The position numbers and the translations under genes were made by a program. 64,000 nucleotides of DNA from Synechococcales cyanobacterium CNB (GTDB taxonomy: Bacteria > Planctomycetota > Phycisphaerae > Phycisphaerales > UBA1924), in contig SZOZ01000006.1 in the NCBI GenBank assembly GCA_030263455.1, positions 1 to 64,000 on the forward strand, written 5' to 3'. Positions 1 to 64,000 of the stretch are shown piece by piece; position 1 is the first letter of the stretch, and each line of letters begins with the position of its first letter. The notes below the pieces were generated by a model. The model made no database searches. It was not told the origin of the DNA and saw nothing but the letters and a program-made list of their open reading frames with translations.

Positions 1-68
1 CGAAGGACAACTCGGACCCCCGCGCAGGAACCGCACGCGACCAGACCGAACGCAGAGGCCGCGGAGCG

Positions 69-120
69 GAACGCGGAGAGCGCGGAATGGAACGCGGAGA
101 GCGCGGAATGGAACGCGGAG
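69..120. repeat. Short tandem repeat, 21-bp unit
   Basis: A 21-base unit starting GAACGCGGAGAGC occurs twice without change (69-89 and 90-110), followed by a partial third copy to 120. Degenerate GCGGAG-rich sequence continues on both sides from about 50 to 175. Open frames through it are simple-sequence products (Arg/Gly/Glu-rich) and I do not regard them as genes. Confidence 0.8.
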
Positions 121-317
121 CGGATCGAACGCGGAGGACGCGGAGCAGCACGCGGAGTTCGCGGAGCGAACAGTGCGGGGAGAACGGATCAGAAGGTCCA
201 GAACACCCGATCCCCTCCTCCCCCGCACCCCTTCCCTTCCCGCGCGCCCTCCTCACCCGCAAACGCTCCCTTCCCGCGCGTCCTCCTCCCCCTCGCTCCG
301 CGGGGGAGGTCGTGGCC

Positions 318-430
318 GGGTCTTCGCGTCTGGCCTTCGCGGCCGGGTCTTCGCGTCTGGGTCTTCGCGTCTGGGTCTTCGCGTCTGGGTCTTCGCGGCT
401 GGGTCTTCGCGGCTGGGTCTTCGCCGCCGG
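318..430. repeat. Tandem minisatellite, 15-bp unit
   Basis: About seven head-to-tail copies of a 15-base unit of the type GGGTCTTCGCGTCTG, with GTCT replaced by GGCT or GGCC in some copies. Because 15 is divisible by three, all frames stay open and create false ORFs. There are no unique spacers, so this is not a CRISPR array. The stretch 431-530 up to the tRNA-like gene shows nothing else I can recognise. Confidence 0.85.
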
Positions 431-530
431 GGGAGGTTCCCTTCAGCCCTTCGGCCCTCTGCGCAGTCTGGCCCCCTGGCGGCGTGTCCCGGCCAGCCGC
501 CAACCCCCGCCCGAAGGCCGCACAGCCCGA

Positions 531-602
531 TCCCCGGTCGCCCAATGGCAGAACGAGCGGCTGCTAACCGCCAGGTTCCCGGTTCGAGTCCAGGTCGGGG
601 AG
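531..602 (+). tRNA. tRNA-Asn-like gene with anticodon GCT; four A.C stem mismatches
   Basis: A 72-base cloverleaf with a 7-bp acceptor stem (531-537 with 595-601, one G.T), discriminator G602 and no encoded CCA. T8, A14, G18G19, A21, TTC at 54-56, A58 and C61 are all present. The anticodon loop is CTGCTAA (561-567), so the anticodon is GCT, formally serine. The 5-base variable loop, the U1-A72 pair and G73 fit tRNA-Asn, and tRNA-Ser would need a long variable arm. Stem mismatches are C541.A553 and C542.A552 (D stem), A556.C572 (anticodon stem) and C580.A592 (T stem), all of type A.C. Changing C to U at each, and at C564 of the anticodon, gives a perfect tRNA-Asn(GUU). A terminator follows at 609, but I see no -10 box upstream, unlike the other three tRNAs here. 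It could be a pseudogene or an edited tRNA. Confidence 0.65.
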
Positions 603-608
603 TTTTCG

Positions 609-637
609 ACGCCCTCGCGGAAACGCGGGGGCGTTTT
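609..637 (+). terminator. Intrinsic terminator after the tRNA-like gene
   Basis: An 11-bp stem (609-619 with 624-634, one G.T pair), loop GAAA and a T run at 634-637. It begins six bases after the tRNA discriminator base, the position expected for the 3' end of a monocistronic tRNA transcript. 638-829 shows no other feature. Confidence 0.75.
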
Positions 638-829
638 GGTTTACGGGGCGGCCCCGTCCAAGCCACCCGGCCGAACTCGCGAAAAATCGCTTTACGAAGG
701 GGGTTTCGGCGCTTCCCGGCCCGCCCGCCGCGCTCTCGGTCTTGAAACCGAATCTCGGGGTCCGACGGCAACCCCCACGGTTGCTCTCGCCCCACCGGCG
801 GCAACCCCTCTCAAACTCTCGCGCTCTCT

Positions 830-872
830 GGTTGACGGGTGGCTTGAGCTTAACAGCAGGGTTGCTCTCGGC
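830..872. repeat. Left copy of repeat blocks flanking the SIR2 gene
   Basis: Contains GGTTGACGG (830-838) and GGGTTGCTCTCGGC (859-872). Both blocks recur in the same order and orientation at 3094-3118, just beyond the start of the SIR2 gene. The second block lies inside the 3' end of the SIR2 reading frame. A partial further copy (GGTTGCTCTCG) is at about 779-789. Confidence 0.6.
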
Positions 873-3039
873 GGCCTTGTCCGGTTGGCGCAGGAACCGG
901 TGCCAAGAAGACGGGATAGATGCTCGCGTCCAGCGATCTTTCTATCAGGGTGTCGAGCCGTTCCCAGTCGCGCTCCGGGTAGAGTTGCCGCGTTAGCGCC
1001 GCAATCGCCGATGCGTCTTCATCGGAAGCGCCGGCCGGATCGTCGTGAACGCGCCGGAGCAGGCTCCGCATCGCTGCAACCGACGCCGGTTCCGCAGTTG
1101 TCATGGATTCAGAGATTCTGGCACTCGGACATCCCGCGGATCGCAGGGCCCGGAGCATGTCGAGTGCCATCTTCGGACCGAGGCTGGGGTCGGCGCTGCC
1201 GAGGGCACGATCGAGGGCGGCGGCCAGGATCCTCGCCGCGCGCTGGGGCTCCCCTTGGGCCAGCAGCGCCCATCCGCGGGTCCGGTCAGCGAGCGATGTC
1301 CCGTTCAGCCAGCCTGCGACGGAATAGAGCACCTGCCCCTCGCTCGCACGCTTGAGTGCGCCCTCTCCATTGCCTCGAACCAAAAGGGCTTGTCCGTGCA
1401 GGACGGACGTTGCTGCCACGTCGCGGACCTCCAGAAGCCCGGGCGCATCCTCGCTGACGAGGACCGACATCATGACGTCCTGCGTCTCGCCCAGCCGCTG
1501 GGCAAGACGCGCCGATACAGCCGCCAGGATTCGATGAAGACCGAGCCGATGCAGCAGGGGAGCCGTCTTGAAGCCTGCAGCTTGGACGACTTTGCACCAC
1601 AGGTGCAGTCGGTAGTGCTCGAAGAAGGCTCGCGTCGCGCGGGTAGCGAGCGTGCGCAGTCGCCTGCCCCGACGCAGGGTCCAGACTGCCTGCGGGACAG
1701 CGAGCACGCTGCCGGGCAGCGTCAAGGCGAAGGACTCGAACGCCCGGGCGATGAGCTCAACCTCCGTCCCCGGCCAGGCCCTCCGCACTCGCACCGCCTC
1801 AGCGGCTTGAGCGGAGCAGTCGTGCCCGTGACCAAACTGCTCCAGGTACAGCCGCACCACGGCCGGGGGGGGAGCGGAGTCTCCGAACACGAGCGGCCGC
1901 AGGACTGGGATCGCGTCGCTCCGACACGCCGAGTCGGTGATGCGTGCAACGAACTCGGCCAACGCGTCCGAGGAGAGGGATCGCAGCGCCTCGTCCACCC
2001 GCAGTTTCATTCTCGCATCCAACAAGCGTTCCGCCGATACGTACTCAGGTACATCTCTCTCGGCGGCATCAAGCCCGAGCCGATGGGCGAGATCGACGAG
2101 GATGTGCCGCGGACCCCGCTCATGGATCGGCCCAAAGAGGCTTGCGCTATGCACTGTCGGATTGAGCTCCGTGAGGAAACTCGCCCGCAGCACTTCTGGC
2201 CCGGAGAACGACGGATCGACCGGCCAGTAGGGCTCGTTCCAGAAGACCCGCCTTCGCTCACGCGCGCCGTCGCCGTTGAGCAACGCCGAGAAGAGCGGCC
2301 TGAGGTCGGGGTCACGGAACCCGTAACCCAGCACGACCCACAGGCTCGGTGGCGCGGGTACCCGAAGGAGTTGGAAGACCTGATCGAGCCGGCCAGCAAG
2401 GAACAGGGTCCGGGCAAGTTGATGAGTTGTGTACACGCACGATGCCGGCTCCGACACGCACCCGTGCAACTTGAGCAGTTGCACGAGTCCCCGCTGTCGT
2501 GCGTCAATCCATTGATGCAGTTGGCCACCCAGAGTCCGCGAGGGAGCGGGAACGGAAATCCCCGCGGCAATCTCTAGGCATCGATCGTAGTTCGTGGTCG
2601 CGAGCGTCACGGCCTCGCACCACTCGCGATCAACGAGCGCCTGCGCCACGGCAATCACCAGCCTATGAAGATGGTTGGGGCGCGAATCCACGCTCCCTCC
2701 GCAGGTCGCCCGCACGACTGCGGTGGCGGCATGAGGATTTGCCGCGTCCAGACATCCCATGAACTGCTCAAATGGGAGCTCGCTCACCGCCTTCTTCCAC
2801 TCCGGGTTGTCCAGGCAGGCCCTGACAGCGACGCGCAGCTCGGTTGAGGCGCCGCTGCATTCGGTCTGTTTGAGCACCGACGCGAGGACCAAGGCGTCTC
2901 GAATCTCGGGCACGCTCGCGCAATGGCACTCTGGGCTGCGTGAAACAAGCGAGCCAACAAGGAAGAGCAGGTGACGATGACGGCGGCCCTCGATCTCCGT
3001 CCAGAGCTCGTCCAAGCAGTCGGCGGTACCTGGCGACAT
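850..3039 (-). CDS. SIR2-like domain protein, candidate defence effector
   Basis: A 729-residue protein with a SIR2-like (SIR2_2/PF13289 type) N-terminal half. The motifs seen are LVGSLVS in place of the usual GAG loop, TTNYD, LKLHG and then LGYGFRDPDLRPLF, the order typical of SIR2-like NAD-binding or NADase domains in anti-phage proteins. The C-terminal ~400 residues are helical-looking, Leu/Ala/Arg-rich, and match no domain I can name; in such proteins this part is often a sensor. I chose the ATG at 3039 because GGGAG lies just upstream, rather than the longer frame from 3081. No membrane segments. It stands alone, with no TIR, Argonaute or HerA partner next to it. The defence role is inferred from domain and context; NAD cleavage is not shown. 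Confidence 0.75.
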   Translation of the reverse strand: MSPGTADCLDELWTEIEGRRHRHLLFLVGSLVSRSPECHCASVPEIRDALVLASVLKQTECSGASTELRVAVRACLDNPEWKKAVSELPFEQFMGCLDAANPHAATAVVRATCGGSVDSRPNHLHRLVIAVAQALVDREWCEAVTLATTNYDRCLEIAAGISVPAPSRTLGGQLHQWIDARQRGLVQLLKLHGCVSEPASCVYTTHQLARTLFLAGRLDQVFQLLRVPAPPSLWVVLGYGFRDPDLRPLFSALLNGDGARERRRVFWNEPYWPVDPSFSGPEVLRASFLTELNPTVHSASLFGPIHERGPRHILVDLAHRLGLDAAERDVPEYVSAERLLDARMKLRVDEALRSLSSDALAEFVARITDSACRSDAIPVLRPLVFGDSAPPPAVVRLYLEQFGHGHDCSAQAAEAVRVRRAWPGTEVELIARAFESFALTLPGSVLAVPQAVWTLRRGRRLRTLATRATRAFFEHYRLHLWCKVVQAAGFKTAPLLHRLGLHRILAAVSARLAQRLGETQDVMMSVLVSEDAPGLLEVRDVAATSVLHGQALLVRGNGEGALKRASEGQVLYSVAGWLNGTSLADRTRGWALLAQGEPQRAARILAAALDRALGSADPSLGPKMALDMLRALRSAGCPSARISESMTTAEPASVAAMRSLLRRVHDDPAGASDEDASAIAALTRQLYPERDWERLDTLIERSLDASIYPVFLAPVPAPTGQGRREQPCC

Positions 3040-3093
3040 GCTCCCATCATAATGCGGGTCCAGGGAGAGCGCCCTCCTCATCGAACCTCTTGT

Positions 3094-3118
3094 GGTTGAC
3101 GGCGGGGTTGCTCTCGGC
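3094..3118. repeat. Right copy of repeat blocks flanking the SIR2 gene
   Basis: GGTTGACGG (3094-3102) followed, after two bases, by GGGTTGCTCTCGGC (3105-3118). In the left copy the same blocks are 20 bases apart. The pair could mark ends of an inserted or recombined segment. Confidence 0.6.
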
Positions 3119-3246
3119 CCCTTGCGCGCGACTGCGGAATCCCATCGCGTAGGTATCCAGTAGCCAGCAGCGGCGTGCCGCAGGCGACCGATCCCGGATC
3201 ACCACGACCGGCCACGGACGAGTGAGCATCTCCGAAGGAGTGCGCG

Positions 3247-3462
3247 ATGTCGCTGCGCCCCGACCCGACGGACCCGGCGGACATGTCGCCCGACGAGCGG
3301 ATGGACGAGGTTGGCAGCATCCTCGCCCGCGGGATTCTGCGGCTGCATGGGCGAGTTCGCCCACATCTCGGCCCCGCCGACCCCCCTCAGAATCTGCCGG
3401 AATCCTCGCGGACATGCCTTGAACTCTCGGCCGGTCCTCGCCCTGATGGCGTCGCTGGTTAA
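3247..3462 (+). CDS. Small protein of DUF2924/recombinase mobile cassettes
   Basis: A 71-residue acidic protein whose first half reads [20 protein letters not shown] and whose end reads SSRTCLELS. This layout matches the short hypothetical proteins I know directly upstream of DUF2924 proteins and recombinases in planctomycete and alphaproteobacterial genomes; that is family memory and was not searched. GAAGGAG precedes the ATG at good spacing. The next gene, a DUF2924 start, follows after 25 bases with its own Shine-Dalgarno. It appears complete. Its function is unknown. Confidence 0.6.
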
Positions 3463-3487
3463 CGGCGAGAGAACAAGGAGGCGATGC

Positions 3488-3690
3488 GTGGCATTGAACG
3501 TCGGGCAGATGGTGAGCGAACCGCGGCGCATGACCGTGACCGAGCTGCGCAGCCGGTACACCGAGGTCTTCGGCGAGCAGACGCGGTCGGGCAATCGCGA
3601 TTACCTCGTGCGCCGGATCGCATGGCGCGCCCAGGCCAACGCCGAGGGCGGGCTCCCCGAGCGGGCGCGGGAGGGGGGGGTGTGGTTCCC
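3488..3690 (+). pseudogene. Truncated DUF2924 gene (mobile cassette remnant)
   Basis: A GTG start at 3488 with a strong AAGGAGG at 3475-3481 opens a frame with the DUF2924 N-terminal signature: [16 protein letters not shown], then [15 protein letters not shown] and a following LPERARE. Intact family members run to about 150 residues and are followed by a site-specific recombinase. Here the family-like sequence stops near 3680 and continues only as an open antisense frame over the NRDE gene, so the rest of the cassette has been lost. Confidence 0.6.
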
Positions 3691-4647
3691 ACGCCTCTCC
3701 GGCCTTGCGCGCAGAAACGAACGATGCCCACGGGCTCCGCTTCCACGGGTTGCGCTTCCCCGGGTTGCGAGCAGCCGCTGCCCGGCGTCGCGCCACCCGC
3801 GGCTACAGGCCCTCGCCCCTCCGGAGCGAAGAGGCCGTCCCCCCCACCCCCACTCCCCCCACTCCCCCCACTCTCCCCCCCACCACCACCGCCTCCGGCA
3901 CCGGGCGGTACGCCATCCGCACCCGCGCGGCCCGGCACGCGATGCGGATCGCGGCGCTGCGCGCGAAGCCGCGCGCGCCGCGGGCGTCACCTCCACCGCC
4001 GTCACGCTCACCGTGCGGGCCGCGTCGCGCGACATCAGCACGCTGATCTCCGGGCGGTGCGGCCAGCGGTGCGCGTGGAACGCGTCCTGCGCCTCCGGCG
4101 TCGGCCCGGGCGCGACGACCAACTCCTCGAACAGCGGCAGCCGCGGCAGCACGACCGCGTCACCCAGGCCCGAACTCGCGAAGCAGACCGCCGCCTGCCC
4201 GTGCGCGGTCAGGTGCAGCCGCTCGCCGTCCCAGACCGCGTCGAGCGAACGCGGCACGCCCCGCGCATCCGGCTGCACCGCGACGAGCCGGAACGGGTCG
4301 AACCGGGCGAGGTCGGCCGCGGCGAGCCGGTCCGCGGCCTCGTCGGCCGTCAGCGCATCGATGAGCGACGGGATGAGCAGGCCGCGCGAGCGCCGGCCCG
4401 CGCGCGGCGGCGCGGATTCCCCCCCCGGGGCGTTCACGTTCAGCAGCGCGAGCGCGAGGCCCGTCTCGGCGGCGGCGACCCACGTGCCCCCCGCGTGCGT
4501 GTCGGTCGGCCAGAGCGCTCGCACCGGCAGCGCCGGCGGACCTCGCCACTCGGGCGGGTCCGCGGCGGCGCGGCGGCGGCTCTCGTCCCGGTTCGTCACG
4601 AGCCGGAAGCCGGCGGAGGGCAGCGGGATGACGGAGACGGTGCACAC
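3601..4647 (-). CDS. NRDE family protein, probable C-terminal frameshift
   Basis: The N terminus has the NRDE (TANGO2-like) signature: [20 protein letters not shown] and GGTWVAA, then [11 protein letters not shown] start at the GTG at 4647 because the family begins with Met-Cys-Thr-Val. Family members are about 230-270 residues, while this frame gives 348 with an Arg/Trp/Gly-rich, unnatural tail. In the next frame the family-like ending [10 protein letters not shown] continues and stops at 3803. A one-base indel in the GC-rich stretch near 3960-4000 would therefore restore a normal protein ending at 3803 and remove the overlap with the DUF2924 remnant. Function is unknown. Ntn-hydrolase-like roles have been suggested for the family. 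Confidence 0.7.
3838..3892. repeat. Pure polypyrimidine tract
   Basis: An almost uninterrupted C-rich run with repeated CACTCCCCC units, free of G for over 50 bases. It lies within the 3' part of the NRDE reading frame, where it encodes Gly/Trp repeats. Such tracts are slippage-prone and may explain the suspected frameshift next to it. Confidence 0.75.
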
Positions 4648-4698
4648 GGGAGACAACGGACAGCGGACACGAAGATGAGCAGACCGGCCGAGAGCGGG

Positions 4699-5253
4699 TC
4701 AGCGGGCGGTGCGGTCGTGGTTCAGCGTCGAGGGGGCGCGGCCGAAGTCGTGCGCGGCGTGCGTGCCGAACTCGGCCGCGATCGCCTTCATCATCGCCTG
4801 GTGGTGCACGGCGTGGTGCGTGGCGAAGGCGAGCTCGCGCGCCCGCGTCGAGCCGAGCTCCGCCTCGCTGCCGTCGGCGTCGGTCATCACGCGCACGCGC
4901 ACCGGCGCGTCGAGCGCGCCGTTGCGCAGCTCGGCGAGCCGCGCCCGCAGCGAATCGATCACGCGCGAGGCCTCGGCCCGGTCGGTCTCGACCGGCACGC
5001 CGCGCTCGCGGTGGTCGTAGTCGATCGTCCCGCCCTCGCGCGCGGCCAAGGCGGCGGCGAAGTGGTCCAGCGTGTGGCGGAGGTGCTTGCCGATCGTGCC
5101 GCCCGCCAGCACGCGCGACTCCGCCCGGTAGGCGTCGTCGCTCACGGCGTGGAGCAGGTCGCTGCACTGGCGGAGAACGGCGTCCGCGCCCGCGGCGACA
5201 CGCTCCGCCCCGCCGAAACAGGCGCAGGGAGTGGACTCGGTGGTGGTCTTCAT
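4699..5253 (-). CDS. DinB superfamily protein
   Basis: 184 residues. A predicted four-helix DinB-like protein: LRQCSDLLHAVSDDAYRAE, then IGKHLRHTLDHFAAAL with the first metal-ligand histidines, and HHAVHHQAMMKA near the C terminus carrying the second His cluster. These HxxxD/HHxxHH patterns form the metal site in DinB/YfiT-like enzymes, several of which are thiol transferases or hydrolases. The start is the ATG at 5253. Upstream in-frame sequence belongs to the antisense of the DUF2339 gene and is not family-like. It lies 52 bases from the NRDE start and may be co-transcribed with it. Confidence 0.75.
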   Translation of the reverse strand: MKTTTESTPCACFGGAERVAAGADAVLRQCSDLLHAVSDDAYRAESRVLAGGTIGKHLRHTLDHFAAALAAREGGTIDYDHRERGVPVETDRAEASRVIDSLRARLAELRNGALDAPVRVRVMTDADGSEAELGSTRARELAFATHHAVHHQAMMKAIAAEFGTHAAHDFGRAPSTLNHDRTAR

Positions 5254-5317
5254 GGGGTTGTGCGCTCCATCCTTTGATGCACGCCCGGAACCATAGTCTA
5301 GCGCGCGGGCACGCGGC

Positions 5318-8017
5318 TCAGACCCGTTCTTCGGAACCGCCGAGCCGCGGGTTCGCGCCCTCGCTCGCGGAGCCGAGCGACGCCGCCAGCCGGGCGTACA
5401 GCACGGCGACGCCCAGCATGAGCAGGCCCAGGCCCAGGAAACTCGCCACCCGCCAGACCGGCGGCACGCCCTGAAGGTCGAGCAGCGCGACCTTGAGCAT
5501 GGCGAGGGCGATGAGCGCAAGCCCGGCGCAGCGGGGCGAGGCTCGGCGCACCATGAAACCGCACGCGACCGCGACCGCGCCCGCGATGCCCCACCAGATC
5601 GAGACGGCGGCGCGGCGCGCGGTCGGGTCGGCGGCGATCGCCTCCGCCACGCGCGCGACCTCGAGCGTCGTCGAGACGAGCGCGACCGAAGCCGCGATCC
5701 ACGCGACGACGACGGCGCCCGCCGCGAACCCGCCGCGCAGCGCCCGAGCCGACGCAACGAGCGCTGCAACAACAACGAACGACCGCCACAGCCCCGGATG
5801 CAGGAGCGGCGCGGAACCGTCCGCCTGCCACGAGTGCGGCGGGAACGCCCGGCACCACGCAACGGTCGCCGCGAGCGCGACCAGCCCGGCCGCGGCGTCG
5901 AGGCGGAGGAGCGGCACGCGACGATGCACGAACGCGAGCGCGAACGCGCCGATCGACCAGAACACCGCGAGCGCGGCCGCGCTGCTCTGCTGCGCGACGG
6001 GCGACGCGAGCGCCGCTCCGATCCCCGCCCACGCGCCGGCCCGCAACGCCCACGCGGCAGCGTCCGCCGACGGCGCGGCTCGCCCCGCCCATGCGGCACG
6101 CCCCATGAGCGTCGCGACCACGCCGCAGGCGACGAGCAACGCGGACCACGGCGCGAGACGCAGACCGAAGGCGTCGATGCCGCTCCATCGCAGGTCGGGC
6201 CGGACGGTCTCGACGACGAGCAGCCGGACAAAGACCACGCCGAGCATGGCCGCGCCGATCCACCGCAACGCGAGCCGCGGTTCGATACGGTGCGCGGCGA
6301 AGACGATCGCCGCGCCGCCGAGCCAGGCGATGCACGTTGCGCCGGCGTGCGTTCGCGCGTGGATGAACGCGACGAGCCAGAGCAGCCCGGCGACGGAGGC
6401 ACAGAACACGCCGAGCCGACGCGCGGGAGACGCCCGCCCGAGCCCCGGCGGCCGCGTCGGCGGCGCGAGCGGCGACGCCTCTTCCTCTTCTTCGCCGGGG
6501 CGAGCGACGACGAGCATCAGCCGCGCCGACGCCCCCCACGCCGCCGCGCCGACCAGCATCAGCACCATCCACGGGGAAACGGCGACGACGCGATCCGCGA
6601 CCCACGGCGAGGCCAGGCCGCCGACGGTGTGATCCCAGATGAGCAGCCGGCCCGTGGCCACGACGAGCAGGAGCAGCCCGTAGCGGTCGAGCGCGGGCGC
6701 GGCGATCCATCGCCCGGCGACCACCGCGGCGACGCCCATCGCGAGCCACGCCGCGGTCTCCGTCCAGCCCGCGAGCGCGAGCGCGATCGTCACCATGAGC
6801 AGGCCGCCCGCCTGCACGGCGAAACACGCCGCGAGCGACTCCGTGTCGGTGCGCGGGCGGTCGCGCAGCACGCGCACGCTCGACCCGAGCGAGAGCGAGG
6901 CCACCGCCGTGGCGACAAAGCCCGCTGCAGGCGCCATCCAGTCTTCAAGCATCCCCCACTCGCGGATGACAACCGTGGCCATCAGCGTCGCCCACGCGGA
7001 ACTCGCGATGCTGATGACGATCGGATGTGCTCGCCGCAGGCGCCTGCGGCGCGGCGTCTCGTCCGGCGAGATGCCGTGGCGACGGGCTGACAGGATCAGT
7101 TCGGACTGGTAGAGCGACCATGCGGCCGCCCAGAACCCGAGCGCGATGATCGCATGATCGACACCCTGCGCGGACGTCCAGAGCGTGCCGAGGACGCCCG
7201 TGGCCCACCACGAGAGCGGCCTGAGAATGGCAAATGGCACGCGGCGCCATACAGAGAGCGAGAGCGCGACGACCGCGAGCGCGAGCAGGTGCAGAGGGAG
7301 AACCAGCGGCGCGGGCTCGCGATCGGCGAGGAGAACCGGGATGAGGTAGCCACCGAGCAGGGCAAGGACGGCGGTGGAGGCGAGGTTGCCGCGGATGGCG
7401 ACTGCGATGCCGACTGCCGAAACGATCACCATGAGGCCGAACGCGACGGGCGTGCTTTCGATCAGGCCGAAGAAGCCGTAGGCGGCGTACGCGGCCACAA
7501 ACAGCGCGCCAACTCCCGCGGCATTCAGTCCCGCAGCCGCGAGCGGGTTGATGCGCCGGCGTGCGATCTCGCCGACGGCGAGCAGAGCCGCGCCGAACGC
7601 TGCCGTGGCGATGCACCGGCCGAGCGGCGGCAGCAGGCGGAACCACCCCTCGTCGAGCGCGACCTTCACCCCGAGCGCGAGGCCGATGATGACCGCCAGC
7701 GCCCCTACCGCCGCGAACACGCGACCACCGATCTGCCGCTCGATCGCAGGCTTCGCCGAACGATGAACATCGGACGGCTGCGCTGGACCGGCCACTCCTG
7801 TCGGCGGCGCGGCATGTGCTGTCGGCACGGTCTGCTGTGCCTGTGCGGAGGCAGACTTCGGAACCGCACCTTTGCTCGTCTGTCTTGACGACGGTGATGT
7901 TCGCGTGCCCGACTCGAGGGCGGCGACTCGCGCTTCGAGCGCGGCCAGCCGTGCCGCGAGATCGTCCGAGGCACGACCTGCCAAGTGTCGGCTCGAAGCG
8001 TCAGGAGCGTTCTCCAT
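5318..8017 (-). CDS. DUF2339 family polytopic membrane protein
   Basis: 899 residues. A short N-terminal coiled coil (LAARLAALEARVAALES) precedes the DUF2339 start (IGGRVFAAVGALAVIIG), and the rest is a long series of about 20-25 hydrophobic segments, with GWFRLLPPLGR between segments and GGYLIPVLL inside as family marks. The ATG at 8017 follows GGGGG at good spacing, so it is preferred to the GTG four codons earlier. The family's function is unknown; a role in the envelope is inferred only from topology. It is transcribed divergently from the ArsR operon. Confidence 0.8.
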   Translation of the reverse strand: MENAPDASSRHLAGRASDDLAARLAALEARVAALESGTRTSPSSRQTSKGAVPKSASAQAQQTVPTAHAAPPTGVAGPAQPSDVHRSAKPAIERQIGGRVFAAVGALAVIIGLALGVKVALDEGWFRLLPPLGRCIATAAFGAALLAVGEIARRRINPLAAAGLNAAGVGALFVAAYAAYGFFGLIESTPVAFGLMVIVSAVGIAVAIRGNLASTAVLALLGGYLIPVLLADREPAPLVLPLHLLALAVVALSLSVWRRVPFAILRPLSWWATGVLGTLWTSAQGVDHAIIALGFWAAAWSLYQSELILSARRHGISPDETPRRRRLRRAHPIVISIASSAWATLMATVVIREWGMLEDWMAPAAGFVATAVASLSLGSSVRVLRDRPRTDTESLAACFAVQAGGLLMVTIALALAGWTETAAWLAMGVAAVVAGRWIAAPALDRYGLLLLVVATGRLLIWDHTVGGLASPWVADRVVAVSPWMVLMLVGAAAWGASARLMLVVARPGEEEEEASPLAPPTRPPGLGRASPARRLGVFCASVAGLLWLVAFIHARTHAGATCIAWLGGAAIVFAAHRIEPRLALRWIGAAMLGVVFVRLLVVETVRPDLRWSGIDAFGLRLAPWSALLVACGVVATLMGRAAWAGRAAPSADAAAWALRAGAWAGIGAALASPVAQQSSAAALAVFWSIGAFALAFVHRRVPLLRLDAAAGLVALAATVAWCRAFPPHSWQADGSAPLLHPGLWRSFVVVAALVASARALRGGFAAGAVVVAWIAASVALVSTTLEVARVAEAIAADPTARRAAVSIWWGIAGAVAVACGFMVRRASPRCAGLALIALAMLKVALLDLQGVPPVWRVASFLGLGLLMLGVAVLYARLAASLGSASEGANPRLGGSEERV

Positions 8018-8141
8018 GCCAACCCCCACTTCAGTGTAGACTAGTACTTACTAACTTTCCGGCCAGGCGTCTGGGAGTTGCGATCAAACGGTCATTTTCG
8101 TCCCGCAGGGGGTGCCGATCGGAGATTCGGCTGCATCCGAG

Positions 8142-8169
8142 TTGACATATTCCGTTTGCAGAATATATT
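8142..8169 (+). promoter_or_regulatory. Promoter and operator of the ArsR operon, leaderless
   Basis: TTGACA (8142-8147), a 16-base spacer and TATATT (8164-8169). The ATG of the regulator begins at 8176, six bases past the -10, so the transcript should start at or next to the start codon. The inverted repeat ATATTC-N8-GAATAT (8147-8166) fills the space between -35 and -10, a good place for autorepression by the ArsR protein. Confidence 0.75.
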
Positions 8170-8175
8170 TTCGAC

Positions 8176-8538
8176 ATGGCTGCGGCCGGTGACCTGTCGG
8201 ACGTATTCGGCGCGGTGGCGGAGCCTCGGCGGCGGCAGATCATCGGCGTGCTGGGCGATGGCGCTTCGCACGCCGTGGGCGAGCTGGTCGTATCGCTCGG
8301 GCTGCCCCAGCCGACGGTCTCAAAGCACCTCGGGGTGCTGCGCGACGCAGGGATCGTGTCGGTGACGCGGCGTGGCCGACACCGACTGTACCGCCTCGAA
8401 GGCGAGCGACTCAAGCCTGTGCACGACTGGGCAAAGACGTTCGAGCGGTTCTGGGGTCATCAACTCGACCGGATCAAGGAACGCGCGGAGAGGATGGCGG
8501 CGAGCGAAACCGAATCAAAGGAGAACGGGTCATGCTGA
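8176..8538 (+). CDS. ArsR family winged-helix repressor
   Basis: 120 residues. A winged helix with VFGAVAEPRRRQIIGVLG, the recognition helix LPQPTVSKHLGVLRDAG and the wing SVTRRGRHRLYRLEG. It lacks the CxC metal site of ArsR/SmtB, as usual for the branch paired with SRPBCC proteins. The downstream SRPBCC gene overlaps its end by seven bases, so the two are translationally coupled. Autoregulation through the palindrome at 8147-8166 is likely. Confidence 0.88.
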   Translation: MAAAGDLSDVFGAVAEPRRRQIIGVLGDGASHAVGELVVSLGLPQPTVSKHLGVLRDAGIVSVTRRGRHRLYRLEGERLKPVHDWAKTFERFWGHQLDRIKERAERMAASETESKENGSC

Positions 8539-9002
8539 CGAGCAACACAGAGGATGCCGTGCGGTCGCTGGAGGTGACGAAGGACGTTGTGGTGGCGGCT
8601 CCCGCGGCGGTGGTGTTCGCGGCGTTGCTGGACCAAATGGGACCGATGAGCGAGATGCCGGATGGCACGCCCTTCCCGATGAAGATCGAGCCGTGGCCCG
8701 GCGGGCGATGGTTCCGAGACCTCGGTAACGACACCGGCCACTTCTGGGGGCACGTTCAGGTGATCAAGCCCCCGGGCCTGCTCGAAATCTGCGGCCCGCT
8801 GTTCATGTCGTACCCTGCCGTGAACTTCGTTCAGTACCGTTTGACGGCCGAGGGAAGCGGGACGCGACTGAAAGTGATCCACAAGGCGATGGGGCAGATC
8901 AGCGACGAACATCGCGAGGGCGTGGTCGAGGGCTGGGGGCACGAACTGGAGCGGGTGCGTAGGCTGGCGGAAGAGCGCGTCGGCTCGGGCCGGCGCGGTT
9001 GA
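8532..9002 (+). CDS. SRPBCC (AHSA1-type) domain protein
   Basis: 156 residues of START/Bet v1-like fold. The N-terminal strand motif VTKDVVVAAPAAVVFAALL, the central EPWPGGRWFRDLGN and the C-terminal helix EGVVEGWGHELERVRRLAEE are typical of AHSA1-like SRPBCC proteins. The protein probably binds a hydrophobic ligand. It is the usual partner of this ArsR type, and the coding regions overlap. The ligand is not known. Confidence 0.85.
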   Translation: MLTSNTEDAVRSLEVTKDVVVAAPAAVVFAALLDQMGPMSEMPDGTPFPMKIEPWPGGRWFRDLGNDTGHFWGHVQVIKPPGLLEICGPLFMSYPAVNFVQYRLTAEGSGTRLKVIHKAMGQISDEHREGVVEGWGHELERVRRLAEERVGSGRRG

Positions 9003-9058
9003 ACCAGAGGCGAATGGACAACGAATCGCAACACCAACATGCAGCAGGAGTGTGAACA

Positions 9059-9541
9059 ATGATGCCGAATCCGGGGGAACAGCACAAGTGGCTCGAACGG
9101 TTCCTGGGCGAATGGACCGTCGAGGGCGAATGCGACATGGGGCCGGATCAACCCAAGGCGAAGCACTCGGGATCAGAGCGCTTCCGATCGATGGGCGGGA
9201 TGTGGATGATCGGCGAAGGGCGCATGGAAATGCCCGGCGGCGGCGAGGGCACCATGCTGACGGCCCTCGGCTACGACCCTCGGCGCGGTCGCTTCGTGGG
9301 CACCTGGGTCGGATCGATGATGGACTTCATGTGGGTGTACGAGGGTGAACTCGACCCGGCTGGGCGCGTGCTCACGCTCAGCACCGAGGGACCGGAGTTC
9401 TGCGTCGAAGGAAAGATGGCCAAGTACCGCGATGTGCACGAGTTCAAGAGCGAAGACCATCGCGTGCTGACGGCCTGGAAACTCGGCGACGACGGCGAGT
9501 GGCGACAGTTCATGCGGGCGGACTACCGGCGCAAGAAGTGA
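9059..9541 (+). CDS. DUF1579 family protein
   Basis: 160 residues. Family marks are [17 protein letters not shown] at the start, then [28 protein letters not shown] and a C-terminal Trp/Arg segment. DUF1579 proteins are small, lipocalin-like beta barrels of unknown function that often sit in ArsR/SRPBCC/VOC operons. AGGAG precedes the ATG at nine bases. It is the third gene of the operon. Confidence 0.85.
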
Positions 9542-9581
9542 TCGACCCGAGGATCCGACGACGCACAAAGGGAGCATCCTC

Positions 9582-10316
9582 ATGGAGACGGGCACGGCTG
9601 CGCACCCGCGAATCGCCGGGCGCGAGGATTGGCTTGCCGAGCGGCTTCGACTGCTCGCCGAGGAGAAGGAACTGACACGCCGCTACGACGCGGTGAATGC
9701 GAGGCGGCGACGGCTGCCGATGGTGCGGCTGGAGAAACGTTATGAGTTCGACGGCCCGAATGGGCGGGCCACGCTGCTCGACCTCTTCGAGGGGAAGCGG
9801 CAGTTGATCGTGTACCACTTCATGTTCGACCCGGAGTGGGAGAGGGGGTGCCCGGGCTGCACCGGGTTCGTGGCCTCGCTCGGCGACCTCTCCTTGCTCG
9901 GCCAGCGCGACACCTCGTTCGCGCTTGTGTCGCGAGCCCCGCTGGCGAAACTCGTCGCGTTCCAAGCGATGAAGGGCTGGCGTTGGCGGTGGTTCTCATC
10001 GTTCGGGAGCGACTTCAACTACGACTTCCATGTCACGCAGGATCCGCGCGTTGCCCCCCTGCAGTACAACTACCGCGACCGCGCGGAACTTGAGCGACGC
10101 TCCGACGAAGAGCCGTGGTTCCTGCGCGGCGAGCAGCACGGCCTGAGCGTCTTCTTTCGCGCGGAAGGCGATGTGTTCCACACCTACTCGACCTACGGGC
10201 GCGGCGTCGAGCGGCTGACGGACTCGTACAGCCTGCTGGACCTCACGCCCTGGGGAAGGCAGGAGGACTTCGAGGACTCACCCGAAGGCTGGCCGCAGCG
10301 GCCGACATACGAGTAG
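9582..10316 (+). CDS. DUF899 thioredoxin-fold protein
   Basis: 244 residues. DUF899 (thioredoxin-like) signature: an N-terminal [17 protein letters not shown] helix, [31 protein letters not shown], then the GCPGCTGF active-site-like CxxC, and [13 protein letters not shown]. The cysteine pair sits where thioredoxins carry CxxC. The substrate is unknown. Fourth gene of the ArsR operon, 40 bases after the DUF1579 gene. Confidence 0.85.
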
Positions 10317-10325
10317 GGAGTCGTC

Positions 10326-10694
10326 ATGACGGAGCGCCACACGCGACAGCGGGTCTTTCCTCAACTGCGGATGACGGACTGGCAGCGAAGCCGCCGTTTC
10401 TACGTGGACGGGCTTGGGTTCCGCGTGGATTGTGAGCACCGGTTCGAGCCGGGTTTTCCGGTGTTCACGCAGGTGACGCGCGATGGGCTGTCGCTCTTTC
10501 TGACGGAGCACACCGGCGACTGCCAGCCGGGCGGAGCGGCCTACCTGATCGTCGACGACGTGGATGCGCTGTTCCGCGAAGTGATCGCTCGGAACGTGCG
10601 CGTGGCCGAGCCACCAAAGGACTCGCCCTGGAAGACCCGGGAGATGCTCGTCATCGATCCTGACGGGAATCGCCTCCGGTTCGCCCGCGCATAG
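10326..10694 (+). CDS. VOC/glyoxalase fold protein
   Basis: 122 residues. One VOC unit: VFPQLRMTDWQRSRRFYVD, GLGFRVDCEHRFEPG, a central GGAAYLIVDDVDALF and the final LVIDPDGNRLRFA. This is the glyoxalase/bleomycin-resistance fold. Most members dimerise and use metal ligands from paired strands, and a few bind drugs. The last strand would carry the conserved acidic ligand in DPDGN. Last gene of the ArsR operon, nine bases behind DUF899. Confidence 0.8.
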   Translation: MTERHTRQRVFPQLRMTDWQRSRRFYVDGLGFRVDCEHRFEPGFPVFTQVTRDGLSLFLTEHTGDCQPGGAAYLIVDDVDALFREVIARNVRVAEPPKDSPWKTREMLVIDPDGNRLRFARA

Positions 10695-10722
10695 CGTCCG
10701 CCGTTCACGCCGTGGGCGCGCC

Positions 10723-11646
10723 TCAGTGCAACCGCAACATCTGCTGATACTCGGCGAACCGAGCGTCGATCTCGGCCCGTGTCAGCGAGGCAAGCCGCTC
10801 CAGGCTGAAGGCCTCGATCGTGAACGAGGCGATCACGGTGCCGTGGGCCATCGCCCGGCGGATGGCGTCGAACGCGCCAGGCTCCGCTGCGTCGCGCGAT
10901 GAGGCGAGGAAGCCCATCAGACCGCCTGCGAAGGAATCACCCGCGCCGGTCGGATCGACGACTCGCTCGGCGGGATAGGCGGGCAGCGCGGCGATGCCGT
11001 CGCGGTGCACGAGGATCGCTCCGTGCTCGCCCTTCTTGACGACGACGAATCGAGGGCCGAAGTCGAGCAGGCGGCGTCCGGCGGCGACGGTGTTGCGCAG
11101 GCCGGTGAACTGCTCCGCCTCATCAAAATTGAGCACGAGTCCGTCTACTCGCGTCAGCAGCAGTTCGAGTTCCGCCCGCGCGGTGCTGATCCAGAGGTCC
11201 ATGGTGTCCGCAACGGCAAGCCCGCGGCCGGGGAACTGGTCGAGCAGGCCGATCTGCACCGCGGGGTGCGTGTTGGCAAGAAACACGAAGCGTGAGTCTC
11301 GGTAGGCTGCGGGGACCGGGGGGGGGGCTTCGGTCAGCACGTTGAGTTCGGTGTACAGCGTGTCGCGGTGGTCCATGTCGGGCTGGTAGCGGCCGCCCCA
11401 TCGGAACGTCTTGCTGCCGGACCGGGTTTCGAGGCCGGCCGTGTCAACGTTGGCGAACCGTGCGATGGTCCGGCGGAAGTCTGCGGGGAAGTCGTCGCCG
11501 ACGACGGCAACCATGCGGACGGGCGTGTAGAACGAGGCCGCGGCGGCGAAGTAGGTGCACGAGCCGCCGAGCACGTTCTCGCGGTGCTGGCCGTCGGGCG
11601 TGAAGACGGTGTCGATGCCGATGGTGCCGGTGACGGTGAGCGACAT
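10723..11646 (-). CDS. PfkB family sugar/nucleoside kinase
   Basis: 307 residues. N-terminal GTIGIDTVF and GGSCTYFAAAAS, a central FLANTHPAVQ and ADTMDLWI, and the anion-hole/catalytic motif DPTGAGDSFAGG near residue 245 are characteristic of the PfkB (ribokinase) family. It transfers phosphate from ATP to a sugar or nucleoside whose identity cannot be read here. The start is the ATG at 11646. A run of ten G at 11318-11327 encodes three of its prolines. Confidence 0.88.
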   Translation of the reverse strand: MSLTVTGTIGIDTVFTPDGQHRENVLGGSCTYFAAAASFYTPVRMVAVVGDDFPADFRRTIARFANVDTAGLETRSGSKTFRWGGRYQPDMDHRDTLYTELNVLTEAPPPVPAAYRDSRFVFLANTHPAVQIGLLDQFPGRGLAVADTMDLWISTARAELELLLTRVDGLVLNFDEAEQFTGLRNTVAAGRRLLDFGPRFVVVKKGEHGAILVHRDGIAALPAYPAERVVDPTGAGDSFAGGLMGFLASSRDAAEPGAFDAIRRAMAHGTVIASFTIEAFSLERLASLTRAEIDARFAEYQQMLRLH

Positions 11647-11684
11647 GGGCGGGAGGATAGCGAGCGATCCCGACGGGAGCCGGC

Positions 11685-14270
<2,586 letters not shown>

Positions 14271-14344
14271 GCGTCATGGTACGCGACCGGACGGAGCACG
14301 TTCGGTAGCCGGACGGTGCGCGAGGGCTACAATGGCCGCGCTCA

Positions 14345-14419
14345 GGCCCCGTCGTCTAGCCAGGTCCAGGACACCAGGTTTTCATCCTGGTAACACGGGT
14401 TCGAATCCCGTCGGGGTCA
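14345..14419 (+). tRNA. tRNA-Glu (TTC)
   Basis: Acceptor stem 14345-14351 with 14412-14418, discriminator A14419, anticodon loop TTTTCAT giving TTC, and a T loop of TTCGAAT. All stems pair with only G.T wobbles. CCA is not encoded. A TACAAT -10-like box lies at 14328-14333. The 200 bases up to the oxidoreductase hold nothing else I recognise. Confidence 0.97.
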
Positions 14420-14619
14420 TTGGTCAGCCCGATCTACCGGGTCTCCACCCGTGCTTGGTGCTGCCGCCGAAGCCCCGAGGCAGTCCACTCGCTCTGGCGG
14501 ACTCCCGGTACACTCTCGGCCGTCGGCCGTGGCTGTCGGGTCAGGTGCCGTACGCGAAGCATCCGATTCGCCGACGTGCGAGCGAGGCCCCATGCCACCG
14601 CAAGCGGGAGTGTGATCTC

Positions 14620-16011
14620 ATGGCAGCAGGCACCGCCACCGTTTCACGGCGTGACTTCCTTCAAACGGCCGCTGTTCTCGGCGCGGCGGCGTTCGTGGCT
14701 CCGAGCGTCGGGTTTGCCCGGCCGGCGCGGGCTGCGAGCAAACTCCGCGTGCTCTCGATCGGTGTCATCGGAACGATCGGCGGAGCTGACCGGCACAACA
14801 TCGCCTCGCACCCGTTGGCGGAGATCGTCGGTCTGTGCGACGTGGACGCGAACGCGCTCGCCGAGGCCGCACGCGAGCACCCTGACGCATTCACCTGCGA
14901 GGACTACCGCGAGGCCTTCGAGAAGCATGGCGACAAGTTCGACGCCGTGATCGTTGCCACGCCCGACCACTCGCACTGCGCGATCATGACGCTCGCGCTC
15001 GACCGCGGCAAGCACGTCTACGGCCAGAAGCCGCTCGTGCAGCAACTCGAGGAACTCGACCTGCTGGAACGCGCCGTCCGCGCCCGCCGCAACCTCGTTA
15101 CGCAGGTCGGCGCCCAGCGGATCGAGCACGCCCCGCGGCGCGCGGCCGTGGACATCCTGCGCACCGGCGCGCTCGGGAAGGTCGTCGAGGTCCACATCAC
15201 CTTCGGCAACGGCTCCCGCGCCGGCGGGCACTACTTCGCCGACGGCACGCTCGGCGACCCGATCGACCCCCCGCCGGGGTTCAACTATGACCTCTGGCTG
15301 AACGGGGCGCAGCACGAGCCGTGCCGACCGCAGATGGTCCAGCGGCAGTGGCGCAGCTGGTGGAAGTACGGCGGGGGGCAGATCACGGACTGGGTGGTCC
15401 ATCTCACCGACGTGCTCTTCTACGCATTCCCTGAGCTGACCAGCCCCGTGCGCGTCTGCACCAGGACGCCCTCGCGCGACCTGTCGCACTTCCACGCCGA
15501 CCGCGTGCTCTCGACGGTCACGTACGCTGTGAAGAGCGACCGCTTCGCGAACACGACGTGCAACTTCTACTTCTACGACTCGAACATGCGGCCCGACCGC
15601 GCGCACCTCGGCATCGGCGAGGGCGAGTGGCCCAGCGGCATCGTCACCATCGTCGTCTGCGAGGGCGGCACACTCGTGCTCGCTCCGGAAGGGCCGCTCG
15701 AAATCTGGCGTGAAGGCCGCAAGACCGACGGCATGGAGTGGCCGGGCCTGCCGACCTACGAGAAGTTCAGCCACTGGCACGCCTGGGTGGACAAGGCCCT
15801 CGGACGCGACACGCCGCACCTCTGGATGCCCTTCGACGTCGGCATCCGCTGCACCGAACCGGGCCTGCTCGCCATGAAGGCTGCGAAGTACCCCGGCCAA
15901 TCGCTGGACTGGGACCGCGCGAGCCTCTCGTTCACGAACCACGCCGAGGCGAACCGCACGCTCGTGCGACGCGAGTACCGCACGGGCTTCGAGCCTCTCC
16001 GCGTCAAGTGA
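14620..16011 (+). CDS. Tat-exported Gfo/Idh/MocA family oxidoreductase
   Basis: 463 residues. A twin-arginine signal (SRRDFLQTAAVLGAAAF, cut near ARAAS) is followed by a Rossmann half with SIGVIGTIGGADRHN, LCDVDANAL, VATPDHSHCAI and KHVYGQKPL (the EKP-like Lys motif), then the C-terminal alpha/beta dimerisation half with WWKYGGGQITDWVVH. Planctomycetes carry many of these periplasmic NAD(P)-dependent sugar or cyclitol dehydrogenases. The substrate is unknown. GGGAG lies upstream of the ATG. The gene is convergent with the dockerin gene downstream. Confidence 0.9.
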   Translation: MAAGTATVSRRDFLQTAAVLGAAAFVAPSVGFARPARAASKLRVLSIGVIGTIGGADRHNIASHPLAEIVGLCDVDANALAEAAREHPDAFTCEDYREAFEKHGDKFDAVIVATPDHSHCAIMTLALDRGKHVYGQKPLVQQLEELDLLERAVRARRNLVTQVGAQRIEHAPRRAAVDILRTGALGKVVEVHITFGNGSRAGGHYFADGTLGDPIDPPPGFNYDLWLNGAQHEPCRPQMVQRQWRSWWKYGGGQITDWVVHLTDVLFYAFPELTSPVRVCTRTPSRDLSHFHADRVLSTVTYAVKSDRFANTTCNFYFYDSNMRPDRAHLGIGEGEWPSGIVTIVVCEGGTLVLAPEGPLEIWREGRKTDGMEWPGLPTYEKFSHWHAWVDKALGRDTPHLWMPFDVGIRCTEPGLLAMKAAKYPGQSLDWDRASLSFTNHAEANRTLVRREYRTGFEPLRVK

Positions 16012-16061
16012 CATGGACGCCCGCTCCGCCCGGCGGACGCCGCGTGGAACTCGAACACAAA

Positions 16062-16089
16062 GAGGCCCCCGCGCGAGCGCAGGGGCCTC
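16062..16089. terminator. Hairpin terminator between convergent genes
   Basis: GAGGCCCC (16062-16069) pairs perfectly with GGGGCCTC (16082-16089). On the minus strand it is followed by CTTTGTG. It may serve both the oxidoreductase and the dockerin gene. Confidence 0.7.
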
Positions 16090-16119
16090 CGTTCCATGGC
16101 AGAGGTTCCGGCACAACCG

Positions 16120-18117
16120 TCACGAGCAGCCGGCGACGTACGCGTTCAGGAACGCGATGAAGTCCAGCGAGTTGATGATGGTGTCGCCGTTGAAGTCCGC
16201 CCGCGGGTCCTGGGCGACGTACGCGTTCAGGAACGCGATGAAGTCCAGTGAGTTGATGATGGTGTCGCCGTTGAAGTCGGCCGGGCAAGGCTTCGAGGTC
16301 GGAACGACCACGAACTGGTCGCCGGCGTAGTCGGCGAAGTCGATGTTGCGGACGTCTGCGATCGCGCCGAGGTTGCCTGTTCCCGCCGGCAGCCCGCCGA
16401 TGACCTGATTGGAGAGGTACGACGAGTCCGGGCTTGCGATGAAGCCCGCGAGCTTGATCTCAGACACACCGTCCCAACCCAGTTCGTCGAGGTCGATGGC
16501 GATCTCGAAGCCGGCCGTGACGTTGGGGGCGTCGGAAGTGTCGGTGTCCGTCACGCCGCCGACGTTGGAGTTGTCGAGGTAGAAGAGGAGAAGGCCCGGC
16601 ACGGGGTTGAAGGGGTCGATCTGCGTCGTTCGCGGGGCGTAGTTCGTATACAGCTGTGGCGTGAAGCCGTCCTGCACGTCCACGCGCGGGCCATCGAAGG
16701 GCACCGGAGCGCGATCGGACTTGGGATTGTTGTCCCACGCGCCGTAGTCGAGGTTGTTGCCGTTGAAGTCCTTGAGCGGGCCGTTGGTGCGGAGGACGGC
16801 GCAGTCCATGGTCTGCCACGGCGGGTTGTCGTTGATCTTGATGCTCATCCAGTAGTTCGGCTCGAACGCGGCGTCGAAGGTCAGGCCGTTGCCGAAGCCC
16901 TCGTCGCCCATGCGGTTGAGGTTGCCGAAGGAGATGTCAACGTTGTCGCCGCGGAGGCGGTTCTGCCCGCCCGGCGCGGCGTCGAGAAAGAGGTTGAGCT
17001 TGTTGCCGCTGTTGGAGTCCTTGGACCCGGAGCCGTTCTCGAGGTTGCCGGTGATCATCAGATAGAGGCGATTGCCCGGGCCGTCGAAGTAGGAGTAGAC
17101 GGCGTTGAGTTCGGACCCTGTGGCGTGGTCCTCGGTCCCCGATGGGGGTGGGCAGGAACCGAAGACGCCGTCCACGTTCGAGTTGTTGATCGTGACGCGG
17201 ATGTCGTCGGGGTTTGACCCGCCGAAGAGGACGCCATCGCTCACAGCAGAACCCGCACCGAGCCAGCGGCCGATGCCGCCGGGCATGACCTCCGCGTAGT
17301 TGGGGTAGATGGTGTACGGCTCGCCGCCGCCGCCGAAGAGGATGACGTAGTCGGCCTCGAAACCCTCGTCGAACTCAAGCCCGTTGCCGGAGCCGTCGTC
17401 CCCCATGCGGTTGAGGCCGTTGAAGTCGATGTCGGGGTTGTCGCCGCGGAGCTTGTTCTGCCCGCCGGGGATGGTGTCGAAGAAGATGGTGAACTTGTTG
17501 AAGTTGGATTCGAGGTTGCCGGTGACCATCACGTACAGCCGACCATCGTGGACGACCGCGTACAAGGCGTCGAGTTCGGAGCCATTGGCGTAGTCGTACG
17601 CGCCCATGTTGGCGTCGCCGAAGCCGGTCCGGTTGGTCTGCACCGCCACGGGAGCGCCGTACACGCCGTCGAGCGTCCCGTCGATGATCGGCGCCGCGCC
17701 CACCACGGCGGGCGTGAACTCAACGTGCTGCGTGCCGCCGTAGTTCTTGAGGTTCACGTTCCGTGGCTCGCCCGGATTCGACGTGCCGGGGAGCAACCCA
17801 CCGAGAATCTGGTTCGACACGAAGTCGTTGCCGCTTCCGTTGACGAAGGCGCAGATTCTGATCGCACCCGCCGGGTTCCCCAGCGCGGAGAGCGGGATCG
17901 ACATCTCGACGCCCGTGGTGACGAGATCGGGCCAGCCGACATCCTCATCATCGCAGGGGTCCGACTGCCCGGAATCGCCGAACTGGGTCGGGTTCGTCTG
18001 CACCCAGATGGGCGCACCGTACAGGGCGTCGCGCTGCCCGTCCACAACGGGCTGGGCGCCGACCACCGCGGCCGACGCTGCCACGCCGACAAACAACAGA
18101 ATCCCTCTCGTGCTCAT
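16120..18117 (-). CDS. Secreted GC-type dockerin protein with repeated modules
   Basis: 665 residues. Signal peptide [18 protein letters not shown] with cleavage near VGA. The body holds repeats of a beta-rich module: paired segments around [19 protein letters not shown] and [19 protein letters not shown], and paired ends around [14 protein letters not shown] and [14 protein letters not shown]. The C terminus has two near-identical dockerin-like repeats ([20 protein letters not shown]), each with the Ca-loop pattern DFNGD, and ends in VAGCS. The passenger part is unrecognised. Export and a surface or matrix role are inferred from the signal peptide and dockerin. Confidence 0.8.
16133..16278. 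repeat. 65-bp direct repeat coding for tandem dockerin units
   Basis: 16133-16197 and 16214-16278 are identical except for one base. They encode the two dockerin repeats. The 26 bases from 16181 onward recur exactly at 33581-33606 in the cupredoxin gene. Confidence 0.85.
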
Positions 18118-18343
18118 CGCTTCTCCCTTGCCTCAAGATGTGCGACGCCCGCTCTCGGCGGCGGTTCCTCCAGACCGAACCGCGATCGGCGCGGACACGG
18201 TGCAGTCTAGCGGTGCGGCCTCACCGCTCCAAGGGGTTTCTGCCGGCCGATTCCGAGGCATTGACCCGAAAGTTTGCGGTCTGTACTCTTTGGCGTTCCG
18301 GGTCTCACCCGGGAGGCGGAGCAGGTCTCGGACCGGAGTCGCC

Positions 18344-19261
18344 ATGCGCACGTCCCCTGCAACCCGCGGCGCGTTCACGCTGATCGAGTTGCTCGTCGTC
18401 ATCGCCATCATCGCTCTCCTGATCGGGCTTCTGCTTCCTGCCCTGGGCAAAGCCCGGGAGGCCGCCCGTATCGCTCAGTGTCTGAGCAATACACGCCAGA
18501 TGGGCCTCGCGATGACGTACTACGCGAACGAGTGGAAGGACTGGTACCCGCTCATTCCGTTCACCAAGCAGGCAGAGGACGCCTTTTACGGCAAGTCCGG
18601 CGAACGGCGTCTGGACTTTCAGTACGTCGTCGGCGGCGTCTCCGGCCTCTTCAGCCTGTACCAGATGGGCCAGTCGGGCGGACTCGGCGACGGAATGCAC
18701 GGGTTCGTCGGCGCGACGGGCGACCCCGACCTCGCCGCCTACCCGGACGGCAACAAGACGCCCCTGATGCGGGCCTACGTTTCCGATTGGCAGTTCCTGA
18801 CGTGCCCCGGAGATAAGCTTGATCGCTGGTACGGCATGCCGTTCAAACCAGGTTATTCGTACAACGCGGGCAAGCCGATGCAGCCCAAGCCGCCTGCATC
18901 GGAATGGAGCATCGTGGGATACAACGTGAGTTATCTCTACATCGCCGGGCTGAAGACCGATGAGTCGGTCATCATCCACCCCGCGCCGATCTGGGGCGAC
19001 GAGACCAACGGCCCGGACGTGAGCACCGACGCGTGGTACGGGCGGAAGGACCTGGCCGACTCTGCCGGTACCACGGTGGGCAAGTTTGCCAAGGACGACA
19101 ACCACGGCAAAGCGGGCGGCAACTACGTCTTCACCGACGGGCACGCGGAACTCATCACCGACAAGATTCACGACGTCTTCTTCAAGGAAGAGAGCGACAG
19201 CGAGAAGAGTGTGAACGTCATCGACAAGAAACGCAGCAAGCGTGTTCAGACGATCGACTGA
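18344..19261 (+). CDS. Prepilin-type protein with DGH motif near the C terminus
   Basis: 305 residues. A type IV prepilin leader, [19 protein letters not shown], has the cleavage Gly before Ala-Phe and the Glu+5. The globular part is Trp/Tyr-rich and ends with [19 protein letters not shown], the H..DG element common in the very numerous planctomycete pilin-like proteins (related to DUF1559). These are probably processed by prepilin peptidase, but their role is not established. It is transcribed alone. No clear Shine-Dalgarno is seen. Confidence 0.85.
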
Positions 19262-19430
19262 CGCGCCTGCGAGGCGAACCGCCACGGTGTCCGCCTTGCT
19301 GCTCCGCGTGGGAACGCCCCCGGCTGCCGCCACGCCCGCCATCCGAGGGCCTGTACGCTCCACTTCGCAGGTTTCCTCTTCCGCGCGGGCGGCTGATGCC
19401 GCATAATGGCGGAGCACACGGGAGGACGTG

Positions 19431-22184
19431 ATGACCAATGCCCAGACCTTGTCCCGCTCTCTCCTGCTCGCCGTGGCTGTCGGCTTCGCGCCGTCCCCCC
19501 GGGCGGACGGGCAAGACCACCCGGTCATCCTTCAGTGGTTCGAGTGCCCGTGGGCTGACATCGAGCACCGCGCTCCCGACTTCTTCAACGCGGGCTACGG
19601 CGCGCTCTGGCTGCCGCCCCCATCGAAATGCGCCGACCCGAAAAGCCCCGGCTATGACCCGTTCGAACGCTTCGATCTCGGCACGCCGACGTCGCCGACG
19701 GCCTACGGGACCGAGGCCGGCTTTCGTGCGGCGACGAGCGAACTGCGCCGAGCGAATGGCCTGATCTACATCGACACAATCATGAACCACAACTCGATGC
19801 GCCAGACAAGCAAATCCTTCCAGGAGGCGGGCGGGTACCCCGGATTCTGGATGGCGTCGGAGAACCCGCCGCGCGACAAACTGCCGACCGACAACTGGGG
19901 CGACTTCCACGCCGGGCACGCCGCAGGGTACTACCAGTCGGAGGATCCGGGCAAGCCGTTCTATGACCGCGAGAAGGGCGACCTCGTCGCATTGATCGAC
20001 ATCGCGCACGAATCCAACAACCTCTTCATCCGCCACCCCGTGAAAGCCGGTCACGCGCAGAACATCCCCGAAGGTACGCTCTACAACAAGCCGAATCCGG
20101 CCAACGCCCGCTTGTACCAGGACCGCGACCTGCCGCCGAGGGTGGTCCACAACCCGGGTACTTCACGCAACCCTCCCCCCGGTCAGCACTGGGAGTTCTT
20201 CGTCTATCCCTTCAATACGAACGATCCGTCGCAAGGCGATCCGATCGCGGAGAACGCAACCCTCCTCCTGCTCCGGTGGACGCAGTGGATGCTCGACGAG
20301 TTCAGGGTGGACGGCTTCCGCCTCGACGCAGCGAAGCACGTGCCGACCTGGTTCTGGGACACCTACTGGGACACGGTCGTGCACGAACGTCGCCTCACGC
20401 CCGACGGCCGCATCGCGACCCCCTTTTCCTTCGTTGAGTGCGTGGACGGCAACTGGTTCACCTACACGCAGTACGTCCGCAAGGACGCCTTCGCCGACCG
20501 CGACGCGCTCGACCTGAGCGGAGCAGGCTCGCTGCGCGACGTCCTGAACGCCGACGGCTTCGGCTCGTGGGCGTCGGTCCTCGCCGCCCACATCGACACC
20601 ACAGATGACGGGTTCAACAACGGCACCCTCGGCGTGAACCACGTCTTCAGCCACGACAACGGCTCGGCCGGCAACGGTTCCGCCGCCCCCCCCCTTCCCA
20701 CGCGCCGCCAGCAGGGCCTCCCCCAGATGGCATACGCCCTCCTGCGACCCGGGCCGCCCATCGTCTACCACAACGCCCGCGGCATCACACGCTCTGGCGG
20801 CTTCTTTCCCCGCGAAGGCTCGCCCAACGCACTCGGACTCGACCCCGCGTCAGGTTCACTCGACCCCGCACTGACGACGCTCGTGCGCATCCGGAACGAG
20901 TACGCCCGCGGCCAGTTCTTCCCCCTCAACTGGTCCGACCCGGTCAACCAGTCCATGGACGACGCTCTCGTCTACGAACTCAGCACGCCACTCGACGGCG
21001 GCGCATACTCCGCCAACCTCCTCGTCGCCGTCAACGACCGCTTCGACAACGGCGTTCAGCAACGAAACGTCCTCACGACCTTCCCGCCCGGCACACGCCT
21101 CCACGAACTCACCGGCAACGCCGCCGACCTGCAGATCGACCCGACCAACCTCATCCCCGAAATCCTCACAGTCGGCGCCGATCGGCGCGTCCTCATCACC
21201 GTGCCAAACAACCGCAGCGTCAACGGCCTCGAACACGCCATGGGCTATGTCGTCTACGGCCCCGCAGTCCCGAGCGGCGTTATTGAGATACCCGAGGCGT
21301 CCGGCCTCATCCCCGCCGACCCGCCTCAGGCCCCCTTCTCTCGCCGCAGGCTCTCCAGCGTCCCTGTTGTCAACACGGAATCTTTCACGCTCCGCCTCAC
21401 GACGATGCAGACCGATCCCCTTGATCCGAATACAGACGATGATGCCATCTTTCGGATCAACGAGGGACACGCAGACCTGAACGGCAACGGTGCCACGGAC
21501 TACCCATACGACGCCGGTGTCGCTGCGGGCTACGAGCGATTCACAACCACCTTCCAACCTCTCTACGGCTCAGGTCACCAGGCCGGCCTCTACGAGCAGG
21601 TGATCGACGCCTCGCTCCTCCCCGAGGGGTACAACTACGTCTCCGTGCTCGCGTTCCGTCATCGCAACGCGGGCGATGCACCCCTCTTCCGCGAGTTCAG
21701 GACGACGATCTATATCGATCGTGTAGGACCGAAGGTAGAACTGCTCACGACCGGTCCGATCGAGAACGCCACCACGGCCACGTTCCGTGTCGCGCTGCTC
21801 GACCGCACGGCACAACGCGTCCACTTCTTCTGGAATCTGCCGCCGGACACAGACCCGATCCCTCTTCTCTCGCCATTCAACCAGGGCGTGAAGCACGACC
21901 GCTTCGAATGGCGATGGACCGAATCAGGCCTGACCCACGGCCTGCACACGCTCACCGTCGTGCCCGTCGAAGTCACAGGAACCGCCGCCGTCGAACGCTA
22001 CGACGTGCTCGTCCTGAACTGCGCAGCGGACGTGAACGGCGATACGCGTACCGACACGCTCGACTTCCTCGCGTACCTCAGCCTCTGGGCAGCGAAGGAT
22101 GACTCCGCCGACATGAACGGCGACGGAGCCGTAGACACGCTGGACTTCATCCTGTTCCTGAACCTGTGGGTCGCAGGGTGCTGA
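19431..22184 (+). CDS. Secreted GH13 alpha-amylase-like enzyme with dockerin
   Basis: 917 residues. Signal peptide SLLLAVAVGFAPSPRADG. A GH13 barrel is visible from region I IDTIMNHNS (~residue 114), region II GFRLDAAKH with nucleophile D299, region III FVECVDGN with acid/base E336 and region IV VFSHDNGS (~407). A C-terminal beta domain and Ig-like part follow. The last ~55 residues are a dockerin-like pair (DVNGDTRTDTLDFL, DMNGDGAVDTLDFI) ending WVAGC. It acts outside the cytoplasm on alpha-glucans. GGGAGGA precedes the ATG by four bases, so I use 19431 and not the adjacent GTG. Nine C in a row lie at 20696-20704. Confidence 0.88.
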   Translation: MTNAQTLSRSLLLAVAVGFAPSPRADGQDHPVILQWFECPWADIEHRAPDFFNAGYGALWLPPPSKCADPKSPGYDPFERFDLGTPTSPTAYGTEAGFRAATSELRRANGLIYIDTIMNHNSMRQTSKSFQEAGGYPGFWMASENPPRDKLPTDNWGDFHAGHAAGYYQSEDPGKPFYDREKGDLVALIDIAHESNNLFIRHPVKAGHAQNIPEGTLYNKPNPANARLYQDRDLPPRVVHNPGTSRNPPPGQHWEFFVYPFNTNDPSQGDPIAENATLLLLRWTQWMLDEFRVDGFRLDAAKHVPTWFWDTYWDTVVHERRLTPDGRIATPFSFVECVDGNWFTYTQYVRKDAFADRDALDLSGAGSLRDVLNADGFGSWASVLAAHIDTTDDGFNNGTLGVNHVFSHDNGSAGNGSAAPPLPTRRQQGLPQMAYALLRPGPPIVYHNARGITRSGGFFPREGSPNALGLDPASGSLDPALTTLVRIRNEYARGQFFPLNWSDPVNQSMDDALVYELSTPLDGGAYSANLLVAVNDRFDNGVQQRNVLTTFPPGTRLHELTGNAADLQIDPTNLIPEILTVGADRRVLITVPNNRSVNGLEHAMGYVVYGPAVPSGVIEIPEASGLIPADPPQAPFSRRRLSSVPVVNTESFTLRLTTMQTDPLDPNTDDDAIFRINEGHADLNGNGATDYPYDAGVAAGYERFTTTFQPLYGSGHQAGLYEQVIDASLLPEGYNYVSVLAFRHRNAGDAPLFREFRTTIYIDRVGPKVELLTTGPIENATTATFRVALLDRTAQRVHFFWNLPPDTDPIPLLSPFNQGVKHDRFEWRWTESGLTHGLHTLTVVPVEVTGTAAVERYDVLVLNCAADVNGDTRTDTLDFLAYLSLWAAKDDSADMNGDGAVDTLDFILFLNLWVAGC

Positions 22185-22406
22185 ACAACGGCGACCGAGG
22201 AAACACGTGCGATTGCGGTGCCCCACTCCGATCCCGCGCGTACATCAACTCGCTCGCACCAGCAGACCACGACCAAGCCTCCCATTCGGGCGCGCAACAC
22301 CACCTATCGGTTCGCACCGATCCGCACGAATCATCGGAAAGCCTTGTTGACGCGAGCGTTACGCGAGAAGGTGCGGAACCGTGCGAAACGCTGCGAAACG
22401 GGCCGA

Positions 22407-22480
22407 TGGGCGCAACAGGACTCGAACCTGTGACCTCTTCCATGTGACGGAAGCGCTCTAGCCAACTGAGCTATGCGCCC
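22407..22480 (-). tRNA. tRNA-Val (CAC)
   Basis: Minus-strand cloverleaf with acceptor GGGCGCA/TGCGCCC, anticodon loop GTCACAT (anticodon CAC) and T loop TTCGAGT. All stems are fully paired. CCA is not encoded. A TATACT box lies upstream on the minus strand (22511-22516). The stretch 22185-22406 after the amylase shows nothing else. Confidence 0.97.
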
Positions 22481-22573
22481 GGGCGCCGCGCTGGGCGGCC
22501 GGTCGGGGCAGTATAGCAGCGGCGCCGCTGGTCGGCGGGCGGGCCAGGGGTTGCTGTCGGAGGAGGAGGCTCG

Positions 22574-23116
22574 TCAGGGCCTCTGAAGCCGGGCGACGAC
22601 CGTCTTTTCCGGGTCGACGACGCACGTGACCGTAACCGAGGCCGCTTGGCGGTCGATCGAAGTCAAGGCCCACCCGGGCGCGATCTCGGCTCCGAGTCGA
22701 TACGGCTTGCCGTTGATCACGGCGAGTGGTTCTCTGCCGCCCAGCATGAGCGCGGTCAGCACGACGGCCGGGGGCTTCTCAGCGAGCGGTCTGGCCGTCT
22801 CGGGCTTGCTCGCCACCGGAGGCAGAACGATCTCGTTGACAGGCGCTGGCTTGCCGGGGTCGTCGAACAGGAACGGGGAGAGGAGTGGCGCATCGGTGGG
22901 CTGCGACGCCGCGAAGGCGGACGCTGCGGCCTGCTCAGCCGTCAGCGGTCGGCGAACGTACGCCGTCGGCGCGGCGGTCGCTTTCTGCTTCGTGGACTTC
23001 GCCGATGCGGACTGCGGTGACTGTACGCCGACCATCCGCACGCCCATGAGCATGAGCATGGGAATGACCGCCAGCGCGGCGGCTGCGAGACGCATCGTGG
23101 ATGGGGTCAGGTTCAT
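22574..23116 (-). CDS. GspC-like/PilP-like inner-membrane protein
   Basis: 180 residues. An N-terminal membrane anchor (LAAAALAVIPMLMLMGVRM), then a Pro/Ala-rich linker, then a small beta domain at ~110-175 with VLTALMLGGREPLAVINGKPYRLG and GWALTSIDRQAASV. That domain is like the homology region of GspC/PilP ('INGKxYxxG...'). In type II secretion such a protein links the inner-membrane platform to the secretin. Its ATG overlaps the stop of the PilO/GspM gene by four bases. Last gene of the operon. The name is by analogy. Confidence 0.6.
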   Translation of the reverse strand: MNLTPSTMRLAAAALAVIPMLMLMGVRMVGVQSPQSASAKSTKQKATAAPTAYVRRPLTAEQAAASAFAASQPTDAPLLSPFLFDDPGKPAPVNEIVLPPVASKPETARPLAEKPPAVVLTALMLGGREPLAVINGKPYRLGAEIAPGWALTSIDRQAASVTVTCVVDPEKTVVARLQRP

Positions 23117-23739
23117 TTCGTCCCTCGCTTCGTGGCGGCGGGCGAGGCCGGCCTGGGATCGGGCTCGAGCAGCGATCGGACCAGCCGGTAGTGCGAGGTT
23201 TCGATCGTGGCGGTCACTTCCTGGGAGGAATCGCCTGGTCTCGGCGCCACGCGCAGTGCCGTGATGCGGGTCAGGCCGATCTCGTGCTCGAGCTGGGCAA
23301 CGAAACGTGCAACGGCGTCGAAGGCGCCGATGGCGATGATCGTGTACTCGACGGACTCGATCTCGGTCCTCGACCCTGGACGACGGTTCGCCGTGGTCGC
23401 GCGTCGCTTCGGGTCGAGGCGGTCGATGCGGACACCGTGCGACGCGGCAGCCCCGGTCAGCGTGTCGTAGAGCATCGCCGGCTCACCGGACGCCCTCGAC
23501 TGCCGGTCGATCTCGACCGCGCGAGCGGTGAGTTCGCGGAGTCGGGTCTCGGGCGGCGAAGCGCGGTTGGCATCCTCGCGTCTGGCCGCCTCGATCTTCA
23601 ACTCCTGGCTTGCCTCCCGTGCCTTGGCGGTTGCCAGGCGGGCTTCGAGCGGCTTGAGCAGGCCGAACCAGCCACCCGCGATCATCGCCCCGACCATGAT
23701 GACCTCGATGGCGAGCCTTCGGGCGATCAGGTGCCTCAT
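23113..23739 (-). CDS. PilO/GspM-like platform protein
   Basis: 208 residues. One N-terminal transmembrane helix (IEVIMVGAMIAGGWFGLL), then a coiled coil (LEARLATAKAREASQELKIE), then a ferredoxin-like periplasmic domain with VEYTIIAIGAFDAVARFVAQL, the usual PilO/GspM layout. AAGGAGG lies upstream of the ATG at 23739. The start overlaps the GspL stop by four bases. It should pair with the GspL C-terminal part. Confidence 0.75.
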   Translation of the reverse strand: MRHLIARRLAIEVIMVGAMIAGGWFGLLKPLEARLATAKAREASQELKIEAARREDANRASPPETRLRELTARAVEIDRQSRASGEPAMLYDTLTGAAASHGVRIDRLDPKRRATTANRRPGSRTEIESVEYTIIAIGAFDAVARFVAQLEHEIGLTRITALRVAPRPGDSSQEVTATIETSHYRLVRSLLEPDPRPASPAATKRGTK

Positions 23740-25388
23740 GGCGTGCCCTCCTTGGCCACGACGATCGGGTGCGGCAGGCCGTGCAACTGGGCGCGAAGGA
23801 CGAAACTCCGCGCGGGAGCGTTGTCCATGACCGTGTTCCGAGTCGAGGCCAGTTGCACCGAGCGAGTGAGCGGCGAGGCGGCCAGCGCCTCGAGGTAGCG
23901 ACTCAACGGCTCCTGCCCCTCCGGTCCCGCGCCGGCGAGAGCGATCCCGCGAATCGTGAGCGCGGGACCTTCGCGACCGACGTCGCCGGTCACTTCGAGC
24001 AGCCGCACTTCGTCGCTGGCAACCGCCGCGATCTGGCGGAGCGTGGCGACCCAGTCGGGGTACTCCCCGAGCGTGGCCGCCAGAGATGCCTCGGCGTCGG
24101 CGAGTCGGGCAGCAAGCTCGTCGGCTCGCTGGTCGATCTCCGCCGCAAGGTCGATCGACTCGATGATCGGAGCGTTCGCGTGCATCAACCGGTCGACCTT
24201 GGCCCGTTCGTGCGCGATCCGCGCACCGTCGGCGGCGAGGAGCAACCCCGCGGCCACGCCGCCGGCGCGCACGCCGACCGCGAGCACGCTCGCAACCCGC
24301 CTTGCTTCCGCGACTCTGGGCAGCAGGTTGAGATTCGGGATCGGACGCTCGACGCACGCTCGCAGGGATGCGCTGCACGCCCCCGCTTCGTACTTCGGCG
24401 CGTCTTCGCTGACGATGGCGTCGGCGTCGAGGTGGCTCGACAACAGCTCGGCAAAGCGGGGAATACGCCCGCCCGGCCCGCTGAGCACGAGCCGCACCGT
24501 CGAGAGATCACTGTGACTCATGCCGAAGCGGATCGTTTGCCGGGTCTCCACGACATAGCGCTGGATGATGGGTTGCAGCAGCGGCAGGACGACCGAGCCG
24601 CGCAGGCCGGAACTGTGATCGATGACCTCCTCCGGACCCGGGATGCCGCGCGTGTGCATGAACTCGCGCGCCCGTTCACGCTCACCGGTGGTCGGCGGCG
24701 CAGCGCGTCCGGCCGGATGGAACGCCCGGACGAGTGCTTCGAGCAACAGGTCGCATCCGAGATCGAACGAGCGAAGACATCGCAGGTTGCCGCTGCTCCC
24801 CGCCGAGATAACCGTGTGACGCTCGCCGACGTGCATCAATACGTCGTTCGGGCCGCACGAGTCGGTGAGCGCCGCGCGCGCTGCGGATGCGATGAGAACT
24901 GCCTCCATCGGGGCAATCACGACCGGACGGCACCCAGCCCGAACGAGCATCCCGAAGAGCGACTGGGCACGATCGTCACGATCGGCGGTCGCGAGCACGT
25001 GGGTTCGAGGCGGCTCGCCCGAGGCGTCGTTGCCAACGATCGTGCACGAAACAGGATGGCTCGAGGCCGGATACTGGAGAGCCTCCGCCAGTTGCATCCG
25101 TGCCGCTCGGAGCGCCGCGTCGCCGGACAGCGGGCAACTGGCGAGCATCGCCGTGGCGTCAGGGCCGTCGTGGTACAGCGCCGTACGCATCCCTCGGCGC
25201 GCGCGAACGCGCTTCAGCAACGCGGCGACCGCCGTGTCGAGCGGCATCAGGCCGTCCGCCCAGTAACCCTCCCACTCGGCAGGGTCGAGCTCGACGGAGG
25301 CGGATCGCTCGACCGCACGGCCCGATACGACCGCGACCTCGAGGCGAGTCGGCGACAGCCCTATGCACAGGCCCGTTGATCTCAGCAC
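23736..25388 (-). CDS. GspL-like protein, PilM-type plus PilN-type halves
   Basis: 550 residues. The N-terminal ~340 residues are actin-like (PilM/GspL cytoplasmic domain): LCIGLSPTRLEVAVVSG at the start and VRLVLSGPGGRIPRFAELLSSHL. NLNLLPRV then marks the PilN start, a transmembrane helix (SVLAVGVRAGGVAAGLLLAA) follows, then a coiled coil and a small periplasmic domain. So the PilM and PilN functions are joined in one chain, as in GspL. The start is the GTG at 25388, with GGGGAG nine bases upstream. It likely docks the GspE ATPase to the membrane platform. Confidence 0.78.
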   Translation of the reverse strand: MLRSTGLCIGLSPTRLEVAVVSGRAVERSASVELDPAEWEGYWADGLMPLDTAVAALLKRVRARRGMRTALYHDGPDATAMLASCPLSGDAALRAARMQLAEALQYPASSHPVSCTIVGNDASGEPPRTHVLATADRDDRAQSLFGMLVRAGCRPVVIAPMEAVLIASAARAALTDSCGPNDVLMHVGERHTVISAGSSGNLRCLRSFDLGCDLLLEALVRAFHPAGRAAPPTTGERERAREFMHTRGIPGPEEVIDHSSGLRGSVVLPLLQPIIQRYVVETRQTIRFGMSHSDLSTVRLVLSGPGGRIPRFAELLSSHLDADAIVSEDAPKYEAGACSASLRACVERPIPNLNLLPRVAEARRVASVLAVGVRAGGVAAGLLLAADGARIAHERAKVDRLMHANAPIIESIDLAAEIDQRADELAARLADAEASLAATLGEYPDWVATLRQIAAVASDEVRLLEVTGDVGREGPALTIRGIALAGAGPEGQEPLSRYLEALAASPLTRSVQLASTRNTVMDNAPARSFVLRAQLHGLPHPIVVAKEGTP

Positions 25389-25485
25389 GAGCGCACACTC
25401 CCCTGCGGCTCCGCCCGCATAGCGATCATCGACCCGCCAAGGGCGTGACTTGTGCCCCGGTCGGGAGCCTCGTCGTTCCCGGACC

Positions 25486-25872
25486 TCACTCGACGAGCAG
25501 GTTGAGCCGACGCCGTGCCTCGCCCGATCGACCCTCGACCACAATCTCGCCAACTTCGCCCGTGGGTGGAAGGCTGACGAACGCGACCGTCGCCGCGCCC
25601 ACGGACTGCTCGCTCCCGAGGGCCGGTGGCTCCAGCCCGTCGACGATCGCCCTGACCGCGATGAACGCCCCTGACTCGGCGGCGTAAAACGCCCGCGTGG
25701 TCTCGGCACGCATCGCGCCCAGAACGGCCTCGTCGCCGGCAGGGCGAGCCGACCCCATGACGACAAGGTTCAACATCGCCAGAACGACGATCACGACCGC
25801 GAGCGCAACCCCCGCACGCCCGCGGGCGAGGTGTTGCGAAACGCACCGATCGGGGACGGGTCGCGTGCTCAT
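25486..25872 (-). CDS. PilX/GspK-like minor pilin fragment-sized protein
   Basis: 128 residues. An N-terminal hydrophobic helix (AGVALAVVIVVLAMLNLVV) is followed by AFYAAESGAFIAVRAIVDG, the AE-SG pattern typical of PilX and GspK N termini. There is no GFTLxE prepilin motif. GspK is usually over 300 residues, so this is either a short PilX-type protein or a reduced GspK. It lies between the GspJ-like and GspL genes, 97 bases before the latter. Confidence 0.65.
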   Translation of the reverse strand: MSTRPVPDRCVSQHLARGRAGVALAVVIVVLAMLNLVVMGSARPAGDEAVLGAMRAETTRAFYAAESGAFIAVRAIVDGLEPPALGSEQSVGAATVAFVSLPPTGEVGEIVVEGRSGEARRRLNLLVE

Positions 25873-25875
25873 GCC

Positions 25876-26424
25876 TTACGCACCTCCTGGCTGGACGATC
25901 GTGACTCGTGCGAACGCAACTCCGCGGAGTTCCACGCCGCGCACGACCAGCCGGACCGTGAACCGCCGCGTCTGCTCCGGGGTCGCCGAGCAATCGGTAA
26001 CGCCGTCGGCGGCCAAGTAGCCGATCTCGAACGCCGTTACCTGCCTGCAGAGCACACCCTGAACACCGAACTCGTCTGTCAGCACGAGATCGGAGCCACT
26101 GAGTTCGACCCCTCGATTGTCCGTGAACTCAACAGCATCCGCGTCGGCGCGCACGATCCCGACCTGGCCGCCCGCGCTCCCTTCCGGCGCCTCACGCAGG
26201 AGTCGGACCACACGGTCGAGCGCGAAGCCCGCGTCCTCCGCGGCTTCGCGCGTGTCCGCAGCCGAGGCGTACGCATCGCCGAGCGACGCGGTCACGGGCA
26301 CCACGATCGCTGCGATTACCCCTACGATGACGATCGACAGGGTGACCTCGAGGAGGGTCAGCCCGCGTCGCCCGGGCGACGTAATGCAGAGCGACCGGCC
26401 GGGATGGATGCCCGCTTGATTCAC
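25876..26424 (-). CDS. GspJ-like pseudopilin
   Basis: 182 residues. Prepilin leader RRGLTLLEVTLSIVIVGVIAA with the Gly/Leu cleavage site, then a helix and a beta domain ending ELRGVAFARVTIVQPGG. I start at the GTG at 26424 because it overlaps the GspI stop (GTGA), showing translational coupling. The longer frame from 26484 would overlap GspI by 60 bases. Assignment to GspJ rests on position after H and I. Confidence 0.72.
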   Translation of the reverse strand: MNQAGIHPGRSLCITSPGRRGLTLLEVTLSIVIVGVIAAIVVPVTASLGDAYASAADTREAAEDAGFALDRVVRLLREAPEGSAGGQVGIVRADADAVEFTDNRGVELSGSDLVLTDEFGVQGVLCRQVTAFEIGYLAADGVTDCSATPEQTRRFTVRLVVRGVELRGVAFARVTIVQPGGA

Positions 26425-26921
26425 AGTTCCGTCACCACCACCGAGATGGGCAGGGATTGGGTTCCGCCCGTTGCTCTCGGCCACGTCACGGTCACCGTTA
26501 CCGTCCTGAAAAGGTCGAGTTCGGGATCACCCGTCGCGACACCCGATGCGGCGTGAGGGGGCGTCACGTCGATCGTGTACGCGAACCCGAGGTCTTCGTA
26601 TAGAGACGCGGTGCCCGCTGCCCGTGCCAGCAGCCCTGCATCCGGCGTGTTGAGCCAGGCGTTCGTATCCGCAAGCGCCGCGTAGCCGAGGCCGGGTGCA
26701 TCAGAATAAACGTCCGCCAGCACATGCTCGACGACAGCCTGCGCCAGCGCGGCCGCTCGTGTGGTCTGCACGGCGTCGGCGCGGGCGAGCACAGCCTCCT
26801 GCACGACGACAACCGAAGGCGGCACCGCGATCCCAAGCACCACTACCACGACCACCACCTCGATCAGCGAGAGGCCTCGCCGAAGGATGCCGCGGCCGTG
26901 CTGTGATGCGAGATGGTTCAT
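26421..26921 (-). CDS. GspI-like pseudopilin
   Basis: 166 residues. Prepilin leader RRGLSLIEVVVVVVVLGIAV, then TTRAAALAQAVVEHVLADV, the segment usual in GspI/PilV-like minor pilins, and a short beta domain. The start overlaps the preceding gene by four bases and the end overlaps the next. Confidence 0.75.
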   Translation of the reverse strand: MNHLASQHGRGILRRGLSLIEVVVVVVVLGIAVPPSVVVVQEAVLARADAVQTTRAAALAQAVVEHVLADVYSDAPGLGYAALADTNAWLNTPDAGLLARAAGTASLYEDLGFAYTIDVTPPHAASGVATGDPELDLFRTVTVTVTWPRATGGTQSLPISVVVTEL

Positions 26922-27448
26922 CGCTCAACAAGCCCCGATACCCTGCGAACGCTGATCGTGAAGCCCCCCGTCAGCGATACCGATGCATCCTGCGTGAACA
27001 CCCCGGTCAGCGTGCCGGCGGCATCGCGCACCTGCGGCGTGCCGGAGTGGGAAAACCACAGCCGGACCAGCCCCGAGGAGCCGTCGCCGCCGACGCACGA
27101 GAGCATCTGGACCCCGGGAAACGAGTGGGCCAGCACGAGCGACTCGGCCGCAAGCCCGGTCGAGTCTCTCATCGGGGCGACGCTCAGGCTGCCCGACGGA
27201 ATGTAGACGGGCGTGAGCGTGCCCGTTGACGCGTCTGCGATGACTCCGCTCGGTTGGCCTGTCGCCATGGCGAAGGTGCGGGCGTGGGTGAGGAGGCGGT
27301 GCGTTTCCCGCGCAGCGGCCGCCTGGCGGGCGCCAGCGGTCGAGCCGAGCGCGGGGATGACGCCGATCGCGAGGATGCCGACGATGACGATCACGACCGT
27401 CACTTCGAGCAGCGAGAACGCCCGGGTTGTCATGCCGCGCAGGCCCAT
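26918..27448 (-). CDS. GspH-like pseudopilin
   Basis: 176 residues. Leader TRAFSLLEVTVVIVIVGILA, then ETHRLLTHARTFAMATGQ, a GspH/FimT-like helix, and a beta-rich C-terminal domain. The leader is cut before Phe. The stop overlaps the GspI start. The start follows the GspG stop by 11 bases. Confidence 0.78.
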   Translation of the reverse strand: MGLRGMTTRAFSLLEVTVVIVIVGILAIGVIPALGSTAGARQAAAARETHRLLTHARTFAMATGQPSGVIADASTGTLTPVYIPSGSLSVAPMRDSTGLAAESLVLAHSFPGVQMLSCVGGDGSSGLVRLWFSHSGTPQVRDAAGTLTGVFTQDASVSLTGGFTISVRRVSGLVER

Positions 27449-27459
27449 CAGCGACGCCC

Positions 27460-27945
27460 TCAGAGTTCGTTCGCGTTGCGGAATCCGCCCTGCCCGTCCG
27501 GTGAAGTCGTCGCGGCGGCGGAGTTCGCGTAGAAGATCGCCACGGGGGGATCGGAGGCGTTGTTCACGTAGTAGTTCCAGCCGTAGAGGTCCGGGTCCGC
27601 CACAGCGCGAGCCTCGGCCTGCTGCTGCGAGACGGCCTGCACCGCCGTGAGCCGCGAATACGGATTCGCCGGAACCCCCCCCTGCACGACGACGCCCGCC
27701 GTTGTCAACTGCTCCAGCGTGGGATAGGGGTCCGTCCCGGCGATGATCGCGCGAGCGCGGAACGAAGCGATCGACGAACGCACACTCGACACGCTCGACT
27801 CCAGCGCGGCGGTGCGCGCGTCGTCCGTCGCCCCGGCGAACTGCGGCACCACCAGCGCGGCCAGAATGCCCATGATGATCACGACGATCACGATCTCGAG
27901 CAGCGAGAACGCCCGCCGATTCCGAAGATTCATCACGCCGACCAT
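27460..27945 (-). CDS. GspG-like major pseudopilin
   Basis: 161 residues from the ATG at 27945, which follows AGGGGGAG at good spacing. Leader RRAFSLLEIVIVVIIMGILA, then VVPQFAGATDDARTAALESS, matching the GspG N-terminal helix with the charged turn. The C-terminal part has NPYSRL and DPDLYGWNYYVN, in place of the usual Ca-binding loop. It would build the periplasmic pseudopilus. The longer frame to 27981 overlaps GspF and is not needed. Confidence 0.82.
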   Translation of the reverse strand: MVGVMNLRNRRAFSLLEIVIVVIIMGILAALVVPQFAGATDDARTAALESSVSSVRSSIASFRARAIIAGTDPYPTLEQLTTAGVVVQGGVPANPYSRLTAVQAVSQQQAEARAVADPDLYGWNYYVNNASDPPVAIFYANSAAATTSPDGQGGFRNANEL

Positions 27946-27953
27946 GGCTCCCC

Positions 27954-29159
27954 CTAGTGATTCAGCTTGACCATCTGCCACATCGGCAGGAAGACGGAGA
28001 GTGCGATCACGAGCACAATCACGGCGAGGGCGACCGTCAGCAGCGGCTCGATGACCTGGCTCACGCCCTTCGTGAGATGCTCGGCCTCACGCTCGTAGTG
28101 CTTGGCGACGACCCCGCACGAACGAGAGAGTTCCGCCGAGTCCTTGCCCGCGCTGATCATGCGTCGTGCGAAACTGGGCAGGTAGGTGGCGACCTCGATC
28201 GATTCCTTCAGCGAGGCCCCCCCCCGAAGACGCTCAGCGATCTGGTTGCACTCCAGCGCGAACAGCGGCCTGCCGGTCGCGCGACCTCCCATCTCCATCG
28301 CCTCGGTGACGCCCAGGCCGGAGCCGAGCGCGATGCCGAAAACACGGGCAAAGCGGGCGGTCGTGACGGCAACGAGCACCTTCTCGACGAAAGGAACGAA
28401 GCGGAAAGCTCGCTCGAAGAACGCCCGGCCGCCATCGGTTCGCCACGCCGCCGCGCACGCGAGCGCCACGCCGACGATTGTGCCGAGGTACGCCCACCAG
28501 TGTGCCCGCACAGACGCCGCGATCGCCTGGATGGCCCGAGTCGTCAATGGCAGCTTGACGTCCGACGAGGCGAACGTCTCGGCGAAACGCGGAACGACGA
28601 ACACGATGATGACGCTGACGGCCAGCGCCACGACGCCCACGACGATGACGGGGTAGGCGAGGGCGCGCTTCAACTGCTGGCGGAGTTCGACCTGACGCTC
28701 GAGCATGTCCGCGAGATGCGAGGTGACCGAGGCGAGACTCCCCGATCTCTCCGCCGCTCTCATGGTCTCGACGTACACCTCGCCGAACGTCTGCCGGTGC
28801 TGGTCGATCGCCTCGCTGATGGACGCTCCCGCCTGAACTCGAGCGGCCACGTCCCGGATCATCTCGCGCTGGGCCGGACGCTTCTCGCTCTCGGCAATGC
28901 TGCTCAGCCCGTCCTCGATCGGAATCTTCGCCTCAACCAGAACGCTCAGTTCCCGTGTGAGCGCGGCGATGTCCGTCAGCGTCGCGCCCCGATACCGGAG
29001 CAGCGAGGTCCGCTCACGCGCGGGACGCACGCTGAACGGCGTGAGACCCATCGAGGCGAGCCGGCGGTAAGCGTCCTGCTCGCCCGTCGCACGGATCACG
29101 CCGCGGCGACGCGAGCCGGACCCGTCCACTGCCGTGTATCGATAGACGTTCTCGCTCAT
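27954..29159 (-). CDS. gspF: Type II secretion/pilus platform protein GspF
   Basis: 401 residues. Two T2SF domains: the first after TDIAALTRELSVLVEAKIPI with the membrane pair around LAYPVIVVGVVALAVSVIIVF, the second after TTARFARVFGIALGSGLGVTE and ending with IEPLLTVALAVIVLVIALSVFLPMW. The start ATG at 29159 overlaps the GspE stop (ATGA). It is the polytopic inner-membrane protein that GspE acts on. Nine C lie in a row at 28217-28225. Confidence 0.9.
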   Translation of the reverse strand: MSENVYRYTAVDGSGSRRRGVIRATGEQDAYRRLASMGLTPFSVRPARERTSLLRYRGATLTDIAALTRELSVLVEAKIPIEDGLSSIAESEKRPAQREMIRDVAARVQAGASISEAIDQHRQTFGEVYVETMRAAERSGSLASVTSHLADMLERQVELRQQLKRALAYPVIVVGVVALAVSVIIVFVVPRFAETFASSDVKLPLTTRAIQAIAASVRAHWWAYLGTIVGVALACAAAWRTDGGRAFFERAFRFVPFVEKVLVAVTTARFARVFGIALGSGLGVTEAMEMGGRATGRPLFALECNQIAERLRGGASLKESIEVATYLPSFARRMISAGKDSAELSRSCGVVAKHYEREAEHLTKGVSQVIEPLLTVALAVIVLVIALSVFLPMWQMVKLNH

Positions 29160-30847
29160 GCGGAAAGCCTCAGCTCGCGCTCCTCCGTCTCCTGCACGCC
29201 GCGAAGCTTCGCGAGTTCGTCGAGCGTGGTCAGCCCGAGCGACGCCTTCTCCAGCCCGTCGTGCCACATGAGGCGCATCCCTTCGTCCGTCGCGGTGCGC
29301 CGGATGTCGCTCACCGACGCGTTCGCGTCGATGAGGTCGCGGACGCGCGTCGTCACCCGGAGCATCTCGTACACGCCCACTCGACCGCGGTACCCCGTGT
29401 TCAGGCACCGCGGGCACCCGCTGCCACGCACGAACTTCGCGCCCATGTCGGGTCGAATCCCCATCTCACGGAGCAGCGTCGCGTCGGCATCGTGCGGCTG
29501 GACGCAGCCCTCGCACACCCGACGCACGAGCCGCTGCGCGATCGCGCACAGCAGCGCGTTGTTGATCGCGAACGCCGGCACCGAGAGGTCGCGGAGGCGC
29601 GACACCGCCCCGACCGCGTCGTTCGTATGCAGCGTCGAGAAGACCAGGTGCCCGGTCAGCGCTGCCTGCGTGGCGATGCGGGCCGTCTCCTCGTCGCGAA
29701 TCTCGCCCACGAGGATCACGTCCGGATCCTGCCGAAGGAACGACCGGAGCGCGCTGGCGAAAGTCAGCCCGATCTCGGCGTTCACCTGCACCTGGCGGAC
29801 CAGCGGGAGGCGAATCTCGACCGGGTCCTCGATCGTCATGATGTTGCGTTCGGGCGAGTTGAGTTTCGACAGCGCGGTGTACAACGTCGTCGTCTTGCCC
29901 GAACCGGTCGGACCCGTCACAAGGATCATCCCGTGCGGGTGCGCGATCATCTGCTCGAACCACGCCGTCGCGTCACGCGGCATGCCGAGGTCTTTCACGT
30001 CGCCGATCGCCGTCGCGGGTCGCAGGAGCCGCATCACGACGTTCTCGCCGTGAATCGTCGGCACCAGGCTCAGCCGGACATCGATGTTCTGGTTGCGGTG
30101 CACGAAGCGGAACTTGCCGTCCTGCGGGCGGCGCGTCTGCGTCAGGTCCAGTTTCGCCATGACCTTCAGTCGTTGGACCATGCCCTCGTGCGCGGAGCGC
30201 GGCGGCCCCTGCTGCGGCACGAGCACGCCGTCGAGCCTGTACCGGAGGTTCAGCGTGTTCTCCTCGGGGTTCAGGTGAATGTCGGACGCGCCCGCGTCGA
30301 TCGCTGCCACGATCACCTGGTTCACCGCCGCGACGATCGGTTCGTCGCCCGTCGTCAGCGAAGCCTCGGCCCGGGCGTGCGCCGGCTCCGGAGCGCCGGA
30401 ATCGGTCTGCACCAGGCTGTACGCCCGCGCGATCAGCGCTCGCAGCTGTTCCGCGTCGCAGAGGACAGGGTCCACGTCGGTGCGCAGCACCTGCCGGACC
30501 TGGTCGATCGACTGCAGGTTCAGGGGGTCGAGCATGGCGACCGTCGAAACGTCGCCGATCCTGAAGAGCACGAACGCTGAGAGACGCTCGGACATCGCGC
30601 GGGGGATGAGGTTCGCGTTGTTGATGTCCACGTCATACGCGACGAGATCGACGAACGGGTACTCACAGAGTTTCGCGCGCGAGATCGCCAGCTGGCGGTG
30701 CGTGATCGCACCGACGGCGACGAGCGCATCGGGCAGGGCGCACGCATGCTCGCCCGCGTGCTCGCGGGCACGATGCGCGTCCCCTTCCGAGATCAGGCCG
30801 TCCTCGATGAGCGACTGCACGAGGAAATGACTCGAATCGAGTACCAC
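29156..30847 (-). CDS. gspE: Type II secretion ATPase GspE
   Basis: 563 residues. An N-terminal N1E-type domain (~1-150), then the ATPase: GASDIHLNP, LMKLD-like AKLDLTQTRRPQDGK, Walker A GPTGSGKTT (312-320), the Asp box TIEDPVE, Walker B VILVGEIRDEETA and the His box GHLVFSTLHTNDA. A four-Cys zinc knuckle is complete (C445, C448, C478, C481). It powers pseudopilus assembly at the membrane. Sixteen bases separate it from the PilZ gene upstream. Confidence 0.93.
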   Translation of the reverse strand: MVLDSSHFLVQSLIEDGLISEGDAHRAREHAGEHACALPDALVAVGAITHRQLAISRAKLCEYPFVDLVAYDVDINNANLIPRAMSERLSAFVLFRIGDVSTVAMLDPLNLQSIDQVRQVLRTDVDPVLCDAEQLRALIARAYSLVQTDSGAPEPAHARAEASLTTGDEPIVAAVNQVIVAAIDAGASDIHLNPEENTLNLRYRLDGVLVPQQGPPRSAHEGMVQRLKVMAKLDLTQTRRPQDGKFRFVHRNQNIDVRLSLVPTIHGENVVMRLLRPATAIGDVKDLGMPRDATAWFEQMIAHPHGMILVTGPTGSGKTTTLYTALSKLNSPERNIMTIEDPVEIRLPLVRQVQVNAEIGLTFASALRSFLRQDPDVILVGEIRDEETARIATQAALTGHLVFSTLHTNDAVGAVSRLRDLSVPAFAINNALLCAIAQRLVRRVCEGCVQPHDADATLLREMGIRPDMGAKFVRGSGCPRCLNTGYRGRVGVYEMLRVTTRVRDLIDANASVSDIRRTATDEGMRLMWHDGLEKASLGLTTLDELAKLRGVQETEERELRLSA

Positions 30848-30862
30848 GTCGTCCTCCCCGCG

Positions 30863-31264
30863 TCAGGCCGCGGCGCCCTCAAGCCGTTCGATGAGCGTGT
30901 GAATCTGGCGAAGCGCCGACCCGTCGGTGGTCTCGAACGCCACACCGACCAGGTATGCGGGCCGTCGATCCGTCATCACAACCCGCCTGACGACGCAGGG
31001 GATCGTGAAGAGCAACTCGCCGCTGTCGTGCCCGAACACCCGCAGCTCTAGGCCGCACCCCCTCGGCACGAACACGTCGCTGACCAGGCCCACGCCGTGC
31101 GAACTCAGGTCCACCACGTCCGCGTCGATCCACCCGTCTTTGGCGCCCGCCGCCTGGGAGAACCGGACAACGCCGGTGTGCCCCGGCCCGACCCGGAATC
31201 TCGCACGGAGGGCGATGTCATACCTGGCCGCGTCGCGGACGATCAGGCCTTTCTTGCTCTTCAT
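30863..31264 (-). CDS. PilZ domain protein
   Basis: 133 residues. A single PilZ domain with an Arg-rich start (IVRDAARYDIALRARFRV) and DLSSHGVGLVS, the DxSxxG c-di-GMP contact, followed by a strand with LELRVFGH and the end AYLVGVAFE. The first motif is not a perfect RxxxR (R..ARYDI), so nucleotide binding is likely but not certain. As first gene of the secretion operon it may tie export to c-di-GMP. Confidence 0.8.
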   Translation of the reverse strand: MKSKKGLIVRDAARYDIALRARFRVGPGHTGVVRFSQAAGAKDGWIDADVVDLSSHGVGLVSDVFVPRGCGLELRVFGHDSGELLFTIPCVVRRVVMTDRRPAYLVGVAFETTDGSALRQIHTLIERLEGAAA

Positions 31265-31428
31265 CGCTCCGGCACCCCTTGGGACGGCGGGTCGGCGCGG
31301 TCCCTGGGACTCTGCTTCGGCCAGACGGGAGGGAGCGTTGAGACCGAGTACCGACCATGTGTGACCGGCTGCACGCGTCGCCCAATAACTCGCCGGGGCA
31401 GACCCGGCCGGGACCGCGGGACGCGTGC

Positions 31429-31456
31429 TTGTCCGGGGGCGGCCGGGTTCTATAGT
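31429..31456 (+). promoter_or_regulatory. Probable rpsB-tsf promoter
   Basis: TTGTCC (31429-31434), a 16-base spacer and TATAGT (31451-31456). This predicts a GC-rich leader of about 200 bases before rpsB, long enough for the leader autoregulation known for S2 in other bacteria. The stretch 31265-31428 shows nothing else. Confidence 0.55.
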
Positions 31457-31664
31457 CCTGTTCCTCGGCCGCGACCGCCGGCCGGGGCCGGTTCTCCCCG
31501 CTGTGGGGCGACCCGCGTCCCTCTCGCCGATCCTGCGGCCGCCGGTGGGGCGGCCGCGCCCAAGCGCCCTCTGCGCGGGCAACGCTCCGGTTCGTCGCGC
31601 ACGCCGCGCCGCCCGGAGGCCGGTTCGTCGTCCGCCGGTGTCGCTGCAGCGAACGGAACCTCCC

Positions 31665-32522
31665 ATGTCCAGCACACTCGTCCAGGACCTCATCGAAGCC
31701 GGGATTCACTTCGGCCAGCGCTCCGGCGCGTGGAACCCCAAGATGGGGGCCTACATCTACGGCAAGCGCAACGGCATCCACATCATCGACATCAAGGAGA
31801 CCGTCAAGGGCCTCCTCCTCGCCAAGCGATTCCTCGCCCGCACCGTTGCCGACGGCAAGGACGTCTGCTTCGTCGGCACCAAGCGCCAGGCCAGGGACGT
31901 GCTCGAACAGCGCGTCGGCGACGCCAAGATGCACTACGTCACCGAGCGCTGGCTGGGCGGAACGCTCACGAACTTCCGCACCATCCGCCAGCGGCTCAAA
32001 CGCCTCGAGGAACTCGAGGCCATCGAGCAGGGCGGCGGCTTCGCCTCCTACTCCAAGAAAATGGAGAGCCAACTCCGCCGCGAGAAGCAGAAGATCAGCC
32101 GCAACCTCAGCGGTATCCGCAACATGGACAAGCTCCCCGGCGCGCTCGTCGTGATCGACGTCCGCCACGAAACGACCGCCCTGAAGGAAGCCCGCAAGCT
32201 CGGCATCCCGACCATCGCTCTCATCGACACCGACGGCGACCCCGATCTCGTGGACATCCCCATCCCGGGCAACGACGACAGCATGCGTTCGATCGACGTC
32301 ATCGTCCGCGAGTTGTGCCTCGCCATCGCTGAGGGCCGACAGGGCAGGCGGGAGGCTCAGGCCGCCTCCGGGACCGAAGGCGAAGCAACGGCCGAGGAGC
32401 CCCGCAGGCGTTCCCGACGCGCCCAGTTCCGGGCCGATTCGTCGGGCGAGTCACGCGACGACGCCGGCGAGCGGCCACAGAACACGCCGGCAGCCGAGTC
32501 CGTTGCCAGCAAGGCCGAATGA
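31665..32522 (+). CDS. rpsB: 30S ribosomal protein S2
   Basis: 285 residues. S2 signature GIHFGQRSGAWNPKMGAYI near the N terminus, ERWLGGTLTNFRTI in the middle, and PGALVVIDVRHETTALKEA and IDTDGDPDLVDIPIPGND toward the end. After residue ~225 a charged Arg/Glu/Ala/Ser-rich tail of about 60 residues follows, longer than in E. coli S2. It binds the small subunit near S1. It is followed by tsf, the usual order. The coordinates take the ATG at 31665. Confidence 0.97.
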   Translation: MSSTLVQDLIEAGIHFGQRSGAWNPKMGAYIYGKRNGIHIIDIKETVKGLLLAKRFLARTVADGKDVCFVGTKRQARDVLEQRVGDAKMHYVTERWLGGTLTNFRTIRQRLKRLEELEAIEQGGGFASYSKKMESQLRREKQKISRNLSGIRNMDKLPGALVVIDVRHETTALKEARKLGIPTIALIDTDGDPDLVDIPIPGNDDSMRSIDVIVRELCLAIAEGRQGRREAQAASGTEGEATAEEPRRRSRRAQFRADSSGESRDDAGERPQNTPAAESVASKAE

Positions 32523-32625
32523 CGATCGCGCCCGTCCGCACGGGCGACGAGTTCACATTGCAACCAACCAGGATTGACCACGCGGCACGCCGCGTCGGGG
32601 GCGAAGCCCCACCGGAGATCGAACC

Positions 32626-33438
32626 ATGGCGGAGTTCAGCGCGAAGGACGTGATGGCCCTGCGGAACCGCACCGGGCTGCCGATGATGGACTGCAAGGCC
32701 GCGCTCGCCGAAGCGAACGGCGACGTGGACGCGGCCGAGGACCTGCTCCGCAAGAAACTCAAGGGCAAGATGGAGAAACGCTCCGACCGGGCGGCGGGCG
32801 AGGGGTGCATCGCCATAGCGATACAAGGCGGCAAAGCGGCGATCGTCGAACTGCGGGCCGAGACCGACTTCACGGCCAAGAACGAGAAGTTCCAGGCGGG
32901 CGCGCAGAGGATCGCCGACCTCTCTCTCGCCTGCCCCGCGGGTGACGTCGCGCCGACCCCGGAGATGACCGCCATCATCGACGACATCCGGATCACCACG
33001 GGCGAGAACTGCTCCATCGCCCGCATCCATCGCATGGACGCCCGGCCGGGGCAGAAGTTCGGCAGTTATGTCCACTTCGACGGCAAGACCGGCGTCCTCG
33101 TCCACGCCGAGGGCGACGCCACAGACGACCTGCTCAAGGAAGTCTCCATGCACGTCACCGCGGCCTTCCCCGTGCCCAAGGGCGTCACAGCCGACGACAT
33201 CCCCGCCGACGTGGTCGAGAAGGAGCGCAAGTTCCGCGTCGAGCAGGCGATGGAGTCCGGCAAGCCGCGCGAGATCGCCGAGAAGATGGTCGAGGGCGGC
33301 ATGAAGAAGTTCTTCGCCGAGATCGCCCTTCTCGAACAGCCGTTCATCAAGGATCCGGCCAAGGCAGTCAAGGACGTCATCGGGCCGCGCGTGAAGATCA
33401 TCGCCTTCGCACGCTGGGCGGTGGGCGAGTCCGCCTGA
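32626..33438 (+). CDS. tsf: Elongation factor Ts
   Basis: 270 residues. An N-terminal UBA-like part, SAKDVMALRNRTGLPMMDCK, then KKLKGKMEKRSDR and ETDFTAKNEKF, the conserved EF-Tu contact motif, and a core with FDGKTGVLVHAEGDA. It recycles EF-Tu by nucleotide exchange. It is located 103 bases after rpsB, in the classical arrangement. Confidence 0.97.
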   Translation: MAEFSAKDVMALRNRTGLPMMDCKAALAEANGDVDAAEDLLRKKLKGKMEKRSDRAAGEGCIAIAIQGGKAAIVELRAETDFTAKNEKFQAGAQRIADLSLACPAGDVAPTPEMTAIIDDIRITTGENCSIARIHRMDARPGQKFGSYVHFDGKTGVLVHAEGDATDDLLKEVSMHVTAAFPVPKGVTADDIPADVVEKERKFRVEQAMESGKPREIAEKMVEGGMKKFFAEIALLEQPFIKDPAKAVKDVIGPRVKIIAFARWAVGESA

Positions 33439-33464
33439 CGGATCGGGCACGTACCCCGGGGCTC

Positions 33465-33482
33465 GGTCCGCCCGCGCGGACC
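33465..33482 (+). terminator. Hairpin after tsf
   Basis: GGTCCGC (33465-33471) pairs with GCGGACC (33476-33482) around a 4-base loop. It has no T run, so it is either a weak terminator or an mRNA 3' end stabiliser between convergent genes. Confidence 0.4.
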
Positions 33483-33519
33483 TCATCCCGGGCGTACATG
33501 CGCGTGGCACGTGGAACGA

Positions 33520-34059
33520 TCAGGGGCAGGGCGAGGTGAACGCGTTCAGGAACGCGAGCACGTCGAGTGTGTTGATCACCGTGTCGCCGTTGAAGTCCGC
33601 CCGCGGATCGCCCGAGGTGTAGGCGTTCAGGAACGCGAGGAAGTCGAGCGTGTTTACCGTGGTGTCGCCGTTGAAGTCGGCCAGGCACAGGACCGTGACG
33701 TACCCGCCCATGCCGAAGAACCCACCCGCCCCGTCGTCAAACCCGTGGACGGAGCAGTAGTACCCGTAGGTACCGACGTTCGTGAACGTGTGCGAGAACT
33801 TCGCCCCCGCGTTGTTGATCGGCGACTGAAAGAACTCCGCCTGGCCCGACGATGCCACCACGTTGTGGAACGGGTGCACCCACTGCCACTCGATCGTGTC
33901 GCCCTGCCTGATCACGGCGTCCTCCACGGGCTCGCCGGGCGGGTTGATGCTGAACTCGAAGTTGTAGACGTACACGACCACGGTGTCGCCGCCCAACGCC
34001 GGGGCGAGCGATCCCGCGATGCCGAGCGCCGCCGCTGGGATCAGAGCACGAAACGCCAT
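33520..34059 (-). CDS. Secreted cupredoxin-like protein with GC-type dockerin
   Basis: 179 residues from the ATG at 34059, which follows AGGAGG. A signal peptide (LIPAAALGIAGSLAPALGG) is followed by a plastocyanin-like domain with ligand candidates in HPFHNVVAS, YYCSVHGF and GMGG, i.e. His, Cys, His, Met of a type 1 copper site. Then come two dockerin repeats (ADFNGDTTVNTLDFLAFLNA and a close copy), and the chain ends in SPCP. It is probably a small extracytoplasmic electron carrier anchored through its dockerin. Confidence 0.82.
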   Translation of the reverse strand: MAFRALIPAAALGIAGSLAPALGGDTVVVYVYNFEFSINPPGEPVEDAVIRQGDTIEWQWVHPFHNVVASSGQAEFFQSPINNAGAKFSHTFTNVGTYGYYCSVHGFDDGAGGFFGMGGYVTVLCLADFNGDTTVNTLDFLAFLNAYTSGDPRADFNGDTVINTLDVLAFLNAFTSPCP

Positions 34060-34466
34060 GACGAAGCCTCCTGGCCGCCCCGGAACAGGGCCGGACTCGC
34101 CCCAGCGTACTCGCGACATTTCACCCTCCAAAGCCGTCTGATCGGATGGGGGGCGATTTCGCGCCCCTGTGTCGAACCGACTGATCAGGCTCGGTCACCG
34201 CTGCTCTCCGCTGGCCACCTGCCCGGGGTCGTAGGACGACATTCACGACCAATTCAGTGCTGCACCCGCTGAATGTTCTGGTTGTGTTCGGATGCTTCTG
34301 GAGCCAATCAGCCCTGATCCTGCATCCAGTGCCGTGTCCCAAAGCATGCGGCGACAAGACATTGGACACCGATCGCACAGATCGTGACGATTTTTTTGTC
34401 CGTGAGGTGGCATCGTCCGAAAGCCGTGGCATCTTGTCAGTGTCTTGTCTCTCTCTCCTCCTATGA
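34060..34466. other. Gene-free stretch
   Basis: I see no protein gene between the cupredoxin gene and oppC. There is an inverted repeat ATTCAG...CTGAAT around 34251-34273, a T7 run near 34391 and then the terminator at 34467-34504. The terminator points right, yet no plus-strand gene precedes it closer than tsf, so an untranslated transcript is possible. Between 34505 and 34689 only a GC hairpin (about 34527-34550) is seen. Confidence 0.5.
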
Positions 34467-34504
34467 CTCGGCTGCGGGCGAAAGACCGGTAGCCGGGTTT
34501 TTTT
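34467..34504 (+). terminator. Intrinsic terminator of an unassigned transcript
   Basis: CTCGGCT (34467-34473) pairs with AGCCGGG (34491-34497), extended inward by two pairs, followed by seven T at 34498-34504. It is a classical rho-independent shape on the plus strand. Confidence 0.75.
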
Positions 34505-34689
34505 ATGGGTCAACTCGACGCACGCGGAGCTGCACCGGCTCCGCGTTGTCGTTTCGGGAGCGCCTGACGGTACCTCGCCGATGCACGAAGCGAAGGGCGC
34601 TTCGGTGGAGGGAACCTTCCGCAGCCGGGTGCAGTCGTACGGGGTTTTGCGCGTCTAGGGGAGCCTTGCAGGCCCCGTCGTGTTGTGAT

Positions 34690-36087
34690 TCATGAATCAC
34701 CCGCGACGTGCTTGGGATCGAACGCATCCTGCAGCGCATCGCTCACGATGTTGAACGCCAGCACCAGCACGAACATGAACGCCGTGGCGATCCCCAGCTG
34801 CCAGAAGAAGCCCACGACGACCTCCGGCTGCGAGTCGCGGATCATGATCCCCCACGATGGCTGGCCCTGCACGCCCAGGCCGAGGAAACTCAGGATCACC
34901 TCGCCCTTGATCGCTCCGACGAAGAGGAGCGAGAAGTTGATGAAGACTAGGTACGTCGTGTTCGGCAGCACGTGCCGTGTCAGCACGCGCCACCGCCCGC
35001 ATCCGACCGCTGTCGCCGCCTGCACGTAGTCCAGCCCGCGAATCTTCAGGGCCTCGCCACGGATGACGCGGCACGGCCCGACCCAGAAGTTCATCACGAA
35101 CGCCGCATAGACCGGGAAGAGTGTCTGGTTCAACTGCTTGTCGAGGATCGGGACCGTCCAATCGACCTCGCGCACCACGAACGCGACGACCACGAGCCAC
35201 ACGATGTATGGGATCGAGGAGATCGTCGAGTAGAGCCAGACGACGGCGTGGTCCACCGGCCCGCCGATGTACCCCGCCGCAGCCCCGAGGAGCGTCCCCA
35301 CCATCACCGAGAGCAGTGCCGTCACCACCCCGATCTGCACAGCGACCTTGATCGAGTACACCGCCCGCAGCAGCAGCGAGCGCCCCTGGCCGTCCGTCCC
35401 GGCCAGCAGGCGCAGGCGATATACGGCCCCCTCGCCCCCGCGAGGCGTCGGATACAGCGCCTCGATTGTGTCTTCGAGCGCGGCGAGCCGTTCGCGCACG
35501 ACGCCCTCCAGCCTGGCCAGCTCCTCGCGCAGTTCGCGTTCCCGCTCCCGGAGTTCGTCCGAAGGCTCGGCCTCGTTCCCGAGTTCCTCGCCGAGGTCAT
35601 CGAGGTCGAACCGGGCGTCCTCGGCGTCGCCCATTGCTTCGTCGAGATCGTCGAGCAACGCCTGCGCCTCCGCGAGCCGCTCCCTCAGCGCGTCCGGCTC
35701 AAGCGGCGCGATGCGGCGCTCAGCGAACGCGAGCGCGGCCACGGCACGCTCTGGATCACTCGCCCGCAACGCCTTGTCCAGTTCCCGCACCCAGAACGCC
35801 GCGAACGCCGCCCGCTTCTCGTCCGAACCACGCACGAAGAACCCGGGGACGGCGTCCGGCCCAACGCGCTCCGTCGCACGCTCCAGAGGCACGAGACTCA
35901 CGCCCGGCATGCTGATCAGCAGCGCGAGCAGCAGGAAGACGGCGATCACCGCCAACGCGCCGACCGCGGGCCGGTTGCGGACGAACTTTCGCACGCCCGG
36001 CTGCTCGAAGAACCCGCTCGGCCTCTGACCCGCGCGTGCCGCGAGCAGGTCGGTCGGCTGGCCGCTCTGGTTCCTCGCGCCGCTCAC
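34690..36087 (-). CDS. oppC: Oligopeptide ABC permease OppC with coiled-coil insert
   Basis: 465 residues. After a first transmembrane helix (VGALAVIAVFLLLALLI) comes an inserted ~170-residue hydrophilic segment, largely a Glu/Arg/Leu coiled coil (DELRERERELREELARLEG). The standard permease follows: DGQGRSLLLRAVYSIKVAVQIG, TM segments and the EAA-like loop IRGEALKIRGLDYVQAATAVG. OppC is usually about 300 residues, so the insert is unusual and would face the periplasm. The GTG start at 36087 overlaps the oppB stop (GTGA). Confidence 0.87.
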   Translation of the reverse strand: MSGARNQSGQPTDLLAARAGQRPSGFFEQPGVRKFVRNRPAVGALAVIAVFLLLALLISMPGVSLVPLERATERVGPDAVPGFFVRGSDEKRAAFAAFWVRELDKALRASDPERAVAALAFAERRIAPLEPDALRERLAEAQALLDDLDEAMGDAEDARFDLDDLGEELGNEAEPSDELRERERELREELARLEGVVRERLAALEDTIEALYPTPRGGEGAVYRLRLLAGTDGQGRSLLLRAVYSIKVAVQIGVVTALLSVMVGTLLGAAAGYIGGPVDHAVVWLYSTISSIPYIVWLVVVAFVVREVDWTVPILDKQLNQTLFPVYAAFVMNFWVGPCRVIRGEALKIRGLDYVQAATAVGCGRWRVLTRHVLPNTTYLVFINFSLLFVGAIKGEVILSFLGLGVQGQPSWGIMIRDSQPEVVVGFFWQLGIATAFMFVLVLAFNIVSDALQDAFDPKHVAGDS

Positions 36088-37061
36088 GATAGCCTCACTC
36101 TCGGGTCAACGACCGCATAGAGCACGTCGGTCAGGATGTTCGAGGCGATGAAGATGGCCGCGAGCAGCGCAACGATGGCCTGCGTCACCGGGAAGTCTTT
36201 GTTGATGATCGAGTTGTAGAGGGTGCGCCCCATGCCGGGGATGCCAAAGAATATCTCCAGCAGCAGCGACCCCACGACCACGAACGGGAGTGTGATCATG
36301 ATGCGTGTGATGATGGGGATCATCGCGTTGCGCAGGAGGTGCTTGAACATCACCCGCCGCTCGCCGCACCCCTTGGCGCGGGCCGTCCGCACGTAGTCGG
36401 ACGTCGCCTGCTCGACGATGACCGACCGGTAGAACCGCGTGTCGTAGCCCATCGTCACAACGACGCTGATGAGGACCGGGAGCAGGCAGTAGTGCGCCCA
36501 CGTGCGGACCGCGTTCAGCGGCTGCGACCAGGTCGTCCAGTCCTCGTAGCCCTGCACGGCAAAGATGCGCGTGCCCAGCCGCTCGCTCAGCCAGAACGCC
36601 CCGAACTTCTGCCCCAGAATGATGTACACGAGGTAACTCACGCACATCCCCAGCACCGCGCCGAGCATCAGCGCTCGGTCGATCATCCTGCCGCGATTCG
36701 CAGCAGCGATCAGACCGATCACGATCGACACGCACGCCGACAACGCCAGCGCAGGCACCGTGATCGACAGGCTCGGCACGATCGACGGGAAGATCACCTG
36801 CCCCACCGTCTGCGCCTGGTCCCAGCTCCGCTCCGAGAAGTCCATCCGTGCGAAATCCCACAGGAACTCGGCGTACTGCTCGAGGAACGGGCGGTTCAGC
36901 CCCATCCGCTCGCGCTCGGCGGCGATGGCCTCCGCGCTCGCCACCTTTCCCAGCCGGGCCGCGACAGGATCGTTGATCCGCAGCAGCCCCATCAGGATCA
37001 GCACGATCACGAGAAAGATGGGCACGTTGTACAGAACGCGACGGACGACGTACGACCACAT
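36084..37061 (-). CDS. oppB: Oligopeptide ABC permease OppB
   Basis: 325 residues. N-terminal MWSYVVRRVLYNVPIFLVIV, a signature of OppB/DppB, then the periplasmic loop with RMGLNRPFLEQYAEFLWDF, and the core with the EAA loop VEQATSDYVRTARAKGCGE. Six predicted membrane helices. It is located 35 bases after oppA, with oppC overlapping. No OppD or OppF ATPase gene is in the window, so the ATPases must be supplied from elsewhere. Confidence 0.9.
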   Translation of the reverse strand: MWSYVVRRVLYNVPIFLVIVLILMGLLRINDPVAARLGKVASAEAIAAERERMGLNRPFLEQYAEFLWDFARMDFSERSWDQAQTVGQVIFPSIVPSLSITVPALALSACVSIVIGLIAAANRGRMIDRALMLGAVLGMCVSYLVYIILGQKFGAFWLSERLGTRIFAVQGYEDWTTWSQPLNAVRTWAHYCLLPVLISVVVTMGYDTRFYRSVIVEQATSDYVRTARAKGCGERRVMFKHLLRNAMIPIITRIMITLPFVVVGSLLLEIFFGIPGMGRTLYNSIINKDFPVTQAIVALLAAIFIASNILTDVLYAVVDPRVRLS

Positions 37062-37096
37062 GGCGGCGGCTCACTCCTGCGGGGCGGCGGCCACGC

Positions 37097-38878
37097 TCAG
37101 CGCTTCGACTCGTCCACGTCCAGGTACTTGAACCAGCTCCAGAACCGCTCGGTGGGTCTCGCGTTCTTCAGCCACGGCTGCGTCAGGTAGTAGCGCGTCC
37201 GCGCCAGCGAACCGATCATCGGGCAATCGTCGATCACGATGTCCCGCATCCGCTCGTAGAGCGCGGTCCGCTCCGGGCCTGGCCCCATCACGACGGCCTG
37301 CTCGTACAGGGCGTCGAACGCCGGGTTCTTGTAGTTCCAGTGGTTCGAGCCGGGCGACTCGTTCGGGCCGTAGAAGAGCGCGAGGTTGTTCTCCCCGTCC
37401 GGGTAGTCCGTCAGCCAAGCGAAGCTGAACATCGGCGCGGATCGCTTGTTGACGAGCTCGATCAAGGTCGAGAAGTCCACGAGTTGCACGTCGATCCGCA
37501 CCCCGATGCGACCCAACTGGCGCCGGAGCATCTCGACCTGGTCCGCGTTGTTGCCGCCCTGGCTGGTGTAGAAGCGGATCGTCGGCAGGCCGCGCCCGTC
37601 CGGGTAGCCCGCTTCGGCTAGATACCGCCGCGCCAACTCCGGGTCCGGGCCGCGCGGCGCGCCCGGAACGCGCCCGCCCTCGGGGTGCCCGTCCAGCCCC
37701 GGCGGGATCGGTCCGTCGTAGACCACGCACAACCCGGAGTAGAACGCGTCATTGAACTCCTGCAGGTCCATCGCCAGCGAGATCGCCTTGCGGAGCTTCT
37801 TCCTGTCCTCCGTGTATCCACCGACGACGGGGTCGTCCATGTTGAACGCCCGGAAGATCATGTCCAGCTGCGGCACGGCCCGGTACCCGACGCCGCGGCG
37901 CCGCAAATCCGCGTTCATCCGCTTCGTGCGCGGGTTGAACGCCTGGCTGAAATAGTCGAACGGCAACTCGATGTAGCCCAGCGTCCCCTGCTGAAACTCC
38001 AGCCAGACAGGCTGGTCCGGCACGTACATCGTGAACTCAATCCGATCCGCGATCGGCAGCCGTCGCCCCGCAGCCGCGGCCAGCCCCGCCGCGCGATCAT
38101 CGGCCGACCAGAGCGACGCCGCGGGATAGAAGCACTCGTGGTAGTTCGGATTGCGCTCTGCGATCAGCCTCTGCTTCGGAACCCACTCCCGCAGCACAAA
38201 CGGCCCCGTCCCCACCGGCCGAGACGCGAAGTCCTGCCCGTACCGCTCGACCGCCTCGCGCGGCACGATGCTCGACTGGAACATCGTCAGCACCCACAAA
38301 AACCGGAAGACCGGCTTCGTCAGCACGACCTCGAACTCGAGGTCAGACCGTTTCACGAAACCCTCGACCGGCGCGTCGTAATCGAATGACCCACCCGCGT
38401 CGAGCGCGGCGTTCTGCGCCTCCTTGAAAGCGTCCAGGCCGACGATGGTGTCCTCGAGCAACCACCAGTTCTTCAGGCCGTTGCGCTTGTCCGCCAGCCG
38501 CTTCCACGAGTAGAAGACGTCATCGGCCCTCACGGTTCGTCCCCGACCGCCGGGGAAGCAGGGGTCGTCGTGAAACCGCACGCCCTCCTTCAGACGGAAG
38601 CGATACCGCCGCCCGTCGTCGAGCCGCTCGGGCATCTCCGCGAGCAGCAGCGGTTCGAACCGCGATTCGTCGTAGTAGCAGACCTGCAGCAGCGTCTCGT
38701 AGAACTGCACCGTCGCCATGTTGTCGTAGGTCGTCGAACCCACCGCCGGATCAAGACTCTTCGGCCCGTCCGTCCGCATGGGAAGGGCGATCGTCTTCGC
38801 CCCGGGCTGCGCTGCCGCGCCCGTGATGGCCGCCAGGCACGAGACGAGCCAGACCACGATGACTGTTCGTATCGACAC
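37097..38878 (-). CDS. oppA: Oligopeptide-binding protein OppA
   Basis: 593 residues from the GTG at 38878, which follows GAGGAGG at good spacing. Signal peptide [23 protein letters not shown]. Family 5 solute-binding fold: [36 protein letters not shown] and [17 protein letters not shown], then [14 protein letters not shown] and the C-terminal lobe [20 protein letters not shown]. It feeds peptides, or other substrates, to OppBC. The longer frame to 39043 lacks support. Confidence 0.9.
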
Positions 38879-39107
38879 GGCAACCTCCTCGCGCAGCGCT
38901 CCACGGTCGAACCAGGCTCGGTCGGGCCGGCACTCCCCCACCGCGGGCACGCCTGGCATCGTAGCGAAAGCAGCTGAGCCGCTCCAACCGTACCGCCGAC
39001 CGCAGCGGCGGATGCCGGTCTCGCCCCGCTCCACGCTCGACACCCCGCGAACGCCTCGGAATCCGCCCTACCCTTGGGTCGGCAACGCGGCGAGGGAACG
39101 ACCACAC

Positions 39108-41486
39108 GTGCAACTCAACGTGCTCACAGACCCGGAGCCTCACATCGACCCGGTCTGCGGCATGAAAGTCACGCCCGGCCGTGAGGCAGCCTCCATCACG
39201 CACGACGGCACGATCATCCTCTTCTGCAGCACGCACTGTGCCGCGAAGTTCCGCGCCGACCCCGCCCGCTACGCGAACGGCCCCGCGGACAGCGCCGCCT
39301 CGTGCTGCTCACACCACAGCGCACGCCCCACCCCCCCCGACGCCGCACGTCCCGACGCCATCTACACCTGTCCCATGCACCCGGAGGTGCGCCAGATCGG
39401 CCCCGGCGACTGCCCCAAGTGCGGCATGGCCCTCGAACCGCTCGACGCCGCCGCCGAACCGGACGACAGCGAACTGCGCGACATGACGCGGCGTTTCTGG
39501 ATCGCAACCGTTCTCACGGCGCCGGTCGTGCTCCTCGCAATGGGACACATGCTTCTCGGAAGTCGCTTCCATTCCGCGATCGGGCCTGCCGCGGCTCAAT
39601 GGGCGGAACTCCTGCTCACCTTCCCGGTCGCGCTCTGGTGCGCGTGGCCATTCTATGTCCGGGGCGTCCGCTCGATCGTCGCGGCAAGCCCCAACATGTG
39701 GACACTCATCTCGATCGGCGTCTCGATCGCGTTCGCATACAGCGTCGTCGCCACGATCGCGCCCGGGTTGTTCCCTCCTTCCTTCCGGTCCGATTCCGGC
39801 CGCGTCGGCGCCTACTTCGAGGCCGCCGCGGTCATCGTCTCGCTCGTCCTCCTCGGTCAGGTGATGGAACTCCGCGCCCGACGCCGGACCGGCGGCGCGA
39901 TCCGCGAACTGCTGCAGCTCGCCCCCGAAACGGCCCGGCGCCTCGCCGACGACGGCTCCGAGAACGAAATCCCGGTCGAGCACCTCGTGCCCGGCGACCG
40001 CGTCCGTGTCCGACCGGGCGACCGCGTGCCGATCGACGGCGTCGTGCTCGAAGGCCGAAGCACGGTCGATGAATCCATGCTCACCGGCGAGCCGATCCCC
40101 GTCGAAAAGTCCGAGGGAGACGAGGTCACAGGCGGCACGCTCAACCGCACAGGCTCGTTCGTGATGCGCGTCGCCCGCGTCGGCGCGGAGACAACGCTCG
40201 CCCAGATCGTGCAAATGGTCGCGGAGGCCCAGCGGTCGCGTGCTCCCATCCAGCGCGTCGCCGATGCTGTCGCCGCGTGGTTCGTCCCTGTTGTCGTTGC
40301 CATCGCCGTCATCGCGTTCGTCGTCTGGCTGCTCGTTGGCCCATCGCCGTCGTTCACCTATGCGCTCGTTGCCGCCGTGTCCGTGCTCATCATCGCCTGC
40401 CCCTGCGCCCTCGGCCTCGCTACCCCCATGTCCATCATGGTCGCCGCGGGTGTCGGCGCTCGGCAGGGCGTCCTCATCAAGAATGCCGCCGCCCTCCAGG
40501 CCCTGGAGAAGGTTGACACCGTCGTCGTCGATAAGACCGGCACACTCACCGAGGGCAGACCGCGACTTGTCTCGGTCGAACTCATCCCGGGCCACGACCC
40601 CGAACGCACCCATGCCCTCCTCGCCGCCGCCGAGCGAGGCAGCGAGCATCCATTGGCTGAGGCGATCGTCGCGGGGCTGGACGAGCGGACCGGTGCCCGG
40701 CTCAGCGCGTCCGATTTCGAGAGCGTGACGGGCAAGGGCATCGTCTCCACCGTTGACGGGTCGCGCGTCGCCATCGGTTCGCCCGCGCTGATGCAAGACG
40801 AGGGGGTTGACACCGGCTCACTGGTTCAGGCCGCGGACCGCGCCCGACGCGAAGGCGCCACGGCCACGTTCGCGGCGATCGACCGTCGGCTCGTCGCGCT
40901 GCTCGTCGTCACGGACCCGATCAAGGCGACCACTCGCAACGCGATCGACGCCCTGCACGCCCGCGGCCTGACCGTCGTCATGCTGACGGGAGACAACCGC
41001 ACGACCGCCGAGGCCATCGCCGCCTCGCTCGGCATCGACCGCGTCGAGGCCGAGGCGCTCCCGGACCAGAAGGCCGACATTCTCCGCAGGCTCCAGTCCG
41101 AGGGCCGCCGCGTCGCCATGGCGGGTGACGGCGTCAACGACGCGCCCGCCCTCGCCCAGGCCGACGTCGGCGTCGCGATGGGAACGGGCGCGGGAGTCGC
41201 CATCGAGAGCGCAGGCATCACGCTCGTCGGCGGCGACCTGAACGGCCTCGTCCGCGCGCTCGACCTCAGCCGCGCCGCCATGCGAAATATCCGCCAGAAC
41301 CTCTTCTTCGCCTTCGTCTACAACGCCGCGGGCGTCCCGATCGCCGCAGGCGTTTTCTACCCCGTCTTCGGCGTCCTCCTCAGTCCCATGATCGCCGCCG
41401 CCGCGATGAGCTTCAGTTCCGTCTCCGTCATCGCAAACTCCCTCCGCCTGCGATGGCAAGGCACACCCCGGCGCCCGGACGCCTGA
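39108..41486 (+). CDS. Copper-type P1B ATPase with YHS and metal-binding domains
   Basis: 792 residues. An N-terminal YHS domain ([11 protein letters not shown] ... [10 protein letters not shown]) and a second Cys/His metal-binding domain (YTCPMHPEV ... CPKCGM) stand in place of the usual HMA domain. Eight membrane helices carry the CPC motif ([13 protein letters not shown]); TGEPIPVEK, phosphorylation site [18 protein letters not shown] and [16 protein letters not shown] are complete. It exports Cu(I), or possibly Ag(I), across the inner membrane. The GTG at 39108 is my start, since homologous sequence begins right after. Downstream genes are convergent. Confidence 0.9.
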
Positions 41487-41500
41487 CCACACCGCAAGAA

Positions 41501-41881
41501 TCACATGCCGAGCGAGACCTGCAGCAGGAAGGCCGCGTCAGTCTCGGCCACCACGCTGTGTCGCAGACCGGGCCTGAGAACCATCAAACGACCAGCGCTC
41601 AGAAGACGGCTCCCCAACTCCATCCCGACGCGGATCGTGCCCTCGATCGCCTGGATGCTGACCGTGCCGTCAGCGGCGTGCTCAGGCAACGCCGAGCCCT
41701 CCTTCATCACGAAGAGCGCGATCGTCCGCCTGCCGCTCTTGTAGAGCGTCTTCTGACGATGACCATGCCGTGCCGGCGCGGATTCGGCGCGCAATGCGGC
41801 GATCTCAGCCCTGAGGTCAAACTCAAGGAACGGCGCGTCAAACCGGTCCGACGGGGCCTCACGCACACGCCCTTCGCTCAT
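41501..41881 (-). CDS. Cupin domain protein
   Basis: 126 residues. A single small cupin barrel: KTLYKSGRRTIALFVMKEGSALPEH, GTVSIQAIEGTIRVGME and RPGLRHSVVAETDAAFLLQV. The metal-ligand set is reduced: one His in each motif, and no HxH pair. It overlaps the hemerythrin gene (ATGA). It may sense or bind a small ligand under the same stress as its neighbours. Confidence 0.8.
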   Translation of the reverse strand: MSEGRVREAPSDRFDAPFLEFDLRAEIAALRAESAPARHGHRQKTLYKSGRRTIALFVMKEGSALPEHAADGTVSIQAIEGTIRVGMELGSRLLSAGRLMVLRPGLRHSVVAETDAAFLLQVSLGM

Positions 41882-42420
41882 GGCGTTCGACCCTCCACTC
41901 CCGACCCTCCCCCGTCGTCAATCGCGCGACGGCGACGCGCCCCGGGACGCACACGCTCGATCTCGACCGCCTCCCCAAGCAGGGATGTCAGCGCCTGGGG
42001 ATGATCGCGCTGGATCGCCTCGAACAGCACGCGCTCTTCCCAGCGGATGTGATCGTGCAGGAGTGATCCGAGCCTGGCCAGCAGCGCAGGCTGCCTTCCC
42101 GCGCCCACGGGATCGTTTCCGCACTCCTCGACCACCGCGCGAATCTCCGCGTGCTCGCGCAGCAGTCGATCTCGTGACGCGGCATCCGAGATGAGCGGGA
42201 TGAGAAGCCGCTCCTCGTCATCGAAGTGCTCGCTGACCTCGGCACGCCAGACACGCATGAACGCTTCCACCGCTCTGGCTCCGGCTCCCGGGCCATCGCG
42301 GGACGCTCGGAGCAGGCTCCGGGCCTGAATCAACCCGCTCATGTGCTCACGCGACAGCGGTTGCAACGCTGCATGTCTGCGCAACGGAGGCGTCGGCACA
42401 GCCTTTCGCGTCGGCTCCAT
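41878..42420 (-). CDS. Hemerythrin HHE domain protein
   Basis: 180 residues. A four-helix bundle with iron ligands in SREHMSGLIQAR, VSEHFDDEERLLIPL, REHAEIRAVVEECG and LHDHIRWEERVLFE, i.e. H...HxxxE...H...HxxxE. Hemerythrin-like domains bind O2, NO or iron. It is divergent from the MarR gene and shares a 150-base intergenic region with it, so common control is likely. The start is the ATG at 42420. Confidence 0.85.
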   Translation of the reverse strand: MEPTRKAVPTPPLRRHAALQPLSREHMSGLIQARSLLRASRDGPGAGARAVEAFMRVWRAEVSEHFDDEERLLIPLISDAASRDRLLREHAEIRAVVEECGNDPVGAGRQPALLARLGSLLHDHIRWEERVLFEAIQRDHPQALTSLLGEAVEIERVRPGARRRRAIDDGGGSGVEGRTP

Positions 42421-42509
42421 CACAACAGCCTAGGGGTGCCCGAACCCCACGGGTCGGCAGGAACGATCGCTCCGCCCCGCACACGGCTGCAGAGCCGCCC
42501 CACGGATGC

Positions 42510-42554
42510 TTGACTCGTGGAAGCCGACGGATATTGTATAGGACTCCTACCTAT
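42510..42554 (+). promoter_or_regulatory. Promoter and palindromic operator before the MarR gene
   Basis: TTGACT (42510-42515), a 16-base spacer and TATTGT (42532-42537). Immediately after lie TAGGA-C-TCCTA (42539-42549) and the wider pair ATAGG/CCTAT (42538-42542 and 42550-42554). The palindrome covers the start point and suits binding by a MarR dimer. Confidence 0.65.
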
Positions 42555-42566
42555 TGAGGCCGAACC

Positions 42567-43244
42567 GTGCTCGGGAACCAGGAACATCACCTCACCGCCG
42601 GGCTTGTCAAGATCGGCCTCGTGCTTCGCCACCACGCCTGGGCCGAGGCGGGCCGGAGCGGACTCACCCCAACCCAGTCCCAAGTACTCGCCCTGCTCGA
42701 AGCCCGTCGGCACAACGACACGCCGATCTCCACCCTAGCCGCTGAACTGGCGGTATCGCAACCAACCGTCAGCGACGCCGTAGCCGCCTTGGAACGCAAG
42801 GGCTTCGTCACGCGATCGAGATCGAAGGAGGACGGCCGGGTGGTGCTCGTGCGACTCACCGCCTCGGGCCGACGGGCAGCCAAACAGGCCACCCAGTGGC
42901 CCGACTTCCTGCTGCGGGCTATCGACTCGCTCGACGCCGACGAGCGTGCCGTGTTCGTGCGTGGTCTCGTGAAGATGATCCGCTCGCTTCAGGAGGACGG
43001 ACTGATCCCCCTGTCGCGCATGTGCCCGTCATGCACGTACTTCCGTCCCAACGCTCACGCTGATCGCGAGCGACCCCATCATTGCGCGTTCGTCAATACC
43101 CCCATCGGCGATGCTGACCTGCGGCTCGACTGCCGCGACCACTCGGCCGCCGGCGTAGCCGATCGCCACCGGCTCTGGCAGCTGTTTATCCGAGGCAGGC
43201 CTCTCGGTGCGGACGGTCCGCTCCCGGTCCTGCCCGAATCGTGA
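42567..43244 (+). CDS. MarR family regulator with Cys-rich C-terminal domain
   Basis: 225 residues. A winged helix with LTPTQSQVLALLEA, the recognition region AVSQPTVSDAVAALERKGF and the wing RSKEDGRVVLVRLT. Unlike a plain MarR (~150 residues) it adds ~75 residues with C153-x2-C156, H171-H172-C173 and C189, suited to bind zinc or an Fe-S cluster. GTG start, no leader motif. The divergent hemerythrin/cupin pair and the thioredoxin-like gene that follows are probable targets. Redox, oxygen or NO sensing is inferred from context. Confidence 0.85.
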   Translation: MLGNQEHHLTAGLVKIGLVLRHHAWAEAGRSGLTPTQSQVLALLEARRHNDTPISTLAAELAVSQPTVSDAVAALERKGFVTRSRSKEDGRVVLVRLTASGRRAAKQATQWPDFLLRAIDSLDADERAVFVRGLVKMIRSLQEDGLIPLSRMCPSCTYFRPNAHADRERPHHCAFVNTPIGDADLRLDCRDHSAAGVADRHRLWQLFIRGRPLGADGPLPVLPES

Positions 43245-43267
43245 CGTGTGAGAGACAGGAGAACACC

Positions 43268-43504
43268 ATGAAAACCGCAACGTTCTACCACGCCGGTTGC
43301 CCGGTTTGCGTTCAGGCCGAGCGCACCATCGCCGAGTCGCTCGACCGGGGACGCTTCAAGGTCGAGATCGTCCACCTCGGGCAGCAGAAGAATCGGATCG
43401 CCGAGGCCGAGAAAGCGGGCGTCAAGTCCGTCCCCGCGCTGGTCGTGGACGGCGCGCCCTTCCACATCAACTTCGGCGCTCCGCTCAGCGCGCTCAAGGG
43501 CTGA
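43268..43504 (+). CDS. Small thioredoxin/glutaredoxin-like protein
   Basis: 78 residues. Thioredoxin fold with active site AGCPVCVQAE (CPVC), EIVHLGQQKNRIAEAEKAG and the cis-Pro segment SVPALVVDGAPFHINFG. AGGAG precedes the ATG at 43268, 23 bases after the MarR stop, so the two share an operon. It is likely a thiol-disulfide reductant. Confidence 0.85.
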   Translation: MKTATFYHAGCPVCVQAERTIAESLDRGRFKVEIVHLGQQKNRIAEAEKAGVKSVPALVVDGAPFHINFGAPLSALKG

Positions 43505-43534
43505 TCCGCCAGCGAGGGGCCGCAAGGCGTGACC

Positions 43535-43563
43535 AACCGGGGACGCCCGACGCGTCCCCGGTT
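43535..43563. terminator. Perfect 12-bp hairpin between convergent genes
   Basis: AACCGGGGACGC (43535-43546) pairs without mismatch with 43552-43563, loop CCGAC. There is no T run. Likely a bidirectional terminator for the thioredoxin-like and alcohol dehydrogenase genes. Confidence 0.6.
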
Positions 43564-43582
43564 CCGCGCGCCCCTGGGGTGT

Positions 43583-44629
43583 TCACTGTTTCAGCGACGC
43601 CATGTCGATCACGAAGCGGTACTTCACGTCGCCGCGGAGCATCCGCTCGTACGCCTCGTTGATCCGCTGGATCGGGATGATCTCGACGTCGCACGCCACG
43701 CCGTGGCGACCGCAGAAATCCAGCATCTCCTGCGTCTCCGCGATCCCGCCGATCAGCGAGCCGGCGATCTGGCGCCGAGGCATGAGCAGCCCCATCGCCG
43801 ACAACGCGAGCGGCTGCGCCGGCACCCCCACCAACACCAGCGTCCCATCCAGTTTCAGCAGCGACAGGTAGGCGTTGATGTCGTGATCTGCCGACACCGT
43901 GTCGAGGATCATGTCGAAGGAGCCGGCGTGCTTCGCCATGGCGTCCTTGTCCTTCGAGATGACGACCTCATCAGCCCCAAGGCGCCGCCCGTCCTCCGCC
44001 TTGCCGGGAGAAGTCGTGAACAGCACCGTGTGCGCCCCGAACGCGCGCGCGAACTTCACGCCCATGTGTCCGAGGCCACCGAGGCCGACGATGCCCACTT
44101 TCCGCCCCTTCGTCGCGTTCCAACGACGCAGCGGCGAGTAGGTCGTGATCCCGGCGCACAGCAGCGGCGCGGCCGACGCAGGCTCGAGGTTCCCCGGAAC
44201 TTTCAGCGTGAACGCCTCGTCCACGACGATCGACTCCGAGTACCCGCCGTAGGTCACGCCGCCAGAGTGCTTGTCCGGCCCGTTATACGTGAACACCGAC
44301 CCCGCCAGGCAGAACTGCTCCAGCCCCAGCCGACAACTCGAGCACGTTCGGCACGAGTCCACGAGGCACCCCACCGCGGCGAGGTCGCCCACCTTGAACT
44401 TCTTCACCGCGCCGCCGATCGCCGTCACGCGCCCGAGAATCTCGTGCCCAGGCACCACCGGATACACGGTAAAGCCCCACTCGTTACGCGCAATGTGAAG
44501 ATCAGAATGGCACACGCCGCAGAACAGGATGTCGATCGCCACGTCGCTCGACATCGGCACACGCCGAACAATCGTGTGCGGACCGAGCGGCGAAGTGGCG
44601 GACCGGGCGGCATAGGCGCGCGTGCTCAT
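43583..44629 (-). CDS. Zinc-dependent NAD(P) alcohol dehydrogenase (YahK/CAD-like)
   Basis: 348 residues. Catalytic zinc site in GVCHSDLH and PGHEILGRV, structural zinc Cys cluster in DSCRTCSSCRLGLEQFC, the cinnamyl-alcohol-dehydrogenase-type YNGPDKHSGGVTYGGYSE, and the Rossmann motif VGIVGLGGLGHMGVKFA. It reduces aldehydes with NADPH in this subfamily. The start is the ATG at 44629. Transcribed alone, convergent with the MarR pair. Confidence 0.92.
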   Translation of the reverse strand: MSTRAYAARSATSPLGPHTIVRRVPMSSDVAIDILFCGVCHSDLHIARNEWGFTVYPVVPGHEILGRVTAIGGAVKKFKVGDLAAVGCLVDSCRTCSSCRLGLEQFCLAGSVFTYNGPDKHSGGVTYGGYSESIVVDEAFTLKVPGNLEPASAAPLLCAGITTYSPLRRWNATKGRKVGIVGLGGLGHMGVKFARAFGAHTVLFTTSPGKAEDGRRLGADEVVISKDKDAMAKHAGSFDMILDTVSADHDINAYLSLLKLDGTLVLVGVPAQPLALSAMGLLMPRRQIAGSLIGGIAETQEMLDFCGRHGVACDVEIIPIQRINEAYERMLRGDVKYRFVIDMASLKQ

Positions 44630-44646
44630 GCACCATCGTAGCTCGC

Positions 44647-45894
44647 TCACTCGCCGAACGGAACGGGAAGGTGCGCCAGCGGCACCCGCACGAATCGCGG
44701 CAGGTACAGATCGGCATTCGCTGCCATGTGCCGGAAGTCCGTGCTGTTCACGCAGTACGAAACCAGCAACTCACCTTCGCGCGATAGGTGCGGGTGCGCT
44801 TTCGCGCTGTAGACCAGGTTCCTCGGATCCAATCCCGGCTCCGGGCACTCGTAGAGCCGAACAGGTTCGGACCACGGCCCTTCCGGCCGCAACGCGGTGC
44901 GGGCCATGATGCCCGCGCCCAGCGGCGGCTCGCTGTAGATCATGACGAAATGCTTCCCCGAAAATCGATCGCTGATCTCGTGGATCGAGACCTCGCTCGC
45001 GACGTTCCCGGAGACAGAGACCGCCTCGCCCGGCACACCCGACCATCCGTCCGCTGTACGAAAACTCCACGTCTCGAACCGATCGACCGACGAGACCGGC
45101 GCGCGGGCAAGCAGCGCTCGCTTGTTGAGCGGCTCCGTCCCATCGATCCCGAAGACGAGCAGAGAGGCCGCATCCTCGGGATCGGGCACCACTGCCGTTC
45201 CCCAAGTGCGTTCCAACGGCGCTTCGGCCGCGATCGACGTCAGCGTGGATTGAACGACCCGCCACTTCGACGGATCGTCGTCGGGATTCTTGATCGTCAG
45301 CAGCGTGCTGCCGCGACATGTGAAGTTCCAGACGCTGTCCGGCTCGTCGCGCCGTGAGAGTCTCGTCATGAACACGAGCAGCCGCGGCTCGCCGCCATCG
45401 CGCACGACAAGCCCCCCGCCCGCCGGCCAGAACCACTCGCTAGGCTGCTCCGGCGTCGCCCACGAGGCAGGCCGGATGCCCGATTCATCCCAGAAAAACT
45501 CAGCCCGTTCCGGCGCCTCGCTCATTTGCTCGGCTTGGTGAACGGCGATCGTGTTGTTCACCATCACCGACCCTTCCGTGTGCCGATTGTCCCGTACAGG
45601 CCCGATCCAGGTGTCGCCGAAGAGCCATAACACACGGCCGGGAGAGAGAACCACGCTCGCGGCGCCGTCCGCGCCGGTCCAGCCGATCGTGCGCACGAAC
45701 AGGGCATCCCACTCCGGCGCACGGACCGGCCCCTGACCTTCCGCCCCGGCGGCAGGCTGCGCAACCGCGGTGCCGCAGGAAAGCGCAAAGCACCCCAACG
45801 CCAGCACGAACGCGAACGCGCCGGGACGCAAGCCACGGCGACGCTGGATTCCACGCCCGTATCGTGCTCCGCCTTCTCCCATCGGCTCGATCAT
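44647..45894 (-). CDS. Secreted beta-propeller-like protein (DUF4185/DUF5005-like)
   Basis: 415 residues. After an Arg-rich start comes a signal peptide (PGAFAFVLALGCFALSC, cut near AVAQP). The body begins with GRVLWLFGDTWIGPVRDN and continues with WTQ-like SEWFWPAGGGLVVRDG, ERTWGTAVVPDPEDA and PLGAGIMARTALRPEGPWSEP, which resembles five-bladed propeller proteins related to glycoside hydrolases (DUF4185/DUF5005 by my recollection). Ends LVSYCVNSTDF ... YLPRFVRVPL. A polysaccharide role is possible but unproven. Confidence 0.65.
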   Translation of the reverse strand: MIEPMGEGGARYGRGIQRRRGLRPGAFAFVLALGCFALSCGTAVAQPAAGAEGQGPVRAPEWDALFVRTIGWTGADGAASVVLSPGRVLWLFGDTWIGPVRDNRHTEGSVMVNNTIAVHQAEQMSEAPERAEFFWDESGIRPASWATPEQPSEWFWPAGGGLVVRDGGEPRLLVFMTRLSRRDEPDSVWNFTCRGSTLLTIKNPDDDPSKWRVVQSTLTSIAAEAPLERTWGTAVVPDPEDAASLLVFGIDGTEPLNKRALLARAPVSSVDRFETWSFRTADGWSGVPGEAVSVSGNVASEVSIHEISDRFSGKHFVMIYSEPPLGAGIMARTALRPEGPWSEPVRLYECPEPGLDPRNLVYSAKAHPHLSREGELLVSYCVNSTDFRHMAANADLYLPRFVRVPLAHLPVPFGE

Positions 45895-46005
45895 TCTCGT
45901 TCACGATCGCATGAGCGCTCTCGCGCTGCGCGGTCGGCGTTCGGGTTCCCGTTCGCCATGATACACGCCGTGGCCGACAGGACCGTCGTGCTGGAAGACG
46001 GGGCC

Positions 46006-46671
46006 TCACCGCTTCCGCTTCACCATCTCCTCGACCCACACAGGCACATACGGCGGCGTGCATCCCTTCGAGACCGGCCAGTCTCGGTACAGCCCGATCG
46101 CCCTGCCGATGGCGATCGCGCGTTCCCGGTGTTCGGCGTGGTGGATGCCGATCGCCGCGAGCGTGTTGTTCATCGTCCACTGCACCTCCGGCGCGGCGCT
46201 GGGCATCTCACGCTCGATCCGATCCAGCAGTGCTGGCAGGTCAAGCCCCTCGGCCTTCGCGCTCACCACGCCGGCGGTGAGCTGCCAGCCGGCTCGGGCT
46301 GCCCACCGATCCTTGTCCGCCATCCACTTCACACGCAGCGCTTCATTCGCAGGGTGATCCTTCACGACATGGGTGTTCAGCCAGTCCGCGACGTACGAGA
46401 AGGCAACGGTGCGCGTCAGCCTGTCGAGTTCGCCCGCGGAAAGCGATCCGGGCTTGATGATGAGCGTGGCCAGAAACTGCGCCTCGACGTTGCCCGTCTC
46501 CCAGAGTTTGAGCGCGAGGTCGTGATCGGACTTGATCTTCTTCGCCAACGCGCGGATGTCGCCCATCTTTACGCCGAACTGGTTCTCCGGAGCGCCGGCG
46601 TTCGCGTTGTGCCTTCGCCGAGCCTTGTCACCCAGAGCCTCGAGTTGCGCGAGGATCTCTTTGACCGTCAT
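46006..46671 (-). CDS. DNA alkylation repair (AlkD-like) HEAT protein
   Basis: 221 residues. The HEAT-like alkylation-repair family: VKEILAQLEALGD, NQFGVKMGDIRALAKKI and HDLALKLWETGNVEAQFLAT, then VAFSYVADWLNTHVVK. AlkD enzymes remove bulky cationic alkylated bases. I start at the ATG at 46671 because a TATAAT box lies six bases upstream, implying a leaderless message. A longer frame begins at 46701. Transcribed alone. Confidence 0.82.
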   Translation of the reverse strand: MTVKEILAQLEALGDKARRRHNANAGAPENQFGVKMGDIRALAKKIKSDHDLALKLWETGNVEAQFLATLIIKPGSLSAGELDRLTRTVAFSYVADWLNTHVVKDHPANEALRVKWMADKDRWAARAGWQLTAGVVSAKAEGLDLPALLDRIEREMPSAAPEVQWTMNNTLAAIGIHHAEHRERAIAIGRAIGLYRDWPVSKGCTPPYVPVWVEEMVKRKR

Positions 46672-46677
46672 ATCGGG

Positions 46678-46683
46678 ATTATA
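46678..46683 (-). promoter_or_regulatory. -10 box of the AlkD-like gene, leaderless
   Basis: A perfect TATAAT on the minus strand, six bases before the ATG at 46671. No good -35 is seen at 16-18 bases. If used, the transcript starts at the start codon. Confidence 0.45.
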
Positions 46684-46880
46684 CCCAACACGAATCCCCA
46701 TGCCGGTGCATCAAATCAGGGTTCCAGTATACCAAGAGAACTTTTCTTCGAGAGCGTTCGGGTGTTGACGCTCGAACTCCGGAGCTTTCGCGATCCTCTG
46801 CTTCCGCTATCCGTCCGATGAAATCGGCACGTTCACGGCGCGTTCGCTGGAAAACGTCTCGCTCGTCACTCCACCCGCCG

Positions 46881-47381
46881 TCAAGCCCTTTCGGCGATTC
46901 CGGCGGCGCTGCGCCACTGCTTCAGCTGGCCCAGGTGATGCGGCGGGTGTGCTACAAGCAGCGTGATGGCGATGTGCCCGATGGTCGGCGAGTAAGGGTG
47001 AAACTTCTCCGGCGATGGTCTCGGGAAGTAGTCCGGGTGCTTCGCCGCAACGACCGCGGCTAGGCGCGCGTTCCGGTCTCCGAACCGGTCAAGCAGTTCG
47101 CGCTTCGTCGCGTAGGCAGCACGGTCAGGCACGGGCGTGGTGCCATACCCGAACCGCTCCATCTCGGCATCTGCCGTCGGCACGCTCGGGTCGTCGAGTG
47201 TCGACAGCAGTACTCCTGCGTACGCATTGAGATGCGACAGCGTCCACGCCGGGTGGTTGACGATCGTGCCCGGCTGCTCGGTCATGCGGGATTCCGGAAC
47301 GTCTTCGACTGCCGCGATGATAAACCCGTTGATCATCGCATGGATATCCAGGATCGTGCCGATCGTGTCGCGGGGGCTCAT
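46881..47381 (-). CDS. DinB-like four-helix protein
   Basis: 166 residues. DinB-like layout: DTIGTILDIHAMINGFIIA, a helix with VNHPAWTLSHLNAYAGVLLS (first His ligands) and HIAITLLVAHPPHHLGQLKQW (HHxxxQ, second cluster). Unrelated in detail to the DinB-like protein at 4699. The start is the ATG at 47381, and earlier in-frame Mets are possible. Metal-dependent activity is likely but its substrate is unknown. Confidence 0.75.
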   Translation of the reverse strand: MSPRDTIGTILDIHAMINGFIIAAVEDVPESRMTEQPGTIVNHPAWTLSHLNAYAGVLLSTLDDPSVPTADAEMERFGYGTTPVPDRAAYATKRELLDRFGDRNARLAAVVAAKHPDYFPRPSPEKFHPYSPTIGHIAITLLVAHPPHHLGQLKQWRSAAGIAERA

Positions 47382-47480
47382 GTGATGAATGCTACGCGAT
47401 GGAGGCGCCGGATTCATCATCGCCGGGCGGGACTGCCGTTACGCCGAGAGCTTGTGCAAAGAGCGAGCGTTCAACCTCTC

Positions 47481-47516
47481 AAAAACAAAAGCCCCGCAAG
47501 TCCTTGACCTGCGGGC
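47481..47516 (-). terminator. Intrinsic terminator after tRNA-Pro
   Basis: On the minus strand an 11-bp stem (47491-47516, one wobble, one bulge, 3-base loop) is followed by TTTTGTTTTT (47490-47481). It starts about 12 bases after the tRNA 3' end. Confidence 0.85.
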
Positions 47517-47528
47517 CTTATGCGGCAA

Positions 47529-47602
47529 TCGGGGTGAGAGGATTTGAACCTCCGACCTTCTCGTCCCGAACGAGACGCGCTACCAAGCTGCGCTACACCC
47601 CG
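47529..47602 (-). tRNA. tRNA-Pro (CGG)
   Basis: Acceptor CGGGGTG/CACCCCG, discriminator A, anticodon loop TTCGGGA (anticodon CGG), T loop TTCAAAT. Only one G.T in the stems. CCA is not encoded. A TATACT box lies upstream on the minus strand near 47656-47661. Confidence 0.97.
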
Positions 47603-47744
47603 TGGTCCCGTTTGTCCTCCGGCAGGCGATGGATGATCGCTCGCCGATGCCGCCGAGTATAGCCCCCTTCACGGACCGGCAGGAAGCACGGCCGGCAGGG
47701 CTGTCCTGACGCTCCGGCTGATACAGGGAAACAGGTCGGAGGCG

Positions 47745-48548
47745 TTACTTGAATCGGGCCGTCTCCGCAGGGTACTGCGGCTCGACCGTGTAGACGTTGT
47801 CCGAGCGGGTGCCGGGGTCGCCGTCCTGACCCGCGGAGTAGAAGTACGGACGGCCACCGGGGCAGATGCCCTCGTCCGCGTCTCCGACCCACTTCGAGGT
47901 GCGCAGCGGATCGGTCGCGCTCCACGGTCGGTAGGACCGCCTGAAGTTGAGCGCGACCGGCGTTCCATCGACTTTCACGCTCATGTTCGCTCGGCTGACC
48001 TTGACGTTCTTGTCGTTGTAGTAATCTCCGTATCCGCCGTGGTAGGCGGGATGAACGAAGCGGATCGGGCGTTCCCAGGCATCGACGACGTTCAGGGCCT
48101 TGTAGGCCGTCGGCGCCCCGCTGACCCCAAAGTCAACCACCGTCGGCTTGGCATACTTCGTGTCCAGCGACTGCAGCGCGGGTGCGACGGCAGCTGACTG
48201 CATCACCAACGCCGTGTACAGCGTAACCGTCGGATTCGCGGGGTCGTCTTCCTTGGCGTTGTCCGGCCGCCCATCGACCATCGGGATGGAGGCCCGTCCG
48301 GTGATGCCCGCCGGTGGCGGGAGTTGTGACGCGGGGATCTGTCCCTCGGACGCGATCCACTCGGCGAGCGAGTTGTCGAGCACGCGGATGGTGTTCGCCG
48401 TCGCCGATGCTCGGCTCGAGTTCGTCATCTTGGTGCCGACCGTCACGGTCAGGCCGACGAGCAGGGCGAGAATCGCCACAACGACGAGCATCTCCACGAG
48501 CGTGAAGGCCGAGCGTTGCATCGGGATGATTCCGTGTGTTGCCGTCAT
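47745..48548 (-). CDS. Prepilin-type (GspG/GspH-like) protein
   Basis: 267 residues. Leader QRSAFTLVEMLVVVAILALL, with Ser in place of the usual Gly before the cleavage point. The body is Tyr/Asp/Pro-rich: WERPIRFVHPAYHGG, YYNDKNVKVSRANM and YFYSAGQDGDPGTRSDN, the last resembling the Ca loop of GspG-like pilins. The ATG at 48548 has GGAG upstream. It stands apart from the secretion operon; a solitary pseudopilin role is inferred. Confidence 0.8.
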   Translation of the reverse strand: MTATHGIIPMQRSAFTLVEMLVVVAILALLVGLTVTVGTKMTNSSRASATANTIRVLDNSLAEWIASEGQIPASQLPPPAGITGRASIPMVDGRPDNAKEDDPANPTVTLYTALVMQSAAVAPALQSLDTKYAKPTVVDFGVSGAPTAYKALNVVDAWERPIRFVHPAYHGGYGDYYNDKNVKVSRANMSVKVDGTPVALNFRRSYRPWSATDPLRTSKWVGDADEGICPGGRPYFYSAGQDGDPGTRSDNVYTVEPQYPAETARFK

Positions 48549-48675
48549 GCCGCATCTCCGTAGCGTGCCGCCGAAGCGGTGCATGGGCGAAGCATAACCC
48601 CTCGGCCTCGCCCTCTCCCAGACATACGCCGCCCCGGCGCGATCCGTTCCGCCTCGCGGCCCTCTTCCGGAAGGA

Positions 48676-51600
48676 CTATCGCTTGCGAGGCTCCTTTCGG
48701 TCCGCAGCGAGAGCCGCCCGCGCGGACTCGTCCGTCACAGTCGGCGGGGCCTTGTCCTTCCCGTCCCGGGCGGTGCCATCCTCGGGCTTCGGCGGCACCG
48801 AAGCGGCGGGCTGGGCCATCGGTCGCGCGTCGAGACCCGGCCCCATGATCGAACCGCCCACGGGTGTCATCGGGGGCGCTCCAGCCGGGCGGCTCGGAGG
48901 CGCGGGAACCGGCCGAACGGCAGGGCGCAGCGGCTGGCCCGGCGCCGGCGCACCCATGCCCCCCCCCCCACCGCCGCCCGGACCGCCGGGACCACCGCTC
49001 GGCATCAGCCGAGCCTTGAAGACGTAGTCCGTGACGCGGTCCCGGATGCCCTCGTTCATGTCCTGGAAGAGGCGTGAACCTTCTCGCTTGTACTCGATGC
49101 GCGGATCGCGCTGGCTGAACGCCCTGAACCCGATCGCGTCGCGGAGCTGGTCCATCGCGTAGAGATGGTCCTTCCACGCGCCGTCGAAGATCTCGAGCAG
49201 GATCGTGCGTTCGAGGTAGAGCAACTCGGCACGGAGCAGGTTCTCGACGCGGGCGCGGACCGCGTCGGGTCGCTCAGATGGTTCGAGGTATCGCAGCCGG
49301 TCCGGCAGGCCGACGCCGAATCGCTCGGACAGGTGCCGATCGAGAGCGGCGTCGTCCGGGCAGGCGAGGGCGGCTTCGATCTCCCTCTCAATCACCCGCT
49401 CACGCACGAAACGCTGCGAGGCCTCGAGCAGTTCACCCCGGATGCGCTGCGGCGGTGTCGTTCGGACGCGCTCCTCCGTCCAGTTCAGGCCGAAGCGCCG
49501 GTTCGCCCAGTCCGCCAGCTGGCGCAGCGCCTCGGTCGGCGACTGCCGCGCCGCGTTCATCGTCAGCTGCATCATGAAGTCCACGGGGTACTCGACCTCC
49601 CGGCGTTCGTAGAGCTTCTCAGCCTGCTCCATGATGAGCATCTGCGGTGTGCGTTCCTCGTCCTCGATCGCTTCGCGCAACGCTTCGGCACCGATCTCGA
49701 ACCCGAACTTGTTCTTCACCCAATCCGAGAGACGGCGCACGCCGTAGTCAGACTCGACGAACTGCGCGATCCCCGAGAGGTCCGCCTGCTCGATGCGCCG
49801 CTCCGCGGCCTGGCAGAGCCGCTCGTACACGGCGCGTCGCTCCTGGGCCCCGCCCTCACGGAGTTCGGCCGCGTCCAGCTCGACGCCAAACCGCGACTTC
49901 GCCCAGTTGATCAGGCCGGCGGAGTCGAAATCGACGCTGACCTCCGAGCCTTCGACCGGCATGTACTCGCCGAGCGTCACGTCGATCATGTGGCGAACTT
50001 CCTCGGCGGCGATGCGACGAACGACAGCGTCCATCTCGTCCGCGTCCTTGCCGCGGAGCCGCTCGGGGGGGACGGAGCAGTCGAGCCGTTCGCGGGCGAA
50101 CTCCGCGACGCACTCGGCGGGGTAGCCCGGGTCCAGGTATTCGGCACAGGCGTCATCGACGGACTCCTCGATGTACTCGAAGATCAGACCGCGCACGTCG
50201 CGCCCCTCGAGCACGCGCTGCCTCAGCCCGTAGAAGTACTGCCGCTGGTGCTCCATCACCTCGTCGTACTCGAGGATGTTCTTGCGGACCTGGAAGTTGC
50301 GCTCCTCGACCTTGCGCTGGGCGCGCTCAACGCTCTTGGAGAGCATCGGGTGCTCGATGGCGTCGCCCTCCTTCATGCCAAGCCGAGACAGGATGCGCAT
50401 GGTCGTCTCGCCCGCGAACATTTTCATCAGGTCGTCCTCGAGCGACACGAAGAATCGGCTCGAGCCGTTGTCCCCCTGGCGGCCTGAACGCCCTCGCAAC
50501 TGGTTGTCGATGCGCCGGCTCTCGTGACGCTCCGTGCCGATGACGTGCAGCCCACCCATGTCCTCGACGTCCTCGAACCAGCGGATGCGGTGCAGAAGGC
50601 AACGACCAGTCGCGTCAAGCTCGGCACGCAGCTCGTCGGCTGAGGCAGTCTCCGCCTTCCTGGCCCCCATCCAGGTGTGCTTCTCCGCCCAGTGGCGAAG
50701 CAGGCGCAGCTCCAGTTCCGCGAAAGGCATCTCCTCGGCCTCACGCTTCTTCAGCCCGAGCTCCTGGGGCGCGATCTTGCGGTAGACGTTCCCACGCAGC
50801 TCCTCCTCGCTCGCGTTCACGGTGAGTTCACGCGAGCAGATGCCCCGCCGGAGCCAGTGGTCGAGGAGTTGTTCCCGGTTGAACCGGCCCAGGCGGATGT
50901 CCGTGCCGCGCCCCGCCATGTTCGTGGCGATCATCACCGCGCCGAGCGAGCCGGCTTCGGCGATGACGTGGGCTTCGCGCTCGTGCTGCTTCGCATTGAG
51001 GATTTCATGCCTGATCTGGTGCTTGCGGGCGAGCATCTTGCCCAGCGTCTCGCTCTTCTCCACGCTGGTCGTGCCGACGAGGATGGGCCGCCCAACGTCG
51101 TGGAACGCCTTGATCTCGTCCACGATCGTTTCCCACTTGTCGCGCACCCGCAGGAAGACCAGGTCGTCGTAGTCCCGCCGGATCACCGGCTTGTTCGTGG
51201 GGATGCTCACCACGTCGAGCTTGTAGATGTCGTGGAACTCCTGCGCCTCGGTGTCGGCCGTGCCCGTCATCCCCGACAGACGCCGGTACATCTTGAAGAA
51301 GTTCTGGATCGTCACCGTCGCGATCGTCTGCGTCTCCTGTTTCACAGGGACGCGCTCCTTGATCTCCACCGCCTGGTGCAGCCCGTCCGACCACTGCCGA
51401 CCCACCATCGGCCGGCCCGTGTTCACGTCCACGATCACGATGCTCGGCTCCGACCGTCCCGTAAACCGATCCGGCACGTCGAGCACCACGTAGTCGCGGT
51501 CACGCTGATAGATCACGTGCGCCCGCAGCGCGTTCTCCAGCAGGTGCGGCACGTCCATGTTCTCATCGACGTAGAACGACCCGACCCCCGCCGCACGCTG

Positions 51601-52908
51601 CGCCTCCGCGATGCCGTCGTGCGTCAGGTGGCACTGCTTGCGGTCCATCTGGGCGTCGTAGTACTGCGTGAACTTGTCGCGCCGGCGCTCCAGTTCGGGC
51701 AGCTCCCGCTTCGCGGCCGCGAGCTGCTTCTGCAGGTCGGGGATGCGCCCGCGGTCCCGCACCTGCCGGATGTCCCCCTCCAGCCCCTTGATCCGCTCCT
51801 TGCACCGCTGCACCTCGGCATCCGCCTCCGCCCAGGGCTTGTGCTTCTCCACGAGGTGGCGCGCCAGACGGTCGGCGAGCTCGTAGCGGGGCTGCTCCTC
51901 GTGCGCAGCCCCGGAGATGATCAGCGGCGTGCGGGCCTCGTCGATCAGGATCGAATCAACCTCGTCCACGATCGCGAACTGACGCTTGCGCTGCACCTGC
52001 TGATCCACCGACCGCTTCATGTTGTCACGCAGGTAATCGAATCCGAACTCGGCCGTCGTGCCGTAGACCACGTTGCACCGGTACATCCAGCGTTTCAGGT
52101 CCTCGGGCTGGATGTGCATCGGGTGGATCGCGCCCACCGTCAGCCCGAGGGCGTGAAAGAACGGGAACGTCCAGTCGCGGTCACGCTGCACCAGGTAATC
52201 GTTCACCGTCACGACGTGCACCTGGAACCGCTGGAGACAGGCGAGGTACGTCGCCAGCGGCGCGACGATCGTCTTCCCCTCGCCCGTCTTCATCTCCGCG
52301 ATCTTGCCCTGGCTCAGCACCATGCCGCCGATCAACTGCACGTCGAACGGCCTGGCCCGGAACGGCGGCTTGCTCTCGGGGTACAGGTCCCGCACGGCCC
52401 GGTACAACTCGACCGGAATCTCGACCCGCGCCCAGCCCGGCACCGGCTCCACGCAGCCAAGGAACTCGTCCTTCTCGTCCGGCTCACCCTGCGGCGTCGG
52501 CTTGCCCGGCTCCACCACGCACGTCTTCGGGATGACAAGCGGCAGGGCATCCGCCTCGGACTTCACGCGGTCGTAGGTCGAGCGCACCGCCGCCGGAAGG
52601 CTCGACGGGTCGAAGCCGTGCGCCGGGTTCAGGATGTTGCGGATGCCGACGGCACGGTCCATCGCCTCGCGCGCAACCGCGAACGCCTCGACGAGAACGT
52701 CGTCGGCCTTCGCGCCCTTGGCGACGCGCTCGCGCAGTTCGGCCGTCTTCGCCCGGAGTTGCTCGTCCGAGAGACGGGTGATGTCCCCCTCCATCCCATT
52801 GATGGCCTCGACCCGGGCTGTGTACTTGCGCACGAAACGCTCGTTGCGCGTGCCGATGATGCGGTTCAGGATCGGGCCGACGATCGGAATGCCCTGCTGT
52901 GCAGGCAT
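48676..52908 (-). CDS. secA: Preprotein translocase ATPase SecA, long form
   Basis: 1410 residues against ~900 in E. coli. Walker A MKTGEGKTIVA, DEAD-type IVDEVDSILIDEARTPL, and the motor motifs TGTADTEAQEF, VATNMAGRGTDI (as IATNMAGRGTDI) and GRSGRQGD are all present. Insertions: about 80 residues between REAMDRAVGIR and the Walker region, a coiled coil around RCKERIKGLEGDIRQVRDRG, and a large helical C-terminal addition. The tail is Pro/Gly-rich and has no zinc-binding CxC...CH motif. It drives Sec export. The start is the ATG at 52908. Confidence 0.95.
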   Translation of the reverse strand: MPAQQGIPIVGPILNRIIGTRNERFVRKYTARVEAINGMEGDITRLSDEQLRAKTAELRERVAKGAKADDVLVEAFAVAREAMDRAVGIRNILNPAHGFDPSSLPAAVRSTYDRVKSEADALPLVIPKTCVVEPGKPTPQGEPDEKDEFLGCVEPVPGWARVEIPVELYRAVRDLYPESKPPFRARPFDVQLIGGMVLSQGKIAEMKTGEGKTIVAPLATYLACLQRFQVHVVTVNDYLVQRDRDWTFPFFHALGLTVGAIHPMHIQPEDLKRWMYRCNVVYGTTAEFGFDYLRDNMKRSVDQQVQRKRQFAIVDEVDSILIDEARTPLIISGAAHEEQPRYELADRLARHLVEKHKPWAEADAEVQRCKERIKGLEGDIRQVRDRGRIPDLQKQLAAAKRELPELERRRDKFTQYYDAQMDRKQCHLTHDGIAEAQRAAGVGSFYVDENMDVPHLLENALRAHVIYQRDRDYVVLDVPDRFTGRSEPSIVIVDVNTGRPMVGRQWSDGLHQAVEIKERVPVKQETQTIATVTIQNFFKMYRRLSGMTGTADTEAQEFHDIYKLDVVSIPTNKPVIRRDYDDLVFLRVRDKWETIVDEIKAFHDVGRPILVGTTSVEKSETLGKMLARKHQIRHEILNAKQHEREAHVIAEAGSLGAVMIATNMAGRGTDIRLGRFNREQLLDHWLRRGICSRELTVNASEEELRGNVYRKIAPQELGLKKREAEEMPFAELELRLLRHWAEKHTWMGARKAETASADELRAELDATGRCLLHRIRWFEDVEDMGGLHVIGTERHESRRIDNQLRGRSGRQGDNGSSRFFVSLEDDLMKMFAGETTMRILSRLGMKEGDAIEHPMLSKSVERAQRKVEERNFQVRKNILEYDEVMEHQRQYFYGLRQRVLEGRDVRGLIFEYIEESVDDACAEYLDPGYPAECVAEFARERLDCSVPPERLRGKDADEMDAVVRRIAAEEVRHMIDVTLGEYMPVEGSEVSVDFDSAGLINWAKSRFGVELDAAELREGGAQERRAVYERLCQAAERRIEQADLSGIAQFVESDYGVRRLSDWVKNKFGFEIGAEALREAIEDEERTPQMLIMEQAEKLYERREVEYPVDFMMQLTMNAARQSPTEALRQLADWANRRFGLNWTEERVRTTPPQRIRGELLEASQRFVRERVIEREIEAALACPDDAALDRHLSERFGVGLPDRLRYLEPSERPDAVRARVENLLRAELLYLERTILLEIFDGAWKDHLYAMDQLRDAIGFRAFSQRDPRIEYKREGSRLFQDMNEGIRDRVTDYVFKARLMPSGGPGGPGGGGGGGMGAPAPGQPLRPAVRPVPAPPSRPAGAPPMTPVGGSIMGPGLDARPMAQPAASVPPKPEDGTARDGKDKAPPTVTDESARAALAADRKEPRKR

Positions 52909-53059
52909 GATGCGTTCTCTTTCTGCTTCTGACACGCCGATTGTCGGCCCAAGTTCGGGCGACACCGCGGTCAAGCGTGGTTGTCGGGGTCGTACCCCTG
53001 CGGTGGTTCGTGAATGTGGAGAAACGGGCGCGGCACGAATGCGCCGACGCGACGGCGGC

Positions 53060-53413
53060 TCAGGCAGACGCGGGTGGCGGCAGGTCGAGCTGCGTCAGAA
53101 CCAGCCACCGGCGACACGTCGGCGTGTCCGCATCGTGCCAGATCGGCGTTCCACAAGCGGCCCCCCCCGCGGGAAGTGGCTGCGTGCCCCCGGCCATGGC
53201 GCCGGCACGAACGGCGAAAGTCGCCTGCCCCACCGAGCCACCATCGACCAATCCGCGCAACTCGATTCGCGCCGCGGGGCGGCCTGAACCGGTGGCCTCC
53301 ACCGCTGCCGTGGCGAGGCTCATCGCCAGCGCGACGAGCATCAGGACCGGCAGCCCGATGGTTGCCCCTCGCAGGGGGGAGGCGTCGTGTTGATGCTGGG
53401 CAGCCCGAGACAC
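53060..53413 (-). CDS. Small exported protein, unrecognised
   Basis: 117 residues. One hydrophobic segment near the start (GLPVLMLVALAMSLATAAV), followed by ARIELRGLVDGGSVGQATFAVRAG and two Cys in ACGTPIW and TPTCRRWLV. The frame is open over a stretch with no competing gene, but the start (GTG at 53413) has no clear ribosome site and an internal Met is possible. I do not recognise a family. Eight C in a row lie at 53161-53168. 53414-53571 shows nothing. Confidence 0.4.
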   Translation of the reverse strand: MSRAAQHQHDASPLRGATIGLPVLMLVALAMSLATAAVEATGSGRPAARIELRGLVDGGSVGQATFAVRAGAMAGGTQPLPAGGAACGTPIWHDADTPTCRRWLVLTQLDLPPPASA

Positions 53414-53613
53414 GGCAGGGAAGTATCGACCCTACCCGGCCTCGGAGCAACCCCGCTGGGCAAGAGAAAGGCACCCCTTGCGTCAATAACTGAACGGCGG
53501 TCCCAAACGGGGCCGATATCGACCCGGCCCAGAGGCTGCGGAACCGGCGACCGGCAGGCTACGGTGTCGTAATGGCCGGTCAGCCTCCCCGCAAGCACGA
53601 GGAACCCTCCCCG

Positions 53614-53979
53614 ATGATCGCCACACGCGCTGCGCTGCCGACGACGCGGGATTCTGTCACCCACAAGTTCCGCGTTGACCGCCACGAGGGGTACCTGACC
53701 ATCGGCCTCTACCCGGACGGGCGGCCGGGCGAGATCTTCCTCAAGATTTCCAAGGAGGGTACCGCCCTCTCAGGCATGGCGCAGGCCTTCTGCCGGGCGT
53801 TCAGCCTCGCCATCCAGCACGGCCTGTCGGTCGAAGAGGCGGTCGTGCGGTTCAAAGGCATGCGCTTCGAACCGCTCGGCGCGACAAGCAACCCCGACAT
53901 CCCGGAGGCTGAGTCGATCGTGGACTACGTCGCGCGATACCTGGAACTGCACTTCTCGACCCGAACCCCCCGCAGATAG
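53614..53979 (+). CDS. Stand-alone TSCPD domain (NrdJ C-terminal-like)
   Basis: 121 residues. It is nearly all one TSCPD domain as found at the C terminus of B12-dependent ribonucleotide reductase NrdJ: HEGYLTIGLYPDGRPGEIFL, KISKEGTALSGMAQAFCR and MRFEPLGATSNPDIPEAESI, then SIVDYVARYLEL. The catalytic barrel is absent. In NrdJ this domain is thought to regulate or assist reduction; here it would act in trans. GAGGAA precedes the ATG by nine bases, and an earlier ATG at 53572 is possible. No reductase gene lies nearby. Confidence 0.75.
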   Translation: MIATRAALPTTRDSVTHKFRVDRHEGYLTIGLYPDGRPGEIFLKISKEGTALSGMAQAFCRAFSLAIQHGLSVEEAVVRFKGMRFEPLGATSNPDIPEAESIVDYVARYLELHFSTRTPRR

Positions 53980-53982
53980 CGA

Positions 53983-54972
53983 TCAACACACCCGGTTCGG
54001 CGGCTCACGCCCCGCCAGGATCGCCCGCGCGTTCTCAGCGACCATCTCCGTCATCATCTCGCGGTACCGGACGGCCGCGCTGCCCAGGTGCGGCGTCATC
54101 ACCACGTTGTCCAGGCCCGGCAGGTCGGGATGCACCTCCGGCTCTCGCTCGAAAACGTCAAGCCCCGCCCCCCAAATCCGGCGTTCCTTCAAGGCGGACG
54201 CCAGCGCGGCCTCGTCCACCACCGGGCCGCGGGCGGTGTTCACGAGGATCGCGGTGGGCTTCATCAGCCCGATCGCACGAGCGTCGATGATGTGCCGGGT
54301 CTCTGGCGTCAACGGCACGTGAACGCTCACGAGGTCCGCCTTCGCAAGCCCGTCTTCGAGCGAAACCCGCTGGGCGGCGAGCGGGGCGAGTTCGAACTCC
54401 CAGTGACGCGACCGGGCGACGTACAGGACGCGCATCCCCCAGCCCCGGGAGCGAAGCGCAGTCGCGAACCCGATCCGGCCAGCTCCGACGATCAGCAGGG
54501 TCCGGCCCGTGAAATCCAGACCCATGAACTCGGCCATGCCCAGCGGTCCGTGGCGCTTCCAATCGCCCGACCGTGCGAACCGATCCCCCTCGACCACCCT
54601 CCGGGCCGCGGCGAGCGCCAAGGCCCAGGCCATGTCGGCGGTGCCTTCGGTGACCGCGTCGGGGGTGTTCGTCACGACGACGCCACGCCGCCGACACGCC
54701 CCGAAGTCGAAGTTGTCCACGCCTACCGCGAAGTTGCAGACCCCGCGCAACCGCGGCCCCGCCGCTTCAAGCAGCGCCTCGTCCACGCGGTCCGTGTACA
54801 TGGTGACCAGGATCGAGGCATCCCGGGCGAAATCGCGCAACTCGCTGGGCGACAAGACCTTGTCCCCCGCGATACGAACCTCCGCGCCCTCGACGCGGAT
54901 CGCCCCGGGAATGCGTCGAGTAACCGCGATCACGGGGGCGGATGAACCGGCGTGGTCTCGTGAATCCGTCAT
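53983..54972 (-). CDS. D-isomer specific 2-hydroxyacid dehydrogenase
   Basis: 329 residues. NAD-binding GRTLLIVGAGRIGFATALRS, substrate contacts CNFAVGVDNFD, TPDAVTEGTADMAWAL, the catalytic Arg in VNTARGPVVDEAAL, Glu in DVFEREPEVHPDL and His in MTPHLGSA. It is closest in pattern to glyoxylate/hydroxypyruvate reductases. The ATG at 54972 is the start. Its end lies four bases from the TSCPD gene end (convergent). Confidence 0.88.
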   Translation of the reverse strand: MTDSRDHAGSSAPVIAVTRRIPGAIRVEGAEVRIAGDKVLSPSELRDFARDASILVTMYTDRVDEALLEAAGPRLRGVCNFAVGVDNFDFGACRRRGVVVTNTPDAVTEGTADMAWALALAAARRVVEGDRFARSGDWKRHGPLGMAEFMGLDFTGRTLLIVGAGRIGFATALRSRGWGMRVLYVARSRHWEFELAPLAAQRVSLEDGLAKADLVSVHVPLTPETRHIIDARAIGLMKPTAILVNTARGPVVDEAALASALKERRIWGAGLDVFEREPEVHPDLPGLDNVVMTPHLGSAAVRYREMMTEMVAENARAILAGREPPNRVC

Positions 54973-55219
54973 GCGGCAACGGTAGTCCGGCGGCACAACC
55001 CCCTTCCGGAGGGGCTGTTTTCGGCCGGTTCGACGGTATGAACGTGGACCACGTCGGTCCCCCCACCGAGTCGGCGGAAGCGAAGAATTCTCCACAACCG
55101 CTGGTTTTTTCGGTTTTTTTGCCCCGGAGCCACTTGCCGAACGGTTCTGGCCGCGTTACAACCCGCGGATTCGTTGGCCGAATCGTTCGGACACAAACAG
55201 GAGGTTACGGAGTCCACCT

Positions 55220-55606
55220 ATGGCGAAGAAAGCGAAGAAGGCTGCACGGAAGTCGGCGAGCGCTCCCGCGGCGAAGAAACCGGCGAAGATCACCGCGGCG
55301 AGCAAGACACGCACCAAGAGCGAGGTCTACTCGGTCCTCGCGGATCAGGCCGGGATCAGCAAGAAGCAGGCCGTCGCGCTGTTCAACGGCCTGTCGAGCC
55401 TCATCGAGGCCGACCTCAGCAAGAAGGGGCCCGGCGTCGTCGTTGTGCCCGGCCTGATGAAGGTTCTCGTGCAGCGCAAGCCCGCGACCAAGGCCCGCAA
55501 GGGCATCAACCCCTTCACCGGCGAGGAGACGATGTTCAAGGCCAAGCCGGCACGCAACGTCGTCAAGGTGCGCCCGATGAAGGGCCTCAAGGATCTCGTG
55601 GCCTGA
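55220..55606 (+). CDS. HU-family DNA-binding protein with basic N-terminal tail
   Basis: 128 residues. The first ~30 residues are Lys/Ala/Ser-rich (MAKKAKKAARKSASAPAA), like an H1-type tail. Then an HU/IHF fold: RTKSEVYSVLADQAGISKKQ, LIEADLSKKGPGVVVVPGLM and KARKGINPFTGEE, with the beta-arm region, then KVRPMKGLKDLV. Likely an abundant nucleoid protein. A possible promoter is TTGCCG-N16-TTACAA (55134-55161), and an intrinsic terminator follows. Confidence 0.9.
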   Translation: MAKKAKKAARKSASAPAAKKPAKITAASKTRTKSEVYSVLADQAGISKKQAVALFNGLSSLIEADLSKKGPGVVVVPGLMKVLVQRKPATKARKGINPFTGEETMFKAKPARNVVKVRPMKGLKDLVA

Positions 55607-55645
55607 ACGAAGCGCGCCCGCCGCGGCGCAACGTGCAACCACACG

Positions 55646-55677
55646 ACGGGTCGCCCCGCGCGGGCGGCCCGTTTTTT
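55646..55677 (+). terminator. Intrinsic terminator after the HU gene
   Basis: An 11-bp stem (55646-55656 with 55662-55672, one wobble), loop CGCGC, then six T at 55672-55677. Confidence 0.85.
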
Positions 55678-55869
55678 CGTTCTTGCCCGCCGTGAATCCG
55701 CCCCGCCTCGAGCGCCGTATGATCGTGGCCGGATGCCGGGCGGTCGTACACGCACGCTGACCGCGTCGGGCGGGCCGTGCCCCGTGGATGATCCGGGGCG
55801 CTCGACCCACAGAGCAAGACCGCACGTCATCGATCCGAACGCTTGTGCGCCGTCCCCACGGAGCGAACC

Positions 55870-58029
55870 ATGACCGCCAGATTCTCGCTGGAGTCTCTCG
55901 AATCCCGCGTCCTGTTCGCCACCGACTTCGCGGGTGTCGGATTCATCTACGGCGCGTCGGGGCCGGTGCTTGTCGGCCGCACCTTCGCGCAGGAGAGCGT
56001 GCTCAGCCCCGAGTTCACGGCGTCCGGCGACGTTTACGTCAGCGGCGCCAACGACCGCCAGCGCGACGGCAACATCCTCTACAACAGCATCACCAACCTC
56101 TCGGACGGGCGCTTTCAACGGACGCCCGATCGCGGGCTGCTCGGCTCGCTCGCCGAATCCAACGGCGCCCGCTTCCTGAGCGGCGACGGCTATTCCCTCG
56201 GCTGGTGGTACGGCGAGTACGGCACGTCCAGCAAGGAACTCGAACTCCTCCTCGACCACAACCGCGCCGCCAAGCAGACCAACTTCGAGGAGTCCTACCG
56301 CTACACCGCCATCGGGTACAACAGCGGATCCATGCCGACACGGTTCTTCAGCTCCACGGGGCGGCTCACCGTCGGTGACGGACGCTTCGACTGGAGCGCC
56401 AGTTACGGCACGCTCCCACACTCGTCGAGCAACATCGACACCGTGTCCGCCGACGGCGTCCTGCGAACCGCCCGGCAGGAATACGCCTACCTCTCCGCCG
56501 CCGGCGGCGTCCTCGTCTGGGCAGACATGCGCGCCGGCGACGGCGCCGTCACGCTCGGCGCCGCCGTCGTCGCCGACGGATCACAGACCTTCAGCACCAT
56601 GATCGGCGGCTATCTACTCGCCTACGGCAACACCAACGGCGGCGGGATCGATTTCCGACAGCTCTTCCTCGACCTCGAAGACGACGGCGACTACAAGATC
56701 TACGACCTCGACGAGTACGACGACGGCAAGCGCGACGCACTCGAACGAGGGTTCTGGCGAGTCTCAGGCTCCACCCTCGTTCTCGAAGAACGCGACACCA
56801 AGGCAGAGTTCAGGCTCGTCATCGGCCCGGACGGTCGAACCATCATCGGCCAGAGCACGGAGTTCGGCTCCACCTCCGTCCCGGTCTTCGCCGTCGGCAC
56901 CAGGGCCGCGCCGGGAGACGGCGGGGGAAATACGCCCCCATCCGCCCCCGTCATCGTCGTTCCCGCGACCAACCAGTTCGATCGCTCCGTCATCTACGAA
57001 CTGGGGCACGACGGAACCTGGTTCGAGGTCGATCTCGTCCGCGTCGCCGGCGGACCGAACATCACCGGCAAGACCGTCGCCTGGATCGACCCGAAGGACA
57101 GCCGGGCCTACGCCGCGGCGATCTCGGCGCAGGGCCTCGTCCTCTACACCGGCGCGGCCGACGGCACCTGGAGCTTCCGCAACCTCACCACCGAGGCATT
57201 CGGCGGTGTCGCGATCGCCGCCGAACTCGGCGTCATGGTCGCCCCGGACGACACCGTCCACCTTACCGGCCTGACCGCCGACGGCCACGTCGCCCGTTAC
57301 TTCCAGAACGGAGCGCATGACGCAAGCGGCTTCCGGTGGAGCTTCGAAAACATCTCCACCAAGTCCCTCGAGCCCGCCGGGCTGCCCACGCCCGACTACT
57401 CCGGGCTGATCTCCTTCTCAACCGCCTGGGGCGGACTGAACGTCGTCGGCCTCGACGCCGACGGTGCGATCTGGTCCGTCTGGTGGGCGCCGGGACTCTC
57501 GGCGTGGACGGTCAATGACCTGACAACGCTCTACGGCGCTGAGCCGCTCGTCGGCGGACTCACCGTCTACCTCACCTCCTGGCAGGGCATCAATATCGCC
57601 GGTGTCGGCCAGGATGGGCACATCAAGGTGACCTGGTGGGTGCCTTCGTTCGGCGGACAGTGGGTCCAGAGCGACCTCACCGCCGAGACCAACGGTGCGC
57701 TCCTCGATCCAGCCACTGTCTCCAGTTATGTCTCGACCTGGGACGGCCTCAACGTCGTCGGCGCGGACAAGGACACCGGCGAAATCATCGTCTACTGGTG
57801 GTCACCCGCACGCGTCGATGACGGCTGGGCCATCACCTCGCTCTCCGATACCGTCCCTGTCGGCACGCCCGTCATCGGACCGCCGCTCACCGGCATGGCA
57901 GGCTCGAACAGCAGCCTCAACGTCTTCGGTTACTCCTCCGCAAACGCCTTCGTGCGCTACTACTGGGAGCCGAGCTTCGGTGGGGCATGGAACGCCGAGA
58001 ACCTGACCGATATCGCCGTCGAGCGGTGA
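55870..58029 (+). CDS. Large secreted protein with planctomycete LEPR-type N terminus
   Basis: 719 residues. The N terminus FSLESLESRVLFA matches the short LEPR/'LEPRxLL' sorting segment found on large exported planctomycete proteins in place of a classical signal peptide. Residues ~10-350 are beta-rich without a family I know. After a Gly/Pro linker (~365-380), residues ~385-719 hold repeated ~60-residue units ending in FRNLT, VNDLT, QSDLTA and AENLTD, with TWWVPSFGGQW and YYWEPSFGGAW, which looks like a beta propeller or lectin-like fold. GGAG lies upstream of the ATG at 55870. Confidence 0.75.
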   Translation: MTARFSLESLESRVLFATDFAGVGFIYGASGPVLVGRTFAQESVLSPEFTASGDVYVSGANDRQRDGNILYNSITNLSDGRFQRTPDRGLLGSLAESNGARFLSGDGYSLGWWYGEYGTSSKELELLLDHNRAAKQTNFEESYRYTAIGYNSGSMPTRFFSSTGRLTVGDGRFDWSASYGTLPHSSSNIDTVSADGVLRTARQEYAYLSAAGGVLVWADMRAGDGAVTLGAAVVADGSQTFSTMIGGYLLAYGNTNGGGIDFRQLFLDLEDDGDYKIYDLDEYDDGKRDALERGFWRVSGSTLVLEERDTKAEFRLVIGPDGRTIIGQSTEFGSTSVPVFAVGTRAAPGDGGGNTPPSAPVIVVPATNQFDRSVIYELGHDGTWFEVDLVRVAGGPNITGKTVAWIDPKDSRAYAAAISAQGLVLYTGAADGTWSFRNLTTEAFGGVAIAAELGVMVAPDDTVHLTGLTADGHVARYFQNGAHDASGFRWSFENISTKSLEPAGLPTPDYSGLISFSTAWGGLNVVGLDADGAIWSVWWAPGLSAWTVNDLTTLYGAEPLVGGLTVYLTSWQGINIAGVGQDGHIKVTWWVPSFGGQWVQSDLTAETNGALLDPATVSSYVSTWDGLNVVGADKDTGEIIVYWWSPARVDDGWAITSLSDTVPVGTPVIGPPLTGMAGSNSSLNVFGYSSANAFVRYYWEPSFGGAWNAENLTDIAVER

Positions 58030-58037
58030 ACGCGCCG

Positions 58038-58781
58038 TCACTCGCTGATCCGCCGGACGCGTTCGACCGCGAGCGAGAGCGTCGAGCCGGTTCGCGCGAG
58101 GGTTCCCTCGACTTCTACAGGTTCGGCGATGAACGGCAGGACGAGCGCGTTTGCACGGGATCTCGCGGAGTCTGTGAGCAGGATGAAACGCAACGTTCCA
58201 TCAGGGCCGGTCGCGACGAGCATCGGCGGGATGCCTCCCTCGACGCAGAGCGTGGCGCAGGCCTTGTGTGCCTTTCCATCCCCCGGTTTCATGGCCCCGA
58301 GATAGCACTTGCTGTCCACGATCTCGCCGCGCAACGCGACGGACCCCAGACCCTCGTGCTCGGGAACCCGTCGCGGTCCGCCCGCAAGCGGCGTGATCGC
58401 CCCGGACTCGGGCGCCAACTCGATCATCCGGCGCCCGTCCCGTTCAAGCAGCCAGCCTTCGACGCGAACACGCCGACCACGGTGCACGCCGATATCTGAT
58501 CGCGGGCCTCGCTTGCCCACTTCTACCAGGAGGTACTCCTCCCCGGCCTCCGTGAACAGCATCGGGTATGGGTCGGCGATCAGCGTTCCCTCCCAGCGCT
58601 GGGCGAGACCCGCCTGCCACTCGCCAGTGCCGGGGTCGCGTTGCAGCGCGGTGATCGCGGCCGCGAAGAGCGCAACGCTCAACGCAAGCGGGGGCACCAT
58701 CAGGGCGAGAAACACGGCATGGCGCCGGGGTAGTGAGCGATAGCCGACATAGAACCCGCGGGACTCGGGGCCGACTGTCAT
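58038..58781 (-). CDS. Membrane-anchored protein with conserved Cys motif
   Basis: 247 residues. A transmembrane helix near the N terminus (AVFLALMVPPLALSVALFAAA), then two OB-like beta domains: one with EGTLIADPYPMLF and VRVEGWLLERDG, the second with LRGEIVDSKCYLGAMKPG and HKACATLCVEGGIPPMLV. Cys residues in SKCYLG, KACATLC suggest a metal or heme contact. Its start overlaps the Rieske gene stop (ATGA). It probably belongs to the same redox complex. Function unknown. Confidence 0.65.
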   Translation of the reverse strand: MTVGPESRGFYVGYRSLPRRHAVFLALMVPPLALSVALFAAAITALQRDPGTGEWQAGLAQRWEGTLIADPYPMLFTEAGEEYLLVEVGKRGPRSDIGVHRGRRVRVEGWLLERDGRRMIELAPESGAITPLAGGPRRVPEHEGLGSVALRGEIVDSKCYLGAMKPGDGKAHKACATLCVEGGIPPMLVATGPDGTLRFILLTDSARSRANALVLPFIAEPVEVEGTLARTGSTLSLAVERVRRISE

Positions 58782-59851
58782 GGATTGCCTCCCGCGAGGT
58801 GCGCCGGAATCACCGCCGGCTTGACCGGAGTCCCGGGGGCCAGCGCCTCGGGGTTCAACATGATCCGGCGACCGTGCAGGCGCACCTCGTAGGTCGGAAT
58901 TCGCTCCGTGAAGGGGGGTGGGCTTTGCCCGTTGCCCGGCAAGTACTGGTACCCATGCCACGGGCAGGTGATGCAGCCGTCGATGATCCTGCCCTCGCCG
59001 AGAGGCCCCCCTTGGTGAGCGCACTCGTTCGAGACGGCCGAAACCGTGCCGCCGGAGCGAAACACCGCGACGCGGCCTCGACCCTTGAGACAGACAACCT
59101 TCGCGCCGTTCTCAGGGATGTCCCCCACGTCGCCCGCGTCGACCCAGCCGTTCGCGGCGCTCGCCTCGACGCCCCGCGCGTCCTTCCGCCATTCGCGCAC
59201 GCCGGCCGTAGCGTGCAGGACCACAAGAGCCACCGCCCCGATCACCAGCGTGACGGCAAAGACGGGGCTCCGCTCGGACTGGAGCGCGCCGAGCGCGACG
59301 TGAAACAGCACGAACGCATAGCCGAGGTAGACGAGCATGTGCATCCGCTTCCACACACGCGGCGAGAGGTTCGCCAGCCAGAAGTCGTGGCTCGTTGCCG
59401 CCATGAGGAAGAAGATGAGAAGCGCGAGCAGGCCCAGCAGTTCGAACGGAAAGCCGCTCAGGGAAGCGAAGGAACCGGTCCCAGCGACGAGCGCCGACAC
59501 CGGGAACCGCACCCCGGAGCCGCCGTAGTAGACGGTCGCAACGACGGCGTGCATGAGCGCGACGAGGAAGAATGAGACGCCGAGGTGGCGCCGGTTGTAG
59601 AGAAAGGGAGCGAAGCGGTCGTCGAGGCGAGCGAGCGGTCCGATGGCGAGAATCACGTGCAGGAGGAGGATCGCCAGCGTGCCCAGCGCCCGCATCAGCA
59701 GGATCGGCAGGCTGATCTGCCGCGGCGGCGAGTGAAGCAGGATCCCCAAGCCCACGAAAACGATGATGTAGGTGACCGCTGCGGACGACAGCACGCAGTC
59801 GTAGACCCGCTTGTGGCGGTTCCACTGGATGGCCCGATACCCCGCGCTCAC
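58778..59851 (-). CDS. Ferric-reductase-like heme membrane protein fused to a Rieske domain
   Basis: 357 residues from the GTG at 59851, which overlaps the small gene upstream. The N-terminal ~230 residues have six membrane helices with His pairs in RRHLGVSFFLVALMHAVVA and KRMHMLVYLGYAFVLFHVA, as in ferric reductase/YedZ-like heme b domains. The C-terminal ~100 residues are a Rieske domain with CAHQGGPLGEG and CPWHGYQY (CxH...CxxH for the 2Fe-2S cluster). Electrons may pass between heme and the cluster on the periplasmic or cytoplasmic face; the partner is unknown. Confidence 0.83.
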   Translation of the reverse strand: MSAGYRAIQWNRHKRVYDCVLSSAAVTYIIVFVGLGILLHSPPRQISLPILLMRALGTLAILLLHVILAIGPLARLDDRFAPFLYNRRHLGVSFFLVALMHAVVATVYYGGSGVRFPVSALVAGTGSFASLSGFPFELLGLLALLIFFLMAATSHDFWLANLSPRVWKRMHMLVYLGYAFVLFHVALGALQSERSPVFAVTLVIGAVALVVLHATAGVREWRKDARGVEASAANGWVDAGDVGDIPENGAKVVCLKGRGRVAVFRSGGTVSAVSNECAHQGGPLGEGRIIDGCITCPWHGYQYLPGNGQSPPPFTERIPTYEVRLHGRRIMLNPEALAPGTPVKPAVIPAHLAGGNP

Positions 59852-59994
59852 GGCGCCTCTCCCGTCGCCTCGGAAACCGCACGTGAGCCCGGCGCGGTCG
59901 GGCGGAACGCGATTACCGCGACAAGCCCGCCGATGACGATCGGGCCAAGCACAAGCCACACCAAAGCGTGAACCCGTCGCTGAGCGGGCGTCAC
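59848..59994 (-). CDS. Very small single-pass membrane protein
   Basis: 48 residues. A positively charged start (TPAQRRVHALV) leads into one helix (WLVLGPIVIGGLVAVIAF) and a short polar tail. Both ends overlap neighbours by four bases (GTGA with the gene before, GTGA with the Rieske gene after), which strongly supports it as real and translationally coupled. Likely a small subunit of the same complex. Confidence 0.6.
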   Translation of the reverse strand: MTPAQRRVHALVWLVLGPIVIGGLVAVIAFRPTAPGSRAVSEATGEAP

Positions 59995-60212
59995 GACGCG
60001 GTCCTTCCGCGTCTCGCGTCGCGCCACCGGATCGCAAGGTAAGGCCAGAGCGCCGCCGCCCCTGGGACGATCAGCAGGCGGAAGCCGATCGGCCCGTCGT
60101 CGGCCGCGCGATCCACCTCCGAGATGCCTACCGAGACGAATGCGGCAGCGAAGAGCAGGCCGACCGCGAGGTACGCCCCGGCCGCGATCAGAAACAGGGT
60201 AACGATGTGCAT
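59991..60212 (-). CDS. Small two-helix membrane protein
   Basis: 73 residues. The first helix (TLFLIAAGAYLAVGLLFAAAFV) and a weaker second one (FRLLIVPGAAALWPYLAI) flank an acidic loop (SEVDRAADDGP). The end is Arg-rich, so a cytoplasmic C terminus is likely. AAGGAT precedes the ATG by six bases. First gene of the four-gene overlapping operon to 58038. Confidence 0.65.
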   Translation of the reverse strand: MHIVTLFLIAAGAYLAVGLLFAAAFVSVGISEVDRAADDGPIGFRLLIVPGAAALWPYLAIRWRDARRGRTAS

Positions 60213-60223
60213 GGCCGATCCTT

Positions 60224-61690
60224 TCAGTGCATCGAGTCGATCGCGGTTCGCGGAAGAGAAACAGATGGCTCACCGCCGCGCGGCTCCTCGAGCAGCGAGT
60301 ACAGCACAAGGTTGCTGAACGCGGGGTCTCGCGTCAGCCCGAGATGATCAGAGGAGAGGAAGACGACGGATGACCACGGGATCGGTGTCCGCAGACGCGG
60401 CACATAGCCGGACCCGACGCGCTCGTCCATCAGCGCACTCGAGCGTGTGACGGTGCCGTCGCCCGGGCCGGATGAGAGCACGCGCACACGCCCGGTCCGC
60501 GGATCGACACCGAGCACGTCCGGCGTCGCGTGCGCATCGCCCGCGATCAGCAGGATCGAACAGCCGGGCGGCGGCCTCGGCGCGGGCGCGTCGAGCGCGG
60601 CATGAAACTGTCGCGCACGCGCGAGGCACTTGCCCAAGTGGTCACGCGCGACAGTGCGCCTGTCCTCGCGCGACGAGACATCCGGCAGCAGCCATCGAAG
60701 CACGCCGTCCTGCCGCTCGTCGGCCAAGCCCCAGCCGAATCGCTCCCACTCACACGGATCGGTCGGGTCGATCGCTCGCCCCGAACCGATCTCGATGACT
60801 CGCGCGTGGCGACCACGCGGCATGAGCTGATACACCGCCGGCATCGTGCCCAGCACCGCGGGGCGGTACGTTGGCGTGATCAACGCCGCGTAGTTCACGC
60901 CCTCGACGAGTTGCTCGAGGGCCAGGACCGATCCCGCGTTCGGCGTGCCGATGAGGATCGCCTTCTCCACGTGCCGCGCACCTTCCCACGTCGGTTCGGG
61001 AACGCTCCCGTCCTCCGGCAACGGCCGCGGCCCGTAGAGCAGGTAATACCGCAGAACAAGTCCTCCCATCGAGTGCGCTACCACGTCGACCCTGACAGGT
61101 TCGTTCGTGCCTCGAGCCGCGCCTGCCGAGTGCTGCGCGGCAACGATGAGTTCGTGCAGCGCGGCGGCCTGCTCGGAGACATCCCTCCGCCAGTCGTAGG
61201 CAAACTGGAAGCACGTGTAATGCAGGCCTGCGTAATCGATGCCCATGCCGCGTGCGAGCGCGGCGTCGCGGTACTTGCCCGCCGCCAGGGTCCGCAGAAT
61301 CTCCGCATACGCCCCGAGCTCGACGCCGCGAACAAGCGCCACGTCGAGCGTGAGCGTGTCGAGCACCTCGGTCGCCTCGACGGTATCGCGCAGGTCGGAA
61401 AGCGCCGCTCCGAGCCTCATCGGAAGAGCCACGAGGCGAGCGCCCTCCGCCGTGTCTGGGTCCGCGGCCCCGTACGTGAACGAACCCCAGATGGGGGTCC
61501 GCGATCCCTGCTCGACGAGCTTGGAGCCGAGAATGCCGGGGATGACGACGACCGGGTTTCGGGCGTTGCCGACCCCCTGCGCAGCGTCGTTGTAGATGAC
61601 GCCGAGATCGGGACCTGGCGGCGGCGTAGCGCAGCTCGCTATCGACACGCCGACCAGAATGAGAACAGCAATGAACCGGGATGCTGGCAT
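60224..61690 (-). CDS. Lipoprotein alpha/beta hydrolase (LCAT-like)
   Basis: 488 residues. A lipoprotein signal peptide with lipobox SIASC (Cys ~20). The LCAT/PGAP1-like esterase fold shows NPVVVIPGILGSKLVEQG, FAYDWRRDVSEQAA, the nucleophile elbow VAHSMGGLVLRYYL and IGTPNAGSVLA, and a C-terminal GDGTVTRSSAL carrying the acid residue and SSDHLGLTRD the His. It likely acts on lipids or esters in the envelope. It ends 11 bases before the small operon start; read-through is possible. Confidence 0.83.
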   Translation of the reverse strand: MPASRFIAVLILVGVSIASCATPPPGPDLGVIYNDAAQGVGNARNPVVVIPGILGSKLVEQGSRTPIWGSFTYGAADPDTAEGARLVALPMRLGAALSDLRDTVEATEVLDTLTLDVALVRGVELGAYAEILRTLAAGKYRDAALARGMGIDYAGLHYTCFQFAYDWRRDVSEQAAALHELIVAAQHSAGAARGTNEPVRVDVVAHSMGGLVLRYYLLYGPRPLPEDGSVPEPTWEGARHVEKAILIGTPNAGSVLALEQLVEGVNYAALITPTYRPAVLGTMPAVYQLMPRGRHARVIEIGSGRAIDPTDPCEWERFGWGLADERQDGVLRWLLPDVSSREDRRTVARDHLGKCLARARQFHAALDAPAPRPPPGCSILLIAGDAHATPDVLGVDPRTGRVRVLSSGPGDGTVTRSSALMDERVGSGYVPRLRTPIPWSSVVFLSSDHLGLTRDPAFSNLVLYSLLEEPRGGEPSVSLPRTAIDSMH

Positions 61691-61830
61691 GGCGAATCTC
61701 ACGGCCTGACGGGAGCCGAACCCGTCGACCGTGTCAAGACGTTTCCCGAGACGAGTCGGTTACCGATCACTTGGCGGCGCGTCTCTGGGGTGCAAGACTG
61801 AGCGCGGTTCGATTTCCCAGGGGCAGCACG

Positions 61831-62439
61831 ATGGAACCGCATGCCGACTGCGTCGGTCTGGCCGATCACGATGTCGAACTGGTCGCCGCGCTGCGAGCGG
61901 GCGACGACGCTGCCGTCGAACGCTTCGTCCGTGAGTACGGGGCGTCGCTCATCGGGCTGTGCCGCTCGCTGACCGGCTCGGAGCACGAGGCGCAGGACGC
62001 GGTGCAGGACGCGCTGATTCGTGCGCTGCGCTCGCTTGACACGCTTGAACGTCCCGAGTCCTTCTCCGGCTGGGTGAAACGAATCGCCGCCAACGCGGCC
62101 ATCCAGCGCGTCCGCGACCGCTGCCGACGGCGCGAGAGGCCGATCGAGTCGATGCTGCCCACATACCACCAGGACGGGCACCGCGATGTAACCGGACCAC
62201 GGTGGGACGCGTCCGGGGTGTCGAGTCTCGAACGGGAGGAGGTCCGCCGGAAGGTCCGCGAAGCGATGGAGCAGTTACCCGACGCCTACCGGACGGTCCT
62301 CATGCTCCGCGATCTCGCGGGCTTCAACACGGAACAGGCGGCGGACGCCCTCGGAATCAGTCAAGGACTTGTCAAGGTCCGCCTGCACCGCGCACGGCAG
62401 GCCCTCCGTGAGTTGCTCGAAGAGGAGTTCGGATCGTGA
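61831..62439 (+). CDS. ECF sigma factor
   Basis: 202 residues. Region 2: ERFVREYGASLIGLCRSLTG, AQDAVQDALIRALRSL and FSGWVKRIAANAAIQRVRDR. Region 4: MEQLPDAYRTVLMLRDLAG and TEQAADALGISQGLVKVRLHRAR. The next gene starts on its stop (GTGA) and encodes a zinc-binding anti-sigma protein, the standard pair. Confidence 0.92.
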   Translation: MEPHADCVGLADHDVELVAALRAGDDAAVERFVREYGASLIGLCRSLTGSEHEAQDAVQDALIRALRSLDTLERPESFSGWVKRIAANAAIQRVRDRCRRRERPIESMLPTYHQDGHRDVTGPRWDASGVSSLEREEVRRKVREAMEQLPDAYRTVLMLRDLAGFNTEQAADALGISQGLVKVRLHRARQALRELLEEEFGS

Positions 62440-62696
62440 GCGACCTGACCTGCCGGGAACTGATCGACTTCCTCGACGATTTCGTCGAGAACGAGCTGCC
62501 GGCCGACCGGCGGGCGGTCTTCGAAGCGCACCTCGCCATCTGCCCCGATTGCCGTGCCTATCTCGATTCCTACCGCGCGTCGATCGGACTGGTCGGCGAG
62601 CTGCGGCAGCGATCGCCCGAGTCTCGCCCGCCCGCCGACGTTCCCCAGTCGCTCCTGCACGCGGTCAAGCAGGCGATGCGCAAACAGGGCAACTGA
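62436..62696 (+). CDS. Anti-sigma factor with zinc-finger (zf-HC2) domain
   Basis: 86 residues. ZAS/zf-HC2 motif: TCRELIDFLDDFVENELP, then HLAICPDCRAYLDSY (H-x3-C-x2-C). No transmembrane helix follows, so it is a soluble anti-sigma. Such zinc sites often respond to oxidation or act structurally. The GTG start overlaps the sigma stop, giving tight coupling. Confidence 0.88.
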   Translation: MSDLTCRELIDFLDDFVENELPADRRAVFEAHLAICPDCRAYLDSYRASIGLVGELRQRSPESRPPADVPQSLLHAVKQAMRKQGN

Positions 62697-62741
62697 GCCG
62701 CAACGCTCCGCTCGCATTACCCATCATCATCGCCGTCGGCG

Positions 62742-64000
62742 TCACGCCAACGCGTGAAGCGCATCAGGCGCCTGCTCGGCAGGCCGCCGGTTGGCACGGG
62801 CCTTCTCGTCAAGGAGCGTCTCAGCCCGGATCAGTTCGCCCACCGACCATGCCTGGAACGGGCATCCGCGCGGCAGGCGCGGCGGCTCGGCGTCGAGAAT
62901 CTCGCTCACGTGCCCCAGGCCGCCTTCGTCAAGGTGCACGCGGAGCGGTTCGATGAACCTGCGCCGTGCTTCCTCAATCGTCTCAGGGGATGCGCCGAAG
63001 ACTCGCAGCCACGCCTCGACGAAGGGACCGCACAGCCACGGCCAGACCGTCCCCTGGTGGTACGCCCCGTCGCGCTCGAACGGACCGCCCTCGTAGCGCG
63101 TGCGGTAGGCGCTCGACCCGGGAGCAAGTGTCCGCAATCCGAGCGGCGTCAGCAGATCGCGCTCGACGCGCTCGACGACCGCCCGCGCCTTGTCGCCGTC
63201 CAGAAGCGCGACAGGCAGGCCGCCGACGGCGAGAATCTGGTTCGGACGGATCGACGCGTCGCACCGACCGAACTGGTGGTCGCAGTCGACGACATCGAAC
63301 AGGCTGCGGGTGTCGGGGTTCCAGAAGCGCCGGGGGAAGGACTCGACGGCACGATCCATCAGCGGCGTCCAGTCAGGGTTGAACAACGTACCGACCGAGA
63401 GCGCATTGATCCACAGCGCCTGGACCTCGACGGGTTTGCCGATGCGCGGCGTCACGACCCAGTCACCGACTTTCGCGTCCATCCAGGTGAGTTGCACGCC
63501 CGGCTCCCCCGCCGCCAGGAGGCCGTCGGTGTCCGCACGGATGCCGAAGCGCGTCCCCCGCGCGTAGCCGGACAGGATCGCTTCGATCGCGGCCTCGATC
63601 TCGCGGTAGCGCTTCCGCTTCCCGTTGATTCTCGACAGGAACTCGCCCGCCGCGACGACATACCAGAGCGACGCGTCCACGCTGTTGTACTCCGGTGTCC
63701 CGCCCCCGTCCGGGAAGCGATTCGGAAGCATGCCCTCGCTCACCGCGCCTGCCCACTCGGTGAGCATCTCGCCGGCTTCGCGGAGCCGACCGGTCGCAAG
63801 ACAAAGCCCGCGCATGGAGATGAACGTGTCACGCCCCCAGTCCTCGAACCACGGGTAGCCCGCCACGATCGTCCTGCCCTCGCCGCGCTGCACGATGTAC
63901 GCGTCGGCCGCGCGGTGCAGCGGCGACGCAAATCGGGAACGGCGGTTGGCCTCCGTGGTGCGCAGCCCGCGCATGCACAACTCGACGCCCGACCCGGTCG
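62742..64000 (-). CDS. Glycogen debranching enzyme C-terminal domain, partial
   Basis: The 5' end lies outside the window. At least 419 codons are visible. Signature of the amylo-alpha-1,6-glucosidase (GDE_C, GH133-like) domain: GYPWFEDWGRDTFISMRGL, NRFPDGGGTPEYNSVDASLW, GVQLTWMDAKVGDWVVTPR, and near the end YHQGTVWPWLCGPF and LRVHLDEGGLGHVSEI. The acidic catalytic residues are in EDWGRD and LTWMDAK. It trims alpha-1,6 branches of glycogen. The open frame continues through 64000 (VELCMRGLRTTEANRRSRF), so no start can be chosen. Confidence 0.92.
   Translation of the reverse strand, partial: TGSGVELCMRGLRTTEANRRSRFASPLHRAADAYIVQRGEGRTIVAGYPWFEDWGRDTFISMRGLCLATGRLREAGEMLTEWAGAVSEGMLPNRFPDGGGTPEYNSVDASLWYVVAAGEFLSRINGKRKRYREIEAAIEAILSGYARGTRFGIRADTDGLLAAGEPGVQLTWMDAKVGDWVVTPRIGKPVEVQALWINALSVGTLFNPDWTPLMDRAVESFPRRFWNPDTRSLFDVVDCDHQFGRCDASIRPNQILAVGGLPVALLDGDKARAVVERVERDLLTPLGLRTLAPGSSAYRTRYEGGPFERDGAYHQGTVWPWLCGPFVEAWLRVFGASPETIEEARRRFIEPLRVHLDEGGLGHVSEILDAEPPRLPRGCPFQAWSVGELIRAETLLDEKARANRRPAEQAPDALHALA

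What the first reader, a model, noticed from the sequence alone, without database searches (positions are those of the whole stretch)
531..637. tRNA-Asn-like gene whose five defects would all be fixed by C-to-U changes
Seen: a complete cloverleaf with all invariant tRNA bases, followed six bases later by a terminator. It has anticodon GCT and exactly four stem mismatches (541.553, 542.552, 556.572, 580.592), every one A.C. Changing C to U repairs all four and turns GCT into GTT, matching the tRNA-Asn body (G73, U1-A72, short variable loop). The other three tRNAs in the window have no A.C mismatch. Known precedents are marsupial mitochondrial tRNA-Asp (C35 to U in the anticodon), plant organelle A.C repair, and C8-to-U8 editing by CDAT8 in Methanopyrus. 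Inference: either C-to-U tRNA editing in a bacterium, or a pseudogene changed only by transitions. No -10 box is visible upstream, which favours the pseudogene.
Basis: partly seen in the sequence, partly recalled or inferred. Interest (0 to 1): 0.8.

Follow-up and report, generated by a model that had tools for sequence, protein, structure and literature searches.

The report
Decayed duplicate of the tRNA-Asn gene
A second, mutated copy of this bacterium's asparagine tRNA gene lies in a small gene island, cut off from the original's promoter; it is most likely an ordinary tRNA pseudogene, and its apparently 'editable' defects are what neutral mutations leave behind.

Summary
The cloverleaf at 531-602, its four A.C mismatches, the GCT anticodon and the terminator at 608-635 are really there. 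It is best read as a tRNA-Asn pseudogene; I found no support for C-to-U editing. The genome holds an intact tRNA-Asn(GTT) on another contig, a long-arm tRNA-Ser(GCT) and 42 other tRNA genes. The window copy is part of a 151-bp duplicated block (501-651, 89% identical to the intact locus). In that block the tRNA body has changed as fast as its flanks (8/72 against 8/79), while the intact body is 72/72 identical in both congeners examined. The promoter motif conserved upstream of the intact gene (-107 to -80) lies outside the block, which starts at -30. Three of the eight body changes (A7>G, A9>C, G24>A) cannot be restored by C-to-U. 'All mismatches are A.C' follows from transitions: a transition in a Watson-Crick pair gives either G.U, not counted as a mismatch, or A.C. 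The copy sits at the edge of a small island with a repeat, a SIR2-like gene and a DUF2924 remnant. A congener carries a more decayed copy sharing five of the eight changes. No THUMP domain was found. RNA data were not available.

The parts
501..651 (+). duplicated block: 30 bp upstream, tRNA body and terminator of the tRNA-Asn locus
   Evidence: 89.4% identical over 151 bp to G000:C3:133486-133636
531..602 (+). tRNA-Asn pseudogene, anticodon GCT, 8 changes from the intact gene
   Evidence: ARAGORN and Rfam; alignment to the intact copy
608..635 (+). intrinsic-terminator-like hairpin inherited with the block
   Evidence: aligned with the intact locus
1..328 (.). GC-rich, repeat-like stretch at the contig end; inverted copy at the end of contig C3
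   Evidence: 92.4% over 328 bp to C3:198414-198719, inverted
712..885 (.). repeat 'X', lying downstream of tRNA-Asn in three relatives and present in several copies in some genomes
850..3081 (-). 743-aa ORF with SIR2_2 domain; island cargo
   Evidence: Pfam SIR2_2, E 1.7e-14
3524..3673 (+). remnant of a DUF2924 gene at the other edge of the island
   Evidence: Pfam DUF2924, E 1.1e-10, profile positions 8-57 of 135
3833..3923 (.). 91 bp repeated without difference, inverted, at C3:191583-191673, near the junction with conserved neighbour genes
   Evidence: synteny with G001:C35 starts at 3884

Best explanation
The feature is a dead duplicate of the genome's single intact tRNA-Asn(GTT) gene. A roughly 150-bp piece of that locus, reaching from 30 bp upstream to just past the terminator but not as far as the conserved promoter motif, came to lie at the edge of a small genomic island. 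Without that promoter it has gathered changes, mostly T-to-C, as fast as its non-coding flanks, including U35>C in the anticodon. It does no decoding: its anticodon no longer fits Asn, it lacks the long arm needed for Ser, and both codon sets are served by intact genes. Shown here: duplication, intact parent, absence of the parent's promoter motif, body changing as fast as flanks, island context. Inferred: no transcription, no function, and how the block moved.
For: The intact tRNA-Asn(GTT) is at G000:C3:133516-133587, 70.9 bits. The 45 tRNA matches include exactly one Asn(GTT) and, besides the window copy, one Ser(GCT) of 92 bases by ARAGORN. The body is 72/72 identical in G000-C3, G001 and G002, while the G000-C3/G001 flanks keep 22/30 and 36/49 positions; the window copy differs from C3 at 8/72 in the body and 8/79 in the flanks (Fisher p = 1.0). 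The motif TTGACCGATG-N12-TAGCCT lies at -107 in G000-C3, with the same 28 bases at -108 in G001 and -110 in G002; the window has no TTGAC in 1-530. TTGAC-N15-20-TAnnnT is found within 170 bases upstream of 24 of 30 tRNA-Asn genes examined, against a mean of 0.08 of 30 in base-shuffled upstream stretches. A tRNA-Asn-like stretch in congener G002 (C225:1619-1664), not called as a tRNA, whose match stops before the terminator, differs from the intact body at 20 of 70 aligned positions and shares 5 of the window copy's 8 changes. Other pieces of tRNA-Asn 3' ends occur in G016, G006, G048 and G051. A tRNA-Asn pattern with GCT gave 1 exact match in the genome collection and 0 in the viral one; that one is not called as a tRNA.
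Against: Fold and terminator hairpin are still well kept. The last 22 bases of the body (51-72) have no change, which could hint at use of the 3' end, but eight random changes would miss them 5% of the time. The flank yardstick is not even: the 30 bases upstream are nearly the same in G000-C3 and G002 (29/30 and one gap). No RNA data were available. A promoter not matching TTGAC...TA...T could exist (6 of the 30 tRNA-Asn genes lack the motif), and the sequence beyond contig position 1 is unknown. G040 has two tRNA-Asn genes called by ARAGORN, both GTT, so a second tRNA-Asn copy in this group need not be dead.
Confidence: 0.95

Rival explanations
1. A functional tRNA-Asn whose transcript is repaired by C-to-U editing at five sites.
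For: All four mismatches are A.C and the anticodon would become GUU. C-to-U editing of a tRNA is known in a bacterium (TrcP, V. cholerae tRNA-Tyr position 32; PMC9553926, passages seen), so it is not impossible in principle. Three matches to a cytidine-deaminase-type domain are in the genome.
Against: An intact tRNA-Asn is present. Only 5 of 8 changes would be reverted. The body has changed as fast as the flanks. The parent's promoter motif is missing. No THUMP domain found. With 8 changes at a 75% transition share, 15% of simulated copies having at least 3 broken pairs have only A.C. Three PF00383 matches need mean nothing: TadA and other housekeeping deaminases carry this domain (recalled); 12 of 14 control genomes have it.
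Confidence: 0.01
2. The copy serves, or served, as an attachment (att) site or recombination edge for the island: a mobile element used tRNA-Asn as target, and this copy is one junction.
For: It borders a cargo stretch with a SIR2_2 gene and a DUF2924 remnant that precedes genes which in G001 are not preceded by it. Relatives carry tRNA-Asn 3' ends with terminator at other places; in G016 one lies about 25.6 kb downstream of the intact gene on the same strand, and in G006 one is followed at once by sequence like the window's DUF2924 stretch. The G002 copy lies beside other genes yet shares 5 of 8 changes, as if the piece travels. Body positions 51-72 are unchanged.
Against: The block holds the whole tRNA plus 30 bp upstream, whereas a typical att remnant is a 3' part (recalled). 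None of the 9 PF00589 matches nor the 1 PF00239 match in the genome lies on contig C3 or C6. The intact gene on C3 is followed by what look like ordinary chromosomal genes.
Confidence: 0.2
3. A working tRNA with GCU anticodon that reads Ser AGC/AGU codons: a missense tRNA or an odd tRNA-Ser.
For: Anticodon GCT; ARAGORN names it Ser.
Against: Its short variable loop does not suit SerRS, and U35 is an AsnRS identity base (both recalled). A Ser(GCT) gene of 92 bases is present. Four broken stem pairs, no parental promoter motif.
Confidence: 0.01

Closest known systems
bacterial tRNA pseudogenes and duplicated tRNA pieces at genomic-island edges (recalled as a kind)
   Same: duplicate of a single-copy tRNA gene, separated from its promoter, decaying, beside island cargo
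   Different: the full body, 30 bp upstream and the terminator were copied, not only the 3' end
C-to-U tRNA editing: CDAT8 (Methanopyrus; start of abstract of PMC3695527), marsupial mitochondrial tRNA-Asp (recalled), TrcP in V. cholerae (PMC9553926, passages)
   Same: C where the parent has U, including anticodon position 35
   Different: there (recalled) the edited gene is the needed one; here an intact gene exists, 3 of 8 changes are not T>C, and no THUMP domain was found

Membership tests
tRNA pseudogene | intact parent gene elsewhere in the genome | tested here: met
   G000:C3:133516-133587, tRNA-Asn(gtt)
tRNA pseudogene | disabling changes in stems and/or anticodon | tested here: met
   four A.C mismatches and U35>C
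tRNA pseudogene | no purifying selection on the body | tested here: met
   8/72 body against 8/79 flank changes; parent body 0/72 changed between G000-C3, G001 and G002
tRNA pseudogene | parent's promoter missing | tested here: met
   motif at -107 to -80, block starts at -30. The generic sigma-70 scan finds nothing in window 1-1000 but also nothing around the intact gene, so it does not discriminate; that the motif is the promoter is inferred from conservation
tRNA pseudogene | no mature transcript | not testable with these tools
   no RNA data
C-to-U edited tRNA | the edited gene is the needed source of that tRNA | tested here: not met
   intact tRNA-Asn(GTT) present
C-to-U edited tRNA | C-to-U restores the ancestral sequence | tested here: not met
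   restores 5 of 8 positions
C-to-U edited tRNA (CDAT8 type) | THUMP-cytidine deaminase in the genome | tested here: not met
   PF02926: 0 matches at E <= 0.001, with 11 of 14 control genomes positive; the draft genome is 98.7% complete
C-to-U edited tRNA (TrcP type) | TrcP homologue in the genome | not tested
tRNA att-site remnant of an integrative element | integrase gene in the element | tested here: inconclusive
   no PF00589 or PF00239 match on C3 or C6; the contig starts inside the region

The most novel reading that the evidence does not exclude
The locus is transcribed from an unrecognised promoter and its transcript is edited C-to-U at five positions, making a second tRNA-Asn.
Probability: 0.01. 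Interest if true: 0.85.

Novelty: new member of a known kind. Interest (0 to 1): 0.12.

Why it matters
It matters little beyond annotation: the locus should be marked as a tRNA-Asn pseudogene, not as tRNA-Ser(GCT). It is a useful caution that 'all mismatches are A.C and fixable by C-to-U' is expected of a transition-rich tRNA pseudogene and is not by itself a sign of editing. A body-against-flank rate test with one intact paralogue and two congeners settles such cases quickly.

Tried and rejected
Editing was tested through the intact paralogue, the direction of changes, the rate of change, the promoter motif, and THUMP and deaminase domains and rejected. A large island filling the whole C3 stretch downstream of the intact gene (65 kb to the contig end) was considered: the translations listed include genes I recognise by eye as chromosomal (glmS-, typA-, UDP-glucose-dehydrogenase-like; no family search was run on them), and C3:133640-153000 and parts of 181001-193000 match congeners in blocks (153001-181000 was not compared). 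Recurrence of tRNA-Asn with GCT in other organisms: one exact match in an Eisenbacteria MAG, not called as a tRNA, and none in viral contigs.

Shared origin of the window copy and the G002 copy: they share 5 of the window's 8 changes; for T>C changes alone the overlap is 4 of 4 among 15 comparable T (hypergeometric p = 0.026). That suggests one ancestral pseudogene, but the G002 copy lies beside other genes, whose relatives are in G001:C5 and G000:C2, so it is not at the window's place and the point stays open.

The promoter/terminator scanner does not discriminate. It also finds no terminator-like site at the intact gene with its T-tail rule, a point that neither helps nor hurts. A first try to read mismatches from ARAGORN brackets was useless, because ARAGORN writes mismatches as dots; one search replaced it, and its acceptor-stem rows were dropped as register artefacts.

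Paper searches: (listings and starts of abstracts seen). Only PMC9553926 was opened, and only passages were seen. No claim that something is not in print is made.

Full report
What is there. The window is the first 64 kb of contig C6 of a 3.2-Mb draft genome of 17 contigs, 98.7% complete. At 531-602 ARAGORN finds a cloverleaf with anticodon GCT, which Rfam scores at 33.7 bits, just above its cut-off of 29. Four stem pairs are A.C and no other is broken, and a terminator-like hairpin follows at 608-635.

Where it comes from. The genome has 45 tRNA matches. Read with ARAGORN they are the window copy and 44 others, among them one tRNA-Asn(GTT) on contig C3 and one tRNA-Ser(GCT) of 92 bases. The window's 501-651 is 89.4% identical over 151 bp to the block C3:133486-133636 around the intact tRNA-Asn. 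So 30 bp upstream, the body and the terminator were copied together.

Why it looks dead. The intact body is identical at 72 of 72 positions in G000-C3, G001 and G002, the two congeners among the 61 genomes. The G000-C3/G001 flanks keep 22 of 30 upstream and 36 of 49 downstream positions; G000-C3/G002 keep 29 of 30 (one gap) and 23 of 49. So the upstream flank is itself well kept towards G002, while the other flanks are not. The window copy differs from the intact copy at 8 of 72 body positions and 8 of 79 flank positions (Fisher p = 1.0). The body is therefore as free to change as its flanks. In tRNA numbering (my conversion) the changes are A7>G, A9>C, U12>C, U20>C, G24>A, U35>C, U43>C and U51>C. 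C-to-U would revert five of the eight. The mismatch 541.553 arose by G24>A, so editing C11 would give U-A and not the ancestral C-G.

Promoter. In G000-C3 the sequence TTGACCGATGTGGAGGGTGTGCTAGCCT starts 107 bases before the tRNA; the same 28 bases start at -108 in G001 and -110 in G002. TTGAC-N15-20-TAnnnT lies within 170 bases upstream in 24 of 30 tRNA-Asn genes examined, against a mean of 0.08 of 30 in base shuffles; the 30 genes come from 30 of the 61 genomes, those whose DNA was fetched. That the motif is the promoter is inferred from conservation. The copied block starts 30 bases before the tRNA, so this motif was not copied, and no TTGAC occurs in window 1-530. A generic sigma-70 scan finds nothing around either gene and so does not help.

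Why all mismatches are A.C. A transition in a Watson-Crick pair yields either G.U, which is not counted as a mismatch, or A.C. Any A.C can formally be repaired by C-to-U. The pattern thus says only that the stem changes are transitions. Simulated copies with eight changes and at least three broken pairs show only A.C in 2%, 8%, 15%, 33% and 69% of cases at transition shares of 0.5, 0.67, 0.75, 0.85 and 0.95; the observed shares are 12 of 16 in the block and 7 of 8 in the body.

Surroundings. Downstream lie a repeat 'X' (about 712-885), a 743-aa ORF with a SIR2_2 domain, and a truncated DUF2924 remnant at 3524-3673. From 3884 on, the window is syntenic with G001:C35, and in the 12.2 kb of C35 held upstream of that junction nothing like window 1-3883 was found. 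In G001, G006 and G020 the intact tRNA-Asn itself is followed by X. In G001 the X-bearing ends of contigs C23 and C4 overlap by exactly 99 bases, and C4 continues to sequence like window 3095-3549. The end of C3 carries, inverted, copies of window 1-328 (92.4%), 3646-3755 (92.7%) and 3833-3923 (100% over 91 bp) around a C-5 cytosine methylase gene. I read this as two related cargo islands with a tRNA-Asn piece at the edge of one. How the block moved is inference. No PF00589 or PF00239 match lies on C3 or C6.

Relatives. G002 holds a tRNA-Asn-like stretch at C225:1619-1664, not called as a tRNA, whose match stops before the terminator. It differs from the intact body at 20 of 70 aligned positions and shares 5 of the window copy's 8 changes, but lies beside other genes. 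Tails of tRNA-Asn with terminator lie at extra places in G016 and G006, and 3'-half pieces in G048 and G051. Of eight further weak matches that I picked and fetched, two are other tRNA genes (Thr, Arg) and six hold no tRNA called by ARAGORN. Against a simple rule that second copies are dead, G040 has two tRNA-Asn(GTT) genes called by ARAGORN. A pattern for tRNA-Asn with GCT gave one exact match in the genome collection (an Eisenbacteria MAG, not called as a tRNA) and none in the viral collection; the tool warns that records of the window's own genome may be left out.

Editing machinery. No THUMP match was found (11 of 14 control genomes positive). Three PF00383 deaminase-domain matches are present (12 of 14 controls positive); I did not name these genes. 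C-to-U editing of a bacterial tRNA is known: TrcP converts C32 of V. cholerae tRNA-Tyr to pseudouridine through U (PMC9553926, passages). I did not search for TrcP here.

Verdict. This is most likely a tRNA-Asn pseudogene made by duplication without its promoter. It is ordinary, with a mildly interesting island context. The remaining gap is the absence of RNA data.

Noticed in passing
window 712-885; G046:C1:551625-560424 and C15:254211-262509: Repeat 'X', with internal GGTTGCTCTCG / GCAACC motifs, lies behind tRNA-Asn in G001, G006 and G020; 11 of 37 genomes searched have a match to the stretch 604-890, and G046 has six, kilobases apart. It may be a mobile or cassette-associated repeat.
   Followed up: partly
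window 1-328 and 3646-3923; G000:C3:191583-191778 and 198414-198719: The ends of two related cargo islands (SIR2_2 gene; C-5 cytosine methylase gene) are inverted copies of each other at the ends of contigs C6 and C3, suggesting an assembly break in an inverted repeat and that the contigs may be neighbours.
   Followed up: partly
G016:C3:115041-115100 (L091) and G006:C311:40006-40061 (L092): Short tRNA-Asn 3' ends with terminator at extra places; in G016 about 25.6 kb downstream of the intact gene on the same strand, as expected of an island inserted at tRNA-Asn.
   Followed up: partly
upstream of tRNA-Asn in relatives (e.g. L061 3910-3937): A TTGAC...TA...T motif at very variable distance (-39 to -141) from tRNA-Asn in genomes of the family and order.
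   Followed up: partly
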